A stretch of DNA of 64,000 nucleotides from contig NZ_LQBO01000001.1 in assembly GCF_001507555.1 (NCBI RefSeq), positions 806,001 to 870,000 of the forward strand, read 5' to 3'. The notes beneath the pieces were generated by a model, which made no database searches, was not told where the DNA came from, and was given only the letters and a program-made list of their open reading frames with translations. Source of the DNA: Thiomicrospira sp. XS5. Lineage in GTDB: Bacteria; Pseudomonadota; Gammaproteobacteria; Thiomicrospirales; Thiomicrospiraceae. This document shows, in pieces, positions 1 through 64,000 of this stretch (positions are counted from its first letter, which is position 1; each line of letters opens with the position of its first letter). Both the position numbers and the translations under genes were made by a program.

Positions 1-336
1 AATATCATCGGTGACGTCGAAGGGCGTGACTGTATTCTGGTGGACGACATGGTCGATACCGCCGGAACTCTGTGTAAAGCCGCTCAGGCTTTAAAAGACC
101 ACGGTGCGAAGAGTGTAACGGCTTACGTGGTGCATGCTGTACTGTCCGGTCCAGCGGTCGAGAACATCAATAACTCCTGCCTGACCGAACTGGTGGTGAC
201 GGATACCATTCCGTTGTCCGCTGACGGTATGGCGTCTGAAAAAGTCCGTCGTGTCAGCATCGCCCCGGTGCTGGGTGAGACCATCCGTCGCGTACACCAA
301 GAAGAGTCGGTTTCCGAACTGATGCCGATTCGTTAG
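1..336 (+). CDS. prs: Ribose-phosphate pyrophosphokinase, C-terminal part
   Basis: The gene is cut by the window edge; only the last 111 codons are present and the frame is open from base 1. The enzyme makes PRPP from ribose 5-phosphate and ATP for nucleotide, histidine and tryptophan synthesis in the cytosol. The PRPP-binding loop [11 protein letters not shown] lies near the start of this fragment, followed by the usual C-terminal sequence TDTIPL and the closing region with EETIRR-like residues. It is followed by a hairpin terminator and then rplY, the common order prs-rplY-pth-ychF in gammaproteobacteria. Identification is secure. Confidence 0.95.
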
Positions 337-360
337 AAACCACCAGGCCTGGTGGTTTCT
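336..360 (+). terminator. Palindromic terminator after prs
   Basis: A perfect 24-bp inverted repeat starts at the last base of the prs stop codon. The arms are GAAACCA and TGGTTTC around the core CCAGGCCTGG at 343-352. The run of T after it is short and interrupted. The centre is one of the repeated CAGGCCTG sites of this genome. Confidence 0.7.
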
Positions 361-393
361 TCATATCTAATACTTTGTTTTTTCTGACTTTCC

Positions 394-423
394 GCTTTAA
401 GTTTCAACAAAATTCAGTATAAT
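394..423 (+). promoter_or_regulatory. Putative sigma70 promoter of rplY
   Basis: A perfect -10 box TATAAT lies at 418-423, about 100 bp before the rplY start. The -35 region is weak (a GCTTTA-like hexamer about 18 bp upstream). The long untranslated leader (about 430-525) could hold autoregulation, but no ribosomal leader fold was recognised. Confidence 0.4.
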
Positions 424-525
424 ACCGCTCTTTGTTTCTGTGCTTGGTCGCGAGCATGGAGTGTTTGAGGATGTCATCCTCTTAATAACGGGCCTATATT
501 GCCCGGGTTGAATGGAGTAATGAAA

Positions 526-1104
526 ATGAGTCAAGTATGGACTGCAGAACTTCGTACTGAAGAAGGGAAAGGTGCGAGCCGCCGCCTTCGTCATGCGGGG
601 AAAGTACCGGCCATCATTTACGGTGGTGAACAGGAAGCAAAATCAATCGCGTTGGAAAGCCGCATCGTTGAGCAGGCATTGGCTGACGTTGATTTGTATA
701 ACACGGTTTTGACCGTCGAAGGTGCTGGTGACGCTGAAACGTGTGTCATCAAAGATCTTCAACGTCACCCAGCCACTGGGTTTGTTTCTCACATCGACTT
801 CCAACGTGCGTCGGATTCTTCACGCATTATTAAACGCGTACCGTTGAAATTTGTCGGTCAGGCGTCTGCACCGGGTGTGAAAATGGGTGGCTTGATGTCA
901 TTCATGCAATCCAGCGTGGAAGTCTCTTGTTTGACTAAGAACCTTCCAACGGCGATTGAAGTTGACGTTTCTGGCTTGGAAGCGGGTACAAACCTACGTT
1001 TGTCCCAGTTGTCCTTGCCTGAAGGCGTGGAACTGACTGCTTTGGCACACGGTAATACTGACTATGACCAAGCGGTTGTTGGTATCGGTAAAATCAAGCG
1101 TTAA
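526..1104 (+). CDS. rplY: 50S ribosomal protein L25, general stress protein Ctc type
   Basis: Binds 5S rRNA in the large ribosomal subunit. The 192-residue product has the N-terminal L25 domain (start MSQVWTAELR, with GKGASRRLRHAGKVPAIIYG) and the extra C-terminal beta domain of the CTC form (PLKFVGQASAPGVK..., ending KIKR), the usual length for the long form. The frame stays open upstream to a TTG at 499, and there is an ATG at 520, but GGAG at 514-517 is correctly spaced (8 nt) only for the ATG at 526. It lies 31 bp before pth, as in many relatives. Confidence 0.95.
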   Translation: MSQVWTAELRTEEGKGASRRLRHAGKVPAIIYGGEQEAKSIALESRIVEQALADVDLYNTVLTVEGAGDAETCVIKDLQRHPATGFVSHIDFQRASDSSRIIKRVPLKFVGQASAPGVKMGGLMSFMQSSVEVSCLTKNLPTAIEVDVSGLEAGTNLRLSQLSLPEGVELTALAHGNTDYDQAVVGIGKIKR

Positions 1105-1135
1105 TTTTTAACGTTATTTGTTCGAAAGCCCGCAT

Positions 1136-1714
1136 ATGTCATCTGTAAAGCTCATTGTTGGTCTTGGAAATCCAGGACAGCAGTACGTACAGACCCGACA
1201 TAATGCGGGTTTTTGGTTTGTGGAGGACGTTGCTCGTCACTACGGTGTGCAATTTCGTCCAGAAACCAAATTTTTAGGTGAAGCGGCTCGTGTGCAATCG
1301 TCCGGGTTGGATGTTTGGTTGTTGAAACCAATGACTTACATGAATCGCAGCGGCCAATCCATTCAAGCGATGGCCAAGTTCTATAAAATCGCGCCGGAAG
1401 AGATTCTGGTGGTGCATGATGAACTCGATCTGGAGCCAGGCGTCGCGCGTTTGAAAAAAGGCGGCGGTCATGGCGGGCATAACGGTTTGCGCGACACCAT
1501 TGCCGCGCTGGGCACAAAAGACTTTCAGCGGTTGCGACTGGGGATCGGTCATCCCGGCAACAGTAAACAGGTTGTTGACTATGTGCTTAAGGCACCGTCG
1601 AAAACCGAGTTGGCCGCCATTGAAACCGCCATTGATGAAGCCGACCGGGTTTTGCCAGCCATTCTAGACGGCCAGATGGAAAAAGCCATGAATCAACTGC
1701 ACACGGCCACTTGA
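1136..1714 (+). CDS. pth: Peptidyl-tRNA hydrolase
   Basis: Recycles tRNA by cleaving the ester bond of peptidyl-tRNAs released from stalled ribosomes; essential in the cytosol. The 192-residue product carries all family marks: GLGNPG near the N-terminus, TRHNAGF with the catalytic histidine, the substrate-loop MTYMNRSGQS, the HDELD motif, and GGGHGGHNGLRD. The frame is open further upstream (1118), but ATG 1136 matches the family N-terminus (VKLIVGLGNPG). The ribosome binding site is weak. It is placed between rplY and ychF, probably in one transcript. Confidence 0.96.
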   Translation: MSSVKLIVGLGNPGQQYVQTRHNAGFWFVEDVARHYGVQFRPETKFLGEAARVQSSGLDVWLLKPMTYMNRSGQSIQAMAKFYKIAPEEILVVHDELDLEPGVARLKKGGGHGGHNGLRDTIAALGTKDFQRLRLGIGHPGNSKQVVDYVLKAPSKTELAAIETAIDEADRVLPAILDGQMEKAMNQLHTAT

Positions 1715-1775
1715 TTCAGCACGAAACACATTCAAATCATATTAATAACGTTAACTTTGGGTTCAGGAGACAAAC

Positions 1776-2867
1776 ATGGGAATTAAGTGCGGAATTGTTG
1801 GGTTACCGAATGTCGGGAAATCAACCTTATTTAATGCGCTGACCAATGCCGGTATTGAATCGGCCAACTATCCGTTCTGCACGATTGAACCCAATGTCGG
1901 TGTGGTACCGGTGCCGGATGAGCGTGAACAGGCACTGGCCGAAATCGTCAACCCGGAACGCGTTTTGTCCGCCACCGTCGACTTTATGGACATCGCCGGC
2001 TTGGTGGAAGGGGCTTCCAAAGGGGAAGGCCTGGGGAATAAATTCCTGGCCAATATCCGTGAAACCGATGCTATTGTGCAAGTGGTGCGTTGTTTCGAAA
2101 ACGATGACATCGTGCATGTGGCTGGTAAGGTTAATCCATTGGCCGATATCGAAATCATCAATATGGAATTGACGCTGGCGGACATGGAGTCGCTGGAAAA
2201 AGCCGCCGAAAAACAGAAGAAACTGGGTAAAAGCGGTAATAAAGAAGCGCAAACCAAACAAGCACTGTTCGAACGCGTTTTGGCGGAAATTGAAGACGGT
2301 AAACTGGTGCGTTTGGTGGAGACTACCGAGGATGAAAAAGCTATGTTGCGCGATCTACACCTGCTGACCATCAAGCCGATGATGTACATTGCCAACGTCA
2401 ATGAAGACGGTTTTGAGAACAACACCATGTTGGATGAAGTTCGTGCTTTGGCGGCCGAGCAAGGTGCCATTGTGGTGCCAGTGTGTGCGGAAATCGAATC
2501 CGAAATCGCCGAACTGGACGACGATGAAAAAGCCGACTTCCTGCAAGAAATGGGCTTGGAAGAACCCGGCTTGAACCGTGTGATTCGTGCCGCCTACGAA
2601 CTGTTGGGCTTGCAAACCTATTTCACCGCCGGTGTGAAAGAAGTGCGTGCCTGGACCGTCAAAAAAGGCGCCACCGCGCCGCAGGCGGCAGGCGTTATTC
2701 ACACCGATTTCGAAAAAGGCTTTATCCGTGCCGAAGTCACCGCCTACAACGATTTTGTGGAGTATAAAGGCGATTCTGGCGCCAAGGCCGCGGGCAAACA
2801 ACGCCTGGAAGGAAAAGAATACATCGTCCAAGACGGCGACGTCATGCACTTCCGTTTCAACGTCTAA
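1776..2867 (+). CDS. ychF: Redox-regulated ATPase YchF (OLA1 family)
   Basis: A translation-associated, Obg-like P-loop NTPase that prefers ATP. The 363-residue length is exactly typical. It has Walker [10 protein letters not shown] at residues 9-17, the switch/G3 region [20 protein letters not shown], a central coiled-coil insert, and a C-terminal TGS domain ending FRFNV. AGGAGA 11 nt upstream supports the ATG at 1776. The stop codon runs into a perfect hairpin terminator. Confidence 0.97.
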
Positions 2868-2889
2868 AATCGCCAGGCCTGGCGATTTT
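2866..2889 (+). terminator. Palindromic terminator after ychF
   Basis: A perfect 24-bp palindrome overlaps the ychF stop codon. Its arms are AAAATCG and CGATTTT around CCAGGCCTGG at 2873-2882. The flanks differ from those of the prs terminator while the ten central bases are the same. Confidence 0.75.
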
Positions 2890-2921
2890 GGCAAAAGCTT
2901 CATAAAAGTGTCAACTGGCAG

Positions 2922-2949
2922 TTGACATGGCGTATAAAAATTCTATAAT
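2922..2949 (+). promoter_or_regulatory. Strong sigma70 promoter of tRNA-Met
   Basis: A consensus TTGACA at 2922-2927 and a consensus TATAAT at 2944-2949, with a 16-bp spacer, end 15 bp before the tRNA. This is what a stable-RNA promoter should look like. Confidence 0.88.
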
Positions 2950-2964
2950 ACGCCAATCTTTTTT

Positions 2965-3041
2965 GGCTACATAGCTCAGCTGGTTAGAGCACATCACTCA
3001 TAATGATGGGGTCCCAGGTTCAAATCCCGGTGTAGCCACCA
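2965..3041 (+). tRNA. tRNA-Met (anticodon CAU), elongator type
   Basis: The cloverleaf can be drawn by eye: acceptor GGCTACA pairs with TGTAGCC, the anticodon loop is CTCATAA with anticodon CAT on a 5-bp stem, and the T arm is CCAGG TTCAAAT CCCGG. The encoded CCA end closes at 3041. The 3' 15 bases are duplicated at 18384-18398, so the gene is the integration site of the downstream element and is restored by it. A CAU anticodon could in principle be a tRNA-Ile2 with lysidine, but the D-arm and acceptor look like elongator Met. Confidence 0.9.
3027..3041 (+). repeat. attL, 15-bp direct repeat in the tRNA 3' end
   Basis: CCGGTGTAGCCACCA, the T-arm/acceptor end of tRNA-Met, is repeated exactly at 18384-18398. 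The integrase gene starts 170 bp downstream and reads away from the tRNA, the classic arrangement for tRNA-targeting islands. Confidence 0.85.
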
Positions 3042-3052
3042 TATTCAAGAAT

Positions 3053-3078
3053 TAAGCCGTTTTATACGGCTTTTTTTT
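3053..3078 (+). terminator. Terminator between tRNA-Met and the integrase
   Basis: Stem AAGCCG/CGGCTT with a seven-base AT loop, followed by eight T. It lies inside the element, which therefore brings a new terminator for the tRNA. The original one is probably the hairpin at 18410 beyond attR. Confidence 0.8.
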
Positions 3079-3160
3079 CGTCCTCTGAAACGTAAAATCA
3101 ATAAGTTACGTCTTTTTACAATCTTTTATGTTTGATTTATTCACTCGCAGCAAAAAAAAT

Positions 3161-3209
3161 TGTGAGTAAAATTCTTGTTATTTACTCATTCAAACGGATT
3201 TTACTCACA
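3161..3209. repeat. Inverted TGTGAGTAAAAT repeats before the integrase
   Basis: TGTGAGTAAAAT at 3161-3172 faces its exact reverse complement ATTTTACTCACA at 3198-3209, which ends one base before the integrase ATG. A half copy (TTACTCAT) lies between. The same 10-12 bp word is repeated twice as a direct repeat at the other end of the element (18314-18337). These are good candidates for integrase arm-type or excisionase sites; the last one sits where a ribosome binding site should be. Confidence 0.6.
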
Positions 3210-3210
3210 G

Positions 3211-4458
3211 ATGTCTTTAACAGATGTTCAAATTAAAGCTTTAAAGCCGCAGGAAAAACGATATTTAAAGCCCGATGGAGAAGGGTTGAACCTTGCTGTT
3301 AGCCCCAAAGGGCGGAAGTCCTGGGTCTTTCGTTATCGATTTAATGATAAGGCAGATATGCTAACCTTAGGCCAATATGGAGCGCGTTCAGGTCAGCTCA
3401 CTATTAAAAAAGCTCGCATGGCAAAAGACAATGCCAAACTTTTAATTGAACGAGGGATTGACCCTAAGCCATATAAAACTGAGCTTTTAACTTCCGATGT
3501 TATTGAAGCTGTTGATCAAAAGAAGAAAGCTGAACGCGTGTCGAAGGTTCAGAAAATAACATTTGAAGATCTATATGATGAGTACTGTCGATTTAAAACG
3601 ATGTCCTTTGGAGATCGTAAACCTGCTTGGGAGTACGGAACACTGAAAAAGCATAATGAGCGGTTTCAGAAGTATGTTCTTCCTATGCTTTCTGACAGAA
3701 TCGTTAGCGATCTTACCGAAGATGATCTTGAACAGTGTTTGATAGTTGTTCAGGAGCATGGCGCTTTGGTGAGTCGAAATAAGATACGAACTGTTTTTAA
3801 TGGAATGTTTGATTATGCAAAGGGTAAAAAATACATAACTCGAAACATCGCCAAGTATATTTCAGACTCTCTATTTGTTAAGCATCAAGAGACGCATTAT
3901 AAGCACGTTACGACAGAACTGGAGCTTAAGGGGGTTGTTCGCGCAATCGATAAAATGTCGGCCTCATATGAGGTAATACAGTGTATAAAGCTGGGATTGT
4001 TGATATTTGCCAGGCCTTCGGAAGTTTCTCAGTTGAAATGGGCTCATGTCGATTTTGATGAAGGAGTTATTTCTAAACCCGCCAGTGAAATGAAGAAAGG
4101 TCGTGACCATGTCATCCCGCTTAGCCGACAGGCAAAATCTATTTTAGAGGATATATGGCCATTAACAGGTCATACAGAGTTTGTTTTTTACTCTCCCTAT
4201 GGCACTGGCAAGCCAGTAAGTACGAATTCATTATCGAACTCACTAAGGCGAAATGGTATTGATCAAATTCATCCGCATGGTTTTAGGCATACCGCTTCAA
4301 CAATACTGAATGAAATGGGGTTTGACCAAGATGCGATTGAGTTGCAGTTAAGCCATGTTATTGGTGGTGTCAGGGGTGTTTATAATAAAGCTCAAAAGCT
4401 CTCTGAGAGAAGTCATATGATGCAAGTCTGGTCAGATTATATTGAAAAGTTAACTTGA
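3211..4458 (+). CDS. Tyrosine integrase, P4/DUF4102 type
   Basis: Catalyses site-specific integration and excision at the tRNA-Met att site. The 415-residue product has an N-terminal arm-binding DUF4102 domain (LTDVQIKALKPQEKRYLKPDGEGLNL begins it), a central SAM-like domain and a C-terminal catalytic domain. The catalytic residues are R268 in RPSE, H356 and R359 in HGFRHTAS, and Y391 in GVYNKA. ATG 3211 fits the family N-terminus; the frame is open to a TTG at 3175. There is no clear ribosome binding site, since an inverted repeat fills that position. It appears intact. Confidence 0.93.
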   Translation: MSLTDVQIKALKPQEKRYLKPDGEGLNLAVSPKGRKSWVFRYRFNDKADMLTLGQYGARSGQLTIKKARMAKDNAKLLIERGIDPKPYKTELLTSDVIEAVDQKKKAERVSKVQKITFEDLYDEYCRFKTMSFGDRKPAWEYGTLKKHNERFQKYVLPMLSDRIVSDLTEDDLEQCLIVVQEHGALVSRNKIRTVFNGMFDYAKGKKYITRNIAKYISDSLFVKHQETHYKHVTTELELKGVVRAIDKMSASYEVIQCIKLGLLIFARPSEVSQLKWAHVDFDEGVISKPASEMKKGRDHVIPLSRQAKSILEDIWPLTGHTEFVFYSPYGTGKPVSTNSLSNSLRRNGIDQIHPHGFRHTASTILNEMGFDQDAIELQLSHVIGGVRGVYNKAQKLSERSHMMQVWSDYIEKLT

Positions 4459-4490
4459 ATTAAAAGACCTTACCGTGTCGGCTCTTTTTT

Positions 4491-4517
4491 AAGCCCCGTT
4501 TTTATGGGGCTTTTTTA
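4491..4517 (+). terminator. Terminator after the integrase
   Basis: Stem AGCCCC/GGGGCT with an eight-base AT-rich loop and six following T, 33 bp after the integrase stop. Confidence 0.8.
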
Positions 4518-4550
4518 TGTCTGTATTCTCGTTAAGATTCAATGTTTAAA

Positions 4551-4616
4551 AAAAACAAGATACACAATGTTTTTTGTTAGTAAACCCAGCATGATGTCGT
4601 TTGTAAAAACAAGATA
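4551..4616. repeat. Direct repeat AAAAACAAGATA before alpA
   Basis: AAAAACAAGATA occurs at 4551-4562 and again at 4605-4616, in the 150-bp AT-rich region before alpA. The second copy ends 54 bp before the alpA ATG. These are possible operator sites for AlpA or the neighbouring winged-helix protein, by position only. Confidence 0.4.
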
Positions 4617-4669
4617 ATTCTCCTGAAATCAAAAATTCAATATTAAATACAAAGTTTTAAGGAGATTAA

Positions 4670-4876
4670 ATGCGACTTATCAGAATAAAGGAAGTGATGA
4701 ATTTAACTGGCATTAGCCGCGCCTATGTCTATGTGCTGGCGCAAAAAGGGGAATTTCCAGCACCTGTGAAGCTGACGGAGCGTTCTTCAGCTTGGGTTGA
4801 GGAGGAGGTGAAGCAATGGATCGAAAGTCGAATTCAAGAGCGGAACAAAATACATAGTGATTTAGGGCAAGAATGA
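4670..4876 (+). CDS. alpA: AlpA-family regulator
   Basis: A 68-residue MerR-like helix-turn-helix protein of the AlpA/DUF5 family, which in P4-like elements activates excision. The HTH (LIRIKEVMNLTGISRAYVYV) fills the first 22 residues, followed by the wing region with FPAPVKL and SSAWVEEEVKQWI, all typical. AAGGAG lies 6 nt before the ATG. The following gene starts 6 bp after the stop, so the two are probably cotranscribed. It likely controls the upstream integrase; the sequence shows no direct proof of the target. Confidence 0.88.
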   Translation: MRLIRIKEVMNLTGISRAYVYVLAQKGEFPAPVKLTERSSAWVEEEVKQWIESRIQERNKIHSDLGQE

Positions 4877-4882
4877 TTTTTT

Positions 4883-5296
4883 ATGGCTGGTTATCGCTCG
4901 AAAAGGGAAAAGTTGACAGGGCGGAAAGAGACCGGTCGCTTTTTAGCGCTACCTCATGCTGTTATTCAGAGCGAAGCTTTCGAGAGTCTCAGTGGTAATT
5001 CGATAAAACTCCTTGTTCAGATCGCCTCCCAGTACAAAGGCAGAAACAATGGCCAATTGACCGCTAGCTTTGGTGTGTTTAAGGAAAAAGGTTGGAAGTC
5101 AAAAACTACTTTAGCTAGATGTATTCAAGAGCTGATTGATGCAGGGTTTATCGTTAAAACGCGTCAAGGTTCATACCCCAAAACATTAAGTCTCTATGCG
5201 ATCACATGGCAGGTTTTAGATGATGACTTGAATGGGGTTTATGATGGGGAAATTTCGGCTTTAGTTGGGAGGCATTTGAGTGTTTTTAAAAAATAA
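4883..5296 (+). CDS. Winged-helix protein, replication-initiator or regulator like
   Basis: A 137-residue protein of a type often seen next to AlpA on integrative elements; precise function unknown. Residues about 22-100 look like a winged helix (LPHAVIQSEAFESLSGNSIK, then a second helix pair KTTLARCIQELIDAGFIVKT and a basic wing). This resembles the DNA-binding half of Rep or helix-turn-helix proteins, but there is no second Rep domain and no catalytic motif. It follows alpA by 6 bp. Four copies of a GTCCA-based inverted repeat begin 7 bp after its stop codon and are its most obvious candidate targets. Confidence 0.6.
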   Translation: MAGYRSKREKLTGRKETGRFLALPHAVIQSEAFESLSGNSIKLLVQIASQYKGRNNGQLTASFGVFKEKGWKSKTTLARCIQELIDAGFIVKTRQGSYPKTLSLYAITWQVLDDDLNGVYDGEISALVGRHLSVFKK

Positions 5297-5300
5297 TTCC

Positions 5301-5427
5301 TATGTCCAATTTTTGAGCACTATAAGTCCAATAACTGGACTTATAAAGTTAAAAAATTACACCTCAGGTCCAATAATTGGACTTGTTAGAACGGTATTTT
5401 TTATTTTCTAAGTCCACTTTCTGGACA
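5301..5427. repeat. GTCCAATAATTGGAC operator-like repeats
   Basis: Three inverted repeats of the form GTCCA-N5-TGGAC lie at 5326-5340, 5368-5382 and about 5412-5426, with a half site GTCCAA at 5304. Spacings of 22, 42 and 44 bp are close to whole numbers of helical turns, so the sites would lie on one DNA face. The rest of the 412-bp gap up to 5708 shows no gene and is very AT-rich. Confidence 0.6.
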
Positions 5428-5708
5428 CGATATATATACCATTGGGGCGGAACGAAAATGCAGGGTGGTTAGGTTCAGTGAAATATGAAACCTTAATGAG
5501 ATTGAAAAAAATATAATCTCGTTGAGAATTTTATTTTTAAAAACAATAAGATATGTTGTTTTTTCTTTACAGTTTAAGTTTGAGGTCCTATTATTAAAAA
5601 TAGCTTTTCAAAAGTTGAAAGTTGGTTGTGATTCAGGACTGCCTGGAACAACTTCATATTTAATTTTTTGAATAATTAAAAAGCTATTGGATGATATAGG
5701 AGGGATAA

Positions 5709-6146
5709 GTGACAACTCTTGAAGATTTAATCAAAGGAACAGGTGTTGGTAATTACGTAGGCCTTGTTTACGGCGTTTTAACGGTTTTAATGTCAGCTTT
5801 TTTCTTGAATATTCAGTGGGATCAATATCAACAAAACGTACAACGCTCAGCGTTATTGATTTCTAAAGAGTATGGGATTTCGCTGGAATCTTCTAATGGT
5901 GTGATTTGTCACCAAGGGATTTTGCACTATAAAGCCATTGGTTTAGTGCCTTCTTATTCAGCATTTTCTCCCAATATACAATGTTCCTCCGATGTTTTTA
6001 AATCCATGACAGAAAACCCAGCAATAGAGAGGATCCATGTTGGAATGATTTTTTTATTTTTTGGGATCATTTCAATAGGACTTTCAACAGCTCGTATATT
6101 TGATAGTGAGAATAAACTTAGTTTAAGTGAGCGACCCCGAAATTAA
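5709..6146 (+). CDS. Small membrane protein of unknown function
   Basis: Not recognised. The 145-residue product has a hydrophobic segment at about 16-37 (YVGLVYGVLTVLMSAFFLNI) and another at about 112-130 (IFLFFGIISIGLSTA), with a soluble loop of about 75 residues between them that contains two cysteines (in VICHQG and IQCSSD). With two helices the loop is probably periplasmic, so the cysteines could form a disulfide. The start is a GTG with a strong AGGAGGG 3-8 nt upstream. It stands alone between two AT-rich gaps inside the island. Confidence 0.6.
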   Translation: MTTLEDLIKGTGVGNYVGLVYGVLTVLMSAFFLNIQWDQYQQNVQRSALLISKEYGISLESSNGVICHQGILHYKAIGLVPSYSAFSPNIQCSSDVFKSMTENPAIERIHVGMIFLFFGIISIGLSTARIFDSENKLSLSERPRN

Positions 6147-6195
6147 ACCGAGGGTTTAGAAGTCATAGCGTTTACACGGATATGGAGATCATCTT

Positions 6196-6426
6196 ATGGG
6201 AATTTTTTCGGGAGCTTACCCAGTAGGAAAGGTTAAGTGGGAAAGGGTAGAAGGGTTAGGTGCAATTAAAATGGATTTGTATAGAGCGAAAATAGTTGGT
6301 GGCTGGCTTGTTACTTTTTCCACGGGAAATGCCGCTACCGGATCCGGTTCTGGTGGGTTAACTTTTATTAGTGATCCCGAGCATAGTTGGGATGGAAGTT
6401 CCTTGAACCTGGAAGAAGTGAAGTAA
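6196..6426 (+). CDS. Hypothetical protein, 76 residues
   Basis: Not recognised. The ATG at 6196 is preceded by a GGAG at a long spacing. The product is beta-rich in look, with a glycine/serine-rich stretch (NAATGSGSGG) and no signal peptide or membrane segment. It follows the small membrane protein gene by 49 bp and is followed by a good terminator, so it may be the last gene of that unit. No frame competes with it over this length, but a real product is not certain. Confidence 0.45.
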   Translation: MGIFSGAYPVGKVKWERVEGLGAIKMDLYRAKIVGGWLVTFSTGNAATGSGSGGLTFISDPEHSWDGSSLNLEEVK

Positions 6427-6501
6427 AGAAATATATAGTTTGTTACTGCCGAAGGGTGTTTTCTATCGCCCTTAATTTTCTTTCGTAACCCCTCTAGAAA
6501 T

Positions 6502-6529
6502 GAAAAAACCGCCGTTAGGCGGTTTTTTC
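6502..6529 (+). terminator. Terminator after the 76-residue gene
   Basis: Stem AAAAAACCGCC/GGCGGTTTTTT with a loop of four bases, strong in both directions. Between here and 6822 no gene or repeat was seen. Confidence 0.85.
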
Positions 6530-6822
6530 GCCCCAGGCGAACCACAATTTAATGATCTTCACTAGGGGAGAGTTGTAATCATAATTCTACGTGTTTCTTT
6601 CTGGTTTGCAATAAAGAGAGTCTTAATTTTCACTACGCAATTCAAGCGCAATACGGTTTTTGGAGATGGAAGCGATTTCATCACAAAGGCTTGTTAAGTA
6701 TTTCAGTGTCGCATTTCAATTAGATAGAAAAAACTTGCAAGATTACCAATAAAAACTGAATAAAACCGGCCAATCTTATTTATTGATCTGAAATATAGTT
6801 CCTTTTAGAGAAGGTTAAAAAG

Positions 6823-7005
6823 ATTCTTGCTGTCCTTTTTATGAATTGGCACCTTGCTGTCCATTATAAGAATCAGAATCTTGTTGTCCTTATTGTAAAT
6901 GGCGGTTTGGCGTCCTAATTGTAAACAGAGTCTTGTTGTCCTTATTGTGAAAATACGATTTTTGGGGTTTTTAGTGAACTTTTGATTGTAATAGGGACAA
7001 CAAGA
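6823..7005. repeat. Iterons: five 26-27 bp direct repeats and one inverted copy
   Basis: The core TTGYTGTCC occurs at 6827, 6854, 6881, 6907 (as TTGGCGTCC) and 6933, with periods of 27, 27, 26 and 26 bp. Full units resemble TCTTGTTGTCCTTATTGTAA. A reversed copy, GGGACAACAAGA, lies at 6994-7005, 44 bp before the MobI-like ATG. This layout is that of a plasmid iteron origin or an origin of transfer. The gap 6427-7048 holds no gene. Confidence 0.7.
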
Positions 7006-7048
7006 GTTTGGAGTCCCCAGTTATTAAATGGAAAAAATAGGAGGTTTT

Positions 7049-7489
7049 ATGCATTTAAAAAATATTGAGATTATGCGCGAAGCTTTGAAGGCCGAATATG
7101 AAGATATTGAAACCCGGGCAAATATGTTGAGTGAACTCTTTTGGGAGCATCGAAGTGACATGGTGGAGAACAAGGTTAGTGAGCAGCTCCCTTTGCTAGG
7201 CTGTCGTGTTCATAAGTCAAATGGTGCGTTAAGAATGAATTGGTTCTATTACCGGTTTTACAAAGACAGTTCTCAAAAGACGCGACGAACAAATATACAT
7301 ATTAAAAAAGGCCAAAAATCGAATATGTATTCTCTCAACAAGTTGTTTGCAAAATGTTTATTGAATGAGAAGGATTTGGTTAAACACGTTGAGACAGAGT
7401 TTGCGAAATTGCGCGAACGCTTAAAGGTTATTCAAAATATTAAACGAAATTTAACGCTGTATGAAAAGGCATCGGGTCGGGTTAATTAG
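7049..7489 (+). CDS. MobI-like mobilisation protein (putative)
   Basis: The 146-residue product resembles MobI, the auxiliary protein that SXT/R391 and IncA/C elements need for DNA processing at oriT. The resemblance rests on an N-terminal helical part, then a basic beta region (LRMNWFYYRFYKD, followed by TNIHIKKG), then a charged helix (EFAKLRERLKVIQNIKRNL). This is pattern recognition, not a search. AGGAGG at 7039-7044 favours ATG 7049 over an in-frame ATG at 7028. The direct repeats just upstream fit an oriT, which in those elements lies before mobI. If correct, the island could be mobilised by a helper element. Confidence 0.55.
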   Translation: MHLKNIEIMREALKAEYEDIETRANMLSELFWEHRSDMVENKVSEQLPLLGCRVHKSNGALRMNWFYYRFYKDSSQKTRRTNIHIKKGQKSNMYSLNKLFAKCLLNEKDLVKHVETEFAKLRERLKVIQNIKRNLTLYEKASGRVN

Positions 7490-7561
7490 AAGGGGGTCAT
7501 AATGGGTGCGGCTCAGATTCAAAGGGTAAGTCCATAAGAGGCAGGCATAGATTCATTTGTT

Positions 7562-7593
7562 GGTGTTAATAAAACGGTCGTTTTATTAACACC
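7562..7593. repeat. 32-bp inverted repeat before the serine recombinase
   Basis: Two perfect 15-bp arms (GGTGTTAATAAAACG and its complement) are separated by GT. A further half copy, TGTTAATAAA, lies at about 7635-7644. The repeat is 90 bp upstream of the recombinase ATG, the expected place for a resolvase subsite or autoregulatory operator. Confidence 0.65.
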
Positions 7594-7682
7594 TTTTACG
7601 CCAATCAAAATTTCTTCCAAAATGCTTGCTTTAATGTTAATAAATTACGACAATAAATCTATGTAAATAAAAGGTACCTTTT

Positions 7683-8270
7683 ATGTTCATAGGTTATGCA
7701 CGCGTCAGTACACAGGATCAAAACTTGGAGCTTCAACAGGATGCTTTAGAGAAAGAGGGTTGTGAGCAAACTTTCCAGGAAAAAATCACCGGCAAGAATA
7801 AAGAGCGCCCTGAGCTTGAAACTTGCATGAAAATGCTAAGGGACGGGGATGTTTTGGTCGTCTGGAAGCTTGATCGTCTTGCTCGCTCCCTCAAAGATCT
7901 TATTGAGATCGTCTCAGAGCTTGAGTCCAGGGGTGTAGGCTTTAAATCACTGACCGAATCCATTGATACCACCTCTCCTGGTGGGAAATTAATCTTTCAT
8001 ATTTTTGGTGCACTGTCAGAGTTTGAGCATAGTCTGATTAGAGAAAGAACCCTTGAAGGGCTTAAGGCGGCAAGAGCTAGAGGGCGTAAAGGTGGCAGAA
8101 AGCCAGCTATGAATCGTTCTGATGTCCAAAAGGCGGCCGCTATGCTTAAAGATCCTCTAATCACCAAAACCGAAGTGGCAAAACATTTCGGGGTTAGTCG
8201 GCTGACATTAAATAAATCCCTTAATAGAGAAGGGTATGATGGACTCCCAGAGAGAAATAAATCTATATAA
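7683..8270 (+). CDS. Serine recombinase, resolvase/invertase family
   Basis: A small serine recombinase of 195 residues, the normal length for Tn3 resolvases and Gin/Hin invertases. The nucleophile is S9 in YARVSTQDQ; the conserved arginines are in WKLDRLARSLKDL, and the E helix has ALSEFEHSLIRERT. The C-terminal HTH (TKTEVAKHFGVSRLTLNKSL) recognises DNA. A perfect 15-bp-arm inverted repeat upstream is the likely site. Its partner site, and whether it inverts or resolves DNA here, cannot be seen. It stands between the MobI-like gene and hsdM, and may be cargo or a stability function. Confidence 0.92.
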   Translation: MFIGYARVSTQDQNLELQQDALEKEGCEQTFQEKITGKNKERPELETCMKMLRDGDVLVVWKLDRLARSLKDLIEIVSELESRGVGFKSLTESIDTTSPGGKLIFHIFGALSEFEHSLIRERTLEGLKAARARGRKGGRKPAMNRSDVQKAAAMLKDPLITKTEVAKHFGVSRLTLNKSLNREGYDGLPERNKSI

Positions 8271-8425
8271 TTACGTATTATTAATAGCATTGACCGTTTG
8301 TTATGTTGAGGATGCATGCTGTGCTCATTGTCGATGCGCTGAAGAATTTATTGAATAGCAACAAGATAAAATTAACGAGCTTAGGGCAGTAAATCCCCAA
8401 AGCTAAGAAGATAATAAGAGTACTT

Positions 8426-11023
8426 ATGAATAAACAGCAATTAGCCGCAAAAATTTGGGAATCCGCGAACCAGATGCGTTCAAAAATCGAAGCTAATGAA
8501 TATAAGGATTATATTTTGGGCTTTATGTTCTACAAATATTTGAGTGATCAGACGGTGGCTTTTGCTGAGAAGCAAGGTTTGTCGGGCGAAGATTTAAAGC
8601 AACTGACCGAAGATGACGAAGAAACCGTTGAATACTTCAAATCCAATATGGGTTACTTTATTGCCTATGATAATCTTTTTTCGACTTGGATTGCACAAGG
8701 CAAAGATTTTGAAGTTGCCAACGTTCGAAATGCTTTATCTGCCTTTAACCGCTTAATCAATGCTAAACACAAAAAGCTATTTGATGGCATCTTTACTACG
8801 TTAGAAACGGGTCTGAGTAAACTGGGCGATACCGCGCAGAAGCAAACCAAGGCGATTAGTCAGCTTATTCATCTAATTCAAGATATACCGACCGATGGAA
8901 GGCAAGGCTATGACGTACTGGGGTTTGTGTATGAATACCTAATCAGTATGTTTGCTGCAAATGCAGGAAAAAAAGCAGGCGAATTTTATACGCCGCACGA
9001 AATTTCGGTTCTGAAAAGTGAGCTAATTGCCCACCACCTTAAAGATAATGATGAAATCAAAATCTTTGACCCGTGCAGTGGTTCGGGGTCTTTGCTGATT
9101 AACATTGGTGAAAGTGTCGCCAAGCACATTGACGATAAAAACAATATCCAATACTACGCTCAGGAACTCAAAGAAAACACCTATAACCTAACCCGTATGA
9201 ATCTGATCATGCGCGGGATTTTGGTGGAGAATATCACCACACGTAATGGTGATACGCTAGAAGACGACTGGCCGTATTTTGATGAATCTGACCCAGAAGG
9301 CACTTATGACCCGCTTTATGTGGATGCAGTGGTTTCTAACCCGCCTTATTCCCAATCATGGGATCCAGCCCACAAAGAAGCCGACCCACGTTATGCAAAG
9401 TTTGGTTTAGCCCCGAAAACCAAAGCGGATTTTGCTTTCCTATTACACGACCTGTATCACCTTAAACCAAAAGGCATTATGACCATCGTTTTACCGCATG
9501 GTGTACTTTTCCGTGGCGGTGATGAAGCCGAGATTCGCAAAAATCTCATTGAAGCCAATCACATTGATGCCATTATCGGTTTACCAGCCAATATTTTCTT
9601 TGGTACAGGAATTCCGACCATCATCATCGTGTTAAAGAAAACGCGTGATAATGAAGATGTGCTCATTGTTGATGCGTCAAAACACTTTACCAAAGTCGGT
9701 AAAAACAATTTGCTCAAAGCGTCGGATATTAAGCGCATTGTCGATACCGTCGTTGAGCGAAAAAGCGTCGATAAATTCTCCAGAAAAGTCACACGACAGG
9801 AAATTCGGGATAACGGCTATAACTTAAATATTCCACGTTATGTGGATTCTTCAGAGCCATCCGAAAGTTGGGATATTTATGCCTCCATGTTTGGGGGGAT
9901 TCCAAAACATGAAATCGACACCCTTAATCACTTCTGGCAAGCCTTCCCATCACTTCGTAATGCCCTTTTTGAAAACGCAGACGATGCCTATACCCAAGTC
10001 AAGGTTGATAATATTAAAACCAGCATTACAGCGCATGAGGACATTCAGGCGTTCAAAGCGACATTTAACCAAGCTTTTGCCGATTTTCATGACTACCTCA
10101 CATCGCAACTGATTGACGGTATGAGCACCCTTAAAATCACACGCCAAGAAACTATTTTAGGCAAGGAACTTTTCCAGCGTTTAGCTCAGGTTGAGCCTGA
10201 GAATTCACTAATTGACAAATATGAAGCCTATCAGCTCTTGGATGATGAATGGCAACTCATCGCTCCAGATTTAGAGATGATTCAAACCGAAGGCGTATCG
10301 ACGATTAAAGTGGTTGAGCCAAACCTTGTCATTAAAAAGAAAAATGGAAAAGACCATGAAGTTCAAGAGGGTTGGAAAGGACGAATTTTACCGTTTGAGC
10401 TAGTGCAAAAAGCTTTATTACCGACTGAAGTAGAAAAGATTGAAGCATTGGAATCACGACTTGCAGAAGTTTCATCCGAATTAGAATCCGCTTTTGAATC
10501 CTTAAATGAAGAAGATAAAGAACGCGATGCGGTCAATGAGGGGCAAACCGCCTTTGTTGCCGCAGGGGTTAAAAAAGAAGCCAAACAAGTTAAAGCAGAC
10601 ATTAAAGCGGGAGAAACTTATCCAGATGACAGTTATGAAATAATTGTCGTTAAAGTCGAAGCCTTAATGGCAGAAGAAAAGGCCAAAAAAGCCGAACTGA
10701 AAAAAGAAGCGGCAGCTTTGCACCTGCTGACCAAAGAAACCATAGAGAAACTAAGCGATGAGCAAGCCAATGAACTGGTGGAACTAAAGTGGATTAAACC
10801 ACTGGTGGATTCCATTAATCAACTGCCTGATAACCTTATTAACAGCCTCGCCAATAAAGTGACTGCTTTGGCAGAAAAATACGCCACCACTTACAAAGAA
10901 GTGGTTGAGCAGATCGATGAAACGCAACAAGCTCTATCTGAAATGATCGATGACCTAGAAGGCGGTGAATTTGATATGGCAGGCCTGGCGGAATTTCAGG
11001 CTTTGCTTAAGGGGAATGTGTGA
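8426..11023 (+). CDS. hsdM: Type I restriction-modification methyltransferase subunit HsdM, extended
   Basis: N6-adenine methyltransferase subunit of the HsdR2M2S complex. The N-terminal HsdM helical domain spans about 1-145. The SAM motif FDPCSGSGSLL lies near residues 214-224 and the catalytic NPPY at 305-308 (VVSNPPYSQSW). At 865 residues it is much longer than usual (about 500-550). The additional C-terminal 350 residues are charged and helical (for example EALESRLAEVSSELESAFES), like a coiled coil. It heads the operon hsdM-hsdS-hsdR and its stop overlaps the hsdS ATG by one base. It carries the island's only CAGGCCTG site, at 10980. Confidence 0.95.
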   Translation: MNKQQLAAKIWESANQMRSKIEANEYKDYILGFMFYKYLSDQTVAFAEKQGLSGEDLKQLTEDDEETVEYFKSNMGYFIAYDNLFSTWIAQGKDFEVANVRNALSAFNRLINAKHKKLFDGIFTTLETGLSKLGDTAQKQTKAISQLIHLIQDIPTDGRQGYDVLGFVYEYLISMFAANAGKKAGEFYTPHEISVLKSELIAHHLKDNDEIKIFDPCSGSGSLLINIGESVAKHIDDKNNIQYYAQELKENTYNLTRMNLIMRGILVENITTRNGDTLEDDWPYFDESDPEGTYDPLYVDAVVSNPPYSQSWDPAHKEADPRYAKFGLAPKTKADFAFLLHDLYHLKPKGIMTIVLPHGVLFRGGDEAEIRKNLIEANHIDAIIGLPANIFFGTGIPTIIIVLKKTRDNEDVLIVDASKHFTKVGKNNLLKASDIKRIVDTVVERKSVDKFSRKVTRQEIRDNGYNLNIPRYVDSSEPSESWDIYASMFGGIPKHEIDTLNHFWQAFPSLRNALFENADDAYTQVKVDNIKTSITAHEDIQAFKATFNQAFADFHDYLTSQLIDGMSTLKITRQETILGKELFQRLAQVEPENSLIDKYEAYQLLDDEWQLIAPDLEMIQTEGVSTIKVVEPNLVIKKKNGKDHEVQEGWKGRILPFELVQKALLPTEVEKIEALESRLAEVSSELESAFESLNEEDKERDAVNEGQTAFVAAGVKKEAKQVKADIKAGETYPDDSYEIIVVKVEALMAEEKAKKAELKKEAAALHLLTKETIEKLSDEQANELVELKWIKPLVDSINQLPDNLINSLANKVTALAEKYATTYKEVVEQIDETQQALSEMIDDLEGGEFDMAGLAEFQALLKGNV

Positions 11024-12219
11024 TGGCTGAAACTAAAAGTGTTCCTGATGTTCGGTTTAAAGGTTTTCCAAACGTTTGGACTCAAAAGTTTATTCATGAA
11101 GTAGCTAACCGATATGACAATCTGAGAGTTCCTGTTTCTGCTTCTAATCGTATATCTGGCTCAACTCCATATTATGGTGCTAATGGTGTTCAAGATTATG
11201 TGAGTGGATATACACACGATGGTGAGTTTGTTTTGTTAGCAGAAGATGGCGCGAATGATTTAAACAACTATCCTGTTGTTTATGTAAATGGCAAAGTTTG
11301 GGTCAATAACCATGCCCATGTTCTTCAAGGCATGGAGGAAAAGCTAGATAATTTATTTTTAAAAAGTGTTTTTTCAAGTGTTAATTTTGAACCATTTCTT
11401 GTCGGTGGTGGAAGAGCAAAACTAAACGCTGAGGTTATGATGAATATTAATCTTAATATTCCTCAAGAAATTACCGAACAAAAAGCAATCGGAACATTCT
11501 TTAAAAACCTCGATAGCCAAATCACACATAAACAGCGCAAGCTGGATAAGTTGATGACCTTAAAAAAAGCCATGCTGGAAAAGCTCTTTCCCAAAGAAGG
11601 TGCCGATAAACCTGAAATTCGATTTAAAGGGTTTTCGGGGACTTGGGAACTAAAATCTTTGGGTGAGTTAATTGATATAAGGTCTGCTGCACGAGTTCAT
11701 AAAGAGCAATGGACCCTTGAAGGTGTGCCTTTTTTCAGAACAAGTGATGTTATTGCCACTCATAAAGAGCAAGAAAACACTAAAGCATACATTTCTTCGA
11801 CAGTTTATGAAGAGTTAATAGCGAAAATAGGCAAAGTAAAAAAGAATGACCTACTAATAACAGGTGGCGGTTCAATTGGCGTTCCATTTCTAATAAAGAA
11901 CAATAATCCTCTCTACTTTAAAGATGCGGATTTACTTTGGTTGAAAAATGACGACAAATTTGATGGGTATTTTTTATATACATTCTTCTTTAGTTCAACA
12001 TTTAGAAAACACATCAAAAACATATCCCATATTGGAACCATAGCCCACTATACAATTGAACAGGCAAAAGCTACGCCAATTAAGACTTGTTCTAAACAGG
12101 AACAAAAAGCCATTGGTTCATATTTCAAACAACTAGACAACCTAATCACTCTCCAAAAAACCGAACTCACCAAGCTCAAGCAAATCAAATCGGCTTGTTT
12201 AGAAAAGATGTTTGTATAG
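11023..12219 (+). CDS. hsdS: Type I restriction-modification specificity subunit HsdS
   Basis: Recognises the bipartite DNA target for the HsdM/HsdR complex. The 398-residue product shows two target-recognition halves. The first covers about 12-160 and ends in a conserved helix (QKAIGTFFKNLDSQITHKQRKLDKL). The second starts at VRFKGF-like IRFKGFSGTWEL near 205 and ends in a matching helix (QKAIGSYFKQLDNLITLQKTEL). The frame also offers a GTG at 11020, but ATG 11023 follows a GGGGA box and overlaps the hsdM stop as TGATG. No truncation or internal repeat typical of shufflons is seen. Confidence 0.94.
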   Translation: MAETKSVPDVRFKGFPNVWTQKFIHEVANRYDNLRVPVSASNRISGSTPYYGANGVQDYVSGYTHDGEFVLLAEDGANDLNNYPVVYVNGKVWVNNHAHVLQGMEEKLDNLFLKSVFSSVNFEPFLVGGGRAKLNAEVMMNINLNIPQEITEQKAIGTFFKNLDSQITHKQRKLDKLMTLKKAMLEKLFPKEGADKPEIRFKGFSGTWELKSLGELIDIRSAARVHKEQWTLEGVPFFRTSDVIATHKEQENTKAYISSTVYEELIAKIGKVKKNDLLITGGGSIGVPFLIKNNNPLYFKDADLLWLKNDDKFDGYFLYTFFFSSTFRKHIKNISHIGTIAHYTIEQAKATPIKTCSKQEQKAIGSYFKQLDNLITLQKTELTKLKQIKSACLEKMFV

Positions 12220-12232
12220 GAATTTTATTACC

Positions 12233-15200
12233 ATGACATTTAGCACGGAAGCCGCATTTGAAGAAGCCTTAATAAACACCCTAACTCAAAAAGGCTGGGA
12301 AGATAAAGTTATTAAAAACCCCACAGAAGCAGACCTACTCCAAAACTGGTCAGATATTCTGTTTGAAAATAATCGTCACATTGATTCATTGGGCGATTAC
12401 CCTTTAACTGATGGCGAAATGCAGCAGATTATTGAGCAAATCAATGAGCTAAAAACACCGCTTAAACTCAATGGCTTTATTAACGGTAAGTCGGTCAGTA
12501 TTGTGCGAGATAACGAAGACGATGCTTTGCATTTTGGTAAAGAAATCAGCCTAAGCATTTACGACCGTCAAGAAATTGCAGGCGGTAAAAGTCGTTACCA
12601 GATTGTGCAGCAACCAAAATTTAAAGCCAGTTCCAAAATTCTCAATGACCGTCGTGGTGATTTAATGTTGCTAATTAACGGTATGCCTGTTTTTCACATT
12701 GAATTAAAAAAAAGCGGTGTGCCAGTCAGCCAAGCCTATCACCAAATCGAGAAATACTCAGCAGAAGGCATTTTTAGTGGCTTATTTTCATTGGTACAAA
12801 TCTTTGTGGCGATGACCCCAGAAGAATCGGTGTATTTTGCCAATGCTGGACCTGATGGCAAGTTTAATAAAGACTTTTATTTCAATTGGGCAGACTTTAA
12901 CAATGAGCCGATTCAACAGTGGGATAAGGTGGCATCTTCATTATTGTCGATTCCAATGGCACACCAGTTAATTGGCTTTTATACCGTGGCCGATGGTTCG
13001 GATGGTGTGCTGAAAGTCATGCGTAGCTATCAGTATTATGCGGCCAATGCCATTTCCGACAAGGTATCTAAAGCGGATTGGGAGCAGAATAATATTCGTG
13101 GTGGATTTATCTGGCACACGACGGGGTCTGGTAAAACCATGACCAGCTTTAAGGCTGCTCAGCTCATTGCCAATTCCAAAGATGCCGATAAGGTTGTGTT
13201 CTTAATGGACCGCATTGAACTAGGTACACAGTCATATGATGAATATTCTAATTTCGCAAATGACGATGAATCTGTTCAAGAAACAAAAAGTACCTATGAA
13301 TTAATTTCTAAACTGAAAAGTAGTGAATCTGATGACACACTAATTGTTACCTCTATTCAAAAAATGAGCAATATCCAAGATGAAGAAGGAGGACTTAATA
13401 AGCATGATTTAGAGGTAATGAATAGCAAGCGAGTTGTGTTTATTGTTGATGAGGCACACCGTTCAACCTTTGGCGATATGATGACGACCATTAAGCAAGC
13501 TTTTCCTAATGCCATGTTCTTTGGTTTCACTGGAACGCCTATCAACGATGAAAACAAGAAAAAAGACAGTATGACCTCTACCGTCTTTGGTGATGAGTTA
13601 CATCGTTACACCATTGCAGACGGGATTCGGGATAAAAATGTTCTTGGCTTCGATATTTATAAAGTCCTAACTTACAAAGACAAAGAGATTCGGAAAGCCG
13701 TTGCATTAGAGCAGGCTAAAGCGAAAACAGAATCCGAAGCTTTCGCTGACCAAAAAAAGAAAGCAATTTATCTGAAATTTTTGAATGACGTCCAAATGGC
13801 GGGCTTTAAGAATGACAACGACAAATACATCAAAGGCATTGAGGACTATATCCCAAATGTGCAATATGACCGTGAAGAGCACCGAGATCAAGTTGTAGAA
13901 GACATTTTTGATAATTGGGTAACATTGAGTCAGGCAGGAAAGTTTCATGCAATGCTGGCGACCAGAAGTATCCCTGAAGCGATTGAATACTACCGATTAA
14001 TTAAGCAAAAAATGCCAGAGTTAAATATCACGGCTTTATTTGACCCAAATATCGACAACGGAGGTGGCGTTAAGTTTAAGCAAGATGGGTTGGTAGAAAT
14101 TCTAGAAGACTACAATGGACTTTATGACATGGACTTTTCGTTAGCTACGCACGGCAAGTTTAAGAAAGATATTTCAAACCGTTTATCGCATAAAAAGCCT
14201 TATCAAGGTATCAGTCAAACACCAAAAGCACAGCTGGATTTATTGATTGTAGTAGACCAAATGTTGACGGGTTTTGACTCGAAATGGGTTAATACGCTGT
14301 ATCTGGATAAGCTGATGCGCTATGAAGACATTATTCAGGCATTCTCACGAACTAACCGTTTATTCGGCCCAGACAAGCCTTTTGGCACGATTCGCTACTA
14401 TCGTTACCCGCATTCAATGGAACGCAACATCAATGATGCGGTAAAGTCATATTCAGGTGATAAACCTGTGATGTTATTCGTGGAACAGCTCGATAAAAAC
14501 CTCATCAAAATGAATCAAGCATTTGCCGACATTGCTGAACTATTCAAGAATGCTGATATTGATGATTTTTCCACGCTGCCAACTGAAAAAGCCGATAGAG
14601 GCCAATTTGCTAAGCTTTTTAATCAATTAAATATTTACCTTGAAGCGGCAAGAGTTCAAGGGTTTGTCTGGGACAAGCTAACTTATGAGTTTGAAGAGGA
14701 AGAGGCTCAAGACAAGTATAGTGTTTCGTTGGATTTTGATGAAAACACCTACCTCATTTTAGCCCTACGTTACAAAGAACTATTTAGTGAGTCAGGCGGT
14801 GGCGGTGATGAAAGTATTCCTTACGATATTAACGGCTACCTGACCGAAATCGATACTGGGCGCATTGATAACGATTACATGAACAACAACTTTGAGAAAT
14901 ATCTTCGTGTTTTAGATTTTGAAGGTGCGACCGAAGAAGAAATTGAAGCGACCCTGAATGAGCTACATAAGTCCTTCGCAACCCTGACCCAAGAAGAACA
15001 GAAATACGCCAATATCTTCCTAAACGACGTTCAGCGTGGACAGGTTAAGCTCGATGCTAGTAAGACATTCAGAGACTATATATCGGAATATCAAACCACC
15101 GCCAAAGATCACCAAGTGAATCATCTCTGTGAGCTATTAGGCTTAGACAAAGAAAAGCTAATAACACTCATGCAGGCCACAGACTTTGCTGAGAAACCCA

Positions 15201-15373
15201 ATGTTGGCGGTAGGTTTGATGCGTTAAAAGCGACAGTTGATGAGGCTAAAGCTAAAGCTTACTTTGAATCTCTTGAAGGCGTCACAATCCCTATATTTAA
15301 GCTTAATATCCGAATCCATAATTTGCTAGAAAAATTTGTGATTGAAGGTGGGTTTGAAGTTGATGAACAGTAG
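12233..15373 (+). CDS. hsdR: Type I restriction enzyme subunit HsdR
   Basis: The translocating endonuclease subunit. The 1046-residue product has an N-terminal HSDR_N nuclease domain (GDLMLLINGM, then IELKK with E157 and K159 of the PD-ExK centre). SF2 helicase domains follow, with Walker A GSGKT at about 298-302 and DEAH at 406-409, then motif III GFTGTP and motif VI QAFSRTNR. A C-terminal helical domain contacts the methylase. ATG 12233 lies 13 bp after the hsdS stop, behind a weak AGGA. It appears complete, so the system should cut unmodified DNA. Confidence 0.95.
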   Translation: MTFSTEAAFEEALINTLTQKGWEDKVIKNPTEADLLQNWSDILFENNRHIDSLGDYPLTDGEMQQIIEQINELKTPLKLNGFINGKSVSIVRDNEDDALHFGKEISLSIYDRQEIAGGKSRYQIVQQPKFKASSKILNDRRGDLMLLINGMPVFHIELKKSGVPVSQAYHQIEKYSAEGIFSGLFSLVQIFVAMTPEESVYFANAGPDGKFNKDFYFNWADFNNEPIQQWDKVASSLLSIPMAHQLIGFYTVADGSDGVLKVMRSYQYYAANAISDKVSKADWEQNNIRGGFIWHTTGSGKTMTSFKAAQLIANSKDADKVVFLMDRIELGTQSYDEYSNFANDDESVQETKSTYELISKLKSSESDDTLIVTSIQKMSNIQDEEGGLNKHDLEVMNSKRVVFIVDEAHRSTFGDMMTTIKQAFPNAMFFGFTGTPINDENKKKDSMTSTVFGDELHRYTIADGIRDKNVLGFDIYKVLTYKDKEIRKAVALEQAKAKTESEAFADQKKKAIYLKFLNDVQMAGFKNDNDKYIKGIEDYIPNVQYDREEHRDQVVEDIFDNWVTLSQAGKFHAMLATRSIPEAIEYYRLIKQKMPELNITALFDPNIDNGGGVKFKQDGLVEILEDYNGLYDMDFSLATHGKFKKDISNRLSHKKPYQGISQTPKAQLDLLIVVDQMLTGFDSKWVNTLYLDKLMRYEDIIQAFSRTNRLFGPDKPFGTIRYYRYPHSMERNINDAVKSYSGDKPVMLFVEQLDKNLIKMNQAFADIAELFKNADIDDFSTLPTEKADRGQFAKLFNQLNIYLEAARVQGFVWDKLTYEFEEEEAQDKYSVSLDFDENTYLILALRYKELFSESGGGGDESIPYDINGYLTEIDTGRIDNDYMNNNFEKYLRVLDFEGATEEEIEATLNELHKSFATLTQEEQKYANIFLNDVQRGQVKLDASKTFRDYISEYQTTAKDHQVNHLCELLGLDKEKLITLMQATDFAEKPNVGGRFDALKATVDEAKAKAYFESLEGVTIPIFKLNIRIHNLLEKFVIEGGFEVDEQ

Positions 15374-15514
15374 ATGGTGTTGAGCTATTCTTTTAGGATT
15401 TTCCGGCGGGTTTTTTTAAGCTAAATATTCCCACGGTGCTAAATCTTTGAATGAGTCATGTAGCCGTTCTAGGTTAGATGAAGGTTATGTTTTTTTAAAT
15501 GACGGGGGTATTTT

Positions 15515-16165
15515 ATGAAAGCGAACTTGAAGCGTATATTGTTTTTATTTGCCGTAATTGGTTTTTTAAGCGGTTGTTCAGTTAGTCAGGTGATTGACGA
15601 AAAGAATCCTGATGAAAGGGTAAGTGGTTATAAGGTCACGGTATCAGACTACTCTAAAATCAAAGCTGATGATATAAACCTGAAGTTTGAAGTGGCTCAA
15701 AATGCACCCGTCGGTGAATTTGATTGGAAAGATGTGCAGAGCAGCGCAATTGACTTAATCAAAGAGAAAGGGGTTAAGATTTCCGATGATGGAAAGCCGG
15801 TTACGGTTGTGTTTGACGGGTTCGTTGGGTGGGATAGAAGCCAGTTCCCTGCAAGGAAAAGTTTTGGTTCTGGAATCGCTGGAGGCTCTGTTCTTGCCGC
15901 AGGTGGCAGTATATTACAAGGTGTTGCCGCTTCTTTGATTGAATCACAAGTAACTTATGAAGCGGATAAGAATAAAAAAGCAGAGCTAGTTTGTGACTCG
16001 GACTGTGTTCCTGAGGCAGGTTTCTCTGTTTTGTCTGAAGGTTATGAAAGCAATGTAAATCTCATGCATTCACAAGGCTTTGCCAATTATGTTTCGATGA
16101 CGGAAAAAATGGTAGCACGTGGGATTGCGGATTTGTTTGAACCATTAGCGAATAAAGAGCGATAA
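15515..16165 (+). CDS. Lipoprotein, unknown family, paralogue of the gene at 17651
   Basis: A 216-residue predicted lipoprotein with a basic N-terminus, hydrophobic h-region and lipobox LSGC (C at 21). The body has a beta-rich domain (VSDYSKIKADDINLKFEV), the phrase GEFDWKDV, and a glycine-rich hydrophobic hairpin (SGIAGGSVLAAGGSILQGVA) that could insert in a membrane. The closing part has SEGYESN. It is clearly homologous along its whole length to the product of 17651-18295 on the other side of the HipA-like gene. The family was not recognised. A GGGGG-type ribosome binding site (GACGGGGG) precedes the ATG. Confidence 0.75.
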   Translation: MKANLKRILFLFAVIGFLSGCSVSQVIDEKNPDERVSGYKVTVSDYSKIKADDINLKFEVAQNAPVGEFDWKDVQSSAIDLIKEKGVKISDDGKPVTVVFDGFVGWDRSQFPARKSFGSGIAGGSVLAAGGSILQGVAASLIESQVTYEADKNKKAELVCDSDCVPEAGFSVLSEGYESNVNLMHSQGFANYVSMTEKMVARGIADLFEPLANKER

Positions 16166-16299
16166 AAGAGTCGGTAACACTAAGGTAGCCTTAGTCTCAC
16201 AGTCGTTTTGTACTAAGGCTGAAAACTATTCATGGTTTGTTTTTAATTATTCAAAAAAATAAATAGGAAATTTCTGAATTACTTGTAAATAAAGGATTG

Positions 16300-16327
16300 T
16301 TGACAGGTTTTTTTTATTCAGTAAACT
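16300..16327 (+). promoter_or_regulatory. Putative promoter of the HipA-like operon
   Basis: TTGACA at 16300-16305 and TAAACT at 16322-16327 with a 16-bp spacer, 38 bp before the start codon. The word CTATTCA is repeated just downstream (about 16326-16344) and could be an operator for the kinase's own N-terminal HTH. Confidence 0.5.
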
Positions 16328-16364
16328 ATTCAGCTATCTATTCATACTTTATTCGGCGCTGAAC

Positions 16365-17651
16365 ATGTCCAGTCACTTAGAAGTTATCCAGCAGGTACTC
16401 AGGTATGACAACCTGAGTTCGTCCGCCATTGCAAAAGCAACCGGTTTGAGCCAACCTACCGTTAGTCGTGCTTTGAAAAAACTGCCGGTCGTCAAGTTAG
16501 GTGCTGGGCGTGGGACTGTGTTTGCATGGGTTGAGGCGAAAGAACCTGAGCCTTTATACGAAATCGATGAAACAGGCGACGTTTTTCATTTTGGCGACCT
16601 TTACCGTCAACCGGAGAGTCGAACCTTGCTGGTGCGGGAAAAGAGCCATATCGCTTATGATGGCTTACCATTTTATTTTTATGATGCCGTACCCTCTGGC
16701 TTTTTAGGCGCGATTCACCTGAAACAGATCGTTGACAAGGATCAACGGCTGACGACGAAAAGTCAGGACTGGTCAGATTTACAAATTTGGCACTATATGA
16801 CGAATTATGGTGAAGACCTGACGGGGAGTTTGGTCCTGGGAAGCCGAATGGCGCAATTGGCGTCAACGAAAACTTATCCAGTGGTGGAGAGAGGGGATTA
16901 TGGTCGAATCGCAGGTGCAATCAACCGGTCCCCCGATAACATGGGGTCTTCTATCGCGGGCGAACAACCTAAGTTCACTGTGTACGATGGAAATCATCAC
17001 TTAATCGTTAAGTATTCCCCCAGGTTTTCTGAAGATAATCCTGTCGCAATGCGGCACCGTGATCTCATGGTTTGTGAGCACTTGGCATTGAACACCTTGC
17101 GCGCAAATGGCGTGAAAGCTTCTGAAGCCGCCTTGTACCAAGATGACCGTCTTTACCTGGAAGTGAAACGGTTTGACCGAAACGGGTTGTATGGGCGCAA
17201 AGGTATGGCTTCATTGAAAGTCATTGATGCCGAGTATACGGGGGTTAATGGTACCTGGCCGCAGATTGCACAAGCCTTATTGCGACAGAAGATTCTGACG
17301 GAGAAAGATGTGTATGATGTTGAAGTCGCTTATGCCTTTGGCCGTTATATCGCTAACTCCGATATGCATAACGGAAACTTTTCGTTTTTTATGGAACGTT
17401 TAGAGTTGGTGGGTGCCACACCTGTGTATGACATGCTGCCAATGGTGTATATGCCTGTGCAAGGCGAGTTGCGAACCCCGGAATTAACGGTGCCGCGTTT
17501 TATTGATGTGTCGAATGATGCAAAGGATAAGGCACTTGCTATAGCGGTTGAGTTTTGGAATCACGTGATGGCGCATGATCTTATTTCAAATGATTTTAAG
17601 AAAACTGTTAAACCATTTTTTGAAAGTCTAATAAGAAAAGAGGGCGGGTAA
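16365..17651 (+). CDS. yjjJ: HipA-family kinase, YjjJ type with N-terminal HTH
   Basis: A 428-residue HipA-like Ser/Thr kinase. Unlike HipA, it carries its own winged helix-turn-helix at about 1-55 (AIAKATGLSQPTVSRALKKL), the layout of E. coli YjjJ. Kinase marks include GEQPKFTVYDG, the basic strand LIVKYSPRF, LEVKRFDR, and the catalytic loop NSDMHNGN with D333 and N338, followed by YDMLPM in place of the Mg-binding motif. No separate HipB antitoxin is encoded beside it. The stop codon overlaps the ATG of the next lipoprotein gene (TAATG), so they are translationally coupled. The substrate is unknown. Confidence 0.85.
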   Translation: MSSHLEVIQQVLRYDNLSSSAIAKATGLSQPTVSRALKKLPVVKLGAGRGTVFAWVEAKEPEPLYEIDETGDVFHFGDLYRQPESRTLLVREKSHIAYDGLPFYFYDAVPSGFLGAIHLKQIVDKDQRLTTKSQDWSDLQIWHYMTNYGEDLTGSLVLGSRMAQLASTKTYPVVERGDYGRIAGAINRSPDNMGSSIAGEQPKFTVYDGNHHLIVKYSPRFSEDNPVAMRHRDLMVCEHLALNTLRANGVKASEAALYQDDRLYLEVKRFDRNGLYGRKGMASLKVIDAEYTGVNGTWPQIAQALLRQKILTEKDVYDVEVAYAFGRYIANSDMHNGNFSFFMERLELVGATPVYDMLPMVYMPVQGELRTPELTVPRFIDVSNDAKDKALAIAVEFWNHVMAHDLISNDFKKTVKPFFESLIRKEGG

Positions 17652-18295
17652 TGAGGTTTACATTTCGCTTTGTGACATTGATGTTCGCTTTAGCATTTAT
17701 GCTGTCTGGCTGCTCGGAAACCATGATAAAAAAGGGACAAGACCGTTTTTATGACATGACAATCCTAGTTTCCAATTATGAGAGGATCAAGGTGGGTCAT
17801 GTGAATCTTAAGCTTGAAGTGGTTAATGGTGACCCGCAAGGGCTGTTTGACTGGGATGTAGTTGGTAAGAATGTGAAGGATGGTCTTGAGAATAAAGGTA
17901 TCAAAGTCAGTGATGAAGGTATACCTGTAACTCTGCGCCTCAATGATTTTGTCTCTATTAACCGGCCGAGACCTGGAAGCGGGGTTGGTACAGGTATTTC
18001 AGGCGGCACGGTTTTGGGGCTGGGGGGTTCTATTGCTCAAGGGGTCACTGCTTCCTTGGCTGAAAGCGCAATTACTAATTCTATCCAGAAGGAAAAGTCT
18101 GAAGAGATGATAGCAAAAGGCCCGGTTCTGTGTGATACGTCAAGCTGCTCAACAAGTACAAGTTTTACGATCTTGTCAGCAGGGTATGAAAGCAATATTT
18201 CAATTACGGGATCTATTGGCCTTTCAAACCCGATATGGACAGCAGAAACTTATAACGCGAAAGCTATCGTTGAGATGTTTGAGCCGGCAAAGTAA
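17651..18295 (+). CDS. Lipoprotein, unknown family, paralogue of the gene at 15515
   Basis: A 214-residue predicted lipoprotein with lipobox LSGC (C at 20). It repeats the plan of its paralogue: VSNYERIKVGHVNLKLEV, then GLFDWDVV, then a glycine-rich hairpin (GTGISGGTVLGLGGSIAQGV) and SAGYESN near the end. A pair of cysteines (LCDTSSCS) lies where the paralogue has VCDSDC, so a disulfide is probably conserved. Its ATG overlaps the kinase stop by one base. The two copies bracketing the kinase, one coupled to it, suggest a functional unit, but no function is known to me. Confidence 0.75.
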   Translation: MRFTFRFVTLMFALAFMLSGCSETMIKKGQDRFYDMTILVSNYERIKVGHVNLKLEVVNGDPQGLFDWDVVGKNVKDGLENKGIKVSDEGIPVTLRLNDFVSINRPRPGSGVGTGISGGTVLGLGGSIAQGVTASLAESAITNSIQKEKSEEMIAKGPVLCDTSSCSTSTSFTILSAGYESNISITGSIGLSNPIWTAETYNAKAIVEMFEPAK

Positions 18296-18313
18296 AGTCT
18301 TGTAAAAAACTTA

Positions 18314-18337
18314 TGTGAGTAAAGATGTGAGTAAAAT
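18314..18337 (+). repeat. Tandem TGTGAGTAAA at the right end of the island
   Basis: TGTGAGTAAA at 18314-18323 is followed by TGTGAGTAAAAT at 18326-18337, 47 bp inside attR. It matches the inverted pair next to the integrase start. Sharing by both ends and nowhere else noticed supports a recombination site function. Confidence 0.6.
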
Positions 18338-18383
18338 TGATACCTTCTTCTTTATCTATTTGTTATTTAAATTATGTTTGTGG

Positions 18384-18398
18384 CCGGTGTAGCCACCA
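18384..18398 (+). repeat. attR, 15-bp direct repeat of the tRNA-Met end
   Basis: CCGGTGTAGCCACCA is identical to the tRNA-Met 3' end at 3027-3041 and marks the right border of the island. The stretch 18296-18653 holds this site, the repeats before it, one terminator and the gsp promoter; an open frame across it (18337-18540) has no coding look. Confidence 0.85.
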
Positions 18399-18409
18399 CT
18401 TATTCCAAA

Positions 18410-18435
18410 AGCCCGCTTTCTTGCGGGCTTTTTTA
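18410..18435 (+). terminator. Ancestral tRNA-Met terminator beyond attR
   Basis: Stem AGCCCGC/GCGGGCT with a six-base loop and a T run, 12 bp after attR. It would terminate tRNA-Met in a chromosome without the island. Confidence 0.8.
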
Positions 18436-18572
18436 TTTCTGCCTTATTTGAAATACTCTTGCAAGTATTTATACTTAATCCTTTATTGGATAGGCAGGGT
18501 CATGAAAACGTCATTTTGTTTTATGGATAAGTTGCTATAGTAGTTTGCTTTTGAAAGAAGGGCTTAAGTTCC

Positions 18573-18601
18573 TTTTGTTTGCGTTTTTAATAGAGTATAA
18601 T
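18573..18601 (+). promoter_or_regulatory. Putative promoter of the gsp operon
   Basis: TATAAT at 18596-18601 with a weak T-rich -35 (TTTTGT, 17-bp spacer), about 50 bp before gspC. No other promoter was seen for the 13-kb operon. Confidence 0.45.
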
Positions 18602-18653
18602 CGATTTTTTATTAATAGTTATTATTCTCATTTAATGGAGTTGGACAATCGTA

Positions 18654-19496
18654 TTGATACCTCGTTTTAACTCGGCGTTTTCCGTTTCCAAAGTCCGTTC
18701 CGTGTTGCAGTGGTTGTTGTTTATTGTGTTGGCCTGGCTGGCTGGAGAGTTGGTTGCGAACCAACTTAGTAGCGTACAGCCGCCATCATTGCCTGTGCTT
18801 AAAAAGGCATCTCAGGCGGCTAATGTGAATGGTCAGCCGTCGTTTTTATTTGGCGATTTCAAAGCGGCCTTAGACCAAGAATCGGAAGCGACGGCCAATT
18901 TGAAAGCGTTAAAGGAAACGAGGCTTAACATCAAGTTGGTCGGAGTAATCGATTATCCGAATCATGGCTTGGCTTTGGTTCAGCGAGGTGCCAAAAGTGA
19001 AGTTTATGGTGTGGGGGATGAGATTCAGTCGGGGGTTACACTATTAAGTGTGCTGGGTGATCAAGCCATTATTTTAAATCGTGGCGTTCAGGAAAGATTG
19101 GCTTTGGAAGGCGTGAATAACCAATTACTTCAATCCTCGAACGCATCTCAAGCTCGTAATGCTGGCAAAGCTTCCAGTCAACCGGCGCGTTTGACTGAAA
19201 TCGGTCGGCAGCTCAAGCGTTCGCCCATGTCGATTTCCCAATATTTGCGGTTCGAACCGATTAATCAAGGCGGTCAATGGGTGGCGGTTAAAATCTGGTC
19301 GAAATCGGATCAAGCCTTATTCCGTTCGCTTGGGTTTGAAGAAGGTGATCGTGTGACGTTAATCAACGGTAAAACGATTGACGAAATGGCGAAAAACCCG
19401 GCCTTGTGGCGAGAGTTTTTAAATGAAAGCAAAATGGATTTGACGGTTGAACGCAATGGCGTGCCGGAAACCGTGGCGGTTCAGTTCGGCAGTTAA
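18654..19496 (+). CDS. gspC: Type II secretion inner-membrane protein GspC
   Basis: Links the inner-membrane platform to the secretin and helps recognise substrates. The 280-residue product has one N-terminal membrane helix (WLLFIVLAWLAGELVA at about 20-36) and a periplasmic homology region (LKETRLNIKLVGVIDYPNHGLALV, then GDEIQSG). A C-terminal PDZ domain follows (FRSLGFEEGDRVTLINGKTI). The start is probably the TTG at 18654; no early ATG is in frame and the GGAG is 14 nt upstream, so translation may be weak. First gene of the operon C-D-E-F-G-H-I-J-K-L-M-N. Confidence 0.9.
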   Translation: MIPRFNSAFSVSKVRSVLQWLLFIVLAWLAGELVANQLSSVQPPSLPVLKKASQAANVNGQPSFLFGDFKAALDQESEATANLKALKETRLNIKLVGVIDYPNHGLALVQRGAKSEVYGVGDEIQSGVTLLSVLGDQAIILNRGVQERLALEGVNNQLLQSSNASQARNAGKASSQPARLTEIGRQLKRSPMSISQYLRFEPINQGGQWVAVKIWSKSDQALFRSLGFEEGDRVTLINGKTIDEMAKNPALWREFLNESKMDLTVERNGVPETVAVQFGS

Positions 19497-19512
19497 GGTA
19501 CAAATAAGATTT

Positions 19513-21645
19513 ATGAATGATACGAAACATACGCTGAAGTTCAGCGCAGCCCTGATGGCCGCTTTGGCCTTGAGTTTCCTGTTAACGCCAAAATTGATGG
19601 CGGCGGACGAAACCTCGAACAACGCTGCGACCTTAAAACAGAACTTTCAAAACGTTGATATTAAAACGGTGATTGAAGCCGTTGCCAAACTAACCGGCAA
19701 AAACTTTATTATCGACCCGCGGGTGAAAGGCAAGGTGACATTAATTGCGCCGGAACCCATGCCGCCGGAAGCCTTGTATGAAACCCTGTTATCGATTTTG
19801 CGCGTGCACGATTATGTGGCGGTGCCGGGCGAAACCGCGATTCGGATTATTCCGGCGAATCTGGCGCGGGATCAAGTGCCTTATGAAAAGCGTAAGCAAT
19901 TCGAAACCGATGACTGGGTGACGGAAGTCCTGAAAGTAAAGCATGTTTCGGCGACCAAACTGGTGGCGGTGTTGCGTCCTTTGGTGGCGCGTGAAGGCCA
20001 TTTGGTAGCGCTTCAAGACAGCAATCGTTTAATCGTGACCGACAGTCGCGCCAACCTGAAACGTATTAAAAGTATTTTGGCACGTGTCGATGTTTCGCCA
20101 ACTTCGAGTTATGAAGTGGTTTCCATCAAAAACGGTTCGGCGGAAGAAATGGTACGCACCCTGAAAAATTTGTTGCCGGAAAGTGCTAATGGTCAAAATT
20201 TGAAAATGAATTTTGACGAGCGTTCCAACCGGATTGTTCTGGCAGGCGATGCCGAGCAACGTTTGGCGATGCGGGCATTGATTGCCGAACTAGATGTGCC
20301 GGTTGAATCGTCAGGGCGAGTTCAGGTGGTGTATTTACGATACGCCAAAGCGGAAGATTTAGTGCCGGTGCTAAAAAAGCTGGCGACCAATGAATCGTTA
20401 TTGAACAGCGTCGCCGGGCTGGAAGGGCAGACGGAAGGCGGGGCGAAAAAAGCCACGCCGACGCAAGTCTCTAATTTGGATAAAAGCGCTTTGGAAGAGC
20501 GCATCAGCATTGAAGCCGACGAGCGAACCAATTCCGTTATCATCAGTGCACCGCCACCGATTGTGACCGCCTTGAAAGGGGTGGTGAAAGAGCTGGATAT
20601 TCGTCGTGCTCAGGTGTTAATCGAAGCGATTTTGGTCGAGGTCACCGAATCCAAGCAAGCCGAACTGGGCGTTGACTGGGTCGCGAACGGGCCAAACGGG
20701 GTTGGGCTGATTAACTTTTCCGGCACCATTCCGTCTTTGGTGGCCAATGCCGGTAACCCAGCGGCGCAAGCCAGTGCCATCGGCATCGGCGCGACGGCGG
20801 CGATGGGGGAAATCAGCGCGGATAACCAAGGTTGGGGCGCGTTGATTCGAGCATTGAACAGTGATAACCAGGCCAATGTTTTGGCGACGCCAACCTTGTT
20901 GACCTTGGACAATGAAGAAGCGGAAATCATTGTCGGTAAGGAAGTGCCCTTTCAAACCGGGAGTTATACCACCACCAGCAGCGGCTCCAGCAACCCCTTT
21001 ACCACCGTTGAGCGTGAGGAAGTGGGCTTGAAGTTGAAAATCAAACCGCAAATCAACGAAGGGGATGAGGTGTTCCTGGAAGTTGACCAGGAATTGTCCA
21101 GCGTATTGCCGGCCGACGGGGCCGTGGATTTGCAGACCTCAAAGCGCCAGATCAAAACCAATATCATTGTCGGCGATGGCAAGATGATTGTGTTAGGGGG
21201 CTTGTTGGACGAACGTGAAACCGAAGTAACGGCTAAAATACCAGGCCTGGGCGATATTCCGCTTATCGGCGGCCTGTTCCGTTCGAAGCAGAATAAGCGT
21301 GAAAAAGTGAATTTGATGATTTTCCTGCGGACGGTGATTGTTAAAAATAACCGGATGGGCGACTACTACAGTAATAAAAAATACAATATTTTACGCGACT
21401 CACAAAACCGTATTCTCGAAAAAGACTCGGAAATGTTGGAAGGCTTGAAACCGCGTATGCCGACGTTGAAACAGTGGGAAAATATGGACCCTGCGACGCC
21501 TTATGGTCAGGATGAACCGACGCCAAAAGCCGATGGAAAATCAACCAAAAAGGCCACCAGAGAATCATCCGAAGCCTTTGAGTCCGAAGAAGCCTCGGAA
21601 ATGATTGATACCGAGCCGTATCACGATGAACTATTAGGGTTCTAA
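19513..21645 (+). CDS. gspD: Type II secretion secretin GspD
   Basis: Forms the outer-membrane pore. The 710-residue product has a signal peptide ending near residue 31 (LMAADE), then an N0 domain (NFQNVDIKTVIEAVAKLTGKNF), N1-N3 repeats, and the secretin core. The core contains VPFQTGSYTTTSSG and the closing QINEGDEVFLEVDQE, and ILGGLLD-type VLGGLLDERE. The last 80 residues, after the secretin domain, are charged and acidic, a likely S-domain or tail for a pilotin. The frame is open upstream to 19447 inside gspC; ATG 19513 is chosen because it gives the signal peptide. It contains a CCAGGCCTGG site at 21241. Confidence 0.96.
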   Translation: MNDTKHTLKFSAALMAALALSFLLTPKLMAADETSNNAATLKQNFQNVDIKTVIEAVAKLTGKNFIIDPRVKGKVTLIAPEPMPPEALYETLLSILRVHDYVAVPGETAIRIIPANLARDQVPYEKRKQFETDDWVTEVLKVKHVSATKLVAVLRPLVAREGHLVALQDSNRLIVTDSRANLKRIKSILARVDVSPTSSYEVVSIKNGSAEEMVRTLKNLLPESANGQNLKMNFDERSNRIVLAGDAEQRLAMRALIAELDVPVESSGRVQVVYLRYAKAEDLVPVLKKLATNESLLNSVAGLEGQTEGGAKKATPTQVSNLDKSALEERISIEADERTNSVIISAPPPIVTALKGVVKELDIRRAQVLIEAILVEVTESKQAELGVDWVANGPNGVGLINFSGTIPSLVANAGNPAAQASAIGIGATAAMGEISADNQGWGALIRALNSDNQANVLATPTLLTLDNEEAEIIVGKEVPFQTGSYTTTSSGSSNPFTTVEREEVGLKLKIKPQINEGDEVFLEVDQELSSVLPADGAVDLQTSKRQIKTNIIVGDGKMIVLGGLLDERETEVTAKIPGLGDIPLIGGLFRSKQNKREKVNLMIFLRTVIVKNNRMGDYYSNKKYNILRDSQNRILEKDSEMLEGLKPRMPTLKQWENMDPATPYGQDEPTPKADGKSTKKATRESSEAFESEEASEMIDTEPYHDELLGF

Positions 21646-21646
21646 C

Positions 21647-23098
21647 ATGGAACTGCCGTTTGCTTTTGCTCGAAAAAATGGCTTGGTGCTGGTGCGCCAG
21701 CCGGATGAACAGTATGTGCTGTTTCATCTTGCCGCCACGCCGTTGGATGCTCTGCTGGAAGTGAAACGTTTGTTAGGTGATGAAACCTGTACCTTGCAAT
21801 CGGTTTCTGAAAATGAGTTGGATAAAGAGTTGCAACGGCGTTACACCGGGTCGGAAAGCACGTCGATTGATAATGTCGACGACTTTGAATTGGACGATTT
21901 AGAACTGGTGGCGGCTCAGGCCAGTGAAGCCGAAGACTTGTTGGACAGTTCCGACGATGCGCCGATTATCCGTCTGCTGAACGCCATTCTGGCCGAAGCC
22001 ATTCGTACCAACGCCTCTGATATTCACATTGAACCCTTTGAAAACCAACTTCGTATTCGCTTCCGCATCGACGGTCAGTTGAAAACGGTGCTGACCCCGA
22101 AAAAAGCTTTATCGGAAATGCTGGCGTCGCGGATCAAGGTCATGGCGCGTTTGGACATCGCCGAAAAACGCTTGCCGCAGGACGGGCGCATCGCCACCAA
22201 ACTCGGTGGCCGCGCGGTGGATTTGCGGGTGTCGACCATCCCGTCCAGTTTTGGCGAACGGGTGGTGATGCGTTTGTTGGATAAGAGTGCCGGGCGTCTC
22301 AACCTAGTGGACTTGGGGTTGCCGGATGCTCAGTTGCAAACCCTCAAAGGGCTTTTGAATAAGCCGCACGGTATTTTATTGGTGACGGGACCGACCGGGT
22401 CGGGGAAAACCACCACGCTGTATGCCAGTCTCAGTCGCTTGAACGACAATCAACGTAATATCATGACGATTGAAGACCCGGTGGAATACAACATCGAGGG
22501 GATCAATCAAACCCAGGTGAACACCAAAGCGGATATGACCTTTGCGAAAGGCCTGCGTGCGATTCTACGACAAGACCCGGATGTGGTGATGATCGGGGAA
22601 ATTCGCGACATCGAAACGGCGCAGATTGCGGTGCAATCTTCCCTGACGGGGCACTTGGTGCTCTCCACCTTGCATACCAATACCGCCATCGGTGCGATTA
22701 CCCGGTTACGCGATATGGGCGTCGAACCGTTTTTGCTGGCGTCCAGTTTGTTGGGCGTGATGGCGCAGCGTCTGGTCAGACGACTCTGTCCACACTGTAA
22801 AACCGCGCACCCGGCCGATGAGGCGGAATGCGAGTTGCTGGGCGTTTCCGATGCCACCCTGTATCAAGCAAAAGGGTGCGAACACTGTCAGCAGACCGGT
22901 TATCAAGGACGTATCGGGATTTATGAATTGATTGCGATTGATGAGGCCTTGCGACAAATGATTCACAGCGATGCGTCTGAAATTGAAATGGATCGTTATG
23001 CCCACCAGAAAATGCCGTCCATTCATCAAAGCGGCATTCAGTTGGTGTTGAATGGCGAGACCAGTTTGGAAGAAGTATTACGGGTCACGCAGCAATAA
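21647..23098 (+). CDS. gspE: Type II secretion ATPase GspE
   Basis: Cytoplasmic hexameric ATPase that drives pseudopilus assembly. The 483 residues comprise an N-terminal GspL-binding region (1-100), the N2 domain with IRTNASDIHIEPFE, and Walker A GPTGSGKTTT at about 248-257. An Asp box and Walker B (DPDVVMIGEIRD) follow, then the zinc-binding tetracysteine CPHC...CEHC near 384-410. All key residues are present. The ATG lies one base after the gspD stop. A sibling ATPase PilB is excluded by the gsp context and the short N-terminus. Confidence 0.96.
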   Translation: MELPFAFARKNGLVLVRQPDEQYVLFHLAATPLDALLEVKRLLGDETCTLQSVSENELDKELQRRYTGSESTSIDNVDDFELDDLELVAAQASEAEDLLDSSDDAPIIRLLNAILAEAIRTNASDIHIEPFENQLRIRFRIDGQLKTVLTPKKALSEMLASRIKVMARLDIAEKRLPQDGRIATKLGGRAVDLRVSTIPSSFGERVVMRLLDKSAGRLNLVDLGLPDAQLQTLKGLLNKPHGILLVTGPTGSGKTTTLYASLSRLNDNQRNIMTIEDPVEYNIEGINQTQVNTKADMTFAKGLRAILRQDPDVVMIGEIRDIETAQIAVQSSLTGHLVLSTLHTNTAIGAITRLRDMGVEPFLLASSLLGVMAQRLVRRLCPHCKTAHPADEAECELLGVSDATLYQAKGCEHCQQTGYQGRIGIYELIAIDEALRQMIHSDASEIEMDRYAHQKMPSIHQSGIQLVLNGETSLEEVLRVTQQ

Positions 23099-23101
23099 TT
23101 T

Positions 23102-24322
23102 ATGGCGACGTTTGAATACAAAGCCCTCACGGCGGACGGAAAAACACGCAAAGGCAGTCTGGACGGCGACTCGCCGCGTCACGTACGACAGTTACTGCGC
23201 GACCAAAAGCTGACGCCGTTGGAGGTAAAGTCCGTCGACCAAAAGCGGAAAGCTTCCGGTAGCGGCACGTCAGGGCTGTTTACACCGGTGATTCGCACCA
23301 GCGATTTGGCGCTGATGACCAGTCAGTTACATACGTTATTGAAAGCGGGGATGCCGTTGGCGCAAGCGATTAAAGCCGTGTCCATGCAGGCGGAAACCCG
23401 CACGGTGCGGCGGTTTTTGTCGGCTTTGCATGCCAAAGTCATTGAAGGCCATTCATTCGCCCAGGCTTTGGCGTTGAGCCATTACCGGGTGAATGAAGAG
23501 TACATCGCTACGGTGCGGGCCGGCGAAGAAAGCGGGCATTTGGAACAGGTGCTGGCTCGGTTGGCCGAATCGATTCGGCAACAGGAAAAGATTCGCAAGA
23601 AAATTCAAACCGCGATGATTTATCCCGCGATTATGGTGGTGATGTCGGTGCTGATCGTCTTGTTCTTGATGATTTACGTGGTGCCGAAAGTGGTGACGGT
23701 TTTTGACAATATGGAGCAGGCCTTGCCACCCTTGACGCAAGGGATGTTGACGGTCAGTGAGTTTTTGCAGTTGCATTGGTTGATGTTATTGTTTGTGGTG
23801 ATTTTGCTGTTCGTGGGATATCGGTTGCTGATGAAGCAAACACCTTGGCGGCGACGACGTGATCGATTTTGGTTGCGGTTGCCGATGTTGCGTAAATTTT
23901 TGGTTTACGCCTCCAGTGCGCGCTGGGCGCGTACCTTGGGGGTACTGTTGGCGAGTGGGGTGCCGGCCACGGATGCCCTGCGCATTTCGTCCGAAGTCAT
24001 GACGCTGTTACCCTTGAAAGAAAAAGTATTGACCATGGTGGATCAAGTTCGTGAAGGGCAAAAATTACAGGACGCCATGACCGAAGCCGGTTTTTTTCCG
24101 CCTCTGCTGTTGAACTTGGTGCAGACGGGGGAAGGCAGTGGCCAGCTCGACACCATGTTACTGGAAGGCGCGGATCATTATGAATCGGAAGTCGAAAATG
24201 CCGCCGCGACCTTGGTGAGTCTGGTGGAGCCCTTGATGATTCTGATTATGGGGGGCATCGTGTTGACCATCGTATTGGCCATTATGCTGCCGATTTTCGA
24301 AATGAACCAGATGGTGGGGTAA
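23102..24322 (+). CDS. gspF: Type II secretion inner-membrane platform protein GspF
   Basis: Polytopic platform protein that couples GspE to pseudopilus assembly. The 406-residue length is standard. It has two GspF cytoplasmic repeats (LALMTSQLHTLLKAGMPLAQ and WARTLGVLLASGVPATDALR) and three membrane helices at about 170-192, 220-240 and 375-398. The N-terminal YKALTADGKTRKG is typical. The start ATG is 3 bp after the gspE stop. Confidence 0.96.
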   Translation: MATFEYKALTADGKTRKGSLDGDSPRHVRQLLRDQKLTPLEVKSVDQKRKASGSGTSGLFTPVIRTSDLALMTSQLHTLLKAGMPLAQAIKAVSMQAETRTVRRFLSALHAKVIEGHSFAQALALSHYRVNEEYIATVRAGEESGHLEQVLARLAESIRQQEKIRKKIQTAMIYPAIMVVMSVLIVLFLMIYVVPKVVTVFDNMEQALPPLTQGMLTVSEFLQLHWLMLLFVVILLFVGYRLLMKQTPWRRRRDRFWLRLPMLRKFLVYASSARWARTLGVLLASGVPATDALRISSEVMTLLPLKEKVLTMVDQVREGQKLQDAMTEAGFFPPLLLNLVQTGEGSGQLDTMLLEGADHYESEVENAAATLVSLVEPLMILIMGGIVLTIVLAIMLPIFEMNQMVG

Positions 24323-24370
24323 GGATGAACTTCACGCAAATAAGACATTTAAAAGATGAAAGAGGTTGAA

Positions 24371-24817
24371 ATGAAAGCACAAAATATGACGATGAAACGC
24401 CGTAAACAACAAGGGTTTACCTTGATTGAGTTGATGGTGGTCGTGGTGATTCTGGCGATTTTGGCGGCGATCGCCGTCCCGAAGTTGATGGATCGTCCCG
24501 ATGAAGCGCGTCTGGTGAAAGCCAAGCAGGACATCGGTGCGATTTCATCGGCGTTGCAGTTGTATAAGCTGGATAACTACCGTTATCCAAACACCGATCA
24601 AGGCATCGAAGCGTTGGTGACCAAACCGACCACCGAGCCGGAACCGAAAAACTGGAAACAATACCTTCAACAGGTGCCGAAAGATCCTTGGGGGAATGAC
24701 TACATTTATCTCAGCCCGGGTGAACACGGTGATTTTGATCTTTATACGCTGGGCGCGGATGGCGAAGACGGCGGTGAAGGCATTGACGCCACCATTGGTA
24801 ACTGGAATATTCAGTAA
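24371..24817 (+). CDS. gspG: Major pseudopilin GspG
   Basis: Main subunit of the type II pseudopilus. The 148-residue precursor has a short basic leader ([15 protein letters not shown]) cut before [18 protein letters not shown], with E5 present. The C-terminal domain has the calcium-site and DPWGN signature ([25 protein letters not shown]). An in-frame ATG at 24356 exists, but GAGG at 24362-24365 is well spaced for ATG 24371. The 48-bp gap after gspF is the largest in the operon and may hold an internal regulatory step, since GspG is needed in excess. Confidence 0.95.
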
Positions 24818-24819
24818 GC

Positions 24820-25407
24820 GTGTTGCGACCTCGGCTCCGTTCCTTTAGCGATTATGACCAGGCCTGGCGGTTTTTGTTCAAAGGTCGCATAGAGGACTTG
24901 AAGGCCAAAGGGGATCAAAAAGGGCATCAAGAAGCGCATCAAAAAGGGTTTACTCTGATTGAGTTGGTGGTGGTGGTGGTCATTGTGGCCATTCTGCTCA
25001 CGGCGGTGGTGATTTCCATTCAGCCGAGCGAATCATCGAAGGTTCGGCAACAGATCGGTGCCGTGAAGGGGTGGATGCAGTCGGTGTGTGACCGTGCCAC
25101 GTTTGATCAGCACATTTATGTCATGATGCCGACGCAGACCGGCATGACGTTTGCCAGGCAAGTGAAACAGGCATGGTCAACGCCGCCCAATGCGCGGGAA
25201 CTGGTTTGGCTGGAGGGGTTAACGGTGGATTGGCAGATTAATGATGCCACCCCGTTGCAACAGACGTTACCCAAGCCGGGCTGGTTGTGCTGGCCCAGCG
25301 GCGAAATGCTCGGCGGTGAATTGCAGTTTACGCTGGGAAAAACTCAGCGAACTCTGCGTTGGAATGCCATAGGACAGTTTGAGGAATCGGGCCGTCATGA
25401 ACGTTAA
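24820..25407 (+). CDS. gspH: Minor pseudopilin GspH
   Basis: A minor pseudopilin with cleavage site KG-FTLIELVVVVVIVAIL. From the GTG at 24820 the leader would be 43 residues, far longer than normal. An in-frame TTG at 24898 just after AGAGG gives a normal leader (MKAKGDQKGHQEAHQKG) and may be the real start; the upstream 26 codons contain a CCAGGCCTGG site at 24858. The mature part ends with LRWNAIGQFEESG, typical of GspH. It overlaps gspI by 11 bp. Confidence 0.85.
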   Translation: MLRPRLRSFSDYDQAWRFLFKGRIEDLKAKGDQKGHQEAHQKGFTLIELVVVVVIVAILLTAVVISIQPSESSKVRQQIGAVKGWMQSVCDRATFDQHIYVMMPTQTGMTFARQVKQAWSTPPNARELVWLEGLTVDWQINDATPLQQTLPKPGWLCWPSGEMLGGELQFTLGKTQRTLRWNAIGQFEESGRHER

Positions 25408-25780
25408 AAACAGCTTTCAGACTTGTCGGACACAACGCGGTTTTACCTTGATTGAAGTCATGGTCGCGTTGGTGATTGCGGCGTTGGCGTTAACGGCGCT
25501 CACGCGCGGGTTAGGCCAGTATGTGTTTCAGCAAAGCCAATTGCAGGAGCGGGTGATCGCCACCTGGGTGGCGGAAAACCGCTTATTGGAATTACAACGT
25601 CTGCCAGGGGCTCAAATGGAAAGCCGGGCGCAGGAAACGGCGCTGAGCCAGGATTGGCAAACCGAGTTCACAACGTCCGATACGTTGATTGACGGCATTC
25701 AAAAGGTGGAGGTGGCGGTGACAGCACCGGCCGAAAAGCAGCCGACGGTGCGGCTGTATTCGATTCTGGGAGGCGGTTGA
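25397..25780 (+). CDS. gspI: Minor pseudopilin GspI
   Basis: Tip pseudopilin of the GspI-J-K complex. The 127-residue precursor has leader MNVKNSFQTCRTQRG and mature start FTLIEVMVALVIAALALTAL with E5. The region WVAENRLLELQRLPG is the GspI signature. ATG 25397 lies inside the end of gspH, indicating translational coupling; the frame is open further upstream, but that would make the leader too long. Confidence 0.93.
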   Translation: MNVKNSFQTCRTQRGFTLIEVMVALVIAALALTALTRGLGQYVFQQSQLQERVIATWVAENRLLELQRLPGAQMESRAQETALSQDWQTEFTTSDTLIDGIQKVEVAVTAPAEKQPTVRLYSILGGG

Positions 25781-25781
25781 T

Positions 25782-26399
25782 TTGTCGGCATCCACGGAAA
25801 AACAGGCTGGCTTCACGTTAATCGAACTGTTGATTGCGGTGGCCATCGCTTCGGTGATCGCGGTGTTGTCGTATCAGGCCATCCATCAAGGCGTACTGGT
25901 TAAAGAAAATGCCGATGAATCGGTTGAACGCTTTGAAGCCGTGCAAAGAACGCTTTGGTGGATGGAGCAGGATTTTACCCAAATGGCACCGCGTACGGTT
26001 CAAGACGTGTTGGGATCGCCCTTGCCGACGTTTCAATTAAGTTATGATTACGGTGCCGAGATGACGCGGATTGCGGTCTATCCGTCGCCTTACGGTATCG
26101 CAGGCCTGGCCAGAATCGGTTATGTGCTGGAGGATGGAGTTTTATATCGCCAGGTTTGGCCGGTGATCGATCGCGCGCCGGATTCGGAAGTGGAACGCTT
26201 GCCGGTGTTGTCCGATGTGGCGCGTTTCGAGGTTCGGGTTTTGAATGCCGATAACCAGTGGCAGGAAATCTGGCCGGAAGCGGATCAGCCGTTGACCGAT
26301 TTGCCGAGGTTAATCGAAGTGACCTTGACGCTGGAAGACATGGGGCAAATACGCCGCCTGTTTCCTGGCGTGGATGGTTTGCCGGGGGCGTCTGAATGA
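25782..26399 (+). CDS. gspJ: Minor pseudopilin GspJ
   Basis: Tip pseudopilin. The 205-residue precursor has leader MSASTEKQAG followed by FTLIELLIAVAIASVIAVLS with E5. The globular domain has the usual QRTLWWMEQDFTQMAPR, YVLEDGVLYRQVWPVID and a final LTLEDMGQIRRLF. The start is a TTG 1 bp after the gspI stop, preceded by GGGAGG. It overlaps gspK by 4 bp. A GCAGGCCTGG site lies at 26100-26109. Confidence 0.93.
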   Translation: MSASTEKQAGFTLIELLIAVAIASVIAVLSYQAIHQGVLVKENADESVERFEAVQRTLWWMEQDFTQMAPRTVQDVLGSPLPTFQLSYDYGAEMTRIAVYPSPYGIAGLARIGYVLEDGVLYRQVWPVIDRAPDSEVERLPVLSDVARFEVRVLNADNQWQEIWPEADQPLTDLPRLIEVTLTLEDMGQIRRLFPGVDGLPGASE

Positions 26400-27367
26400 T
26401 GGCCCGTGGCGTTGAACATGCACGGCCGCAAAAAGGGTTTGCGCTGCTGACGGTGATGATTGTGGTGGCGTTGATTGCGATTGTCGCGTCCGAATTGATT
26501 TACCGGCAAGGATTGGCGGTGCAGCGCAGTATGAATATGTTGCATCAAACCCAAGCCGCGGCGGTGACCTGGGGATTGGAATCCTGGGTGAAAAAAGGAT
26601 TGTTGTTGGATGCGCGCGCCAATCAGACCGACCATCTTCAGGAAGAATGGGCGCAGCCACTGATGCCGGTGCCGTTTGAGGGCGGCGAAGTGTCCGGGCA
26701 ATTGTTGGATCAGCAGGGGTTGCTGAATCTGAATAATTTGCAGGAAACCGACGAAACGTTACGAAGAAAGTGGCAAAGTGTTTTCGAACGTTACTTTCAG
26801 CTCAAAGAGCTGGACCCGAGTTTGGCGGCGGTGGTGATCGATTGGGTGGATGCCGATAATAATTTGACGCAAAACGGCGCCGAATCCGATTTTTATTTGC
26901 TGAAACAACCGCCTTATCGAACCGCCAACCAAAAGATGGTGTTGGTGGAAGAACTGGGCTTGTTGAAAGGCGTGACCGCAGAGGTAATTGAGCGGGTCAA
27001 ACCGGAGTTGGCGGCCTTGCCGTCATCAACGCCGATCAATATCAATACGGCACCGGAACTGGTGTTACAAGCGCTGGCGGATTGGATGACGCCGGAAATG
27101 GCGACGGCCTGGGCGGTACAGCGAAAGACGCTGCCTGCGGACGATACCGCGGTTTTTCGGGAGTTTTGCGTCGCGCAGGGCGTTTCGCAAGAGCGGGTCA
27201 ATGAAGATTTACCCGATGATTTGATTACCGTGCAGACGGATTATTTTTTACTGAAAGGGTTGGCTGCTTACGGTGCCTCGCAGTGGCATACGGCGGCCTT
27301 GTTTTATCGCAAAGGAACTTCGTACGTGAATTTAGTACAACGTTGGGTGGATGTCGCCGATGACTGA
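26396..27367 (+). CDS. gspK: Minor pseudopilin GspK
   Basis: Largest tip pseudopilin, capping the pseudopilus. The 323-residue precursor has the leader ending QKG and mature start FALLTVMIVVALIAIVASE, which lacks E5 as GspK proteins normally do. Family marks are DWVDADNN (calcium-binding region), LEELGLL-like VEELGLLKGV, and PININTAPELVLQAL. Two ATG codons (26396, 26399) overlap the gspJ stop. It overlaps gspL by 17 bp. Confidence 0.94.
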   Translation: MMARGVEHARPQKGFALLTVMIVVALIAIVASELIYRQGLAVQRSMNMLHQTQAAAVTWGLESWVKKGLLLDARANQTDHLQEEWAQPLMPVPFEGGEVSGQLLDQQGLLNLNNLQETDETLRRKWQSVFERYFQLKELDPSLAAVVIDWVDADNNLTQNGAESDFYLLKQPPYRTANQKMVLVEELGLLKGVTAEVIERVKPELAALPSSTPININTAPELVLQALADWMTPEMATAWAVQRKTLPADDTAVFREFCVAQGVSQERVNEDLPDDLITVQTDYFLLKGLAAYGASQWHTAALFYRKGTSYVNLVQRWVDVADD

Positions 27368-28463
27368 TACGCGTCAAGCCATGATGAATCAGGACGGCCA
27401 GATCGAGGCGATGCAAGACGCGTCTTCGGTGCAATGGGTCTGGGTGCCGACCGAACAGGTGCTGTTTTTGGACGCCAAAGTGCCTGGAAAACGAACGGCG
27501 GATTGGATGCAAGCACTGCCGTATGTGCTGGAAGAGCGTTTGGCACAGCCTGTGGAAACCTTACATTTCGCCGTTTTGCATCGTGAAAACAGCGGTGAAC
27601 GAGCCGGCTGGACACACGTTGCCGTGGTTGAAAAAGACCGTATGCGTCGTTGGCTGGACGAACTGGAAGCCAACGGCCTGGCCAACGCAGAGTTGGTGCC
27701 GGATTGTTTTCGTTTGCCCGTGCAAGGTGAGACACTGGATTTAACCCAAAACGCCCAGGCCTGGTTGATTTGGGAAGATGAGCGCCAGCCGCGTCGTTTG
27801 GTGCGAAACGGGGTTTATTCCGGGTTGGCCGGTGAGGCCGCTTGGCTGGAGCAAGTTTGGGCATTGGCACGCGAGCAGCAGTCCGACTTGCAACAGGAAA
27901 CCTTGTCAAGTCTCCCAGAACCGGACTGGGCGAGCCTCAAGCCTTTCAGCCTGCGTCAGGGCGAATTCCGTACGGCGAGCGACAGCGGGCGCGTCTGGCA
28001 AATCTGGAAATGGCCGATGGTCTTGTTGGTGGCCATTTTCGCCGTCTTGCTGACCGATACCGTATTGAAAACGCAGCGCTTGAACTTGCAAGCGGCGGCC
28101 TATGAACGCCAAACCCTGGCGCTGTTCAAACAACTTTTTCCCGATGTTAAACGCGTGGTGAATATCCGGGCGCAAACCAAAGTGCGCTTAAACCGTGCGG
28201 CCGATGAAGCCGATACCGCCGACTTTACGGCGATGTTACGGTCGGTCGAATCCACGGTGAGACCGCTACTGGATAAGCAAGCCATGCGTTTGCAGGCCCT
28301 GCGTTGGCAAAACCGACAATTGCAATTAACGGTGTCGGCCAAGCAATCGGCGACCCTGCAACAATTGGCGGAGGGTTTGAATCAGCGCTTTCAAGCCGAA
28401 TTTAAATTGTCGCATGCCGCCCCGGATAAAACCGAAGGAGTGATTTATGTTCGCGCGCGTTAA
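27351..28463 (+). CDS. gspL: Type II secretion protein GspL
   Basis: Bitopic inner-membrane protein that recruits GspE and binds GspM. The 370-residue product has an actin-like cytoplasmic domain (1-215, with MQALPYVLEERLAQPVETLHFA), one membrane helix at about 222-240 (WPMVLLVAIFAVLLTDTVL) and a periplasmic ferredoxin-like domain. Either ATG 27351 or ATG 27360 is possible; both lie inside gspK. It contains CCAGGCCTGG at 27755-27764. Confidence 0.92.
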   Translation: MSPMTDTRQAMMNQDGQIEAMQDASSVQWVWVPTEQVLFLDAKVPGKRTADWMQALPYVLEERLAQPVETLHFAVLHRENSGERAGWTHVAVVEKDRMRRWLDELEANGLANAELVPDCFRLPVQGETLDLTQNAQAWLIWEDERQPRRLVRNGVYSGLAGEAAWLEQVWALAREQQSDLQQETLSSLPEPDWASLKPFSLRQGEFRTASDSGRVWQIWKWPMVLLVAIFAVLLTDTVLKTQRLNLQAAAYERQTLALFKQLFPDVKRVVNIRAQTKVRLNRAADEADTADFTAMLRSVESTVRPLLDKQAMRLQALRWQNRQLQLTVSAKQSATLQQLAEGLNQRFQAEFKLSHAAPDKTEGVIYVRAR

Positions 28464-28983
28464 CCAGTGGTGCTTGGATCGTTTGCCCCCGGCCTGGTTG
28501 CAGGCCTGGCGGAATTTATCGGAACGGGACCGAAAGTCCATTCAATGGTTAGGTGCGGTTGTCGGGTTGGCCTTCATTTACTTTTTGGTTTGGTCGCCGG
28601 TGTCCGGCGGGCTGGACAATGCGCAAAATCGTTTGGACCGTGCGCAATCGGAATGGCAATGGTTGAATGCTCAGTTGCCGAAGCTGGAAAATCAACCGGC
28701 CGCTCCCGCCACGGTGTTGCTGGATTCGCAGTCGCGTTTGACGGCTTATGTGCAGCAGAAACTGCGTGCCCATCAGATTTTTTCGCAACTGTCGGAAATC
28801 GCGCCAATCAATAAACGCAATCGTGCCGGTATCGAAGTGCGCTTCGATTCGGTCAAAGCGCCACATTTTTTCGCCTGGTTGTCGGAAATGGAACAGGAAG
28901 GGGTGTTGGTTAAAACACTTGAGGTGAAGCCATTGAAACCCGGGTTGATTCAAGCCAAGGCCGAGTTTGAGGTGGCGTCGTGA
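28447..28983 (+). CDS. gspM: Type II secretion protein GspM
   Basis: Inner-membrane partner of GspL. The 178-residue product has a short cytoplasmic segment (WRNLSERDRKSIQWLGAVVG begins it), one membrane helix at about 34-54 (AVVGLAFIYFLVWSPV), and a periplasmic coiled-coil/ferredoxin-like domain. It overlaps gspL by 17 bp with GGAG before the ATG, and overlaps gspN by 4 bp. CAGGCCTGG occurs at 28501. Confidence 0.9.
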   Translation: MFARVNQWCLDRLPPAWLQAWRNLSERDRKSIQWLGAVVGLAFIYFLVWSPVSGGLDNAQNRLDRAQSEWQWLNAQLPKLENQPAAPATVLLDSQSRLTAYVQQKLRAHQIFSQLSEIAPINKRNRAGIEVRFDSVKAPHFFAWLSEMEQEGVLVKTLEVKPLKPGLIQAKAEFEVAS

Positions 28984-29744
28984 AGCGCATTTTGTTCATC
29001 GGCGTTTTCATGGTGGTATTGGCGGTCTCTTTTCTCTGGCATTTGCCCGCCGGCTGGGTGTGGCAACAGGTGCATGCGACGCGGGCTTTGCCGCCCAATC
29101 TTCAGGTAACGGACTTGGACGGCGTTTGGTGGCAAGGCTCTGCGCGAGTGAGTTGGCGCCAGGGCAATGAAACGTTGGCGCTTGGAAATTGGCAGTGGGC
29201 CTGGCGACCGTCGGCTTTATTTTCCGGGCAGGTCGGTTTGGATGTGGTTTGGGCGCCGGTGAAACAGTCGGTTTCCGCCACGGTGCTTTGGGATGGAGAG
29301 CAGTTGACGCTGGATGCTTTGTCGGGTCGTCTAGGCGTTGCGGATTTTGCCGGCGTGGTACCGAAAGTGGGGCCTTTATTGGTGGATGCTGGCGGTGAGA
29401 TTGTCTTGAATAAGATGGCGGCGGAAATTGCCATTAATCGCCAGGCCTGGCCGAAAACCATTAACGGGGATGTGTCCGTTCGAAACCTGCAAGTGCTGGG
29501 TGTGAACGTACCGTCATTAAAGATTCATCCTTCCATGGCGCAAAAACAAGTACGCTTTGATTTAACGGGCGGTGGTGACGGTTGGCGGCTTTCTGGACAA
29601 ACGGAATTGAACCTGAATCACACTTATCGTTCGCAATTGAAAATAGAAGCGGAGGCGGCAGAGCGTATGCCATCTTGGGTCAGCATGGTGTTGCCGGTGA
29701 AAAGCCCGGTATTGGCGGAGTCGGATCAGTCGGGACGTTGGTAA
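28980..29744 (+). CDS. gspN: Type II secretion protein GspN
   Basis: Membrane-anchored periplasmic protein found in a subset of T2SS operons. The 254-residue product has an N-terminal membrane helix (ILFIGVFMVVLAVSFLWHLPAG). The periplasmic part contains VTDLDGVWWQGSARV, LGNWQWAWRPSALFSGQ and repeated beta strands, as in GspN. The start is a GTG overlapping the gspM stop (GTGA). The stop codon overlaps the ATG of the protease gene (TAATG), joining it to the operon. A CCAGGCCTGG site lies at 29441-29450. Confidence 0.9.
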   Translation: MKRILFIGVFMVVLAVSFLWHLPAGWVWQQVHATRALPPNLQVTDLDGVWWQGSARVSWRQGNETLALGNWQWAWRPSALFSGQVGLDVVWAPVKQSVSATVLWDGEQLTLDALSGRLGVADFAGVVPKVGPLLVDAGGEIVLNKMAAEIAINRQAWPKTINGDVSVRNLQVLGVNVPSLKIHPSMAQKQVRFDLTGGGDGWRLSGQTELNLNHTYRSQLKIEAEAAERMPSWVSMVLPVKSPVLAESDQSGRW

Positions 29745-31606
29745 TGAAAAATTGTTTAAGGTTTCGGTTTGTGGCCGTGGCAGGCCTGGTTGGATTTTTA
29801 ACCGCCTGTGGCGGTGGTGGCGGAGGCAGTTCCAGCAGTGAAGTGGTTCAAGCGGAAGACGCTGCCATTAATGACGCGTTTATCAATGAACAATGGTATT
29901 TGAATAATATCGGCCAATCCGCTTTGACATCAAGCGGGCTGGGCGGCGTGACCGGTGAAGATATCCGTGCTTTCAGCAGTACCTTTTTGAGTCCGGAAAA
30001 TTATGCAAAAGGCTACAAAGGAACCGGCGTTGAGATTGCGATTGTCGATACCGGTTTGGAAATTCGCCATGAAGATTTGGCCGAAAATGTAGTAGCTGAG
30101 GGGTCCTATAATTTTATCAATGGCAGTAATGATCCTACAAATACCGTAACCAATGGTGACCATGGTACCAGTGTGGCCGGGTTAGCGGCCGGGCGAGGTG
30201 GAAATGATATTGGTATTTGGGGAGTAGCGCCAAGAGCTATGTTAAGAGGATTTAATTTAATCGCATCGAATCAAGATTTGTCTCAGGAATTAGCATCCCT
30301 TGGGTATCAGGAAGCCGTTGACGGCTTTTTAGGACTCGAAAATGTAACCGTGAGTGTTTTTAATAAAAGTTATGGTACTAATCCGGTGGTCGTTCCGCGC
30401 TTGGATGACTCTTATCCAAGCTCTGCCGGAGCTCAAGTCGGTGCGGTGATGGATGCCATGGAATGGGGAACGGAGCATTTACGTAATGGTAAAGGGGCGA
30501 TTTATATTAAAGCGGGTGGCAATGAATATCATGAAATGCCAAAGGAAAGTAATCTAGCTTCAGGTTGGTGCAGTATAGCGAATGAATATGAAGTCACGTG
30601 TTATAACCTGAATCAAGAAACGGAAAACAATTCACCTTACCAAATAGTCGTTGGGGCCTTTAATGCTGCCGGTGTTCGTTCTTCTTACAGCAATACGGGT
30701 TCTGCAATCTGGCTGTCGGCCCCAGGAGGGGAGTATGGCTTTGATGCACCGGCTTTAATGACTACGGACCAAAGTGGCTGTGATGCGGGGTATAGTCAAA
30801 CATTTGTTGCAAGTACTTCTTTTAATCGTGGAGCAACTGGTTCGGGAAATGAGTTGTGTAATTATTATTCTAGCTTTAATGGAACATCTTCTGCTACGCC
30901 AATTGTAAGTGGTGTTGTGGCTTTATTATTGGAAGCGAATTCAGATTTGACTTGGCGGGATGTCAAGCATATTTTAGCCGCCACGGCGCGTCAAATAGAC
31001 CCAAGCTTGGAAGCGAATAACTTAAGTTTGGGTAATGTCCAAATTGTCGTTGAACAGGGTTGGGTGGAAAATGCCGCTGGTTATCATTTCAGTAACGCCT
31101 ATGGCTTTGGCGCGGTCAATGTGCGAGAGGCTATGCAAATGGCACTGGATTGGAAATCTGTTCAAACACATCTACCGGATATGGTTATCGAGACCTTGCC
31201 AAACCAGACGCTTGATTCGGAGAATACAATCCCAAGTGGTAGTCCGTTAGGTCTTGTCAAAAAACAAAATGTGACATCGAGTATGATTGTTGAAAGTATT
31301 CAATTGAGATTGAATATTTCGGCAACGAGCTATGGTGCTTATCCGAATATTGATCCAAGTGATTATTTGATTGAACTGACGTCACCATCTGGAACACGTT
31401 CTATTTTACTGACGCCTTTTAATGCTTATCAATCGGGACATGATATGGAAGGCATTCTATTAACGTCCAATGCATTTTACGGAGAACTGGCTAATGGGGA
31501 GTGGACGCTGAAAGTTATTGATATGGATAATGGAACCAACAACCGAATTTACCATGGGGGAGAAGGCCAATTAGATGATTTCCAGTTCACGCTGTATGGC
31601 CATTAA
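29744..31606 (+). CDS. Lipoprotein subtilisin-like protease (S8) with P domain, likely T2SS substrate
   Basis: A 620-residue secreted serine protease. The signal peptide ends in a lipobox (LTAC, C22), followed by a glycine/serine linker, so it should be lipid-anchored. The catalytic triad is D102 (IVDTGLE), H140 (GDHGTSVAG) and S382 (GTSSATP). The last 120 residues form a P/Homo B domain (VESIQLRLNI, LIELTSPSGTRS, NGEWTLKVID) as in proprotein convertases. Unlike most subtilases it has no N-terminal propeptide: the mature opening FINEQWYLNNIGQ starts right after the linker. It is translationally coupled to gspN and so is the best candidate substrate of this T2SS. The frame is open upstream to 29582 inside gspN, but only ATG 29744 gives a signal peptide. 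The central part is more AT-rich than the gsp genes. Confidence 0.93.
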   Translation: MKNCLRFRFVAVAGLVGFLTACGGGGGGSSSSEVVQAEDAAINDAFINEQWYLNNIGQSALTSSGLGGVTGEDIRAFSSTFLSPENYAKGYKGTGVEIAIVDTGLEIRHEDLAENVVAEGSYNFINGSNDPTNTVTNGDHGTSVAGLAAGRGGNDIGIWGVAPRAMLRGFNLIASNQDLSQELASLGYQEAVDGFLGLENVTVSVFNKSYGTNPVVVPRLDDSYPSSAGAQVGAVMDAMEWGTEHLRNGKGAIYIKAGGNEYHEMPKESNLASGWCSIANEYEVTCYNLNQETENNSPYQIVVGAFNAAGVRSSYSNTGSAIWLSAPGGEYGFDAPALMTTDQSGCDAGYSQTFVASTSFNRGATGSGNELCNYYSSFNGTSSATPIVSGVVALLLEANSDLTWRDVKHILAATARQIDPSLEANNLSLGNVQIVVEQGWVENAAGYHFSNAYGFGAVNVREAMQMALDWKSVQTHLPDMVIETLPNQTLDSENTIPSGSPLGLVKKQNVTSSMIVESIQLRLNISATSYGAYPNIDPSDYLIELTSPSGTRSILLTPFNAYQSGHDMEGILLTSNAFYGELANGEWTLKVIDMDNGTNNRIYHGGEGQLDDFQFTLYGH

Positions 31607-31627
31607 TAATAATGTAAGGAGTGGGAA

Positions 31628-32179
31628 ATGCAAAAATGGTGGGTAGCAATGGCGGTCGTCATTATGGTTCCAAATGCACAGGCATTTACGGAGGCGTGTC
31701 AGTTGGTGGCGCAGATGGCGGGGCCGGATTATCAGACCAAGCCAAAGCGTTTCGGCTCCCTGACGGCGCCGGAAGACATGCCGAAGTCGGTTGAGGCGTC
31801 TTTCATTGAGCGCAATGGCGGTTGGTTTATTTATCAAGCCTCAAAAGATTGGTTTGATGTGGATCACTGCGGGCCTAAAGCGCAAACGGTCGGCACGACG
31901 ACCTATGAGTTTGTGCCGGTGTTGTTGAATCGCCGCACGGGCTCGAATGCCGTGGTGAATGGCGTGTTTTTGATTAAAACCTATCGGGAGCGACATTTGG
32001 ATGAAATTGCCGGGCGCTATGGTTTTAAAATGGTTTCCACCTTGCCCAATCGTTTTACGGCGGTGTTTGATGTGAAGCCGCAAGTCTCTTATGACAAACT
32101 GATTGAAACCCTCGACCGTGACCGGGATATCGAATTTGCGGTGCCGTTGTTGAGCGAGCCTCGGTATCGCCCGCGTTAA
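31628..32179 (+). CDS. Secreted protein resembling a free-standing subtilase propeptide
   Basis: A 183-residue protein with a signal peptide (WWVAMAVVIMVPNAQA, cleavage near residue 19). The C-terminal 60 residues (YGFKMVSTLPNRFTAVFD, then KLIETLDRDRDIEFAVPLL) look like the I9/fervidolysin-type propeptide of S8 proteases, which ends with a phrase such as DIEYAEPN. It follows the protease gene by 21 bp behind AAGGAG. Since the protease itself lacks a propeptide, this product could act in trans as its folding chaperone or inhibitor. That function is inference. Two cysteines (EACQLV, DHCGPK) may pair in the periplasm. Confidence 0.65.
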   Translation: MQKWWVAMAVVIMVPNAQAFTEACQLVAQMAGPDYQTKPKRFGSLTAPEDMPKSVEASFIERNGGWFIYQASKDWFDVDHCGPKAQTVGTTTYEFVPVLLNRRTGSNAVVNGVFLIKTYRERHLDEIAGRYGFKMVSTLPNRFTAVFDVKPQVSYDKLIETLDRDRDIEFAVPLLSEPRYRPR

Positions 32180-32196
32180 ACGGGCAATACCGAATC

Positions 32197-32215
32197 CGCC
32201 CAGGCCTGGGCGTTT
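32197..32215. terminator. Bidirectional palindromic terminator
   Basis: Perfect palindrome CGCCCAGGCCTGGGCG followed by TTTT, between the convergent protease/propeptide unit and the permease gene. It contains CCAGGCCTGG at 32200-32209 and shares 17 bases, CCAGGCCTGGGCGTTTT, with sites at 40132, 55568 and 55691. Confidence 0.75.
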
Positions 32216-32235
32216 TGGGTGTAAAGGCTTTGCGG

Positions 32236-33522
32236 TTACAGAACGAACGTCAAGCCGCTGATCAAAGCGATAATGAAAATGCCGAGGTTCAGATCGGCGA
32301 ACTCCCGTTTCACTAATTTCAGTGCCACATACACCAAAAAACCGGCGGCAATCCCGGTGGTGATGGAATAGGTCAGCGGCATCAGCAGGACGATCAGGAA
32401 AATGGCCGCATTGGTCGCCAGATCACTTTCTTGGAATGCGACTTTGCGCAACTCGCCGAACATCAGAATCCCCACAATCACCAGAATCGGATAGATGGCG
32501 TTTTCCGGTAAGGCCTGAAACAACGGCAACATAAAGAGCGTCAAAATAAACAGCCCGGCGGTGACGACGGCGGTCAACCCGGTGCGCCCGCCTTGTTCCA
32601 CCCCGGCGGCGGATTCGATAAAGGCGGCAATCGGGGTGACGCCGAGCAAACTGCTGCCTGTGGTGGCTATCGCATCGGTTTTCAAGGTTTTTTCCAGCGA
32701 GGCATCGTTTTTGGTTTGTTCCTGAAACAGATGGGCTCGGGTACCGATGCCGGTTAGACTGCCGAGGGTGTCGAACATGGTGGTGATGAGAAAAATCAGT
32801 ATCACCGGCAGTAACGACAATGAAAACGCCGAGACGATGTCCAGCTCAAATGCGATGGGTTCAATCGAGGACGGCCAGCTGAATAAGGTGGTCGGTGTTT
32901 CGGCAATGCCGACAGTCCAGCCGACAATTGACGTGATGACAATGGAAAATACAAAGGCGCCGGTGACTTTATAGGCGTACAACACCAACGCCACGAAAAA
33001 ACCGAAAATGCCCAGCAACACCGCGGGAGAGGAAAAGTCGCCTAATGTGACCAGAGTGGCATCGCTGTTGGTGATGATGCCCATCTGTTCCAAGCCGATA
33101 AACGCGATGAAACCACCGATGCCCGCACTGATGGCGCGCCGTAAATCGATGGGAATCGAATACATGATCCAGGCACGGAAAGGCGTGAACGACAGAATGA
33201 TAAACAGCACGCCGGACAGAAACACCACGCCCAAGGCCGTTTGCCAGGGAATTTGCATGCCCAGTACCAAACCATAAGCGAAATAGGCATTCAGTCCCAT
33301 GCCGACACTCATGGCAATCGGGGTGTTGGACCAAAGGCCGTTCATCAGGGTCGCGAGAATGGTGATGAGCGCGGTAGCGGTGATGACGGCTTCCATTGGC
33401 AAACCGGCGGCACTGAGAATGTAGCCGTTCACCGGTACGATGTAGAGCATGGTCAGAAAGGTGGTGAGCCCGGCGATGAATTCGGTGCGGACAGTGGTGT
33501 TGTGCTGTTGCAGGTGAAACAT
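32236..33522 (-). CDS. AzgA-type purine (guanine/hypoxanthine) permease, NCS2 superfamily
   Basis: An inner-membrane nucleobase:proton symporter of 428 residues with about 12-14 hydrophobic helices. The AzgA signature is clear: TEFIAGLTTFLTMLYIVPVN at the N-terminus, then MSVGMGLNAYFAYG in the substrate region, and TTMFDTLGSLTGIG. This subfamily carries hypoxanthine, guanine or adenine rather than uracil or xanthine. It is a separate unit from ubiB (51-bp gap). No purine riboswitch is visible in that short gap. Confidence 0.9.
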   Translation of the reverse strand: MFHLQQHNTTVRTEFIAGLTTFLTMLYIVPVNGYILSAAGLPMEAVITATALITILATLMNGLWSNTPIAMSVGMGLNAYFAYGLVLGMQIPWQTALGVVFLSGVLFIILSFTPFRAWIMYSIPIDLRRAISAGIGGFIAFIGLEQMGIITNSDATLVTLGDFSSPAVLLGIFGFFVALVLYAYKVTGAFVFSIVITSIVGWTVGIAETPTTLFSWPSSIEPIAFELDIVSAFSLSLLPVILIFLITTMFDTLGSLTGIGTRAHLFQEQTKNDASLEKTLKTDAIATTGSSLLGVTPIAAFIESAAGVEQGGRTGLTAVVTAGLFILTLFMLPLFQALPENAIYPILVIVGILMFGELRKVAFQESDLATNAAIFLIVLLMPLTYSITTGIAAGFLVYVALKLVKREFADLNLGIFIIALISGLTFVL

Positions 33523-33573
33523 CGTGTGCCCTCCGTTAGCGAAAACGCCTTAACTAAATTGTGTACTGATGGT

Positions 33574-35223
33574 TCAGGTCTTTTTCAAAATCAGGTAAAG
33601 TCCCGTCAAGCCGAATAAGGCTTGTAACCAAGGCAACCAGGCCGGATTCAACCAACCAAATTGCGCCAAAACCGCCGGGAAAACCGCAGGAATCAACAAG
33701 AGGGCGCCGATAAAGCGGTTGCGTTGCGCTTTGCTTTGTTTGGCCATTTGCTGTTCCAGCTGTTCAATCTGTTTGGACTGCTGATTGAAGTCGGCTTGCG
33801 ACAGTTTTTGCAGGCTGTTGTGCAGCAGGCCGGGCAGATGCGGGGCTTGTTCAATCCAGTAAGGCAGATTGGCTTGGGTGTTTTTAACTAGGCTTTTCAG
33901 ACCGACGCGCTCTTGCATCCAATCTTCCAGAAACGGTTTGGCGGTGTCCCACAAGTCGAGCTCGTCGTCGAGTTGGCGCCCCAAGCCCTCGATGTTCAAT
34001 AGGGTCTTCTGTAACAGCACCAATTGCGGTTGCACTTCCATGCCGAAGCGGCGTGCGGTCTGGAACAGACGCATCAGGAACAAGCCGAATGAAATCTCTT
34101 TTAGAGGGCGGTCCCAAATCGGCTCGCAGACCGAACGAATCGCCGACTCCAGTTCGTTGACGCGGGTATCCGCGGGCACCCATTCCGACTCGATGTGCAG
34201 TTCCGACACCCGTAGGTAATCGCGGTTGAAGAACGCTAGGAAGTTTTCGGCCAGATAGCGCTGGTCTTCCGGGTTTAAGGTGCCCATGATGCCGAAATCG
34301 ATGGCCGCATAACGGCCGTCGGGCAAGACGAAAATATTGCCGGGGTGCATGTCGGCGTGGAAGAAGTTGTGTTTGAACACCTGGGTGAAAAAGATGGTGA
34401 CGCCTTTGGCGGACAAGTCGGTCAGGTCGATTCCGGCTTCAATCAACTGGTCGACTTCGGAAATGCGGATGCCGCGGATGCGTTCCATGGTCATGACGTT
34501 GTCGTTGGTGTGCGACCAGTAAACCTCGGGGACATAGAGGAGGTCGGAATTTTCGAAGTTACGGCGCAGCTGCGAGGCATTGGAAGCTTCGCGCATCATG
34601 TCCAGTTCGTCGAGAATGGTTTTCTCGAATTCTTCAACCACTTCCACCGGGTGCAGACGCTTGGTTTCCTTGGCCGCGGCTTCCAGCAAACCGGCCAGGG
34701 ATTTCATAATGGCGACGTCTTGTTCGATGACGGGTTTGATGTCCGGACGGACGACCTTGACGACCACTTCGGTGCCGTCGTAGAGGCTGGCCGCGTGCAC
34801 CTGCGCGATGGAGGCTGAGGCCATCGGTTTGGGGTCGAAACTGGCGTAAGCCTCTTCAATGGAGCGTTTCAAACCGCGTTCGATGATGGCGATAGAATGC
34901 TGTTCGTCGAAAGGCGGGCAATCGTCTTGCAATTTACGCAGCTCGGCACCGATGTCTTCCGGCAGTAAATCCTTTCGGGTGGACAGCGCCTGCCCCAGTT
35001 TGATGAAAATCGGCCCGAGTTCCTCCAGCGCCAAACGGATGCGCTCGCCGCGAGAGCCCTTCGACGAAGGTCGCCAGTTCCACGGCAGCAGTTTATTCAG
35101 CAGCAATAGCCAAGCGTATTTGCTGTGGCTGAGCACCATTTTGTCGATTTGGTAATGGGTCAATACTCGGTTGATGCGAATCAAACGCGCCACTTGGCGC
35201 AACGGGCGTTGGAAGAAATTCAT
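33574..35223 (-). CDS. ubiB: Ubiquinone biosynthesis kinase-like protein UbiB
   Basis: An atypical protein-kinase-like ATPase needed for ubiquinone synthesis, anchored in the inner membrane. The 549-residue product has the invariant KxGQ motif (FIKLGQALSTR), the alanine-rich loop ASIAQVHAA, the catalytic-loop HADMHPGNIF and DFGIMG metal motif. Two C-terminal membrane helices end at LILKKT. It overlaps ubiJ by 4 bp, and the order ubiE-ubiJ-ubiB is standard. Confidence 0.96.
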   Translation of the reverse strand: MNFFQRPLRQVARLIRINRVLTHYQIDKMVLSHSKYAWLLLLNKLLPWNWRPSSKGSRGERIRLALEELGPIFIKLGQALSTRKDLLPEDIGAELRKLQDDCPPFDEQHSIAIIERGLKRSIEEAYASFDPKPMASASIAQVHAASLYDGTEVVVKVVRPDIKPVIEQDVAIMKSLAGLLEAAAKETKRLHPVEVVEEFEKTILDELDMMREASNASQLRRNFENSDLLYVPEVYWSHTNDNVMTMERIRGIRISEVDQLIEAGIDLTDLSAKGVTIFFTQVFKHNFFHADMHPGNIFVLPDGRYAAIDFGIMGTLNPEDQRYLAENFLAFFNRDYLRVSELHIESEWVPADTRVNELESAIRSVCEPIWDRPLKEISFGLFLMRLFQTARRFGMEVQPQLVLLQKTLLNIEGLGRQLDDELDLWDTAKPFLEDWMQERVGLKSLVKNTQANLPYWIEQAPHLPGLLHNSLQKLSQADFNQQSKQIEQLEQQMAKQSKAQRNRFIGALLLIPAVFPAVLAQFGWLNPAWLPWLQALFGLTGLYLILKKT

Positions 35224-35861
35224 GAAAGGGTGTCACTCAAAGCTTGAAGGCGTTTTTCGAGGGCGTCAACGGCCTGGGTTGTGTGTTGTACATCGCGTTT
35301 GAAGCGTTGAATTTGCGGCGCAGTCGGCAGGAGTTCGATTTCGAATTGCAAATACTCCCGCAGGGTGTCGCCGCCTTTGCGTTTGGCGCTTTCAACGCTT
35401 TTACGGCCTTCTCGAACGGTGCTGCCGATTTTGAACGCCACCAGGTCGCCGGTGATTTTCGAGAGTTGTTCTTCCCAGTCGATATTCAGCGACTGTACGC
35501 CTCGGATGAAATCGGCGGCCAGGGCTTCGTCACCGCTGGCCTCGTAGTTCGGTTGGCGACCAATCCAGTCGAGGCTGGTGAGTTGAATGTGCGTGTCCGG
35601 CGCACCCATCAGGTGATTTTGCACCGAGAAAACGCCTAGGTTATCGGCATCGATTTGGTAAATCAGGAAAAAGGTCTGGCCCAGGTCGGTGAAGGTGAGT
35701 TGAACGACCTTTTCGTCGCAAGGCGCCAGAGCTTGGCCTTGCATGTCATCGAGCTGAACCGCTTGATTCAATAGGGTTTCAAACAGCTTGGAAAGCGCGG
35801 TTTTGACCAGGCCTGGTGATTTTTCAGTGGCTGCTTCGTCGTGTCGGTTGTCCATTTCCAT
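35220..35861 (-). CDS. ubiJ: Ubiquinone biosynthesis accessory factor UbiJ
   Basis: An SCP2-domain lipid-binding scaffold of the Ubi metabolon. The 213-residue product has the SCP2 fold in the N-terminal two thirds (LTFTDLGQTFFLIYQ, HIQLTSLDWIG) and a C-terminal coiled coil (VQHTTQAVDALEKRLQALSD), as in E. coli UbiJ. It lies between ubiE (22 bp upstream) and ubiB (4-bp overlap). The minus-strand gene carries a CCAGGCCTGG site near its start (35808-35817). Confidence 0.9.
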   Translation of the reverse strand: MEMDNRHDEAATEKSPGLVKTALSKLFETLLNQAVQLDDMQGQALAPCDEKVVQLTFTDLGQTFFLIYQIDADNLGVFSVQNHLMGAPDTHIQLTSLDWIGRQPNYEASGDEALAADFIRGVQSLNIDWEEQLSKITGDLVAFKIGSTVREGRKSVESAKRKGGDTLREYLQFEIELLPTAPQIQRFKRDVQHTTQAVDALEKRLQALSDTLS

Positions 35862-35883
35862 GCATTTTCCTGTTCTGGCGCGT

Positions 35884-36645
35884 TCAGTATTTCCAGCCGC
35901 GGTGTAGGGCGACTATGCCGTTCGACATGTTCAGATATTCCACCTTGTCGAATCCGGCGTCCAGCATCATTTGTTTGAGGGTTTCCTGATCCGGGTGCAT
36001 GCGGATGGATTCGGCCAGGTATTGATAGCTGGCTTCGTCGTCGGCGATGAATTTGCCCATTTTCGGCAGGATGTTGAAGGAATAGAAATCATAGGCCTTC
36101 GCCAGCATCGGTTGGGTGACCTTGGAGAATTCCAACACCATCAATTGGCCGCCCGGTTTCAGCACGCGGCAGATTTCCGCCAGGGCTTTGTCCTTATTGG
36201 TGACATTGCGCAGGCCGAAGGAGATGGTGACCAGGTCGAAGGTGTTGTCCGGGTAGGTCAAGGCTTCGGCATTGGTGATGGTGTAATCGACATTGCCGAT
36301 AATGCCGTCGTTGGTCAGACGGTCACGGCCGACACGCACCATGCTTTCGTTGATGTCGGCCAGCACCACGCGGCCGGTTTTGCCGACACGCTTGGCAAAG
36401 GCTTTGGTCAGGTCGCCGGTGCCGCCGGCCAGGTCCAACACCGCTTGACCCGGGCGGATGCCGCTGAGCTCGATGGTGTGGCGTTTCCACAGGCGGTGGA
36501 TGCCGAGCGACATGACGTCGTTCATGATGTCGTAGTTACCGGCGACGGAATCGAACACGCCTTTGACTTTTTTGACCTTTTCGTCCAACGGCACTTCGGT
36601 GAAGCCGAAATCGATGGTTTTTTTCTCGGTGTGTGTGCTCATCAT
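35884..36645 (-). CDS. ubiE: Ubiquinone/menaquinone methyltransferase UbiE
   Basis: The C-methyltransferase of ubiquinone (and demethylmenaquinone) synthesis. The 253-residue product has SAM motif [16 protein letters not shown], the family signatures [18 protein letters not shown] and [15 protein letters not shown], and ends [12 protein letters not shown], as expected. Two consecutive ATG codons serve as start. Part of the hslU-DUF971-ubiE-ubiJ-ubiB transcript. Confidence 0.97.
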
Positions 36646-36692
36646 CCTATCCTAGTGCTGTCTTGATGGTGTTGGGTTCGTTGTCGGTTTTG

Positions 36693-37076
36693 TTACAGTA
36701 ATTGGTTTAAATCGGTCGGTGGCATGTCCGGGTGTTTGTGGCCGGCTTTTTGCAGACGTTGCAGGTAATCCTGCCAGTAGTCGTCGTAATGGCGCCCGAG
36801 TTCGTACAAGCGTCCCCAGGTGTAGATGCCGGTGTCATGACCGTCGTCGAAGTGCAGTTTAACACCATAGTTGCCCACGGGGGTAATGCCTTCGATGTTG
36901 ACGTTGCGCTTGCCGACCTGCAACACTTCCTGCCCGGGAGCATGGCCGGTGACTTCGGCCGATTGCGAATAGACCCGCAGGTATTCGCAGGGCAGATCGA
37001 ACACCTCGCCGGTGTCGAACGTCACCACCAGTTGCCGTGATTTCTGTTGCAGTTTGATGTCCGTTGGAATGGCCAT
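36693..37076 (-). CDS. DUF971 / GBBH-like N-terminal domain protein
   Basis: A 127-residue protein made only of the DUF971 fold (the N-terminal domain of gamma-butyrobetaine hydroxylase). It has DLPCEYLRVYSQSAEV, GHAPGQEVLQVGKRNV, and VKLHFDDGHDTGIYTWGRL. In many proteobacteria this gene lies between hslU and ubiE, as here; the function is not settled (links to Fe-S protein assembly have been proposed for the family). The open frame extends upstream to 37208, but MAIPTDIKL at 37076 with a GAGAAG box is the natural start. Confidence 0.88.
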   Translation of the reverse strand: MAIPTDIKLQQKSRQLVVTFDTGEVFDLPCEYLRVYSQSAEVTGHAPGQEVLQVGKRNVNIEGITPVGNYGVKLHFDDGHDTGIYTWGRLYELGRHYDDYWQDYLQRLQKAGHKHPDMPPTDLNQLL

Positions 37077-37116
37077 AGGCTTCTCTCGTCGTTTCGAGTT
37101 GTCAGATTGCTTAATC

Positions 37117-38436
37117 TTACAAAATGTATTGCGACAAGTCTTGGTCTTGCGACAGATCACCGAGACGTTCGTTGACGAAGGCTTGGTCGATGACGATTTT
37201 TTGCCCATCGTTGTCCGGTGCGCTGAAAGACACTTCTTCCAGCAGGTGTTCCATCACCGTGTGCAGACGACGCGCGCCGATGTTTTCGGTGCTTTCGTTG
37301 ACGTGGTAAGCGATTTCCGCCAGACGTTGGATGCCGTCATCGGTGAATTCGATATTAACCCCTTCGGTTTGCAATAGAGCGATGGCCTGGGTGGTCAGGG
37401 CAGCTTTTGGTTCGGTCAGAATGCGGATAAAATCCTCCACTTTCAGGGATTTCAGCTCGACGCGAATCGGCAAGCGGCCTTGCAGCTCCGGAATCAAATC
37501 CGACGGCTTCGATAAATGGAAGGCACCGGAGGCGATGAACAGAATGTGGTCGGTTTTAATCATGCCGTATTTGGTGGAAACGGTGGAACCTTCAATCAAC
37601 GGAAGCAGGTCACGCTGCACGCCTTCACGAGACACGTCGCCGCCGGAAGCTTCCTGACGTTTGGCGACCTTGTCGATTTCGTCGATAAACACGATGCCGT
37701 TCTGTTCGACGTTTTCGATGGCTTTGGCTTTCATGTCTTCCTGGTCAATCAGGCGCTGGGCTTCTTCTTCGGTCAGCAACTTCATCGCTTGTTTGATCGG
37801 CAGTTTGCGTTTTTGTTTTTTGCCTTGGTTCAGCCCCTGGAACATTTCCTGAAGCTGATTGGTCATTTCTTCCATGCCGGGTGCGCCCATGATTTCGACA
37901 TGCGCCGGCGCGGCGTTCAGGTCGATTTCAATTTCTTTGTCATCTAAGTCGCCCTCGCGCAGACGTTTTCGGAATTTCTGGCGCGTCTCGGACATATTGC
38001 CGTAGCTTTCATCTTCGTGACCGCGTGCCGGTGGCAGCAAAATATCGAGGATGCGTTCTTCGGCCAGGTCTTCGGCTTTGCGTTGCACGTCTTTCACCGC
38101 CTGTTCGCGGTGCAGCTTGATGGCATTTTCCGCCAGATCCTTGATGATGGAATCGACTTCGCGTCCCACGTAACCCACCTCGGTGTATTTGGTGGCTTCG
38201 ACTTTGATGAAGGGGGCATTCGCCAATTTGGCCAAGCGGCGGGCGATTTCGGTTTTGCCCACCCCGGTCGGTCCGATCATCAGAATGTTTTTCGGCGTGA
38301 CTTCCTGACGCAGTTCTTCGGGCAATTGTGCGCGGCGCCAGCGATTTCGCAGGGCGATGGCCACCGATTTTTTGGCTTCGGACTGGCCGACAATGTGGTG
38401 ATCGAGTGCGTGGACAATTTCCTTAGGTGTCATCAT
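37117..38436 (-). CDS. hslU: ATP-dependent protease ATPase subunit HslU
   Basis: The unfoldase ring of the HslVU (ClpYQ) protease. The 439-residue product starts [18 protein letters not shown], has Walker A GPTGVGKT at 55-62, a long I-domain insert (about 105-240), Walker B (GIVFIDEID) and the AAA+ C-domain. The terminal DLSQYIL inserts in HslV. The frame opens a little upstream (38469), but homologues start at MxMTPxEI. Unusually, hslV is not adjacent: it lies at 44773 on the other strand. Confidence 0.96.
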
Positions 38437-38571
38437 CTTTAGCGGGTTTCCTTCGGTTCTGTTTTGCATTCGGAAGCGATTCCGAATTGCTGATGTTCAT
38501 GGAATTCGTTTATTATAAAGGAATTGATGGACCGATTGATAAACGAATGAGGCCGGACACGACCAAACACC

Positions 38572-39423
38572 ATGACTAATTCCTTACGATTTTCCAAAAT
38601 GCACGGTTTGGGCAATGACTTTATGGTCATTGATGCGACACGTGACACAATCGAGCTGACGACCGACGAAATCCGTTTTTGGGCCAACCGGCATTTCGGC
38701 GTGGGGTTTGACCAGTTGTTGATGGTGGAACCGGCCACGACGCCGGGGGTGGATTTCCGTTACCGTATTTTCAATGCCGACGGTTCGGAGGTGCAGCAGT
38801 GCGGTAATGGCGCGCGTTGTTTCGCGCGTTTTGTGTACGACAAAGGGTTGACGGACAAAACCGAAATTCAAGTGGAAACCGCATCCGGTCTAATTGTGTT
38901 GTACATCACCGACGACGGTGGGGTGCGGGTCAATATGGGCGCGCCGAGCTTCTTGCCGGAAACCTTGCCGTTCGACATTCCGGTGGAATCGGAACAATAT
39001 GAATTGGAAGTGGACGGTGAACGGTTTGAGATCGGCGCGGTGTCGATGGGCAACCCGCATGCCGTCTTGCGCGTCACCGATGTGGTGTCCGCGCCGGTGG
39101 CGATGTTGGGCGAGAAAATCGAATCGCATCCCTTGTTTCCAGAGCGCGTGAATGTCGGTTTTGCCGAGCGGGTGGACGATGCACACATCAAGCTGCGGGT
39201 CTACGAACGCGGCGCGGCGGAGACGCTGGCCTGCGGCACTGGCGCTTGTGCGGCCATGGTGGTGTTGCGCCGCCTGGAGGAAGTCGGCGATGCGGTGACG
39301 ATTTCATTACCGGGTGGCGACTTGCTGGTGGAATGGGATGGCAACCCGGAGAGCCCGGTGTGGATGACTGGACCGGCGGTGTTTGTGTTTGAAGGTGAAA
39401 TCGAAAGAGGGGTAATAACCTAG
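38572..39423 (+). CDS. dapF: Diaminopimelate epimerase
   Basis: Converts LL- to meso-diaminopimelate for lysine and peptidoglycan. The 283-residue product has both catalytic cysteines: C77 in QQCGNGARCFARF and C221 in LACGTGACAAMV. The N-terminus FSKMHGLGNDFMVID is diagnostic. It is divergent from hslU (135-bp gap) and overlaps the next gene by three bases (TAGTG region). Confidence 0.97.
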   Translation: MTNSLRFSKMHGLGNDFMVIDATRDTIELTTDEIRFWANRHFGVGFDQLLMVEPATTPGVDFRYRIFNADGSEVQQCGNGARCFARFVYDKGLTDKTEIQVETASGLIVLYITDDGGVRVNMGAPSFLPETLPFDIPVESEQYELEVDGERFEIGAVSMGNPHAVLRVTDVVSAPVAMLGEKIESHPLFPERVNVGFAERVDDAHIKLRVYERGAAETLACGTGACAAMVVLRRLEEVGDAVTISLPGGDLLVEWDGNPESPVWMTGPAVFVFEGEIERGVIT

Positions 39424-40094
39424 TGTCGAGTCTGTTAAACGACATTCATGCGGAAGATGTCGCAAATTATCTGAACCGTAACCGAGAGTTCTTTCATGTT
39501 TTTCCCAATTTGCTGAATGAGTTGAGCATTCCGCACCCCAAGAGCGGACAGGAAGTGTCGCTGTTGGAACGCCAGGTATTTCAGTTGCGGGAACAGCGCG
39601 ATTCACTACAGGTGGAGGTGGATACCCTCAAGGACATCGCCGGTGAAAACGGCGTGTTGCTGCATAAGGTGTACGATTTTTCCTATGCGCTGATGGCGAC
39701 GGAAACCGAGCAGGCGGCGGTGGACGAAGTGTATCGTGTCATGCATGAATTGTTCGAGGTGGAAGAAGTCACGATGATTTCCTGGGATGTGCCCAAGCAA
39801 ATCGTCAACGGTTTGCATCAACTCGGGTTCTCCCAGGCCTGGTCGAATTCGTTGAAAGAGACTTTGCAGCCCAATAAGCCGGTGTGCGGATTATTGGAAG
39901 ATACCTGGCAACGCGGTTTGTTTCATACCGACCAGCCGATGCAGTCGGTGTGTGTCATTCCGCTGGGGCGGGATCGTGTTTGGGGGGCGCTGGCACTGGG
40001 GGCCACCACCGATCGTTTCAGCCCCGAATTAGGCACCTATTTTCTGAAAGTGATGGGGCAGATGGTGACGGCGCGTTTGCAACGGTTGTTTTAA
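39423..40094 (+). CDS. DUF484 family protein (YigA-like)
   Basis: A 223-residue protein with an N-terminal helical part (ADVANYLNRNREFFHVFPNLL) followed by a GAF-like domain that ends in LGTYFLKVMGQMVTARLQRL. DUF484 proteins normally sit between dapF and xerC; their function is not established. The start is a GTG overlapping the dapF stop. Here xerC is not next: about 3.7 kb with two GGDEF genes intervene. Confidence 0.88.
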   Translation: MSSLLNDIHAEDVANYLNRNREFFHVFPNLLNELSIPHPKSGQEVSLLERQVFQLREQRDSLQVEVDTLKDIAGENGVLLHKVYDFSYALMATETEQAAVDEVYRVMHELFEVEEVTMISWDVPKQIVNGLHQLGFSQAWSNSLKETLQPNKPVCGLLEDTWQRGLFHTDQPMQSVCVIPLGRDRVWGALALGATTDRFSPELGTYFLKVMGQMVTARLQRLF

Positions 40095-40124
40095 TACGCT
40101 TTTGAACCACTTCGCTTTCTTTTC

Positions 40125-40150
40125 AAAACGCCCAGGCCTGGGCGTTTTTT
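40125..40150 (+). terminator. Palindromic terminator after DUF484
   Basis: A perfect 24-bp palindrome, arms AAAACGC/GCGTTTT around CCAGGCCTGG (40132-40141), then further T. It is strong and centred on the repeated core. Confidence 0.85.
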
Positions 40151-40166
40151 TGTTTCAACCTGTTGT

Positions 40167-40646
40167 TTAAAGACGCCCGAGTTCGGCCTTGAGATCGGAC
40201 AGGGTGTTTTGTTCCATTTCGATGCTGGCTTCCCAGATGGCTGGGCTTTGGCTGTGAGAGGCGAGTTCTTGAATGTTGCTGAGGCGTTTTTCGGTGTTGG
40301 CGATGAGTTTGTTGAGGACAATGCGTTCGATTTCGTGCAGTTGTGGGGAAGTTTTATGGCTCCCTTCCGGTTCAGCGACATTTTGCGGCGGGTATTTTTC
40401 GCCTTTTCCGGTGGCGAGCCATTCCACCGTCACGCCGGATTGATTGGCGATGGCAATCAAACGTTCCAGGTTGGGAGTGGATTCGCCATTGAGGTATTTA
40501 CGCAACGCCGTTTCCGATAATTGGCAACTGCGTGCAAATGAACGCACACTCTGGAAGGCAATCAACTCTTTCAAACGCAAAGCAAAATCCCTGGCTATGT
40601 TTTTCAGGCCTGAATAATGGCCTATGGTCTGCACGTGGCCATCCAT
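40167..40646 (-). CDS. XRE-family transcriptional regulator
   Basis: A 159-residue protein with a Cro/CI-type HTH at about 30-70 (SFARSCQLSETALRKYLNG, then STPNLERLIAIANQSGVTV). The rest has WLATGKGEKYP and a helical C-terminal tail, without a peptidase domain. This resembles small prophage-type or orphan repressors; its target is unknown. The gap upstream (40647-40924) contains CGTTTTTTT twice, 21 bp apart (40713 and 40734), a possible operator on one helix face. Its 3' end faces the DUF484 terminator. Confidence 0.8.
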   Translation of the reverse strand: MDGHVQTIGHYSGLKNIARDFALRLKELIAFQSVRSFARSCQLSETALRKYLNGESTPNLERLIAIANQSGVTVEWLATGKGEKYPPQNVAEPEGSHKTSPQLHEIERIVLNKLIANTEKRLSNIQELASHSQSPAIWEASIEMEQNTLSDLKAELGRL

Positions 40647-40823
40647 TAGTCGCGTAACCTATCGAGTCGAAAAGAGTTTTTCGGCGTCGTGTCCAATTTT
40701 AAAGAACAAATGCGTTTTTTTGAGTTGCATATCCGTTTTTTTGCGCGTAATATACACTTTGGAATAAGAATAATTACGAACAAGGCTTTAAAATAACACA
40801 ACACCGTATAGGAATTTTACCAT

Positions 40824-40846
40824 GAAGCTTTATTAAATAAAGCTTC
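40824..40846. repeat. Hairpin GAAGCTTTA-N5-TAAAGCTTC
   Basis: Two perfect 9-bp arms around TTAAA, about 80 bp before the diguanylate cyclase start and probably in its mRNA leader. No T run follows, so a plain terminator is unlikely. The 278-bp gap also holds the XRE operator candidates. Confidence 0.45.
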
Positions 40847-40924
40847 TTAACCCTAATGAACGTAGGTTTTTGTTTTTGAACCAGTTTTCTGGAGGTGTGT
40901 GCGTGTCTCAAAAAAGGGCAAGCT

Positions 40925-41773
40925 ATGATTCACCATATCAGCCGGTTGCGCTATGATAATCTGGCCGGGCAAGTGGAAGCGGCGCGCAATGTGGTGGCGT
41001 CGCATGTCAATTGGTTGGCGTCACGCTCGGTCTGTTTAAACCCCGATGAATTGCGAACCTATTCGACTCATGTACCGTTTGACGAATGGTACGATTCGTT
41101 GGCGCAGTTGGGCCTGTCACGAACCGAAGAATACCGCAAGTTAGGTGAGTTGCGGGACCGTATGATGCGGCACCACGCCGAGCTGGAAAGTGCGGTTCAG
41201 GATGGGCAGTGGCACCAACGTTTCTTTTTGCTTCACCAGCACTTTTTCGACCTGCTCACCGAGTTCTGTCAGAACTTTCATATGGTGTTCAATATGTACG
41301 ATTACCTGACGCATTTGCCGAACCGAAAACTGTTCGACCTGATGGTGGAAAAAGAAAAGATGAAAGGTGTCCTGGTGCTGGCGGACGTGGATCATTTCAA
41401 ACGCATCAACGACCAGCATGGTCACGACATGGGTGATCAGGTTTTGGAACAGATCAGTCGTTTTTTCTTGAACGAATTGAAGTCGGGTGAAGTCATTGCG
41501 CGTTATGGTGGCGAGGAGTTTATTTTTTATTTCCCGGCCATGGCGCCGGATTGCGCGCAGGATAAAATCGAACGCATTCGGGAAGGGGTTCAAACGTTGG
41601 ATTTAGGGGATTGTCGCCAGACCTGTTCATTCGGCATCAGCCAAGTCGATGGCGAGTGTGTGCCCTATAAACAAGCTTTGTGTCGCGCCGACAATGCTTT
41701 GTATCATGCCAAAAACACCGGCCGCAATCGCACAGTCGTGTATGAGGTCGAATGGGGGAATAACCCCGTTTAA
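40925..41773 (+). CDS. Diguanylate cyclase, DgcZ-like with degenerate CZB domain
   Basis: A 282-residue protein that should make cyclic di-GMP. Its GGDEF domain (about 130-275) has the active GGEEF motif at 195-199 after ARY, but the RxxD inhibitory site is KSGE, so product inhibition is likely lost. The N-terminal 125 residues align by eye with the zinc-binding CZB domain of E. coli DgcZ: SHVNWL, the F-W motif as VPFDEWYDSL, and RMMRHHAEL. The CZB cysteine is replaced (V, with H one place earlier). ATG 40925 has AAGGG 6 nt upstream. It is paralogous to the gene at 42879. Confidence 0.9.
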   Translation: MIHHISRLRYDNLAGQVEAARNVVASHVNWLASRSVCLNPDELRTYSTHVPFDEWYDSLAQLGLSRTEEYRKLGELRDRMMRHHAELESAVQDGQWHQRFFLLHQHFFDLLTEFCQNFHMVFNMYDYLTHLPNRKLFDLMVEKEKMKGVLVLADVDHFKRINDQHGHDMGDQVLEQISRFFLNELKSGEVIARYGGEEFIFYFPAMAPDCAQDKIERIREGVQTLDLGDCRQTCSFGISQVDGECVPYKQALCRADNALYHAKNTGRNRTVVYEVEWGNNPV

Positions 41774-41790
41774 ATCTTACCTTGCCCAGT

Positions 41791-42414
41791 TTAAGCCAGG
41801 CCTGGCAATAATTCTTTAAGGCCGTTCGCCAGCATTTGGAACGCAATCGCCGTTAACACCATCCCCATGATTTTCGACACGATGTTCATTCCCGTCACGC
41901 CCAACTTTCGGCTGATGGGGCCGGCAAAGTAAAGCACCAGCCAGAACAGTAAGCCGATGCCCACGGCGACCAGCGAAATAATGAAACGGTCTTCGAAGGT
42001 CGGGAATTTTTGCGTCGCCAGAATCAGGGTGGTAATGGCCCCGGGACCGGCGATAATCGGAATGGCCATTGGCACCACGGCAATAGAGTCTTTTGTTTGC
42101 GCTTCCTCATGTTCTTCCGGCGAGTGGGTCATGGCGTCGGTTTTGCTGCGCAGCATCGACAGCCCCAGCAGGGCGATGATGACACCGCCCGCCACTTCCA
42201 GCCCCGGTGGTGTGACGCCGAAGGCTTTTAACAGTAAACTGCCGACCCAGGTGACAACCAGCATAATGACGGTGATGGCAATCGCGGTTTGCCGTGCTAT
42301 AGCTTGTTTTTCAGCTTCGGTGCGGTTGGCGGTCAGTCCGGCGAAAATCGCCAGGTTGCCGGCCGGGTTCGTCACGGTGAGCATGGTGATGGCAAAGGTG
42401 ATTAAGTGTTCCAT
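41791..42414 (-). CDS. MarC-family integral membrane protein
   Basis: A 207-residue inner-membrane protein with six hydrophobic helices and MarC-family marks: LTVTNPAGNLAIFAGLT in helix 1, PLAIPIIAGPGAI-type VPMAIPIIAGPGAITT in the middle, and a C-terminal LTAIAFQMLANGLKEL. The family has been called multiple antibiotic resistance or amino-acid exporter (NAAT), but the substrates are poorly defined. It is convergent with the diguanylate cyclase gene; the CCAGGCCTGG at 41796-41805 overlaps its last codons. Confidence 0.9.
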   Translation of the reverse strand: MEHLITFAITMLTVTNPAGNLAIFAGLTANRTEAEKQAIARQTAIAITVIMLVVTWVGSLLLKAFGVTPPGLEVAGGVIIALLGLSMLRSKTDAMTHSPEEHEEAQTKDSIAVVPMAIPIIAGPGAITTLILATQKFPTFEDRFIISLVAVGIGLLFWLVLYFAGPISRKLGVTGMNIVSKIMGMVLTAIAFQMLANGLKELLPGLA

Positions 42415-42463
42415 TAACGCCGTTCCTTAGGTGAATGGTTTTCTGTATTGTACTGAATTTTCA

Positions 42464-42727
42464 TTACGGTTTCGAAATGTTATTGGCTCGTGAGTCAACT
42501 GAATACGAACGGCATTGGTGTGTTTTTTGAATCAGTTCCTCAACGGGGACTTCAAGAGCTTCCGCCAGTTGGAATAACGTGGTAATGGTCGGTTGTCTTA
42601 AGCCGCGCTCCAGAAGTGAAATATAGGTTCGGTCCAGATTGGCATCCAAAGCCAACTTTTGCTGAGAGACGTTCTTTTCCATGCGAATTTGCTTGAGCGT
42701 GTGGGCAAAAGCGTCGATTAAGGTCAT
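42464..42727 (-). CDS. Small XRE regulator resembling R-M controller (C) proteins
   Basis: An 87-residue single-domain regulator. The HTH spans about 18-62 (NVSQQKLALDANLDRTYISL, then LERGLRQPTITTLFQLAEAL), very like controller proteins of type II restriction-modification systems. No restriction or methylase gene is near, so it is an orphan. The promoter side contains GACTATAGTC (42792-42801), close to C-box operators, which supports autoregulation and possibly control of the divergent diguanylate cyclase gene at 42879. Confidence 0.8.
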   Translation of the reverse strand: MTLIDAFAHTLKQIRMEKNVSQQKLALDANLDRTYISLLERGLRQPTITTLFQLAEALEVPVEELIQKTHQCRSYSVDSRANNISKP

Positions 42728-42780
42728 GTGGTGAAGTCTCGTTTGTGGGTCATAAAGAACTAGTATGGAAAAATGATGAC

Positions 42781-42807
42781 AATAGTCGACAGACTATAGT
42801 CACTATT
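42781..42807. promoter_or_regulatory. C-box-like operator between the XRE gene and a diguanylate cyclase
   Basis: Overlapping inverted repeats: ATAGTC-GACA-GACTAT at 42782-42797 and GACTATAGTC at 42792-42801, within an outer AATAGT/ACTATT pair. It lies in the 151-bp divergent region and is the natural binding site of the small XRE protein. Confidence 0.55.
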
Positions 42808-42878
42808 GGCGAAAATGTGGTTTAATAGGGTTGGTTCGCAAAAAGACTTAATCATTAATAAAAATAAAGAGTGTGGTA

Positions 42879-43691
42879 ATGATTTATCGGATTGGGCAAT
42901 TGCTATATGAAGATTTACAAAAACAGGCAGATCTTATACAACAAGTCATGACGTCTCATGTAGGTTGTTTAAGTGAGAGTATCGCCTCGACGAGGCGTTT
43001 AAAAGCATGTTTCCTAAATCGGGATTATGAATGCTGGGCGGATGATTTACGGCAACATGGTTTTTCCGATGATCAGGAATTCATGCGTTTAGAGAGTTTG
43101 CGTGACTTACTTGCAAACGAAACGTTTGTTGTCCATCCGTGTACGGTTCCCCATGAACGATTTCTGACGCTGCATCAAGAGTTTTACGACATTTTGCAGC
43201 GCTTCCATTCGAATATCCATCTGGTACTTAATTTAAGTGATTATTTAACCCAGTTGCCGAATCGTAAACTTTTTGAAATGATGATGGATAAACGTCGTTT
43301 AAACGGCGTTCTGGCGATGGCGGATATTGATCGGTTTAAACGCATTAATGATGGATTCGGTCACCCGGCAGGGGATGATGTCCTGTCTTTTTTAGGCCAA
43401 ACTTTTCGAAAAGCGGTGCGAAAAGGGGATGTGGTGGCTCGGTATGGCGGGGAAGAATTTCTATTTTATTTGCCGGATATAACCTTGGACGATGCGGAAA
43501 TTGTTTTTGAAAAACTGCGTCAGGAGGTAGCGGTTTCATCGCCCTTAACGGCGTTTCCGATTACCTGCTCTTTCGGTTTGGCTGAGGTGCAAAACAACTC
43601 TTTTGAGCAAACGATTGCTGGCGTGGATAAAGCTTTGTATGTGGCTAAAAAAGGAGGGCGAAACCGAGTGGCGGTACTTTCATCCCTATGA
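42879..43691 (+). CDS. Diguanylate cyclase, second DgcZ-like paralogue
   Basis: A 270-residue paralogue of the cyclase at 40925, with the same N-terminal all-helical sensor domain and the same join SDYLTQLPNRKLFEMM into GGDEF. The active motif GGEEF is at 190-194. Here the RxxD inhibitory site is intact (RKGD, 181-184), so product control should work. The sensor part has cysteines (GCLSES, KACFLN, YECW) but lacks the HxxxH-like pair of CZB domains, so the zinc site seems altered. ATG 42879 is in frame with a GTG at 42873. It is divergent from the small XRE gene. Confidence 0.9.
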   Translation: MIYRIGQLLYEDLQKQADLIQQVMTSHVGCLSESIASTRRLKACFLNRDYECWADDLRQHGFSDDQEFMRLESLRDLLANETFVVHPCTVPHERFLTLHQEFYDILQRFHSNIHLVLNLSDYLTQLPNRKLFEMMMDKRRLNGVLAMADIDRFKRINDGFGHPAGDDVLSFLGQTFRKAVRKGDVVARYGGEEFLFYLPDITLDDAEIVFEKLRQEVAVSSPLTAFPITCSFGLAEVQNNSFEQTIAGVDKALYVAKKGGRNRVAVLSSL

Positions 43692-43761
43692 ATATTTGTT
43701 GATGAGTTGAGTGTGGAAAGCGTTAGAATAAAGGCAATTTATTCTAAAAGAGCCAAAAATT

Positions 43762-44715
43762 TTGAGTGATTTTAAGCAATTCATCAAACATCTGCAGCGA
43801 TTGAATAAATCCGTGCACACGGTGCGCAATTATCAGCGCGACTTGATGGGGCTGTTGGTGTTTTACCGCGGGGATTTTTTGCAGGAACCGTTGGATGAGC
43901 ACGCCTTGAAAAATGACCAGGCCTGGATGTTTCTGGAAGCATTTAACGATTGGCGCGATATTTCGACCGAAGCGATTCAGGCGTTTGTGGCGTTTCGCAT
44001 GGAGCAAGGCATTGCCGCTCGAACAGTGGCGCGTCAGTTGTCGGCGGTGCGCTCGTTCTACGATTTTCTGCTCGAAGAAGGTCGCGTCGGGCATAATCCG
44101 GCCAAGGGGGTTAAAGCGCCGAAGCAACCCAAGCCTCTGCCGAAAAGCCTGGATGTGGATTTAACCCGTCAGCTATTGGAGCAGCCGCTGGAGACTTGGC
44201 AGGATGTACGCGATCAAGCCGTTTTCGAGCTGTTGTATTCCGGCGGCTTGCGGGTCTCCGAACTGGTGGAATTGGATTTGTCGCCAGGCCTGGACAATTT
44301 GCACGACGGTTGGGTGCGCGTGCTGGGTAAAGGGCAAAAAGAACGGGATGCCCCGGTGGGCACGCAAGCGCAAAAAGCCATTCAGCACTGGTTATCGATT
44401 CGAGCGGATTACGCCAAGCCCGACGAAAAAGCGGTTTTCGTGAACCGTTTCGGTAAGCGGTTGGGGGTGCGCTCCATTCAAAAACAATTGGACGAACGCA
44501 CCTTGAAAGCGGGCCTGCCGACCAAGATGTCGCCGCATAGATTACGGCACGCCTGCGCAACGCATGTGTTAGAATCTAGCGGGGATTTACGGGCGGTGCA
44601 GGAAATGCTCGGCCATGCCAATTTATCCACCACACAGATTTACACCAAACTGGATTTGCAGCATCTGGCGACGGTTTACGACCAAGCGCATCCGAGAGCG
44701 AAAAAGAAACCTTAA
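43762..44715 (+). CDS. xerC: Tyrosine recombinase XerC
   Basis: Resolves chromosome dimers at dif together with XerD. The 317-residue product has the N-terminal core-binding domain (VHTVRNYQRDLMGLLVFY) and the catalytic residues R164 (GGLRVSELV), H259 and R262 (PHRLRHACATH), a further H in LGHANLSTTQ, and Y294 (IYTKLD). The start is TTG at 43762. It is usually next to DUF484 but here separated from it. It carries two CCAGGCCTGG sites (43917, 44284). Confidence 0.96.
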   Translation: MSDFKQFIKHLQRLNKSVHTVRNYQRDLMGLLVFYRGDFLQEPLDEHALKNDQAWMFLEAFNDWRDISTEAIQAFVAFRMEQGIAARTVARQLSAVRSFYDFLLEEGRVGHNPAKGVKAPKQPKPLPKSLDVDLTRQLLEQPLETWQDVRDQAVFELLYSGGLRVSELVELDLSPGLDNLHDGWVRVLGKGQKERDAPVGTQAQKAIQHWLSIRADYAKPDEKAVFVNRFGKRLGVRSIQKQLDERTLKAGLPTKMSPHRLRHACATHVLESSGDLRAVQEMLGHANLSTTQIYTKLDLQHLATVYDQAHPRAKKKP

Positions 44716-44772
44716 ACGGTTTTGGCGCTCTGAACGGCAGGCAAATTCAGTCAAGCGAATGGAAAGAAGACG

Positions 44773-45324
44773 ATGAGTGAACAGACTTTTCACGGAACCA
44801 CGATTTTATGCGCCAAACGCGACGGCCAAATGGTCATTGGCGGCGATGGCCAAGTGACGCTGGGGCACGTTGTGATGAAAGGCAATGCCCGTAAAGTGCG
44901 CCGCCTGTACAACGGCAAAATCCTATCCGGTTTTGCCGGCGCGACGGCCGATGCGTTCACCTTGTTCGAACGCTTTGAAGGCAAGTTGCAGACGCACAAC
45001 GGCCAGTTGATGCGCGCCGCCGTGGAAATGGCCAAAGACTGGCGTACCGACCGTGCCTTGCGCAAGCTGGAAGCGATGATGCTGGTAGCGGATGCCGATA
45101 ACATGTTGTTGATTTCCGGCACCGGTGACGTTATCGAACCGGCGCACGACTTCATCGCCATCGGTTCCGGCGGTAACTATGCGCATTCCGCGGCTCAGGC
45201 CTTGATGCAAAACACCGAATTGTCGGCGCGTGACGTGGTGGAAAAATCCCTCAACATCGCGGCCGATTTATGTATTTACACCAATCACAATCTTACGATT
45301 GAAACCTTGGAAAAAGAGGATTGA
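44773..45324 (+). CDS. hslV: ATP-dependent protease proteolytic subunit HslV
   Basis: N-terminal-threonine peptidase of HslVU. The 183-residue precursor has an eight-residue leader (MSEQTFHG) before TTIL, where the active T is exposed; similar leaders occur in other proteobacteria. [20 protein letters not shown] and YTNHNLTIE are diagnostic. It follows xerC by 57 bp and precedes yqhA by 3 bp. Its partner hslU lies 6.3 kb away on the opposite strand. Confidence 0.96.
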
Positions 45325-45327
45325 ACC

Positions 45328-45903
45328 ATGAGTGTTACGCCTGAAACATCGGAAAACGCCCAGGCCTGCCCGCCGGAAACGCAGGGAAAAAGCGAAAAAT
45401 ACTTTGAAAGTTTTCTATGGAATAGCCGGTTTGTGGTGCTGTTTGCGGTCATCGCCAGTTTGTTGATGGCGTTCGGTATTTTTTACATGACTTCGATTGA
45501 TGTCTACTACACCTTGGCGCATTTGACGCATTATCATGAATTGACCGATATGGAACGCGCCGAGCTGAAGTCGCAAACCGTCGCCCATGTGGTCGGTTCG
45601 GTCGACGGCTTCCTGCTGGGAGCGATTATGTTGATTTTCTCGTTGGGCTTGTATGAGCTCTTCATCTCCAAAATCGACGAAGCCGAAGGCGCAAAAAGTG
45701 CCAGCAAGATTTTGATGATCAAGTCGTTGGACGACTTAAAAGACAAACTGGCGAAAGTTATTTTGCTGATTCTGATTGTTATGTTCTTTGAGCAGGCTTT
45801 GTTCTTAAAACCGACGGCCCCGCTGGAGTTACTGTATTACTCATTGGCGATTATGCTGGTGGCCTTGGCCTTGTACCTTTCACATAAAGCCTATGCGCAT
45901 TAA
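45328..45903 (+). CDS. yqhA: YqhA family (UPF0114) membrane protein
   Basis: A 191-residue inner-membrane protein with four hydrophobic helices (about 36-58, 90-112, 140-160, 165-187). The family phrase VGSVDGFLLGAIMLIFSLGLYELFI is present. Function is unknown. The N-terminal 25 residues are an additional hydrophilic tail that contains the CCAGGCCTG site at 45360. Three bases separate it from hslV, so it is cotranscribed; a palindromic terminator follows. Confidence 0.85.
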   Translation: MSVTPETSENAQACPPETQGKSEKYFESFLWNSRFVVLFAVIASLLMAFGIFYMTSIDVYYTLAHLTHYHELTDMERAELKSQTVAHVVGSVDGFLLGAIMLIFSLGLYELFISKIDEAEGAKSASKILMIKSLDDLKDKLAKVILLILIVMFFEQALFLKPTAPLELLYYSLAIMLVALALYLSHKAYAH

Positions 45904-45952
45904 ATCACGACCGCATTAGCCTTAAATTGGCATCAACAAAAAAACATAATTC

Positions 45953-45980
45953 AAAAACCGCCAGGCCTGGCGGTTTTTTT
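45953..45980 (+). terminator. Palindromic terminator after yqhA
   Basis: A perfect 26-bp palindrome, arms AAAAACCG/CGGTTTTT around CCAGGCCTGG (45961-45970), followed by more T. It isolates the CRISPR-Cas locus from the housekeeping genes. Confidence 0.88.
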
Positions 45981-45990
45981 GTATTCAGGT

Positions 45991-46048
45991 TTGGCTAAAG
46001 CCCGCGTTATGGTATAGTCGAAGATAAAAAATAAGTAATATTGACTAT
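45991..46048 (+). promoter_or_regulatory. Promoter and inverted repeat before the WYL regulator
   Basis: TTGGCT at 45991-45996 and TATAGT at 46013-46018 with a 16-bp spacer form a good sigma70 promoter. ATAGTC at 46014-46019 is mirrored by GACTAT at 46043-46048, so an operator would cover the -10 box and the start site. Confidence 0.55.
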
Positions 46049-46062
46049 CTTGCCCTGAACGA

Positions 46063-47046
46063 ATGAATAAAGCACTCCGTCAGTATCGGTTGCGAAAATG
46101 TTTGGCCGATGCACACTTTCCAGTGCAGCTTTCCACGCTTGCACAGCAATTTGAGGTGTCCGAAAAAACCATTCGGCGCGACCTTGAAACCTTAGTCAAT
46201 GATTACAATGCCCCTTGGTTTATCCATGACAATAAAATTTACCTGGATAAAGCCCGTCAGCATTCCATTGAACTACAGGATTACTGGTTTAGCCGTCAAG
46301 AAGTAGAGTCACTTTTTGCACTGAATCAAATTATCGAACAGCTTTCGCCTGGGGCACTCAAAAGTCAGTTGGAACCGTTTAAAAATCGTATTCAAGGGTT
46401 GTTGACCGATGAAGAGAGCGGCCATGATTTAAGTGTCAAAATCAAATTGCTGGAAATGGCGAGTCGACCCGTTCAGCAAGCCATTTTTCAAGGTGTGGTT
46501 CAAGCCCTAGCCGAAAATAAGCAAATGCAAATCGTCTTTTGGAATCGCTATAAAGACGAAACCCTGCTGAGAACCCTTTCGCCACAAAGGCTTATTCGCT
46601 ATAAAGACAATTGGATTGTCGATGCCTACTGCCATTTACGAAAAGGCATTCGCAGTTTTTCACTGGAAGCGATTGAAAGCATAGAACTGCTCAGTCACGC
46701 CGCCAAAGAAATGCCAGAGGCGGAAATGCAAGCCCATTTTCAAAGCAGTTACGGCATCTATGCCGGAAAAGCTAATCAACAAGCGCTCATTAAGTTTTCA
46801 CCTTATATTTCCCGCTGGGTGCAATACGAAAACTGGCACCCGGAACAAATCGGCCATTGGAGCATCGACCAAAGCTATCAACTGCAAATCCCCTACAACA
46901 AAGACGAAGAACTGATCCAAGACATTCTGAAATACGGCGAACATGCCGAAGTACTAGAACCGCCGGAACTCAGAGAAAAAATTCAGCAAACATTAAAAAA
47001 GGCGATGAAGGTTTACTCAGAGTCAGGTTTTGTCCGTGAAGACTGA
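46063..47046 (+). CDS. WYL-domain transcriptional regulator of the CRISPR locus
   Basis: A 327-residue regulator with an N-terminal DeoR-type winged HTH (STLAQQFEVSEKTIRRDLETL), a middle helical region, a WYL domain (MQIVFWNRYKDE, then SPQRLIRYKDNWIVDAYCH with WIVDAYC at the WYL position) and a C-terminal WCX-like extension. WYL regulators sense ligands, often nucleic acids or nucleotides, and are frequent in CRISPR and other defence loci. It lies 62 bp before cas12a on the same strand, so it probably controls the cas operon and itself. There is no sign of damage. Confidence 0.88.
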   Translation: MNKALRQYRLRKCLADAHFPVQLSTLAQQFEVSEKTIRRDLETLVNDYNAPWFIHDNKIYLDKARQHSIELQDYWFSRQEVESLFALNQIIEQLSPGALKSQLEPFKNRIQGLLTDEESGHDLSVKIKLLEMASRPVQQAIFQGVVQALAENKQMQIVFWNRYKDETLLRTLSPQRLIRYKDNWIVDAYCHLRKGIRSFSLEAIESIELLSHAAKEMPEAEMQAHFQSSYGIYAGKANQQALIKFSPYISRWVQYENWHPEQIGHWSIDQSYQLQIPYNKDEELIQDILKYGEHAEVLEPPELREKIQQTLKKAMKVYSESGFVRED

Positions 47047-47108
47047 TAGAGTTAATGATACACATTTTTGATAATTTCATTTTAAACCGAAAGTGAAGGA
47101 AGCTATGT

Positions 47109-50100
47109 ATGACAAAAACATTTGATTCAGAATTTTTTAATTTATATTCTCTTCAAAAAACAGTTCGTTTTGAACTCAAGCCGGTTGGTGAAACAGCCTC
47201 GTTTGTTGAAGATTTTAAAAACGAAGGTTTGAAACGAGTTGTTTCAGAGGATGAACGGCGTGCGGTTGATTACCAAAAAGTGAAAGAAATTATTGATGAC
47301 TACCACCGAGATTTTATTGAAGAATCGCTGAACTATTTTCCTGAGCAGGTCTCAAAAGACGCTTTGGAACAAGCTTTTCACCTTTATCAAAAACTAAAAG
47401 CCGCTAAGGTTGAAGAGCGTGAAAAAGCATTGAAAGAATGGGAAGCCCTTCAGAAAAAACTGCGCGAAAAAGTTGTTAAATGTTTTTCAGATTCAAACAA
47501 AGCACGCTTTTCCCGCATTGATAAAAAAGAACTGATTAAAGAAGATTTAATTAACTGGTTGGTTGCACAAAATCGCGAAGATGACATTCCAACCGTTGAA
47601 ACCTTTAACAACTTTACGACTTATTTTACGGGGTTTCATGAAAACCGAAAAAACATTTATTCAAAAGACGATCATGCCACAGCCATTTCATTTCGACTCA
47701 TTCATGAAAACCTGCCTAAGTTTTTTGATAATGTGATCAGCTTTAATAAATTGAAGGAAGGATTTCCAGAGCTGAAATTTGATAAGGTTAAGGAAGATTT
47801 AGAAGTTGATTATGACTTGAAACATGCCTTTGAAATCGAATACTTTGTCAATTTTGTTACCCAAGCCGGAATTGACCAATATAACTATCTTTTGGGGGGT
47901 AAAACCTTAGAAGACGGCACCAAAAAGCAAGGCATGAATGAACAAATCAATCTGTTCAAGCAACAGCAAACCCGAGACAAAGCCCGACAAATTCCCAAAC
48001 TCATACCATTGTTTAAACAAATTCTAAGCGAACGAACGGAAAGCCAATCGTTTATTCCAAAACAATTTGAATCAGACCAAGAGCTATTTGACTCACTGCA
48101 AAAACTGCATAACAACTGCCAAGATAAATTTACCGTACTGCAACAAGCCATTTTAGGCTTAGCCGAAGCAGATCTGAAAAAAGTATTCATTAAAACATCT
48201 GATCTTAATGCGCTATCAAATACCATTTTTGGAAATTACAGTGTGTTTTCGGATGCGTTGAATTTATACAAAGAATCGCTCAAAACAAAAAAGGCGCAAG
48301 AAGCGTTTGAAAAACTACCCGCTCACAGCATTCATGACTTGATTCAATATTTGGAGCAATTTAATAGCTCTTTGGATGCAGAAAAACAGCAATCAACTGA
48401 CACCGTACTGAATTACTTTATTAAAACAGACGAGCTGTATTCTCGGTTCATAAAATCAACGAGCGAAGCCTTCACACAAGTACAACCACTCTTTGAATTG
48501 GAAGCATTAAGCTCAAAACGTCGTCCACCGGAAAGTGAAGACGAAGGCGCAAAAGGTCAGGAAGGGTTTGAGCAAATTAAACGCATAAAAGCCTATTTGG
48601 ATACCTTGATGGAGGCGGTGCATTTTGCAAAACCACTTTATCTGGTGAAGGGGCGCAAAATGATTGAAGGTCTGGACAAAGACCAAAGTTTCTATGAAGC
48701 CTTTGAAATGGCTTACCAAGAACTAGAAAGTCTGATTATTCCAATCTACAACAAAGCTCGTAGTTATTTAAGTCGTAAACCGTTTAAAGCGGACAAATTC
48801 AAAATTAATTTTGATAATAATACATTGCTTTCCGGTTGGGATGCTAATAAAGAAACGGCTAACGCTTCAATTTTGTTTAAGAAGGATGGTTTGTATTATT
48901 TAGGAATCATGCCTAAAGGAAAAACGTTTTTGTTCGATTACTTCGTTTCATCGGAAGATTCTGAAAAGTTAAAACAAAGAAGACAAAAAACCGCCGAAGA
49001 AGCGCTTGCGCAAGATGGCGAAAGCTACTTTGAAAAAATTCGTTACAAGCTGTTACCTGGCGCCAGCAAAATGTTGCCGAAAGTATTTTTTTCCAACAAA
49101 AACATAGGGTTTTACAACCCAAGTGATGACATACTTCGTATCAGGAATACAGCCTCTCACACTAAAAACGGAACACCGCAAAAAGGGCACTCTAAAGTAG
49201 AGTTTAATTTGAATGATTGTCATAAGATGATTGATTTCTTTAAATCAAGCATTCAAAAGCATCCAGAGTGGGGAAGTTTTGGATTCACCTTTTCAGATAC
49301 ATCAGATTTTGAAGATATGAGCGCCTTTTATCGAGAAGTCGAAAACCAAGGTTATGTCATTAGTTTCGATAAAATAAAAGAAACTTACATTCAGAGTCAA
49401 GTTGAACAGGGGAACCTATATTTATTCCAAATCTACAATAAAGACTTCTCGCCCTACAGCAAAGGCAAACCAAATTTACACACGCTTTACTGGAAAGCGT
49501 TGTTTGAGGAAGCCAACCTAAATAATGTGGTGGCAAAACTCAATGGTGAAGCTGAAATTTTCTTTAGGCGACACTCAATCAAAGCATCTGATAAAGTGGT
49601 GCACCCAGCGAATCAAGCCATTGACAATAAAAACCCGCATACCGAAAAAACGCAAAGCACCTTTGAATATGATCTTGTAAAAGACAAGCGCTATACCCAA
49701 GACAAATTCTTCTTCCATGTACCGATTTCATTGAACTTTAAGGCACAAGGTGTTTCAAAATTTAACGATAAAGTGAATGGATTTTTAAAGGGTAACCCAG
49801 ATGTCAATATTATTGGCATTGACCGAGGCGAACGACACCTTCTGTATTTCACTGTGGTGAATCAGAAAGGTGAAATTTTGGTTCAAGAGTCGCTTAATAC
49901 CCTAATGAGTGATAAAGGGCATGTGAATGACTACCAGCAAAAACTCGACAAAAAAGAACAAGAACGCGATGCCGCTCGCAAAAGCTGGACGACGGTTGAA
50001 AATATCAAAGAATTAAAAGAAGGCTATTTATCTCATGTTGTTCATAAGTTGGCACACCTGATTATTAAATACAATGCCATTGTTTGCTTGGAAGACCTGA

Positions 50101-51005
50101 ATTTTGGTTTCAAACGCGGGCGTTTTAAAGTGGAAAAACAAGTTTATCAGAAATTTGAAAAAGCGCTTATTGATAAGCTTAACTACTTGGTATTTAAAGA
50201 AAAAGAGTTAGGCGAGGTGGGCCATTATCTAACCGCCTATCAGTTGACCGCACCGTTTGAAAGTTTCAAGAAGTTAGGCAAGCAAAGTGGCATATTGTTT
50301 TATGTTCCGGCGGATTACACCTCCAAAATTGACCCAACCACCGGGTTTGTCAACTTTCTTGATCTGCGTTATCAGAGTGTCGAAAAAGCCAAACAGCTCT
50401 TAAGCGACTTTAATGCCATTCGTTTTAATTCAGTACAAAACTATTTTGAGTTCGAAATAGATTACAAAAAACTCACACCCAAACGTAAAGTTGGTACTCA
50501 GAGTAAATGGGTGATTTGTACCTATGGAGATGTCCGCTATCAAAATCGGCGTAATCAAAAAGGTCACTGGGAAACGGAAGAAGTCAATGTGACTGAAAAA
50601 CTAAAAGCCCTTTTCGCCAGTGATTCCAAAACTACAACCGTAATCGATTACGCCAATGACGACAACCTAATTGACGTCATTCTGGAACAGGACAAAGCCA
50701 GCTTCTTCAAAGAACTGTTATGGTTATTAAAACTCACCATGACGCTCCGCCACAGCAAAATCAAAAGTGAAGACGACTTTATTCTTTCACCCGTTAAAAA
50801 CGAACAAGGCGAGTTTTACGATAGTCGAAAAGCGGGCGAGGTGTGGCCTAAAGATGCAGACGCCAATGGCGCTTATCACATAGCGTTGAAAGGCTTGTGG
50901 AATCTGCAACAGATCAATCAGTGGGAAAAGGGTAAAACACTTAATCTGGCGATTAAAAACCAGGATTGGTTCAGTTTTATTCAAGAAAAGCCCTATCAAG
51001 AATAA
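47109..51005 (+). CDS. cas12a: Type V-A CRISPR effector nuclease Cas12a (Cpf1)
   Basis: A single-protein RNA-guided DNA nuclease of 1298 residues, within the normal 1200-1350 range. The RuvC catalytic residues are all present: D905 (GIDRGERHLLYF), E995 (CLEDLNFGFKRGR) and D1251 (DADANGAYHIALKG). The crRNA-processing residues match those of Francisella Cas12a by position: H832 (VVHPANQAI), K841 (DNKN) and K858 (VKDKRY). Before these come the REC lobes and the WED/PI regions, with N-terminal start LYSLQKTVRFELKPVGET. AAGGAAG precedes ATG 47109. The protein should process its own pre-crRNA and need no tracrRNA. Base composition is lower in GC than in the flanking chromosome and no CAGGCCTG occurs in it. 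Confidence 0.98.
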   Translation: MTKTFDSEFFNLYSLQKTVRFELKPVGETASFVEDFKNEGLKRVVSEDERRAVDYQKVKEIIDDYHRDFIEESLNYFPEQVSKDALEQAFHLYQKLKAAKVEEREKALKEWEALQKKLREKVVKCFSDSNKARFSRIDKKELIKEDLINWLVAQNREDDIPTVETFNNFTTYFTGFHENRKNIYSKDDHATAISFRLIHENLPKFFDNVISFNKLKEGFPELKFDKVKEDLEVDYDLKHAFEIEYFVNFVTQAGIDQYNYLLGGKTLEDGTKKQGMNEQINLFKQQQTRDKARQIPKLIPLFKQILSERTESQSFIPKQFESDQELFDSLQKLHNNCQDKFTVLQQAILGLAEADLKKVFIKTSDLNALSNTIFGNYSVFSDALNLYKESLKTKKAQEAFEKLPAHSIHDLIQYLEQFNSSLDAEKQQSTDTVLNYFIKTDELYSRFIKSTSEAFTQVQPLFELEALSSKRRPPESEDEGAKGQEGFEQIKRIKAYLDTLMEAVHFAKPLYLVKGRKMIEGLDKDQSFYEAFEMAYQELESLIIPIYNKARSYLSRKPFKADKFKINFDNNTLLSGWDANKETANASILFKKDGLYYLGIMPKGKTFLFDYFVSSEDSEKLKQRRQKTAEEALAQDGESYFEKIRYKLLPGASKMLPKVFFSNKNIGFYNPSDDILRIRNTASHTKNGTPQKGHSKVEFNLNDCHKMIDFFKSSIQKHPEWGSFGFTFSDTSDFEDMSAFYREVENQGYVISFDKIKETYIQSQVEQGNLYLFQIYNKDFSPYSKGKPNLHTLYWKALFEEANLNNVVAKLNGEAEIFFRRHSIKASDKVVHPANQAIDNKNPHTEKTQSTFEYDLVKDKRYTQDKFFFHVPISLNFKAQGVSKFNDKVNGFLKGNPDVNIIGIDRGERHLLYFTVVNQKGEILVQESLNTLMSDKGHVNDYQQKLDKKEQERDAARKSWTTVENIKELKEGYLSHVVHKLAHLIIKYNAIVCLEDLNFGFKRGRFKVEKQVYQKFEKALIDKLNYLVFKEKELGEVGHYLTAYQLTAPFESFKKLGKQSGILFYVPADYTSKIDPTTGFVNFLDLRYQSVEKAKQLLSDFNAIRFNSVQNYFEFEIDYKKLTPKRKVGTQSKWVICTYGDVRYQNRRNQKGHWETEEVNVTEKLKALFASDSKTTTVIDYANDDNLIDVILEQDKASFFKELLWLLKLTMTLRHSKIKSEDDFILSPVKNEQGEFYDSRKAGEVWPKDADANGAYHIALKGLWNLQQINQWEKGKTLNLAIKNQDWFSFIQEKPYQE

Positions 51006-51016
51006 ATGAGTAAAAA

Positions 51017-51574
51017 ATGGAAACTTATATTCCCATTTCATACCTGAACGACTTTATTTTTTGCCCGCGTTCAATTTACTTTCACCAACTATACGGGCGG
51101 GCTTCCACCCGCCTGTATCACTCCAAGGACCAGGCGAAAGGGTTGGCCGCGCACCAAACCATAGACAGTCAATCCTACAGTACCGATAAAACGATATTGC
51201 AAGGATTGGAAGTCTTCAGCGAGCGTCACAACCTCTGTGGAAAGATTGATATTTATTACGCCAAAACCAAGGAATTGGTTGAACGCAAGAAAAAAATAAA
51301 AATCATCTATCCGGGCTATATTTTTCAAATTTACGCCCAATATTTCGGAATGGTTGAAATGGGCTATACAGTCAAAAAACTCAAGTTATACAGCATGGAT
51401 GACAATAAAAATTACCCGATTTCACTGCCCGAAGACGAACCGGAGCAACTCAAAAAATTTGAAGGCTTAATCGATGCGATAAAACAATTCAGTCTTTCAG
51501 GCCATTTTTCACCCAACATCAATAAATGCCAGCGTTGCATTTATCGAAACTTATGTGATCAATCCTTATGTTAA
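51017..51574 (+). CDS. cas4: CRISPR-associated exonuclease Cas4
   Basis: Trims prespacers and helps choose those next to a PAM. The 185-residue product has the iron-sulfur cysteines C16 (FIFCPRSIY) and a C-terminal CQRCIYRNLC cluster. RecB-type nuclease motifs follow KIDIYY (D) and LVERKKKIK (E, K). The ATG lies 11 bp after cas12a and the stop overlaps cas1. Order cas12a-cas4-cas1-cas2 is the type V-A standard. Confidence 0.94.
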   Translation: METYIPISYLNDFIFCPRSIYFHQLYGRASTRLYHSKDQAKGLAAHQTIDSQSYSTDKTILQGLEVFSERHNLCGKIDIYYAKTKELVERKKKIKIIYPGYIFQIYAQYFGMVEMGYTVKKLKLYSMDDNKNYPISLPEDEPEQLKKFEGLIDAIKQFSLSGHFSPNINKCQRCIYRNLCDQSLC

Positions 51575-52542
51575 GCGCACCTGATTTTGAACAAAAACAG
51601 ATCATTTTTGCCCTGCTCAGCCGAGGCGAAAAACTCAGTTTTAAAAACGACAATATCGTTATTAAAGACCAAGACGGAAAAATCCGACATCAATCCACTT
51701 GCTATCGGCTATTTGCCGTTATCATTGTCGGCCACGCCAGCATCACTAGCGGACTGATTCAGCGAGCACAAAAATATGGATTTACCATTATCCTCACCAC
51801 TCATGGACTCAGCCCCTACGCGAGTTTTCATGCCAAAGCCGACGGCAATGTATTATTAAGAAAAAAACAATACGACTATCAATCACTGGAAATTGCCCAG
51901 CACTTGATTTACAACAAAATTGATCAGCAAATGAGTGCTTTAAACCGCATTCGCAAAAAATCATCCGAGTTAAAACAAGCCATTAAAGATTTAAAGGGTT
52001 ATCGTGATCGTTTACCTGACGATAGTCACAACTTGCAAGAAATACTTGGTCTGGAAGGTATCGCATCGCGTGTCTACTTTAAGCAGATATTTGCGGAACA
52101 CGATTGGCAAGGTCGAAAGCCAAGAGCCAAGCAAGACCCAACCAATACGCTGCTGGATATTGGCTACACACTCCTGTTTAACGTTATAGAATGCCTGCTC
52201 AACCTATACGGATTTGATGTTTACAAAGGCGTTTATCATCAAGAGTTCTATCAGCGTAAATCCCTGGTTTGCGACATCGTTGAACCCTTTAGACCCATTA
52301 TTGACTACCGAATTCGCAAAGCCTACCAGCTCAACCAAATTCATATAGACGACTTTCAAATCGTGCAAAACCAATATCGCCTATTTGGTGAAAAAGCCAA
52401 ACCCTATACGGCGTTTTTACTACAAGCCATTTTGGAACACAAACAACAAATTTTTCTTTATGTACAAGCTTATTATCGAGCCTTTATGCGTCAAAAACCC
52501 ATCGCAGAATATCCGGTTTTTGAATTGGAGGCAAAATGTTGA
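51568..52542 (+). CDS. cas1: CRISPR integrase Cas1, type V
   Basis: Integrates new spacers together with Cas2. The 324-residue product has the metal-binding residues E in LGLEGIASRVYF, H in GVYHQEFYQ and D in LVCDIVEPFRP. The N-terminal beta domain has VIIVGHASITSGLIQRAQKY. It overlaps cas4 by 7 bp and cas2 by 7 bp, so translation is coupled. It looks complete. Confidence 0.96.
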   Translation: MLSAPDFEQKQIIFALLSRGEKLSFKNDNIVIKDQDGKIRHQSTCYRLFAVIIVGHASITSGLIQRAQKYGFTIILTTHGLSPYASFHAKADGNVLLRKKQYDYQSLEIAQHLIYNKIDQQMSALNRIRKKSSELKQAIKDLKGYRDRLPDDSHNLQEILGLEGIASRVYFKQIFAEHDWQGRKPRAKQDPTNTLLDIGYTLLFNVIECLLNLYGFDVYKGVYHQEFYQRKSLVCDIVEPFRPIIDYRIRKAYQLNQIHIDDFQIVQNQYRLFGEKAKPYTAFLLQAILEHKQQIFLYVQAYYRAFMRQKPIAEYPVFELEAKC

Positions 52543-52808
52543 TTGTGACCTACGACATTCAAAGCGACAAAACTCGCACCAAATTCGCAAAATTTTTATC
52601 CAAATTCGGCTACCGCCTTCAATACTCTGTTTTTGAAATCAAAAATAGCCGTCGAATTCTGGAAATTATTCAAACAGAGCTGGAAAGCAATTTCGGCAAA
52701 AAGTTTGAACAAACCGACAGTGTCATTATTTTTGACCTCAGCAAACAATGCAAAATACACCGATTTGGCTACGCCAAAAATGATGATGAAGACCTAATTA
52801 TTCTCTGA
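52536..52808 (+). CDS. cas2: CRISPR-associated protein Cas2
   Basis: Structural partner of Cas1 in spacer integration. The 90-residue product has the ferredoxin-like fold with VTYDIQSDKTRTKFAKFLSK at the N-terminus and QYSVFEIKNSRR in the second strand-helix. It overlaps cas1 by 7 bp and ends 148 bp before the first repeat. Confidence 0.95.
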   Translation: MLIVTYDIQSDKTRTKFAKFLSKFGYRLQYSVFEIKNSRRILEIIQTELESNFGKKFEQTDSVIIFDLSKQCKIHRFGYAKNDDEDLIIL

Positions 52809-52956
52809 TAAAATAATTAACTCAGGTCTTTTCGAGAAAAAACTGCAAACCTTGGTCTTAATGAGAAAAATCATGAAAAAATGGTTCTTTAACAAGCTGG
52901 AAAATAAATTTGGTAACGAATTTACAGTCTTTCAAAGCCGTTTTGGAATTTTACCT
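52809..52956 (+). promoter_or_regulatory. CRISPR leader
   Basis: The 148-bp AT-rich region between cas2 and the first repeat, the usual place of the array promoter and the integration signal. It also contains a 33-codon frame (ATG 52861) whose stop TAG is made by the first repeat. No clear -10/-35 pair was found by eye. Confidence 0.7.
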
Positions 52957-55249
52957 CTCTAGCAGGCCTGGCAAATTTCTACTGTTGTAGATAACGTCCT
53001 GAATTCAGGGCAATATCCTCTAGCAGGCCTGGCAAATTTCTACTGTTGTAGATAAATTCACCCATTCTTTGTCATCAGACTCTAGCAGGCCTGGCAAATT
53101 TCTACTGTTGTAGATAACGTCCTGAATTCAGGGCAATATCCTCTAGCAGGCCTGGCAAATTTCTACTGTTGTAGATAAATTCACCCATTCTTTGTCATCA
53201 GACTCTAGCAGGCCTGGCAAATTTCTACTGTTGTAGATACTTAACACTTGAAAATGTAACAATGAGCTCTAGCAGGCCTGGCAAATTTCTACTGTTGTAG
53301 ATTCCATCACCGTCCTCCTTTAGTGATTCTCTAGCAGGCCTGGCAAATTTCTACTGTTGTAGATCAGTTCAATAAGGTCTTCGTATTCCGCTCTAGCAGG
53401 CCTGGCAAATTTCTACTGTTGTAGATTAATCGTCCCTATACATCTTATCTATCATTCTCTAGCAGGCCTGGCAAATTTCTACTGTTGTAGATATAAACCA
53501 CAATGCCATAATACCGGAACTCTAGCAGGCCTGGCAAATTTCTACTGTTGTAGATGGTGCTAACCCTAAAATGAGCAGTGGAAACTCTAGCAGGCCTGGC
53601 AAATTTCTACTGTTGTAGATCTGGTGCTGAAATGTCAACATTGTAACTCTAGCAGGCCTGGCAAATTTCTACTGTTGTAGATTGCAATGGTACGCTCCAT
53701 TTTCTGGATCTCTAGCAGGCCTGGCAAATTTCTACTGTTGTAGATAGCGAACGATTCGGTCATCCGGTAAACCTCTAGCAGGCCTGGCAAATTTCTACTG
53801 TTGTAGATAATATCGTCCCAGGCCTTGGTTGGCACCAACTCTAGCAGGCCTGGCAAATTTCTACTGTTGTAGATATTGGTGTTGTCTGCAATCATGGCTC
53901 CTCTAGCAGGCCTGGCAAATTTCTACTGTTGTAGATACTTAATCGCTTGACAATGTAACAGCGCTCTAGCAGGCCTGGCAAATTTCTACTGTTGTAGATG
54001 CCGAACATATCCTGCTGATTGTCAGATTCTCTAGCAGGCCTGGCAAATTTCTACTGTTGTAGATTCAAGGTGATGACTGAATTGCTCGGTACTCTAGCAG
54101 GCCTGGCAAATTTCTACTGTTGTAGATTGGGTACTATGAACAATGTTCGTCGTGACCTCTAGCAGGCCTGGCAAATTTCTACTGTTGTAGATGATTGCCA
54201 AAACTGTTTAACTTGCCATCTCTAGCAGGCCTGGCAAATTTCTACTGTTGTAGATCGGACGAAGTCCAACTCGAGCCGGAAGAACTCTAGCAGGCCTGGC
54301 AAATTTCTACTGTTGTAGATTTGCGCCGCGCCATGTGGCACCCGGTCTCTAGCAGGCCTGGCAAATTTCTACTGTTGTAGATTGTGTCATAAGTCCATCC
54401 AGTTTTAAACTCTAGCAGGCCTGGCAAATTTCTACTGTTGTAGATGCGCGGCCTTATGACGGAAATAGCGCACTCTAGCAGGCCTGGCAAATTTCTACTG
54501 TTGTAGATGGCGCACTGTGAAACGGTGAGCAGTTCCTCTAGCAGGCCTGGCAAATTTCTACTGTTGTAGATAAGATGAATTGACCACTCTTGAGCAACTC
54601 TAGCAGGCCTGGCAAATTTCTACTGTTGTAGATTCAAGCTTGGCTTCGTTTTCTTTGTACTCTAGCAGGCCTGGCAAATTTCTACTGTTGTAGATCGCAC
54701 CATCAACATAAACAGAATTAACAATCTCTAGCAGGCCTGGCAAATTTCTACTGTTGTAGATCGAATACCCAGCACGAATGGCAGCCTGAGCTCTAGCAGG
54801 CCTGGCAAATTTCTACTGTTGTAGATCAGTACTCCAAGGCGGCGCGGCTTCGCCTCTAGCAGGCCTGGCAAATTTCTACTGTTGTAGATATAGAGCGTAA
54901 ACACGGTAGAATAGCCGGCTCTAGCAGGCCTGGCAAATTTCTACTGTTGTAGATAAGTTCGCATAATGTATAGAGTGTGACCTCTAGCAGGCCTGGCAAA
55001 TTTCTACTGTTGTAGATGAATGCGGTTACCGCGTGGAATCAGAACTCTAGCAGGCCTGGCAAATTTCTACTGTTGTAGATTCCGCCGCCGTGCCGCCAAT
55101 AAAGACCTCTAGCAGGCCTGGCAAATTTCTACTGTTGTAGATAAAAACGATCCGCATCCTTTTACCACCCTCTAGCAGGCCTGGCAAATTTCTACTGTTG
55201 TAGATCTGATGGCGGCGTTAACTTCCTGAGCACTCTAGCAGGCCTGGCA
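52957..55249 (+). CRISPR. Type V-A CRISPR array, 36 full repeats plus one truncated
   Basis: The 36-bp repeat begins CTCTAGCAGGCCTGGC, then AAATT, and ends TCTACTGTTGTAGAT, the Cas12a processing stem-loop (TCTAC/GTAGA with loop TGTT). I count 36 intact, essentially identical repeats (first 52957-52992, last 55170-55205), 36 spacers of 25-30 bp, and a final repeat at 55233 that matches only its first 17 bases. Transcription is with the cas genes. Spacers 1 and 2 recur exactly as spacers 3 and 4, and spacers 5 and 16 are near copies. The 5' half of the repeat contains the genome's CAGGCCTGG palindrome. Confidence 0.98.
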
Positions 55250-55293
55250 GGTTTAATTGACCATTACATTATGACTATTTTGGGAGTTAAGAT

Positions 55294-55533
55294 ATGTCGC
55301 TCACTATTATAAAAAATGTTTACAAAACCCTTCGCCGCGCTTTGTTTGGTCGCTTTATTTTGAATCGCCTTCGGCATCGTCGGTTTATTAGGATGCTGAA
55401 CCATTATCGGGCTAATCCCGACCTGGCTAAGATCGCTGTTAACTCGGATGATAACGAGAACGACTACCTAGATGGGGATCGCGTTGTTACTGGCATCACC
55501 GGAAAATTGATTCATTTTAGGGCGAGAAAATAA
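55294..55533 (+). CDS. Small basic hypothetical protein
   Basis: Not recognised. The 79-residue product is very basic in its first half (KTLRRALFGRFILNRLRHRR) and acidic later (SDDNENDYLDGD). There is a good GGGAG 11 nt before ATG 55294. It lies 44 bp after the CRISPR array on the same strand. It could be an ordinary small cytosolic or DNA-binding protein; nothing ties it to CRISPR function except position. Confidence 0.5.
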   Translation: MSLTIIKNVYKTLRRALFGRFILNRLRHRRFIRMLNHYRANPDLAKIAVNSDDNENDYLDGDRVVTGITGKLIHFRARK

Positions 55534-55560
55534 CGCAACGTTAGCTTAAAGTTTGACTGG

Positions 55561-55592
55561 TCTTTTACCAGGCCTGGGCGTTTTGGTAAGAG
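55561..55592 (+). repeat. CCAGGCCTGGGCGTTTT unit, first of two
   Basis: CCAGGCCTGG at 55568-55577 continues into GCGTTTT, and the whole is bracketed by TCTTTTACC and GGTAAGAGA, an imperfect outer stem. It could terminate the small gene at 55294. The left arm does not pair with GGGCG, unlike the clean terminators elsewhere. Confidence 0.5.
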
Positions 55593-55617
55593 ATGCTTCG
55601 GCTGCGCTCAGCATGAC
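55592..55617. repeat. 26-bp REP-like sequence, copy 1
   Basis: A GC-rich, partly self-complementary unit (ATGCTTCGG ... CTCAGCAT). It differs by about two bases from the reverse complement of 61466-61491 and is similar to 61519-61544. It lies in the intergenic region between the small gene and the flavin reductase gene. Confidence 0.55.
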
Positions 55618-55690
55618 ACTTTGGTATCCGGCCTGCGAGAATCAGCGTTGGCTGTGTGATGGGTTTGGAAAATGTTCAGACCTGATTTGA

Positions 55691-55707
55691 CCAGGCCTGG
55701 GCGTTTT
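55691..55707 (+). repeat. CCAGGCCTGGGCGTTTT unit, second of two
   Basis: An exact 17-bp copy of the unit at 55568-55584, 123 bp apart. It lies 35 bp before the 3' end of the convergent flavin reductase gene and could act in its termination. Confidence 0.55.
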
Positions 55708-55741
55708 TGATATTGATGTTTGGGTTGCTTAAATGGTTTCT

Positions 55742-56344
55742 TTAAGGCCGCTCAAGGGCAAACCGATCACGGGTCGTGGAATAGAGGTCGCCGCCGAGTT
55801 TGCCGATGGCATCGAGTTGGTCGGCTTGTATCATGCCGTCCTGAACGATGGCGTCGTCGATGAAAATGTTGACCACGTCGAGCAGGATCAGCGTGCCGCC
55901 GGTGGGTTGGTCGGAAATCGGTAGAAGTTCGCGCAGTTTGCATTCGTAGCGCACTGGCGCGTTGGCGACGCTTTTGGCGCGGACTTTTTCGCTGTTGCAA
56001 GCGGGAATGTCGGCGGCGGTGAATTCGCTGGTTTCCGGTGGCAGGGCGGCGCAGGAGGCGTTCATTTTGTCGGCCATCTCGGCGCTGACGATATTGACCA
56101 CGGCTTCGCCGGTTTCTTTCAGGTTTCGTAGCGTGTCTTTTTCTTGTTGGGTTTGCGGCATCACGTGGGTGATGGTGAGCACCGGCGGATTGACGCTGGC
56201 GACGCTGAAAAATGAATAGGGGGCGATGTTATTGATGCCTTGCGCGCTGAGCGTGCTGATCCAGGCGATTGGGCGGGGGATAATGCCGCCGACCAGCATT
56301 TTATAGATTTGCAAGGGTTCCAGTTGGGCGATGTCGTGATGCAT
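55742..56344 (-). CDS. Flavin reductase family protein (FMN-binding split barrel)
   Basis: A 200-residue flavin-binding protein of the DIM6/NTAB family. It has the family N-terminus LVGGIIPRPIAWISTLSAQG, NIAPYSFFSVASVNPPVLTI, and the middle RNLKETGEAVVNIVS. Such proteins bind FMN and reduce it with NAD(P)H or act as partner reductases; the substrate here is unknown. It is 9 bp downstream of the YdcF-like gene, probably in one transcript with it and the GGDEF gene. Confidence 0.9.
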   Translation of the reverse strand: MHHDIAQLEPLQIYKMLVGGIIPRPIAWISTLSAQGINNIAPYSFFSVASVNPPVLTITHVMPQTQQEKDTLRNLKETGEAVVNIVSAEMADKMNASCAALPPETSEFTAADIPACNSEKVRAKSVANAPVRYECKLRELLPISDQPTGGTLILLDVVNIFIDDAIVQDGMIQADQLDAIGKLGGDLYSTTRDRFALERP

Positions 56345-56353
56345 GTGTGTTCC

Positions 56354-57184
56354 TTATTCTGATGCGTTGGGTTCGGGCGCTTTGGGTTTGGGGAACCAGT
56401 CCGAACTTTTCCCTGTCCAGTAGTAGGCCGTCAGGCCAATCCATTCTTTCCAAGCCGGTTCCAATGATTTCAAGTGGTCGAAGAAGTCCAAGTCGATTTT
56501 TCGGTATTCGTCGCTGTTGGAGCGGAAATCGACCGGATAAGCGATGACGTTGATGCCCTGCTTGTTGGCGATGCCGACGGCGCGGGGCATGTGAAACGCG
56601 GAGGTAATGAGCAGGTAGCGCCCATCCGGATTCGGCAGCAACGGGTGGACATTGCGAAAGTTCTCATAGGTGTTGCGTGAGTCGGATTCGATAATGATTC
56701 GATCCGGCGCAATATTTAGGGCCGTGAGTAATTGGCGTGCCAGGCCGCCTTCTTTTTCCGATTGGTTTTGCAGTTGAAGCGAGCCGCTGCCGCCGGTGAA
56801 AATGATGGGGGCGTTCGGGTAACGGGTGGCCAGTTTTTTGGTGGCGATGTAGCGATCGCCGCCCAAACCGAGTTCCGGGGTTTGCCAGCTTAAACTGCGT
56901 TTTAAGTCTTCGCCGCCGCCTAAAACCAGAATGCCGTCGATTTTGGCCGGCATGGGGTTGGGGGTGGTGAAGCGTTTTTCCAGTGGCTGAATTAATAGGT
57001 CGCCGACCGGGAAGGCTAACACTATCAACGCAATCAGGCCGGTGGGTAACAGGATTTTTTTGGCGGTTCGGATTTGGTTGAACAGCAGGAAGAGGGTGCC
57101 GATAATCATCAGGATGATCATCAGATTGCTTGGGCTGAGGAGTGCCCAGGCGATTTTAGAGAGAACGAAGAAAATGTGATCCAT
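56354..57184 (-). CDS. YdcF/ElyC-like DUF218 membrane protein
   Basis: A 276-residue protein with two N-terminal membrane helices (MIILMIIGTLFLLF and GLIALIVLAFPVGDLLI) and a periplasmic DUF218 domain. That domain has DGILVLGGGEDLKRS, the central EGGLARQLL with SDSRNTYEN, and LITSAFHMPRAVGI. ElyC of E. coli, with the same layout, affects undecaprenyl-phosphate recycling and envelope biogenesis. It starts 3 bp after the GGDEF gene stop. Confidence 0.88.
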   Translation of the reverse strand: MDHIFFVLSKIAWALLSPSNLMIILMIIGTLFLLFNQIRTAKKILLPTGLIALIVLAFPVGDLLIQPLEKRFTTPNPMPAKIDGILVLGGGEDLKRSLSWQTPELGLGGDRYIATKKLATRYPNAPIIFTGGSGSLQLQNQSEKEGGLARQLLTALNIAPDRIIIESDSRNTYENFRNVHPLLPNPDGRYLLITSAFHMPRAVGIANKQGINVIAYPVDFRSNSDEYRKIDLDFFDHLKSLEPAWKEWIGLTAYYWTGKSSDWFPKPKAPEPNASE

Positions 57185-57187
57185 GGG

Positions 57188-58474
57188 TTAAACTTGCGGC
57201 AGTTCGTTGGCTAAGATGCTTTGATTGCGCCCGTTTTCTTTGGCGGCATACACCGCTTTGTCGGCTTGAGCAATGATGTCTTCGAAGCTGTCACCGTTGT
57301 CCGGGTAACCGGCCAGGCCGATACTCAAGGTGAACGGTAGGATACCGATGCTGGACCAATCGGCTTCTTCAAAAGACCGGCGCAGTTTTTCGGCAATGAC
57401 TTCGGTGTCTTCCAGTTCGGTGTTGGGGAAGACGATGACGAACTCTTCGCCACCCCAGCGATAGAGGTAATCGGTGCTGCGAATGGCTTGTTGAAGAATC
57501 TGGCTGCCGAAGACGATGGCTTCGTCGCCTTTCTGGTGGCCGTGCATGTCATTGATGTTCTTGAAGTCGTCGAAATCCACGACGGCGAGGCTCATTGGTG
57601 TTTTGTTGCGTTTGGACAGCGCCAAGTGGCGCTGTGCCTGGTTTTCGCCTTCTCGCCGGTTCGGCAACTGGGTGAGGAAATCATTAGCGGCCAGCGCTTC
57701 CAGTTGGAACTGCAGTTGTTTACGTTCGGTGATGTTCTGCACCATGCCCACCATGCGGAGCGGTTTGCCGTCATCATCGCGTTGGCAGACTTTACCGCGG
57801 TCATGCACCCACAGATAATGGCCGTTTCGGTTGCGGAGGCGGTATTCCACTTCGTAGACGCCGCGTAGGCCTTGGTGATAATCCTGCATGACCTGCATGA
57901 CCATTTGCAGGTCGTCCGGGTGAACATTGCGGGTCCAGGTTTCAATGACGGGTTCCATTTCGTTCGGGCCGTAACCGAGCATTTTGTTCAATTGAGGGCT
58001 GAAGAAGACATGGCCGGTATCGACTTCCCATTCCCAGAGACCGTCCGACGCTTCATTGAGTGCAAACCAGATGCTGTTCTCTTTGGTTTGCAGGTCTTTT
58101 TCCAACGCCAAGCGTTTATTGACGTCGCGCGCGATGGATAGAAAATAGGTTTGGCCTTGGTGTTCGAAGTGGGTGGTATTGATTTCGACCGCAATTTCGC
58201 CGCCGTTTTTATGAAGATGGCGACCGACGAAGGTATAGGTTTTGTGGGCTTGAATCACCTGGGCGATTTCATCCCATTGTGATTGGCCGACGACGTCTTT
58301 TTGTAACGAAAGGACCGAGTGGTTGAGCACTTCCTCTTTTTCGAAACCGAGGTCTTCATAAGCAGCGCGATTGCACCAGAGAATATTGGACGTTTCCGGC
58401 TCAAGCAGATAAACGCCATCGGCCATGTTGTTGAATAGTACGTCGAGATCCGGTTGGTTCTTCAGGGTTGTCAT
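57188..58474 (-). CDS. Diguanylate cyclase with two PAS domains
   Basis: A 428-residue soluble signalling protein. PAS 1 covers about 8-125 (PDLDVLFNNMADGVYLLEPE). PAS 2 with PAC covers about 135-255 (WEWEVDTGHVFFSPQLNKML, then MVGMVQNITERKQ). The GGDEF domain covers about 260-425 with active RWGGEEF. The inhibitory RxxD site appears as RSTD before YLYRWGGEEF, so product inhibition is likely. No membrane helix is present, so sensing is cytoplasmic (redox, oxygen or ligand unknown). It heads a three-gene minus-strand unit. Confidence 0.93.
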   Translation of the reverse strand: MTTLKNQPDLDVLFNNMADGVYLLEPETSNILWCNRAAYEDLGFEKEEVLNHSVLSLQKDVVGQSQWDEIAQVIQAHKTYTFVGRHLHKNGGEIAVEINTTHFEHQGQTYFLSIARDVNKRLALEKDLQTKENSIWFALNEASDGLWEWEVDTGHVFFSPQLNKMLGYGPNEMEPVIETWTRNVHPDDLQMVMQVMQDYHQGLRGVYEVEYRLRNRNGHYLWVHDRGKVCQRDDDGKPLRMVGMVQNITERKQLQFQLEALAANDFLTQLPNRREGENQAQRHLALSKRNKTPMSLAVVDFDDFKNINDMHGHQKGDEAIVFGSQILQQAIRSTDYLYRWGGEEFVIVFPNTELEDTEVIAEKLRRSFEEADWSSIGILPFTLSIGLAGYPDNGDSFEDIIAQADKAVYAAKENGRNQSILANELPQV

Positions 58475-58651
58475 TTATTGTGGCCTATAAATGTCCACTC
58501 CTTGTTCGTTTGAATGCGGTGCGCATCGATAAACGTCAGAAGAAGTTCCTTGTTGTCAGGGTTGCGTAATTTTATTTATGATTATTATTTTTATATATCA
58601 ATATGATATACGATATGAATGGAACATGAACCGTAATATTTCCACTTTTCT

Positions 58652-58677
58652 CTTGAAAAGACTTTTTTTGTCCATAT
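58652..58677 (+). promoter_or_regulatory. Sigma32-like heat-shock promoter of clpB
   Basis: CTTGAAA at 58652-58658 is a perfect sigma32 -35 element; GTCCATAT at 58670-58677 fits the CCCCATNT -10 moderately, at an 11-bp spacing. It lies about 70 bp before the clpB start, as expected for a heat-shock chaperone. The rest of the 273-bp gap is AT-rich with no gene. Confidence 0.6.
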
Positions 58678-58747
58678 CTTTAAATTAGTTCAATAATCCT
58701 TGCAAGTGAATGGCTTAGGCAAGGTTAGTTTAAGGAGATTTTTAAGA

Positions 58748-61312
58748 ATGATGGATAAGTTTACCTCTCAATTTCAATCCATCCTGGGGCAGGCGCAATC
58801 CATGGCGCTCGGGCTGGGCAATCAATTTATTGAACCGTTACATATTCTCTCTGCGCTCCTGGCAGAGCAATCGTCATTGTTGCAGTTGGCCGGTGTGGAT
58901 GTGGCAAAACTCAAAGCCTCGGTGGATGAAAAACTGCCAGGCCTGCCGAAAGTGTCCGGACACGGCGGCGATGTACAATTGTCGCAAAACAGCGGACGTG
59001 TGTTGAACTTGATGGATCAGCTGGCACAGAAGCGTGGTGATGCTTACATTGCCAGTGAATTATTTTATTTAGCCGCTTTGCAGTCCAATGACTCGATTAA
59101 GGATTTGCTGAAGCAGGCCGGAGCCACGGAACAGAATATCGAGGCGGCCATTGACCAAGTAAGAGGAGGCGAAACCGTGCAAGACCCGAATGCGGAAGAA
59201 AACAGACAAGCGTTGGATAAATACACTTTGGATTTAACCGAGCGTGCGCGTAGCGGTAAGCTGGACCCGGTCATCGGTCGTGATGACGAGATTCGCCGCG
59301 CCGTTCAGGTGTTGCAGCGCCGTACCAAAAACAACCCGGTGCTGATCGGGGAGCCGGGGGTCGGTAAAACCGCCATCGTGGAAGGCTTGGCACAACGGAT
59401 TGTGAACGGTGAAGTCCCGGAAGGTCTGAAAAACAAAAAACTGCTGTCGTTGGACTTGGCCGGTTTGCTGGCGGGTGCCAAATATCGCGGTGAATTCGAA
59501 GAACGCCTGAAAGCCTTGTTGAAGGATCTGGAAAAACAGGAAGGCTCTGTCATTCTGTTTATCGACGAAATCCATACCATGGTCGGCGCCGGGAAAACCG
59601 AAGGCTCGATGGACGCCGGAAACATGTTGAAACCGGCGCTGGCCCGTGGGGAATTACACTGCATCGGCGCCACTACCTTGGACGAATACCGTGAAAATAT
59701 CGAAAAAGACGCCGCGCTGGAACGTCGTTTCCAAAAAGTGATTGTGGACGAACCGAGCGAAGAAGACACCATTGCGATTTTGCGTGGTCTGAAAGAGCGT
59801 TACGAGGTGCACCACGGTGTGGCGATTACCGACCCGGCGATTATCGCTGCGGCGCATTTGTCGCAGCGTTACATCACCGACCGACAACTGCCGGATAAAG
59901 CCATTGACTTGATTGATGAAGCCGCGTCGCGCATCCGTATGGAAATCGACTCCAAGCCGGAAGAGATGGATAAACTCGACCGTCGCTTGATTCAGTTGAA
60001 AATCGAACGTGAGGCTTTGAAAAAAGAAAAGGACGACGCGTCTAAAAAACGCTTAACTGTTTTGCAGGAATCCATCGACGAGATGGAAAAAGAATACGCC
60101 GATCTCGAAGAAATCTGGAAAAAAGACAAGGCCGCCTTGCAGGGGGCCAAACAGTATAAAGAAGAACTTGATAAAGCCCGTATCGAAATGGACGCGGCGC
60201 ACCGTGAAGGGAACCTGGGCCGCATGTCCGAGTTGCAATACGGCGTGATTCCGGATCTGGAAGCCAAAATCAAAGCGGCGGAAGAAGCGGAAAACGAAGC
60301 GGAAGGTCAGGTGCATTTATTGCGCAATAAAGTCTCTGAGGAAGAAATTGCCGAAGTGGTGGCGCGTTGGACCGGCATTCCGATTTCCAGAATGCTGGAA
60401 GGCGAGCGTGATAAGTTGCTGCGTATGGAAGAAGCGCTGGGCGCGAAAGTCATCGGGCAACAGGAAGCCGTGTCGGCCGTGTCGGATGCGATTCGTCGTT
60501 CCCGCGCCGGTTTGTCGGACCCGAACCGTCCGAACGGTTCTTTCTTGTTCCTTGGGCCAACCGGGGTCGGGAAAACCGAACTGACCAAAGCCTTGGCCGA
60601 TTTCCTGTTCGACACCCAGGACGCCATTGTGCGTTTGGACATGTCGGAGTTTATGGAGAAGCATTCCGTGGCCCGCTTGATTGGGGCGCCTCCGGGGTAT
60701 GTCGGTTATGAACAGGGCGGTTATCTGACTGAAGCGGTGCGCCGCAAACCCTATTCTGTGATTTTGCTGGATGAGGTGGAAAAAGCACACCCGGATGTGT
60801 TCAATATCCTGTTGCAAGTGCTGGACGACGGTCGTTTGACCGACGGGCAAGGCCGTACGGTGGATTTCAAAAACACGGTGATTGTGATGACGTCCAACCT
60901 GGGTTCGCACATCATTCAGGAAAAAGCTGCCACCGCAACCTACGATGAAATGAAGCAAGATGTCATGGAAGTGGTCGGCAGTCATTTCCGTCCAGAATTC
61001 ATTAACCGGATTGACGACATCGTGGTGTTCCATCCATTGGATCAGGCGCAAATTCGGGCGATTGCCGATATTCAGTTGAACCACCTGCGTGCGCGTTTGG
61101 CGGACAACGATTTGCAATTGGAAATCGCTGGCAGTGTGCTGGATAAAATCGGTGAAGCCGGTTTTGATCCGGTCTATGGGGCACGGCCTTTGAAACGTGC
61201 AGTGCAACAATTGGTGGAAAACCCGTTGGCGCAACGTCTGTTGAAAGGGGAGTTCGCCGCGGGCGACACCGTTCATGTCGGATTGACGGATGGTGAAATC
61301 GATTTTCATTAA
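58748..61312 (+). CDS. clpB: ATP-dependent disaggregase ClpB
   Basis: A heat-shock AAA+ chaperone that rescues aggregated proteins with DnaK. The 854-residue product has the N domain ([20 protein letters not shown]), NBD1 with Walker A GEPGVGKT near 201-208, the ClpB middle coiled coil (about 400-525, with [20 protein letters not shown]), NBD2 with Walker A GPTGVGKT near 602-609, and a C-domain. The middle domain separates it from ClpA. AAGGAG at 58732-58737 supports ATG 58748; the upstream open frame to 58700 is not needed. It has one CCAGGCCTG site, at 58937. Confidence 0.97.
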
Positions 61313-61344
61313 GTCGCGATTCGGTCAATAAAATTACCTGATAT

Positions 61345-61376
61345 AACCCGCTTAGGATTGGCTGAGCGGGTTTTTT
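61345..61376 (+). terminator. Terminator after clpB
   Basis: Stem AACCCGCT/AGCGGGTT with a 12-base loop and six T, 32 bp after the clpB stop. It does not contain the CCAGGCCTGG core. Confidence 0.85.
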
Positions 61377-61465
61377 GATGCCTGAAAAGGATTGTTTCGA
61401 GTGTCTTGATAGTCTTCAAGGTGTTTTTAAATGCATTTAAATTCATAGAGACCAAGAGAAAAATG

Positions 61466-61544
61466 GTCATGCTGAGCGAAGTCGAAGCATCTTGTTCCGG
61501 CAACGCAAACCTTTTGGAGATCCTTCGGCTTCGCTCAGGATGAC
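61466..61544. repeat. Pair of inverted REP-like sequences (REPIN-like)
   Basis: Two 26-bp units lie head to head at 61466-61491 and 61519-61544, each containing the phrase GCTGAGCGAAG or its relative CTTCGCTCAG. A third copy is at 55592. The pair would fold into a large hairpin. It is non-coding and lies between the clpB terminator and the Fur box. Confidence 0.65.
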
Positions 61545-61584
61545 GGGTGAGTGATTAAATTGACTTTTAGCGCGCAATAAATAA

Positions 61585-61603
61585 AATGATAATTGTTATC
61601 ATT
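61585..61603. promoter_or_regulatory. Fur box before the Cys-rich gene
   Basis: AATGATAATTGTTATCATT is a near-perfect inverted repeat matching the Fur consensus of GATAAT-type hexamers. It ends 22 bp before the start codon, so the gene should be iron-repressed. Confidence 0.8.
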
Positions 61604-61625
61604 AACTTTTTTTGGGAGTGAGACA

Positions 61626-61898
61626 ATGAACCGAACCGTTGAACCGAATGCACGGGTCTCCATCGACTTGGATTGGGACAAATTATTGGAATTGATGCAG
61701 AGTGGTGCCTTGTGCGGTGCGGACATTCATGTGTCCGACCCGGAATCCAAGGCGCTGATTCAGCAAGCCTGTTTGAAAAGCTGTGTGCAGAAAGTCTGTA
61801 CCGGTTGTGACATGAGTGATTTGTGTGGCGTGGAAAGCTGCCCATCGGGTCAGCCGATGGGCAAACAGGTGGTGACCACGCATCCGTTCAATCTCTAA
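61626..61898 (+). CDS. Cys-rich small protein under a Fur box
   Basis: Not recognised with certainty. The 90-residue cytosolic-looking product has seven cysteines: C30, C49, C53, C58, C61, C67 and C72, in the pattern CxxxCxxxxCxxCxxxxxCxxxxC. This suggests binding of iron, an Fe-S cluster or another metal. No signal peptide is visible. GGGAG lies 8 nt before ATG 61626; the longer open frame from 61593 would run through the Fur box and is not used. Its 3' end overlaps the convergent yeeE gene by 11 bp. Iron-repressed expression suggests a role in iron acquisition or storage, which is inference. Confidence 0.75.
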   Translation: MNRTVEPNARVSIDLDWDKLLELMQSGALCGADIHVSDPESKALIQQACLKSCVQKVCTGCDMSDLCGVESCPSGQPMGKQVVTTHPFNL

Positions 61899-63045
61899 AC
61901 AACCGTGCCTTGAGATAAATGCCGGCGCTGTTGCCAGCCAAGGCCGCCAGCGCCCACAACCAGCCATGTAAACTGCCGGAGCCGATGCCGCTGAAAAAGG
62001 CACCGATGTTGCAGCCAAATGCGATGACCGAACCGTACCCCATAATAAACCCGCCGACAATTGCCATCAGATGCGGTTTGAGCGTGAATTGGGTCGCTTC
62101 TTGACGAGCCGAGCGCGCCAGTAAGGTGACCAGCAATGCGCCACTAATTAACCCCAGCGTGGTCAGGCTGACGGTGTCTTCCAACAGCGGCGCTTCCTGT
62201 CGGCTGAAATGGGTGATGCCGTAAGACCAGAACGACCAGTCCAGTGGCAATTGCAGTGCGTCACTGATTTTCAACCCCCAGTAAGGAAAGACGTTGGCAA
62301 TCGACCAAGGTTGGCCGCTGAGGATGAGCAAAAACGCATTCAGAAGTGCCAGCACCAAACCGGCTTTCAACCAAGGGTGCCAATCGGTGATTTTCCAAAA
62401 GGCGGAGGTATTGAGGCGTGACAGTTCGTCAAAATGATTCCTTTCCTTTAAGATTGCCAGCCAGTACAGCACACCGATAAAGCCCAGTTGCAATATCAAG
62501 CCTTGTATTAAACCGAAGGATTGCAGTACTGAAACCGGTTGCAGTGCCGGTACCGCACGCCAGAATTCACTGTGGTAAGCGGCCAGCGTGCCGCCGACCA
62601 ACAGAAAGAAAAAACTGGTCAGGGATAAAGGTTGTAACTGCCCCATTTTATTGAAGGTGCCGGAAGTACAGCCGTTGGCCAGCTGCATGCCGATACCGAA
62701 TAGGAAGGCACCGGCGACTACGGAAAGGCTTAATGGCTGTACGAATCCCTGTAACGCCAGCCCGTTGAATTCTCCCAGGCTCAAAAGCAGAAAAAACAAC
62801 ACGCTGGTGAACGCCAGCATCCATAATACGGCGCGAACGCCAAGGGTGCGGCCTTGTGTCAACAGTTGATGGGAGCAGGTGCGGAAGCCGAATTGGAAGT
62901 AGTTCAAGCTGGCACCCAGCAGGGCGCCCACCAGGAATAAAGATAAGTGGTTTTCCGATAGCCAGAGGCTGACGGCCAGCAAAGGGAGCAATAACCACCA
63001 GACGGCAGCTTTGGGTAAGGGCGTTAGGGCAAGTGTGCGTAGCAT
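61888..63045 (-). CDS. YeeE/YedE (TsuA-like) sulfur-compound transporter
   Basis: A 385-residue inner-membrane protein with about nine to ten helices, of the DUF395 family whose best-known member carries thiosulfate. The conserved cysteine motifs are present: FRTCSHQL, ANGCTSGTF and, in the second half, FGCNIGAFFSGIGSG. The two halves repeat the same plan. Thiosulfate import would fit a sulfur oxidiser or supply cysteine synthesis. The regulatory side (63046-63337) has a direct repeat GCTAATATGC at 63154 and 63170, 16 bp apart. The 3' end overlaps the Cys-rich gene. Confidence 0.88.
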   Translation of the reverse strand: MLRTLALTPLPKAAVWWLLLPLLAVSLWLSENHLSLFLVGALLGASLNYFQFGFRTCSHQLLTQGRTLGVRAVLWMLAFTSVLFFLLLSLGEFNGLALQGFVQPLSLSVVAGAFLFGIGMQLANGCTSGTFNKMGQLQPLSLTSFFFLLVGGTLAAYHSEFWRAVPALQPVSVLQSFGLIQGLILQLGFIGVLYWLAILKERNHFDELSRLNTSAFWKITDWHPWLKAGLVLALLNAFLLILSGQPWSIANVFPYWGLKISDALQLPLDWSFWSYGITHFSRQEAPLLEDTVSLTTLGLISGALLVTLLARSARQEATQFTLKPHLMAIVGGFIMGYGSVIAFGCNIGAFFSGIGSGSLHGWLWALAALAGNSAGIYLKARLFRD

Positions 63046-63153
63046 GTATTTGTCTTCTAAATCGTGATTTGAGAAGGCATTATAGAGGCGGGGGAGGCGG
63101 TAAAAAAATCATTCTTTTATATGTTGGCATTGCGTTTGGTTATGAAAAATATT

Positions 63154-63179
63154 GCTAATATGCTGATGTGCTAATATGC
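63154..63179. repeat. Direct repeat GCTAATATGC upstream of yeeE
   Basis: GCTAATATGC occurs at 63154-63163 and 63170-63179. The spacing of 16 bp and AT-rich character suggest a regulator site or part of the yeeE promoter. Nothing else was seen in the 292-bp gap 63046-63337. Confidence 0.35.
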
Positions 63180-63337
63180 GATGTGGAGTGGTTGGCCGCA
63201 CAGTCCTTTGCGCGACTTGATCAAATTGCCCAAATTGCTTAAGCAACGTTCGGTACATTGATTGAATGGAGTTGAAACTGCATCAAGGGTTGATGCAGGG
63301 CTTCCTTGTCGGCAAAGAGGAGGCTGGCGTTTAAGTT

Positions 63338-63994
63338 TTAACCGGCCGTTGCGCGGACAACGGCTTGTTCGGCCGCGTCCAAGTTGTCGACGCTGATGTC
63401 CAGGTTCTTCAAGCGCCCGTCTTTGATGTTGTAAATAAAACCGTGCACCGCGAGCGAATGACCTTTTTTCCAGGCTTTCCGTACCGCCGGAACATGGCAG
63501 ATATTACGCACCTGCTCCGCGACATTGATTTCACACAAACGATTGACGCGCTCTTCATAAGGCAACGCATCCAGCTCGGTTTGCTTGCGTTGGTAGTATT
63601 TTCGAATCGGGCGCACCCAATGGTCAATCAAGCTGGGGTTGCCTTCTTCCATCGAGGCGATGACCCCGCCGCAGCCGTAATGGCCGTTGACGATAATGTG
63701 TTTGACCTTCAGGATTTCGACGGCGTATTGGATGACCGACAGCACATTCATGTCGCTGGAGTTCACCAGATTGGCGATGTTGCGGTGTACGAAAATCGTG
63801 CCTGGGTCCATTTTGACCAGTTGGTTGGCGGGCACGCGGCTATCGGAGCAGCCAATCCACAAATATTCGGGTTTTTGTTGGTGGGAGAGGGTTTCGAAGA
63901 AATGGGGGCGCTCGGCATTCACTTCGTCCACCCATTCGAGATTGTTTTGTAACAGTTGTTCAATCGGGCTGTTACATTGACATTCATTGCACAT
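63338..63994 (-). CDS. can: Beta-class carbonic anhydrase
   Basis: Interconverts CO2 and bicarbonate in the cytosol. The 218-residue product has the zinc ligands C49, H105 and C108 (GCSDSR and NGHYGCGG), with the D51/R53 pair that gates the active site. The length and the W-rich C-terminal IYNIKDGRLKNLDI match E. coli Can. In an autotroph it would supply inorganic carbon for fixation or anabolism. The whole gene lies in the window, with ATG near the window end; its promoter is beyond it. Confidence 0.96.
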   Translation of the reverse strand: MCNECQCNSPIEQLLQNNLEWVDEVNAERPHFFETLSHQQKPEYLWIGCSDSRVPANQLVKMDPGTIFVHRNIANLVNSSDMNVLSVIQYAVEILKVKHIIVNGHYGCGGVIASMEEGNPSLIDHWVRPIRKYYQRKQTELDALPYEERVNRLCEINVAEQVRNICHVPAVRKAWKKGHSLAVHGFIYNIKDGRLKNLDISVDNLDAAEQAVVRATAG

Positions 63995-64000
63995 AATTAT

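Follow-up and report, generated by a model that had tools for sequence, protein, structure and literature searches.

Why does every repeat of a CRISPR array carry the very word that is most enriched in the chromosome of its host? The question is raised by a type V-A CRISPR-Cas12a locus (Table 1) in the window, i.e. the whole 64,000-nt stretch of DNA that was analyzed. We found 41 copies of GCAGGCCTGGC in the window relative to a mean of 0.01 in the shuffled window, with 37 within positions 52957-55249 and four elsewhere (10979, 26100, 28500, and 58936 on the minus strand); the genome as a whole has 57 copies besides those of the array. The 37 array copies agree with the earlier note, which had placed the word in all 36 repeats and in the truncated last one. 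Outside the array, the window has 23 copies of CAGGCCTG relative to 1.13 expected from a second-order Markov model, which makes it the top enriched 8-base palindrome, and among the 9-mers of 461.7 kb of the own genome without the array, CAGGCCTGG ranks first in enrichment (304 copies vs. 5.2 expected). Across the whole genome, CAGGCCTGG has 832 forward and 795 reverse copies, i.e. 795/795 after subtracting the 37 copies of the array, and the same word written backwards has 0/5. Hence, the word is enriched in the host chromosome, as had been claimed.

The array was also suggested to be the densest cluster of the motif, and this holds: the sole other triple of AGGCCTG at array-like spacing in the own genome is one group (C1:504183-504316). 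The same three-in-a-row pattern across all 62 family genomes gave no second array and isolated groups in G000, G382, G390, G398, and G413. The reported absence of the word from the cas genes is true, but 2.2 copies are expected in their 5.85 kb, and the chance of zero is 0.11.

The genes of the locus are in the order cas12a, cas4, cas1, then the array, and positions 46063-47046 presumably encode a WYL-type regulator. The array comprises 36 full repeats of identical sequence, the first starting at 52957 and the last at 55170, a truncated final repeat (55233-55249), and 36 spacers of 25-30 nt, and the repeat ends in the TCTAC/GTAGA stem-loop of type V-A repeats. The locus shares with other type V-A systems the cas12a-cas4-cas1 arrangement, a 36-nt repeat with AAATTTCTAC plus GTAGAT, and spacers of 25-30 nt. 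At the leader end (52993-53204), spacer 1 equals spacer 3 and spacer 2 equals spacer 4, a two-unit duplication, and spacers 5 and 16 (ACTTAACACTTGAAAATGTAACAATGAG and ACTTAATCGCTTGACAATGTAACAGCG) look like two versions of a single target, as from related invaders.

Table 1. Positions in the window of the CRISPR-Cas island, its genes, and the host elements in and beside it.
Feature	Positions	Strand	Description
Terminator-like two-sided element	45953..45978		Common to the window and sister species G382; directly left of the island
CRISPR-Cas island, 9.77 kb	45986..55757		Missing in G382 (sister species), where 35 other bases stand
cas12a, 1298 aa	47109..51005	+	TIGR04330, 1279.7 bits (cut-off 300)
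cas4	51017..51574	+	TIGR04328, 225.2 bits (cut-off 70)
cas1	51568..52542	+	TIGR04329, 401 bits (cut-off 300)
Cas12a CRISPR array	52957..55249	+	36 full 36-nt repeats CTCTAGCAGGCCTGGCAAATTTCTACTGTTGTAGAT, 36 spacers, and a truncated last repeat
Host element in first repeat (one of 37)	52963..52978	+	Core CAGGCCTGG then CAAATTT; the A/T tract is the invariant AAATTT of Cas12a repeats
Truncated last repeat	55233..55249	+	Core kept; 3' part diverged: GGTTTAATT
Further element in island, right of array	55569..55576		
Further element in island, right of array, near right edge	55692..55699		

The genomic element is longer than earlier described. Profiling of 173 sites outside the array, sampled from 461.7 kb of the own genome (approximately 0.37 sites per kb), showed that it consists of CCAGGCCTGG flanked by an A/T tract at positions 5-8 outward from CAGGCCTG, with a second, weaker A/T peak lying roughly one helical turn beyond the tract. 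Directly outside CAGGCCTG, G is present at +1 in 87% of the profile, followed by three loosely kept bases, then the tract with 80, 91, 85, and 69% A/T at +5 to +8 (mostly T), and then the weaker peak with 63 and 71% at +14 and +15. With the tract called as three or more A/T of the four bases at +5 to +8, it is present on both sides at 117 of the 173 sites, on one side at 53, and on neither at 3. Relative to this element, the repeat carries the palindrome only in part: the core is present, as the earlier note stated, but the repeat word is one base short of the full palindrome (GCAGGCCTGG vs. CCAGGCCTGG). Among the 173 sites, both outer bases are present in 132, one is missing in 38, and both are missing in 3.

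Some sites of the window lie between genes. Seven of the 23 are between the listed open reading frames (at least 100 aa), and four of these seven are palindromes of 24 bases or more. At positions 344, 2874, 40133, and 45962, the elements are extended to 24-26-base palindromes with A and T runs between open reading frames, and these look like intrinsic terminators.

The element varies among relatives. We found CAGGCCTGG at 100 or more copies per strand in 31 of the 62 family genomes (motif-rich), with 0-87 copies in the remainder (motif-poor), and both kinds occur within the same genus, which for the congeners we take to be Hydrogenovibrio. In three motif-poor genomes, another consensus is aligned in the same frame: CCAACCTGGCAGATTTT in G376 (taken as Hydrogenovibrio marinus) and G380 (n = 45), and CCAGCCTGGCAGATTTT in G375 (n = 29). 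Motif-poor G381 has a weak consensus, CCACCCCTGGCGATTTTT (n = 7), and G393, of another genus, has ACCGGCCGGT with A/T flanks at 36 sites, so five sampled genomes (G375, G376, G380, G381, and G393) have other cores. G397 gave no clear replacement word. Tract and flank also vary between the motif-rich genomes, with no clear tract in G420 (n = 14). Judging by sequence, these other enriched words with A/T flanks are candidate lineage dialects of one uptake-like element.

We explored how well the repeat fits the element and found that the Cas12a-invariant AAATTT of the repeat falls at the tract position. The repeat copy thus reads as an ordinary one-sided copy of the genome-wide host element, with the AAATTT of the repeat itself supplying the tract. 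Its flank ranks at the 46th percentile among genomic half-sites (27th when sites are judged by their better side), a score reached or exceeded by 2.2% of random host flanks and by 15.6% of 598 control implants into 46 other repeats, and on their left sides the array copies depart from the element profile. For the truncated last repeat, the 3' part GGTTTAATT is at the 28th percentile of genomic half-sites and is matched by 10% of random host flanks. In the host sample, ATTT four bases past the core gives 5.5x the core base rate (13/6255), TTTC five bases past the core gives 9.2x, and TTTT four bases past the core gives 29x; the precise order seen in the repeat itself, AAATTT two bases past the core, occurs at none of 364 AAATTT.

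The repeat also stands out among Cas12a repeats. In 32 of 53 others (loci L004-L084), the reverse complement of the first three bases recurs 6-13 bases on (GTC..GAC, GGC..GCC), which forms a small end stem outside the crRNA. Unlike these, the window repeat lacks the 3-bp end stem, holds the host word, and has the highest G+C in its 5' 19 bases among the 54 compared (11 of 19; the next has 10). Hence, by its 5' G+C and missing end stem, the repeat departs from its own family toward the host.

In known Cas12a systems, the 5' part of the repeat is trimmed off the crRNA. We rejected an RNA reason for the 5' half of the window repeat, since neither its predicted hairpin pairing (0.89, against a mean of 0.82 in 46 other arrays) nor its predicted pairing between neighboring 5' halves (0.46) falls outside the ranges of those arrays. 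Many Cas12a 5' halves are predicted to pair between neighboring repeats. From the trimming in known systems and this modeling, the word in the repeat may have no crRNA role, and we hold this step only as firmly as the whole explanation of which it is part (below).

We then asked how far the word extends into other arrays. A Cas12a protein search across 369 genomes of the class (presumably Gammaproteobacteria), of which 4 belong to the family, gave two matches, and G108, the sole other match, has a Cas12a repeat without CAGGCCTG. Comparing the best 80 of 112 relatives gave 81 loci (one on a viral contig), and 53 of these yielded a repeat with three or more copies; CAGGCCTG is in none of the 53, and viral contigs gave no exact match. 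The earlier note had named the same 5' half in distant hosts lacking the chromosomal enrichment as what would refute its idea, and it appeared in none of these three places. The word is rare in 50 Cas12a hosts as well (at most 119 copies of CAGGCCTG in 5.4 Mb). Within the family, 30 cas1 loci were read of the 41 matches listed (the own locus among the 30), 18 with an array (own included) and 12 without, and none of the 17 other arrays has CAGGCCTG, although 8 of these are in motif-rich genomes. A host word in CRISPR repeats is no rule in this family; only one array is affected among those read.

How surprising, then, is a single such array? A random 20-mer holds the 9-mer on either strand with a probability of 9e-5, and the earlier claim that the match is unlikely by chance rested on such a random-sequence null (about 1e-4), which is the wrong one. 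The proper null for coincidences of this kind is the motif landscape of the host itself: the word is held by 0.48% of host 20-mers, and by 0.7% of those before ATTTC, 1.2% before TTTC, 1.4% before AATTTC (5/367), and 1.9% before [AT]TTT. Hence, the match is out of the ordinary without being astronomically improbable, and the earlier claim does not survive at the motif density of the host. In addition, the 37 copies amount to a single event that repeat copying would have multiplied.

These rates bear on the simplest alternative, that a freely drifting Cas12a 5' part became CAGGCCTGG by chance and a reader seeking links found one. The host rates of 0.48% overall and 0.7-1.9% before tracts are in its favor, and so is a sample of one, with the word in 0 of the 17 other family arrays and 0 of the 53 other Cas12a repeats. 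It is opposed by the random 20-mer probability, by the placement of the core where the tract fits (15.6% of implants), and by a 5' half that has the highest G+C of 54 and lacks the end stem. On balance, we regard coincidence as rather unlikely.

The history of the island bears on the direction in which the word moved. The sister species G382 is 92-94% identical and matches both island flanks with 35 bases between them; hence, 9.77 kb was either inserted in the window strain or lost in G382. The G+C of the cas genes is 0.38-0.41 relative to 0.50 for sampled host DNA, and the Cas12a repeat pattern (one variable base allowed, so variant repeats would be missed) is in the own genome only of the 62, which together favor insertion. 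The same two flanks enclose another cas1 in three congeners (G373:C1:443431-449522, G374:C1:1493194-1515151, and G380:C8:128373-136723), and the site spans about 300 bases in G375. Since different cas1 genes lie between the same flanks, exchange of CRISPR-Cas systems seems to take place at this site.

With its CRISPR locus empty, G382 has 787/781 copies of the word; hence, the repeat was not the source of the word. The earlier proposal that the chromosomal copies of the motif derive from the CRISPR repeat is excluded on this ground and also since 31 of the 62 genomes have at least 100 copies per strand and the repeat pattern is in the own genome alone; moreover, genomic copies are mostly two-sided and that of the repeat is one-sided. 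We consider this spread almost certainly wrong.

Could the array instead be kept as a beacon for transformation? Selection would then maintain the element since array DNA would be preferred for uptake and kin would share spacers. In line with this, the island has 39 copies of CAGGCCTG relative to 3.7 expected at host density, with 37 of them in the 2.3 kb of the array, and its site, which holds other cas1 genes in G373, G374, and G380 and none in G382, adjoins the shared terminator-like element. The element is missing from the other family arrays read, which argues against such selection, and we judge the idea quite unlikely. If it were true, array DNA from lysed kin would be taken up preferentially, immune memories would be shared by natural transformation, and the array could be the strongest such signal in the genome.

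Our best explanation is that the repeat word is a one-sided copy of the host element, most likely an uptake signal, that was incorporated once and copied along the array; we give this reading a probability of roughly 0.45. Given its layout, abundance, apparent use in terminators, and candidate dialects, the element would serve as a DNA-uptake signal that is recognized at the cell surface when cells undergo natural transformation. The word would have arisen once, within the 5' portion of a single ancestral repeat and next to the existing AAATTT, either in the window host or in some relative sharing its dialect, and each new repeat made at spacer acquisition would then have inherited a copy. The process that seeds elements may have converted the repeat, or it may have favored the import of an array already carrying the word. 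The earlier suggestions that the repeat adapted to its host, or that one host protein binds both motif and array, may each hold; for such a protein, the layout would suggest an uptake receptor. ComEC (PF03772) is matched in 56 of the 62 family genomes, the own one included, among them 30 of 31 motif-rich and 26 of 31 motif-poor ones, and it is also in genomes such as E. coli. Hence, being present in most motif-poor genomes too, ComEC permits uptake and diagnoses nothing. Against this reading also stand the zero count of the repeat's own AAATTT spacing in the host sample, the 27th-percentile score and unmatched left side of the repeat, the varying tract and flank among motif-rich genomes, the lack of a clear replacement word in G397, and the restriction to a single family array among those read.

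A further possibility is that the element is a highly iterated palindrome (HIP) linked to a methylase, to repair, or to a chromosome-organizing protein, with the array forming a patch of 37 sites. The element is palindromic, GC-rich, and over-represented, and it is replaced by other words where absent, all as this reading has it. There is also a precedent, since the available text of PMC6604393 places the HIP1 core CGATCG, methylated, in every Synechocystis CRISPR1 repeat, and HIPs go with methylases in what is accessible of PMC4390886. Against it, the own genome has no match to the families searched, i.e. C5 methylases (PF00145), N6/N4 methylases (PF01555), and Vsr (PF03852); 13 of the 31 motif-rich genomes match neither methylase family; and the element is asymmetric in G375, G376, and G380. 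Hence, the methylase absences weaken a HIP-methylase reading, and we hold the HIP reading to be unlikely.

Two specific causes were rejected. Vsr-type repair as the maker of CCWGG-rich words fails in that Vsr is in 5 of the 62 genomes, and only G382 of these has at least 100 copies per strand. The C5 and N6/N4 methylases are in 24 of the 62 genomes each, with none in the own genome and neither in 13 of the 31 motif-rich ones.

In the literature searched, PMC6604393 was the sole match pairing a CRISPR repeat with a highly iterated palindrome, and none joined an uptake signal, a CRISPR array, and natural transformation. Among the matches listed, there was no uptake-signal report for Thiomicrospira or relatives and none evidently about such an element for CAGGCCTGG or CCAGGCCTGG; the exact repeat sequence had no matches. 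The word of the earlier note is reinterpreted here as an element that resembles uptake signals and has candidate lineage variants within the Hydrogenovibrio family, and if the element drives uptake, the sharing of CRISPR memories by transformation is directly testable.

How does the element compare with known systems? Two features of uptake signals are found in it, over-representation on both strands and a core followed by A/T tracts. With the Pasteurellaceae USS, whose extended forms are AAAGTGCGGTCAATTTT and AACAAGCGGTCAAATTT in the accessible part of PMC12616744, the element shares a GC-rich core, CA, an A/T tract, a second A/T peak, many copies on both strands, and, at four of the 23 window sites, a terminator-like form; terminators built from uptake signals are described in the available text of PMC1852404. 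It differs in having another core (CAGGCCTGG, without the USS inner core GCGGT), in being palindromic, and in having tracts on both sides at most own sites, at about 0.37 sites per kb. With the Neisseriaceae DUS, for which PMC3630211, as far as its text is available, describes lineage-specific dialects of one abundant word, the element would share lineage-specific variants; the DUS is continuous and not palindromic, whereas the cores of the element vary in sequence and spacing even inside one genus. Since a palindromic core with two-sided tracts is unlike both USS and DUS, it counts against the reading as an uptake signal.

For the array, the closest published case is CRISPR1 of Synechocystis sp. 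PCC 6803 (PMC6604393, from the text available), in which a host-iterated word is likewise in every repeat and, as in the window, is one base off the full palindrome. CRISPR1 is of type I-D, and its word is methylated, lies inside the Cas6 hairpin, and is on a plasmid, whereas the window array has no C5 or N6/N4 methylase match in its genome, is on a chromosomal contig, and is of type V-A with the word outside the crRNA hairpin. The window array adds a class 2 (type V-A) case to host iterated words inside CRISPR repeats.
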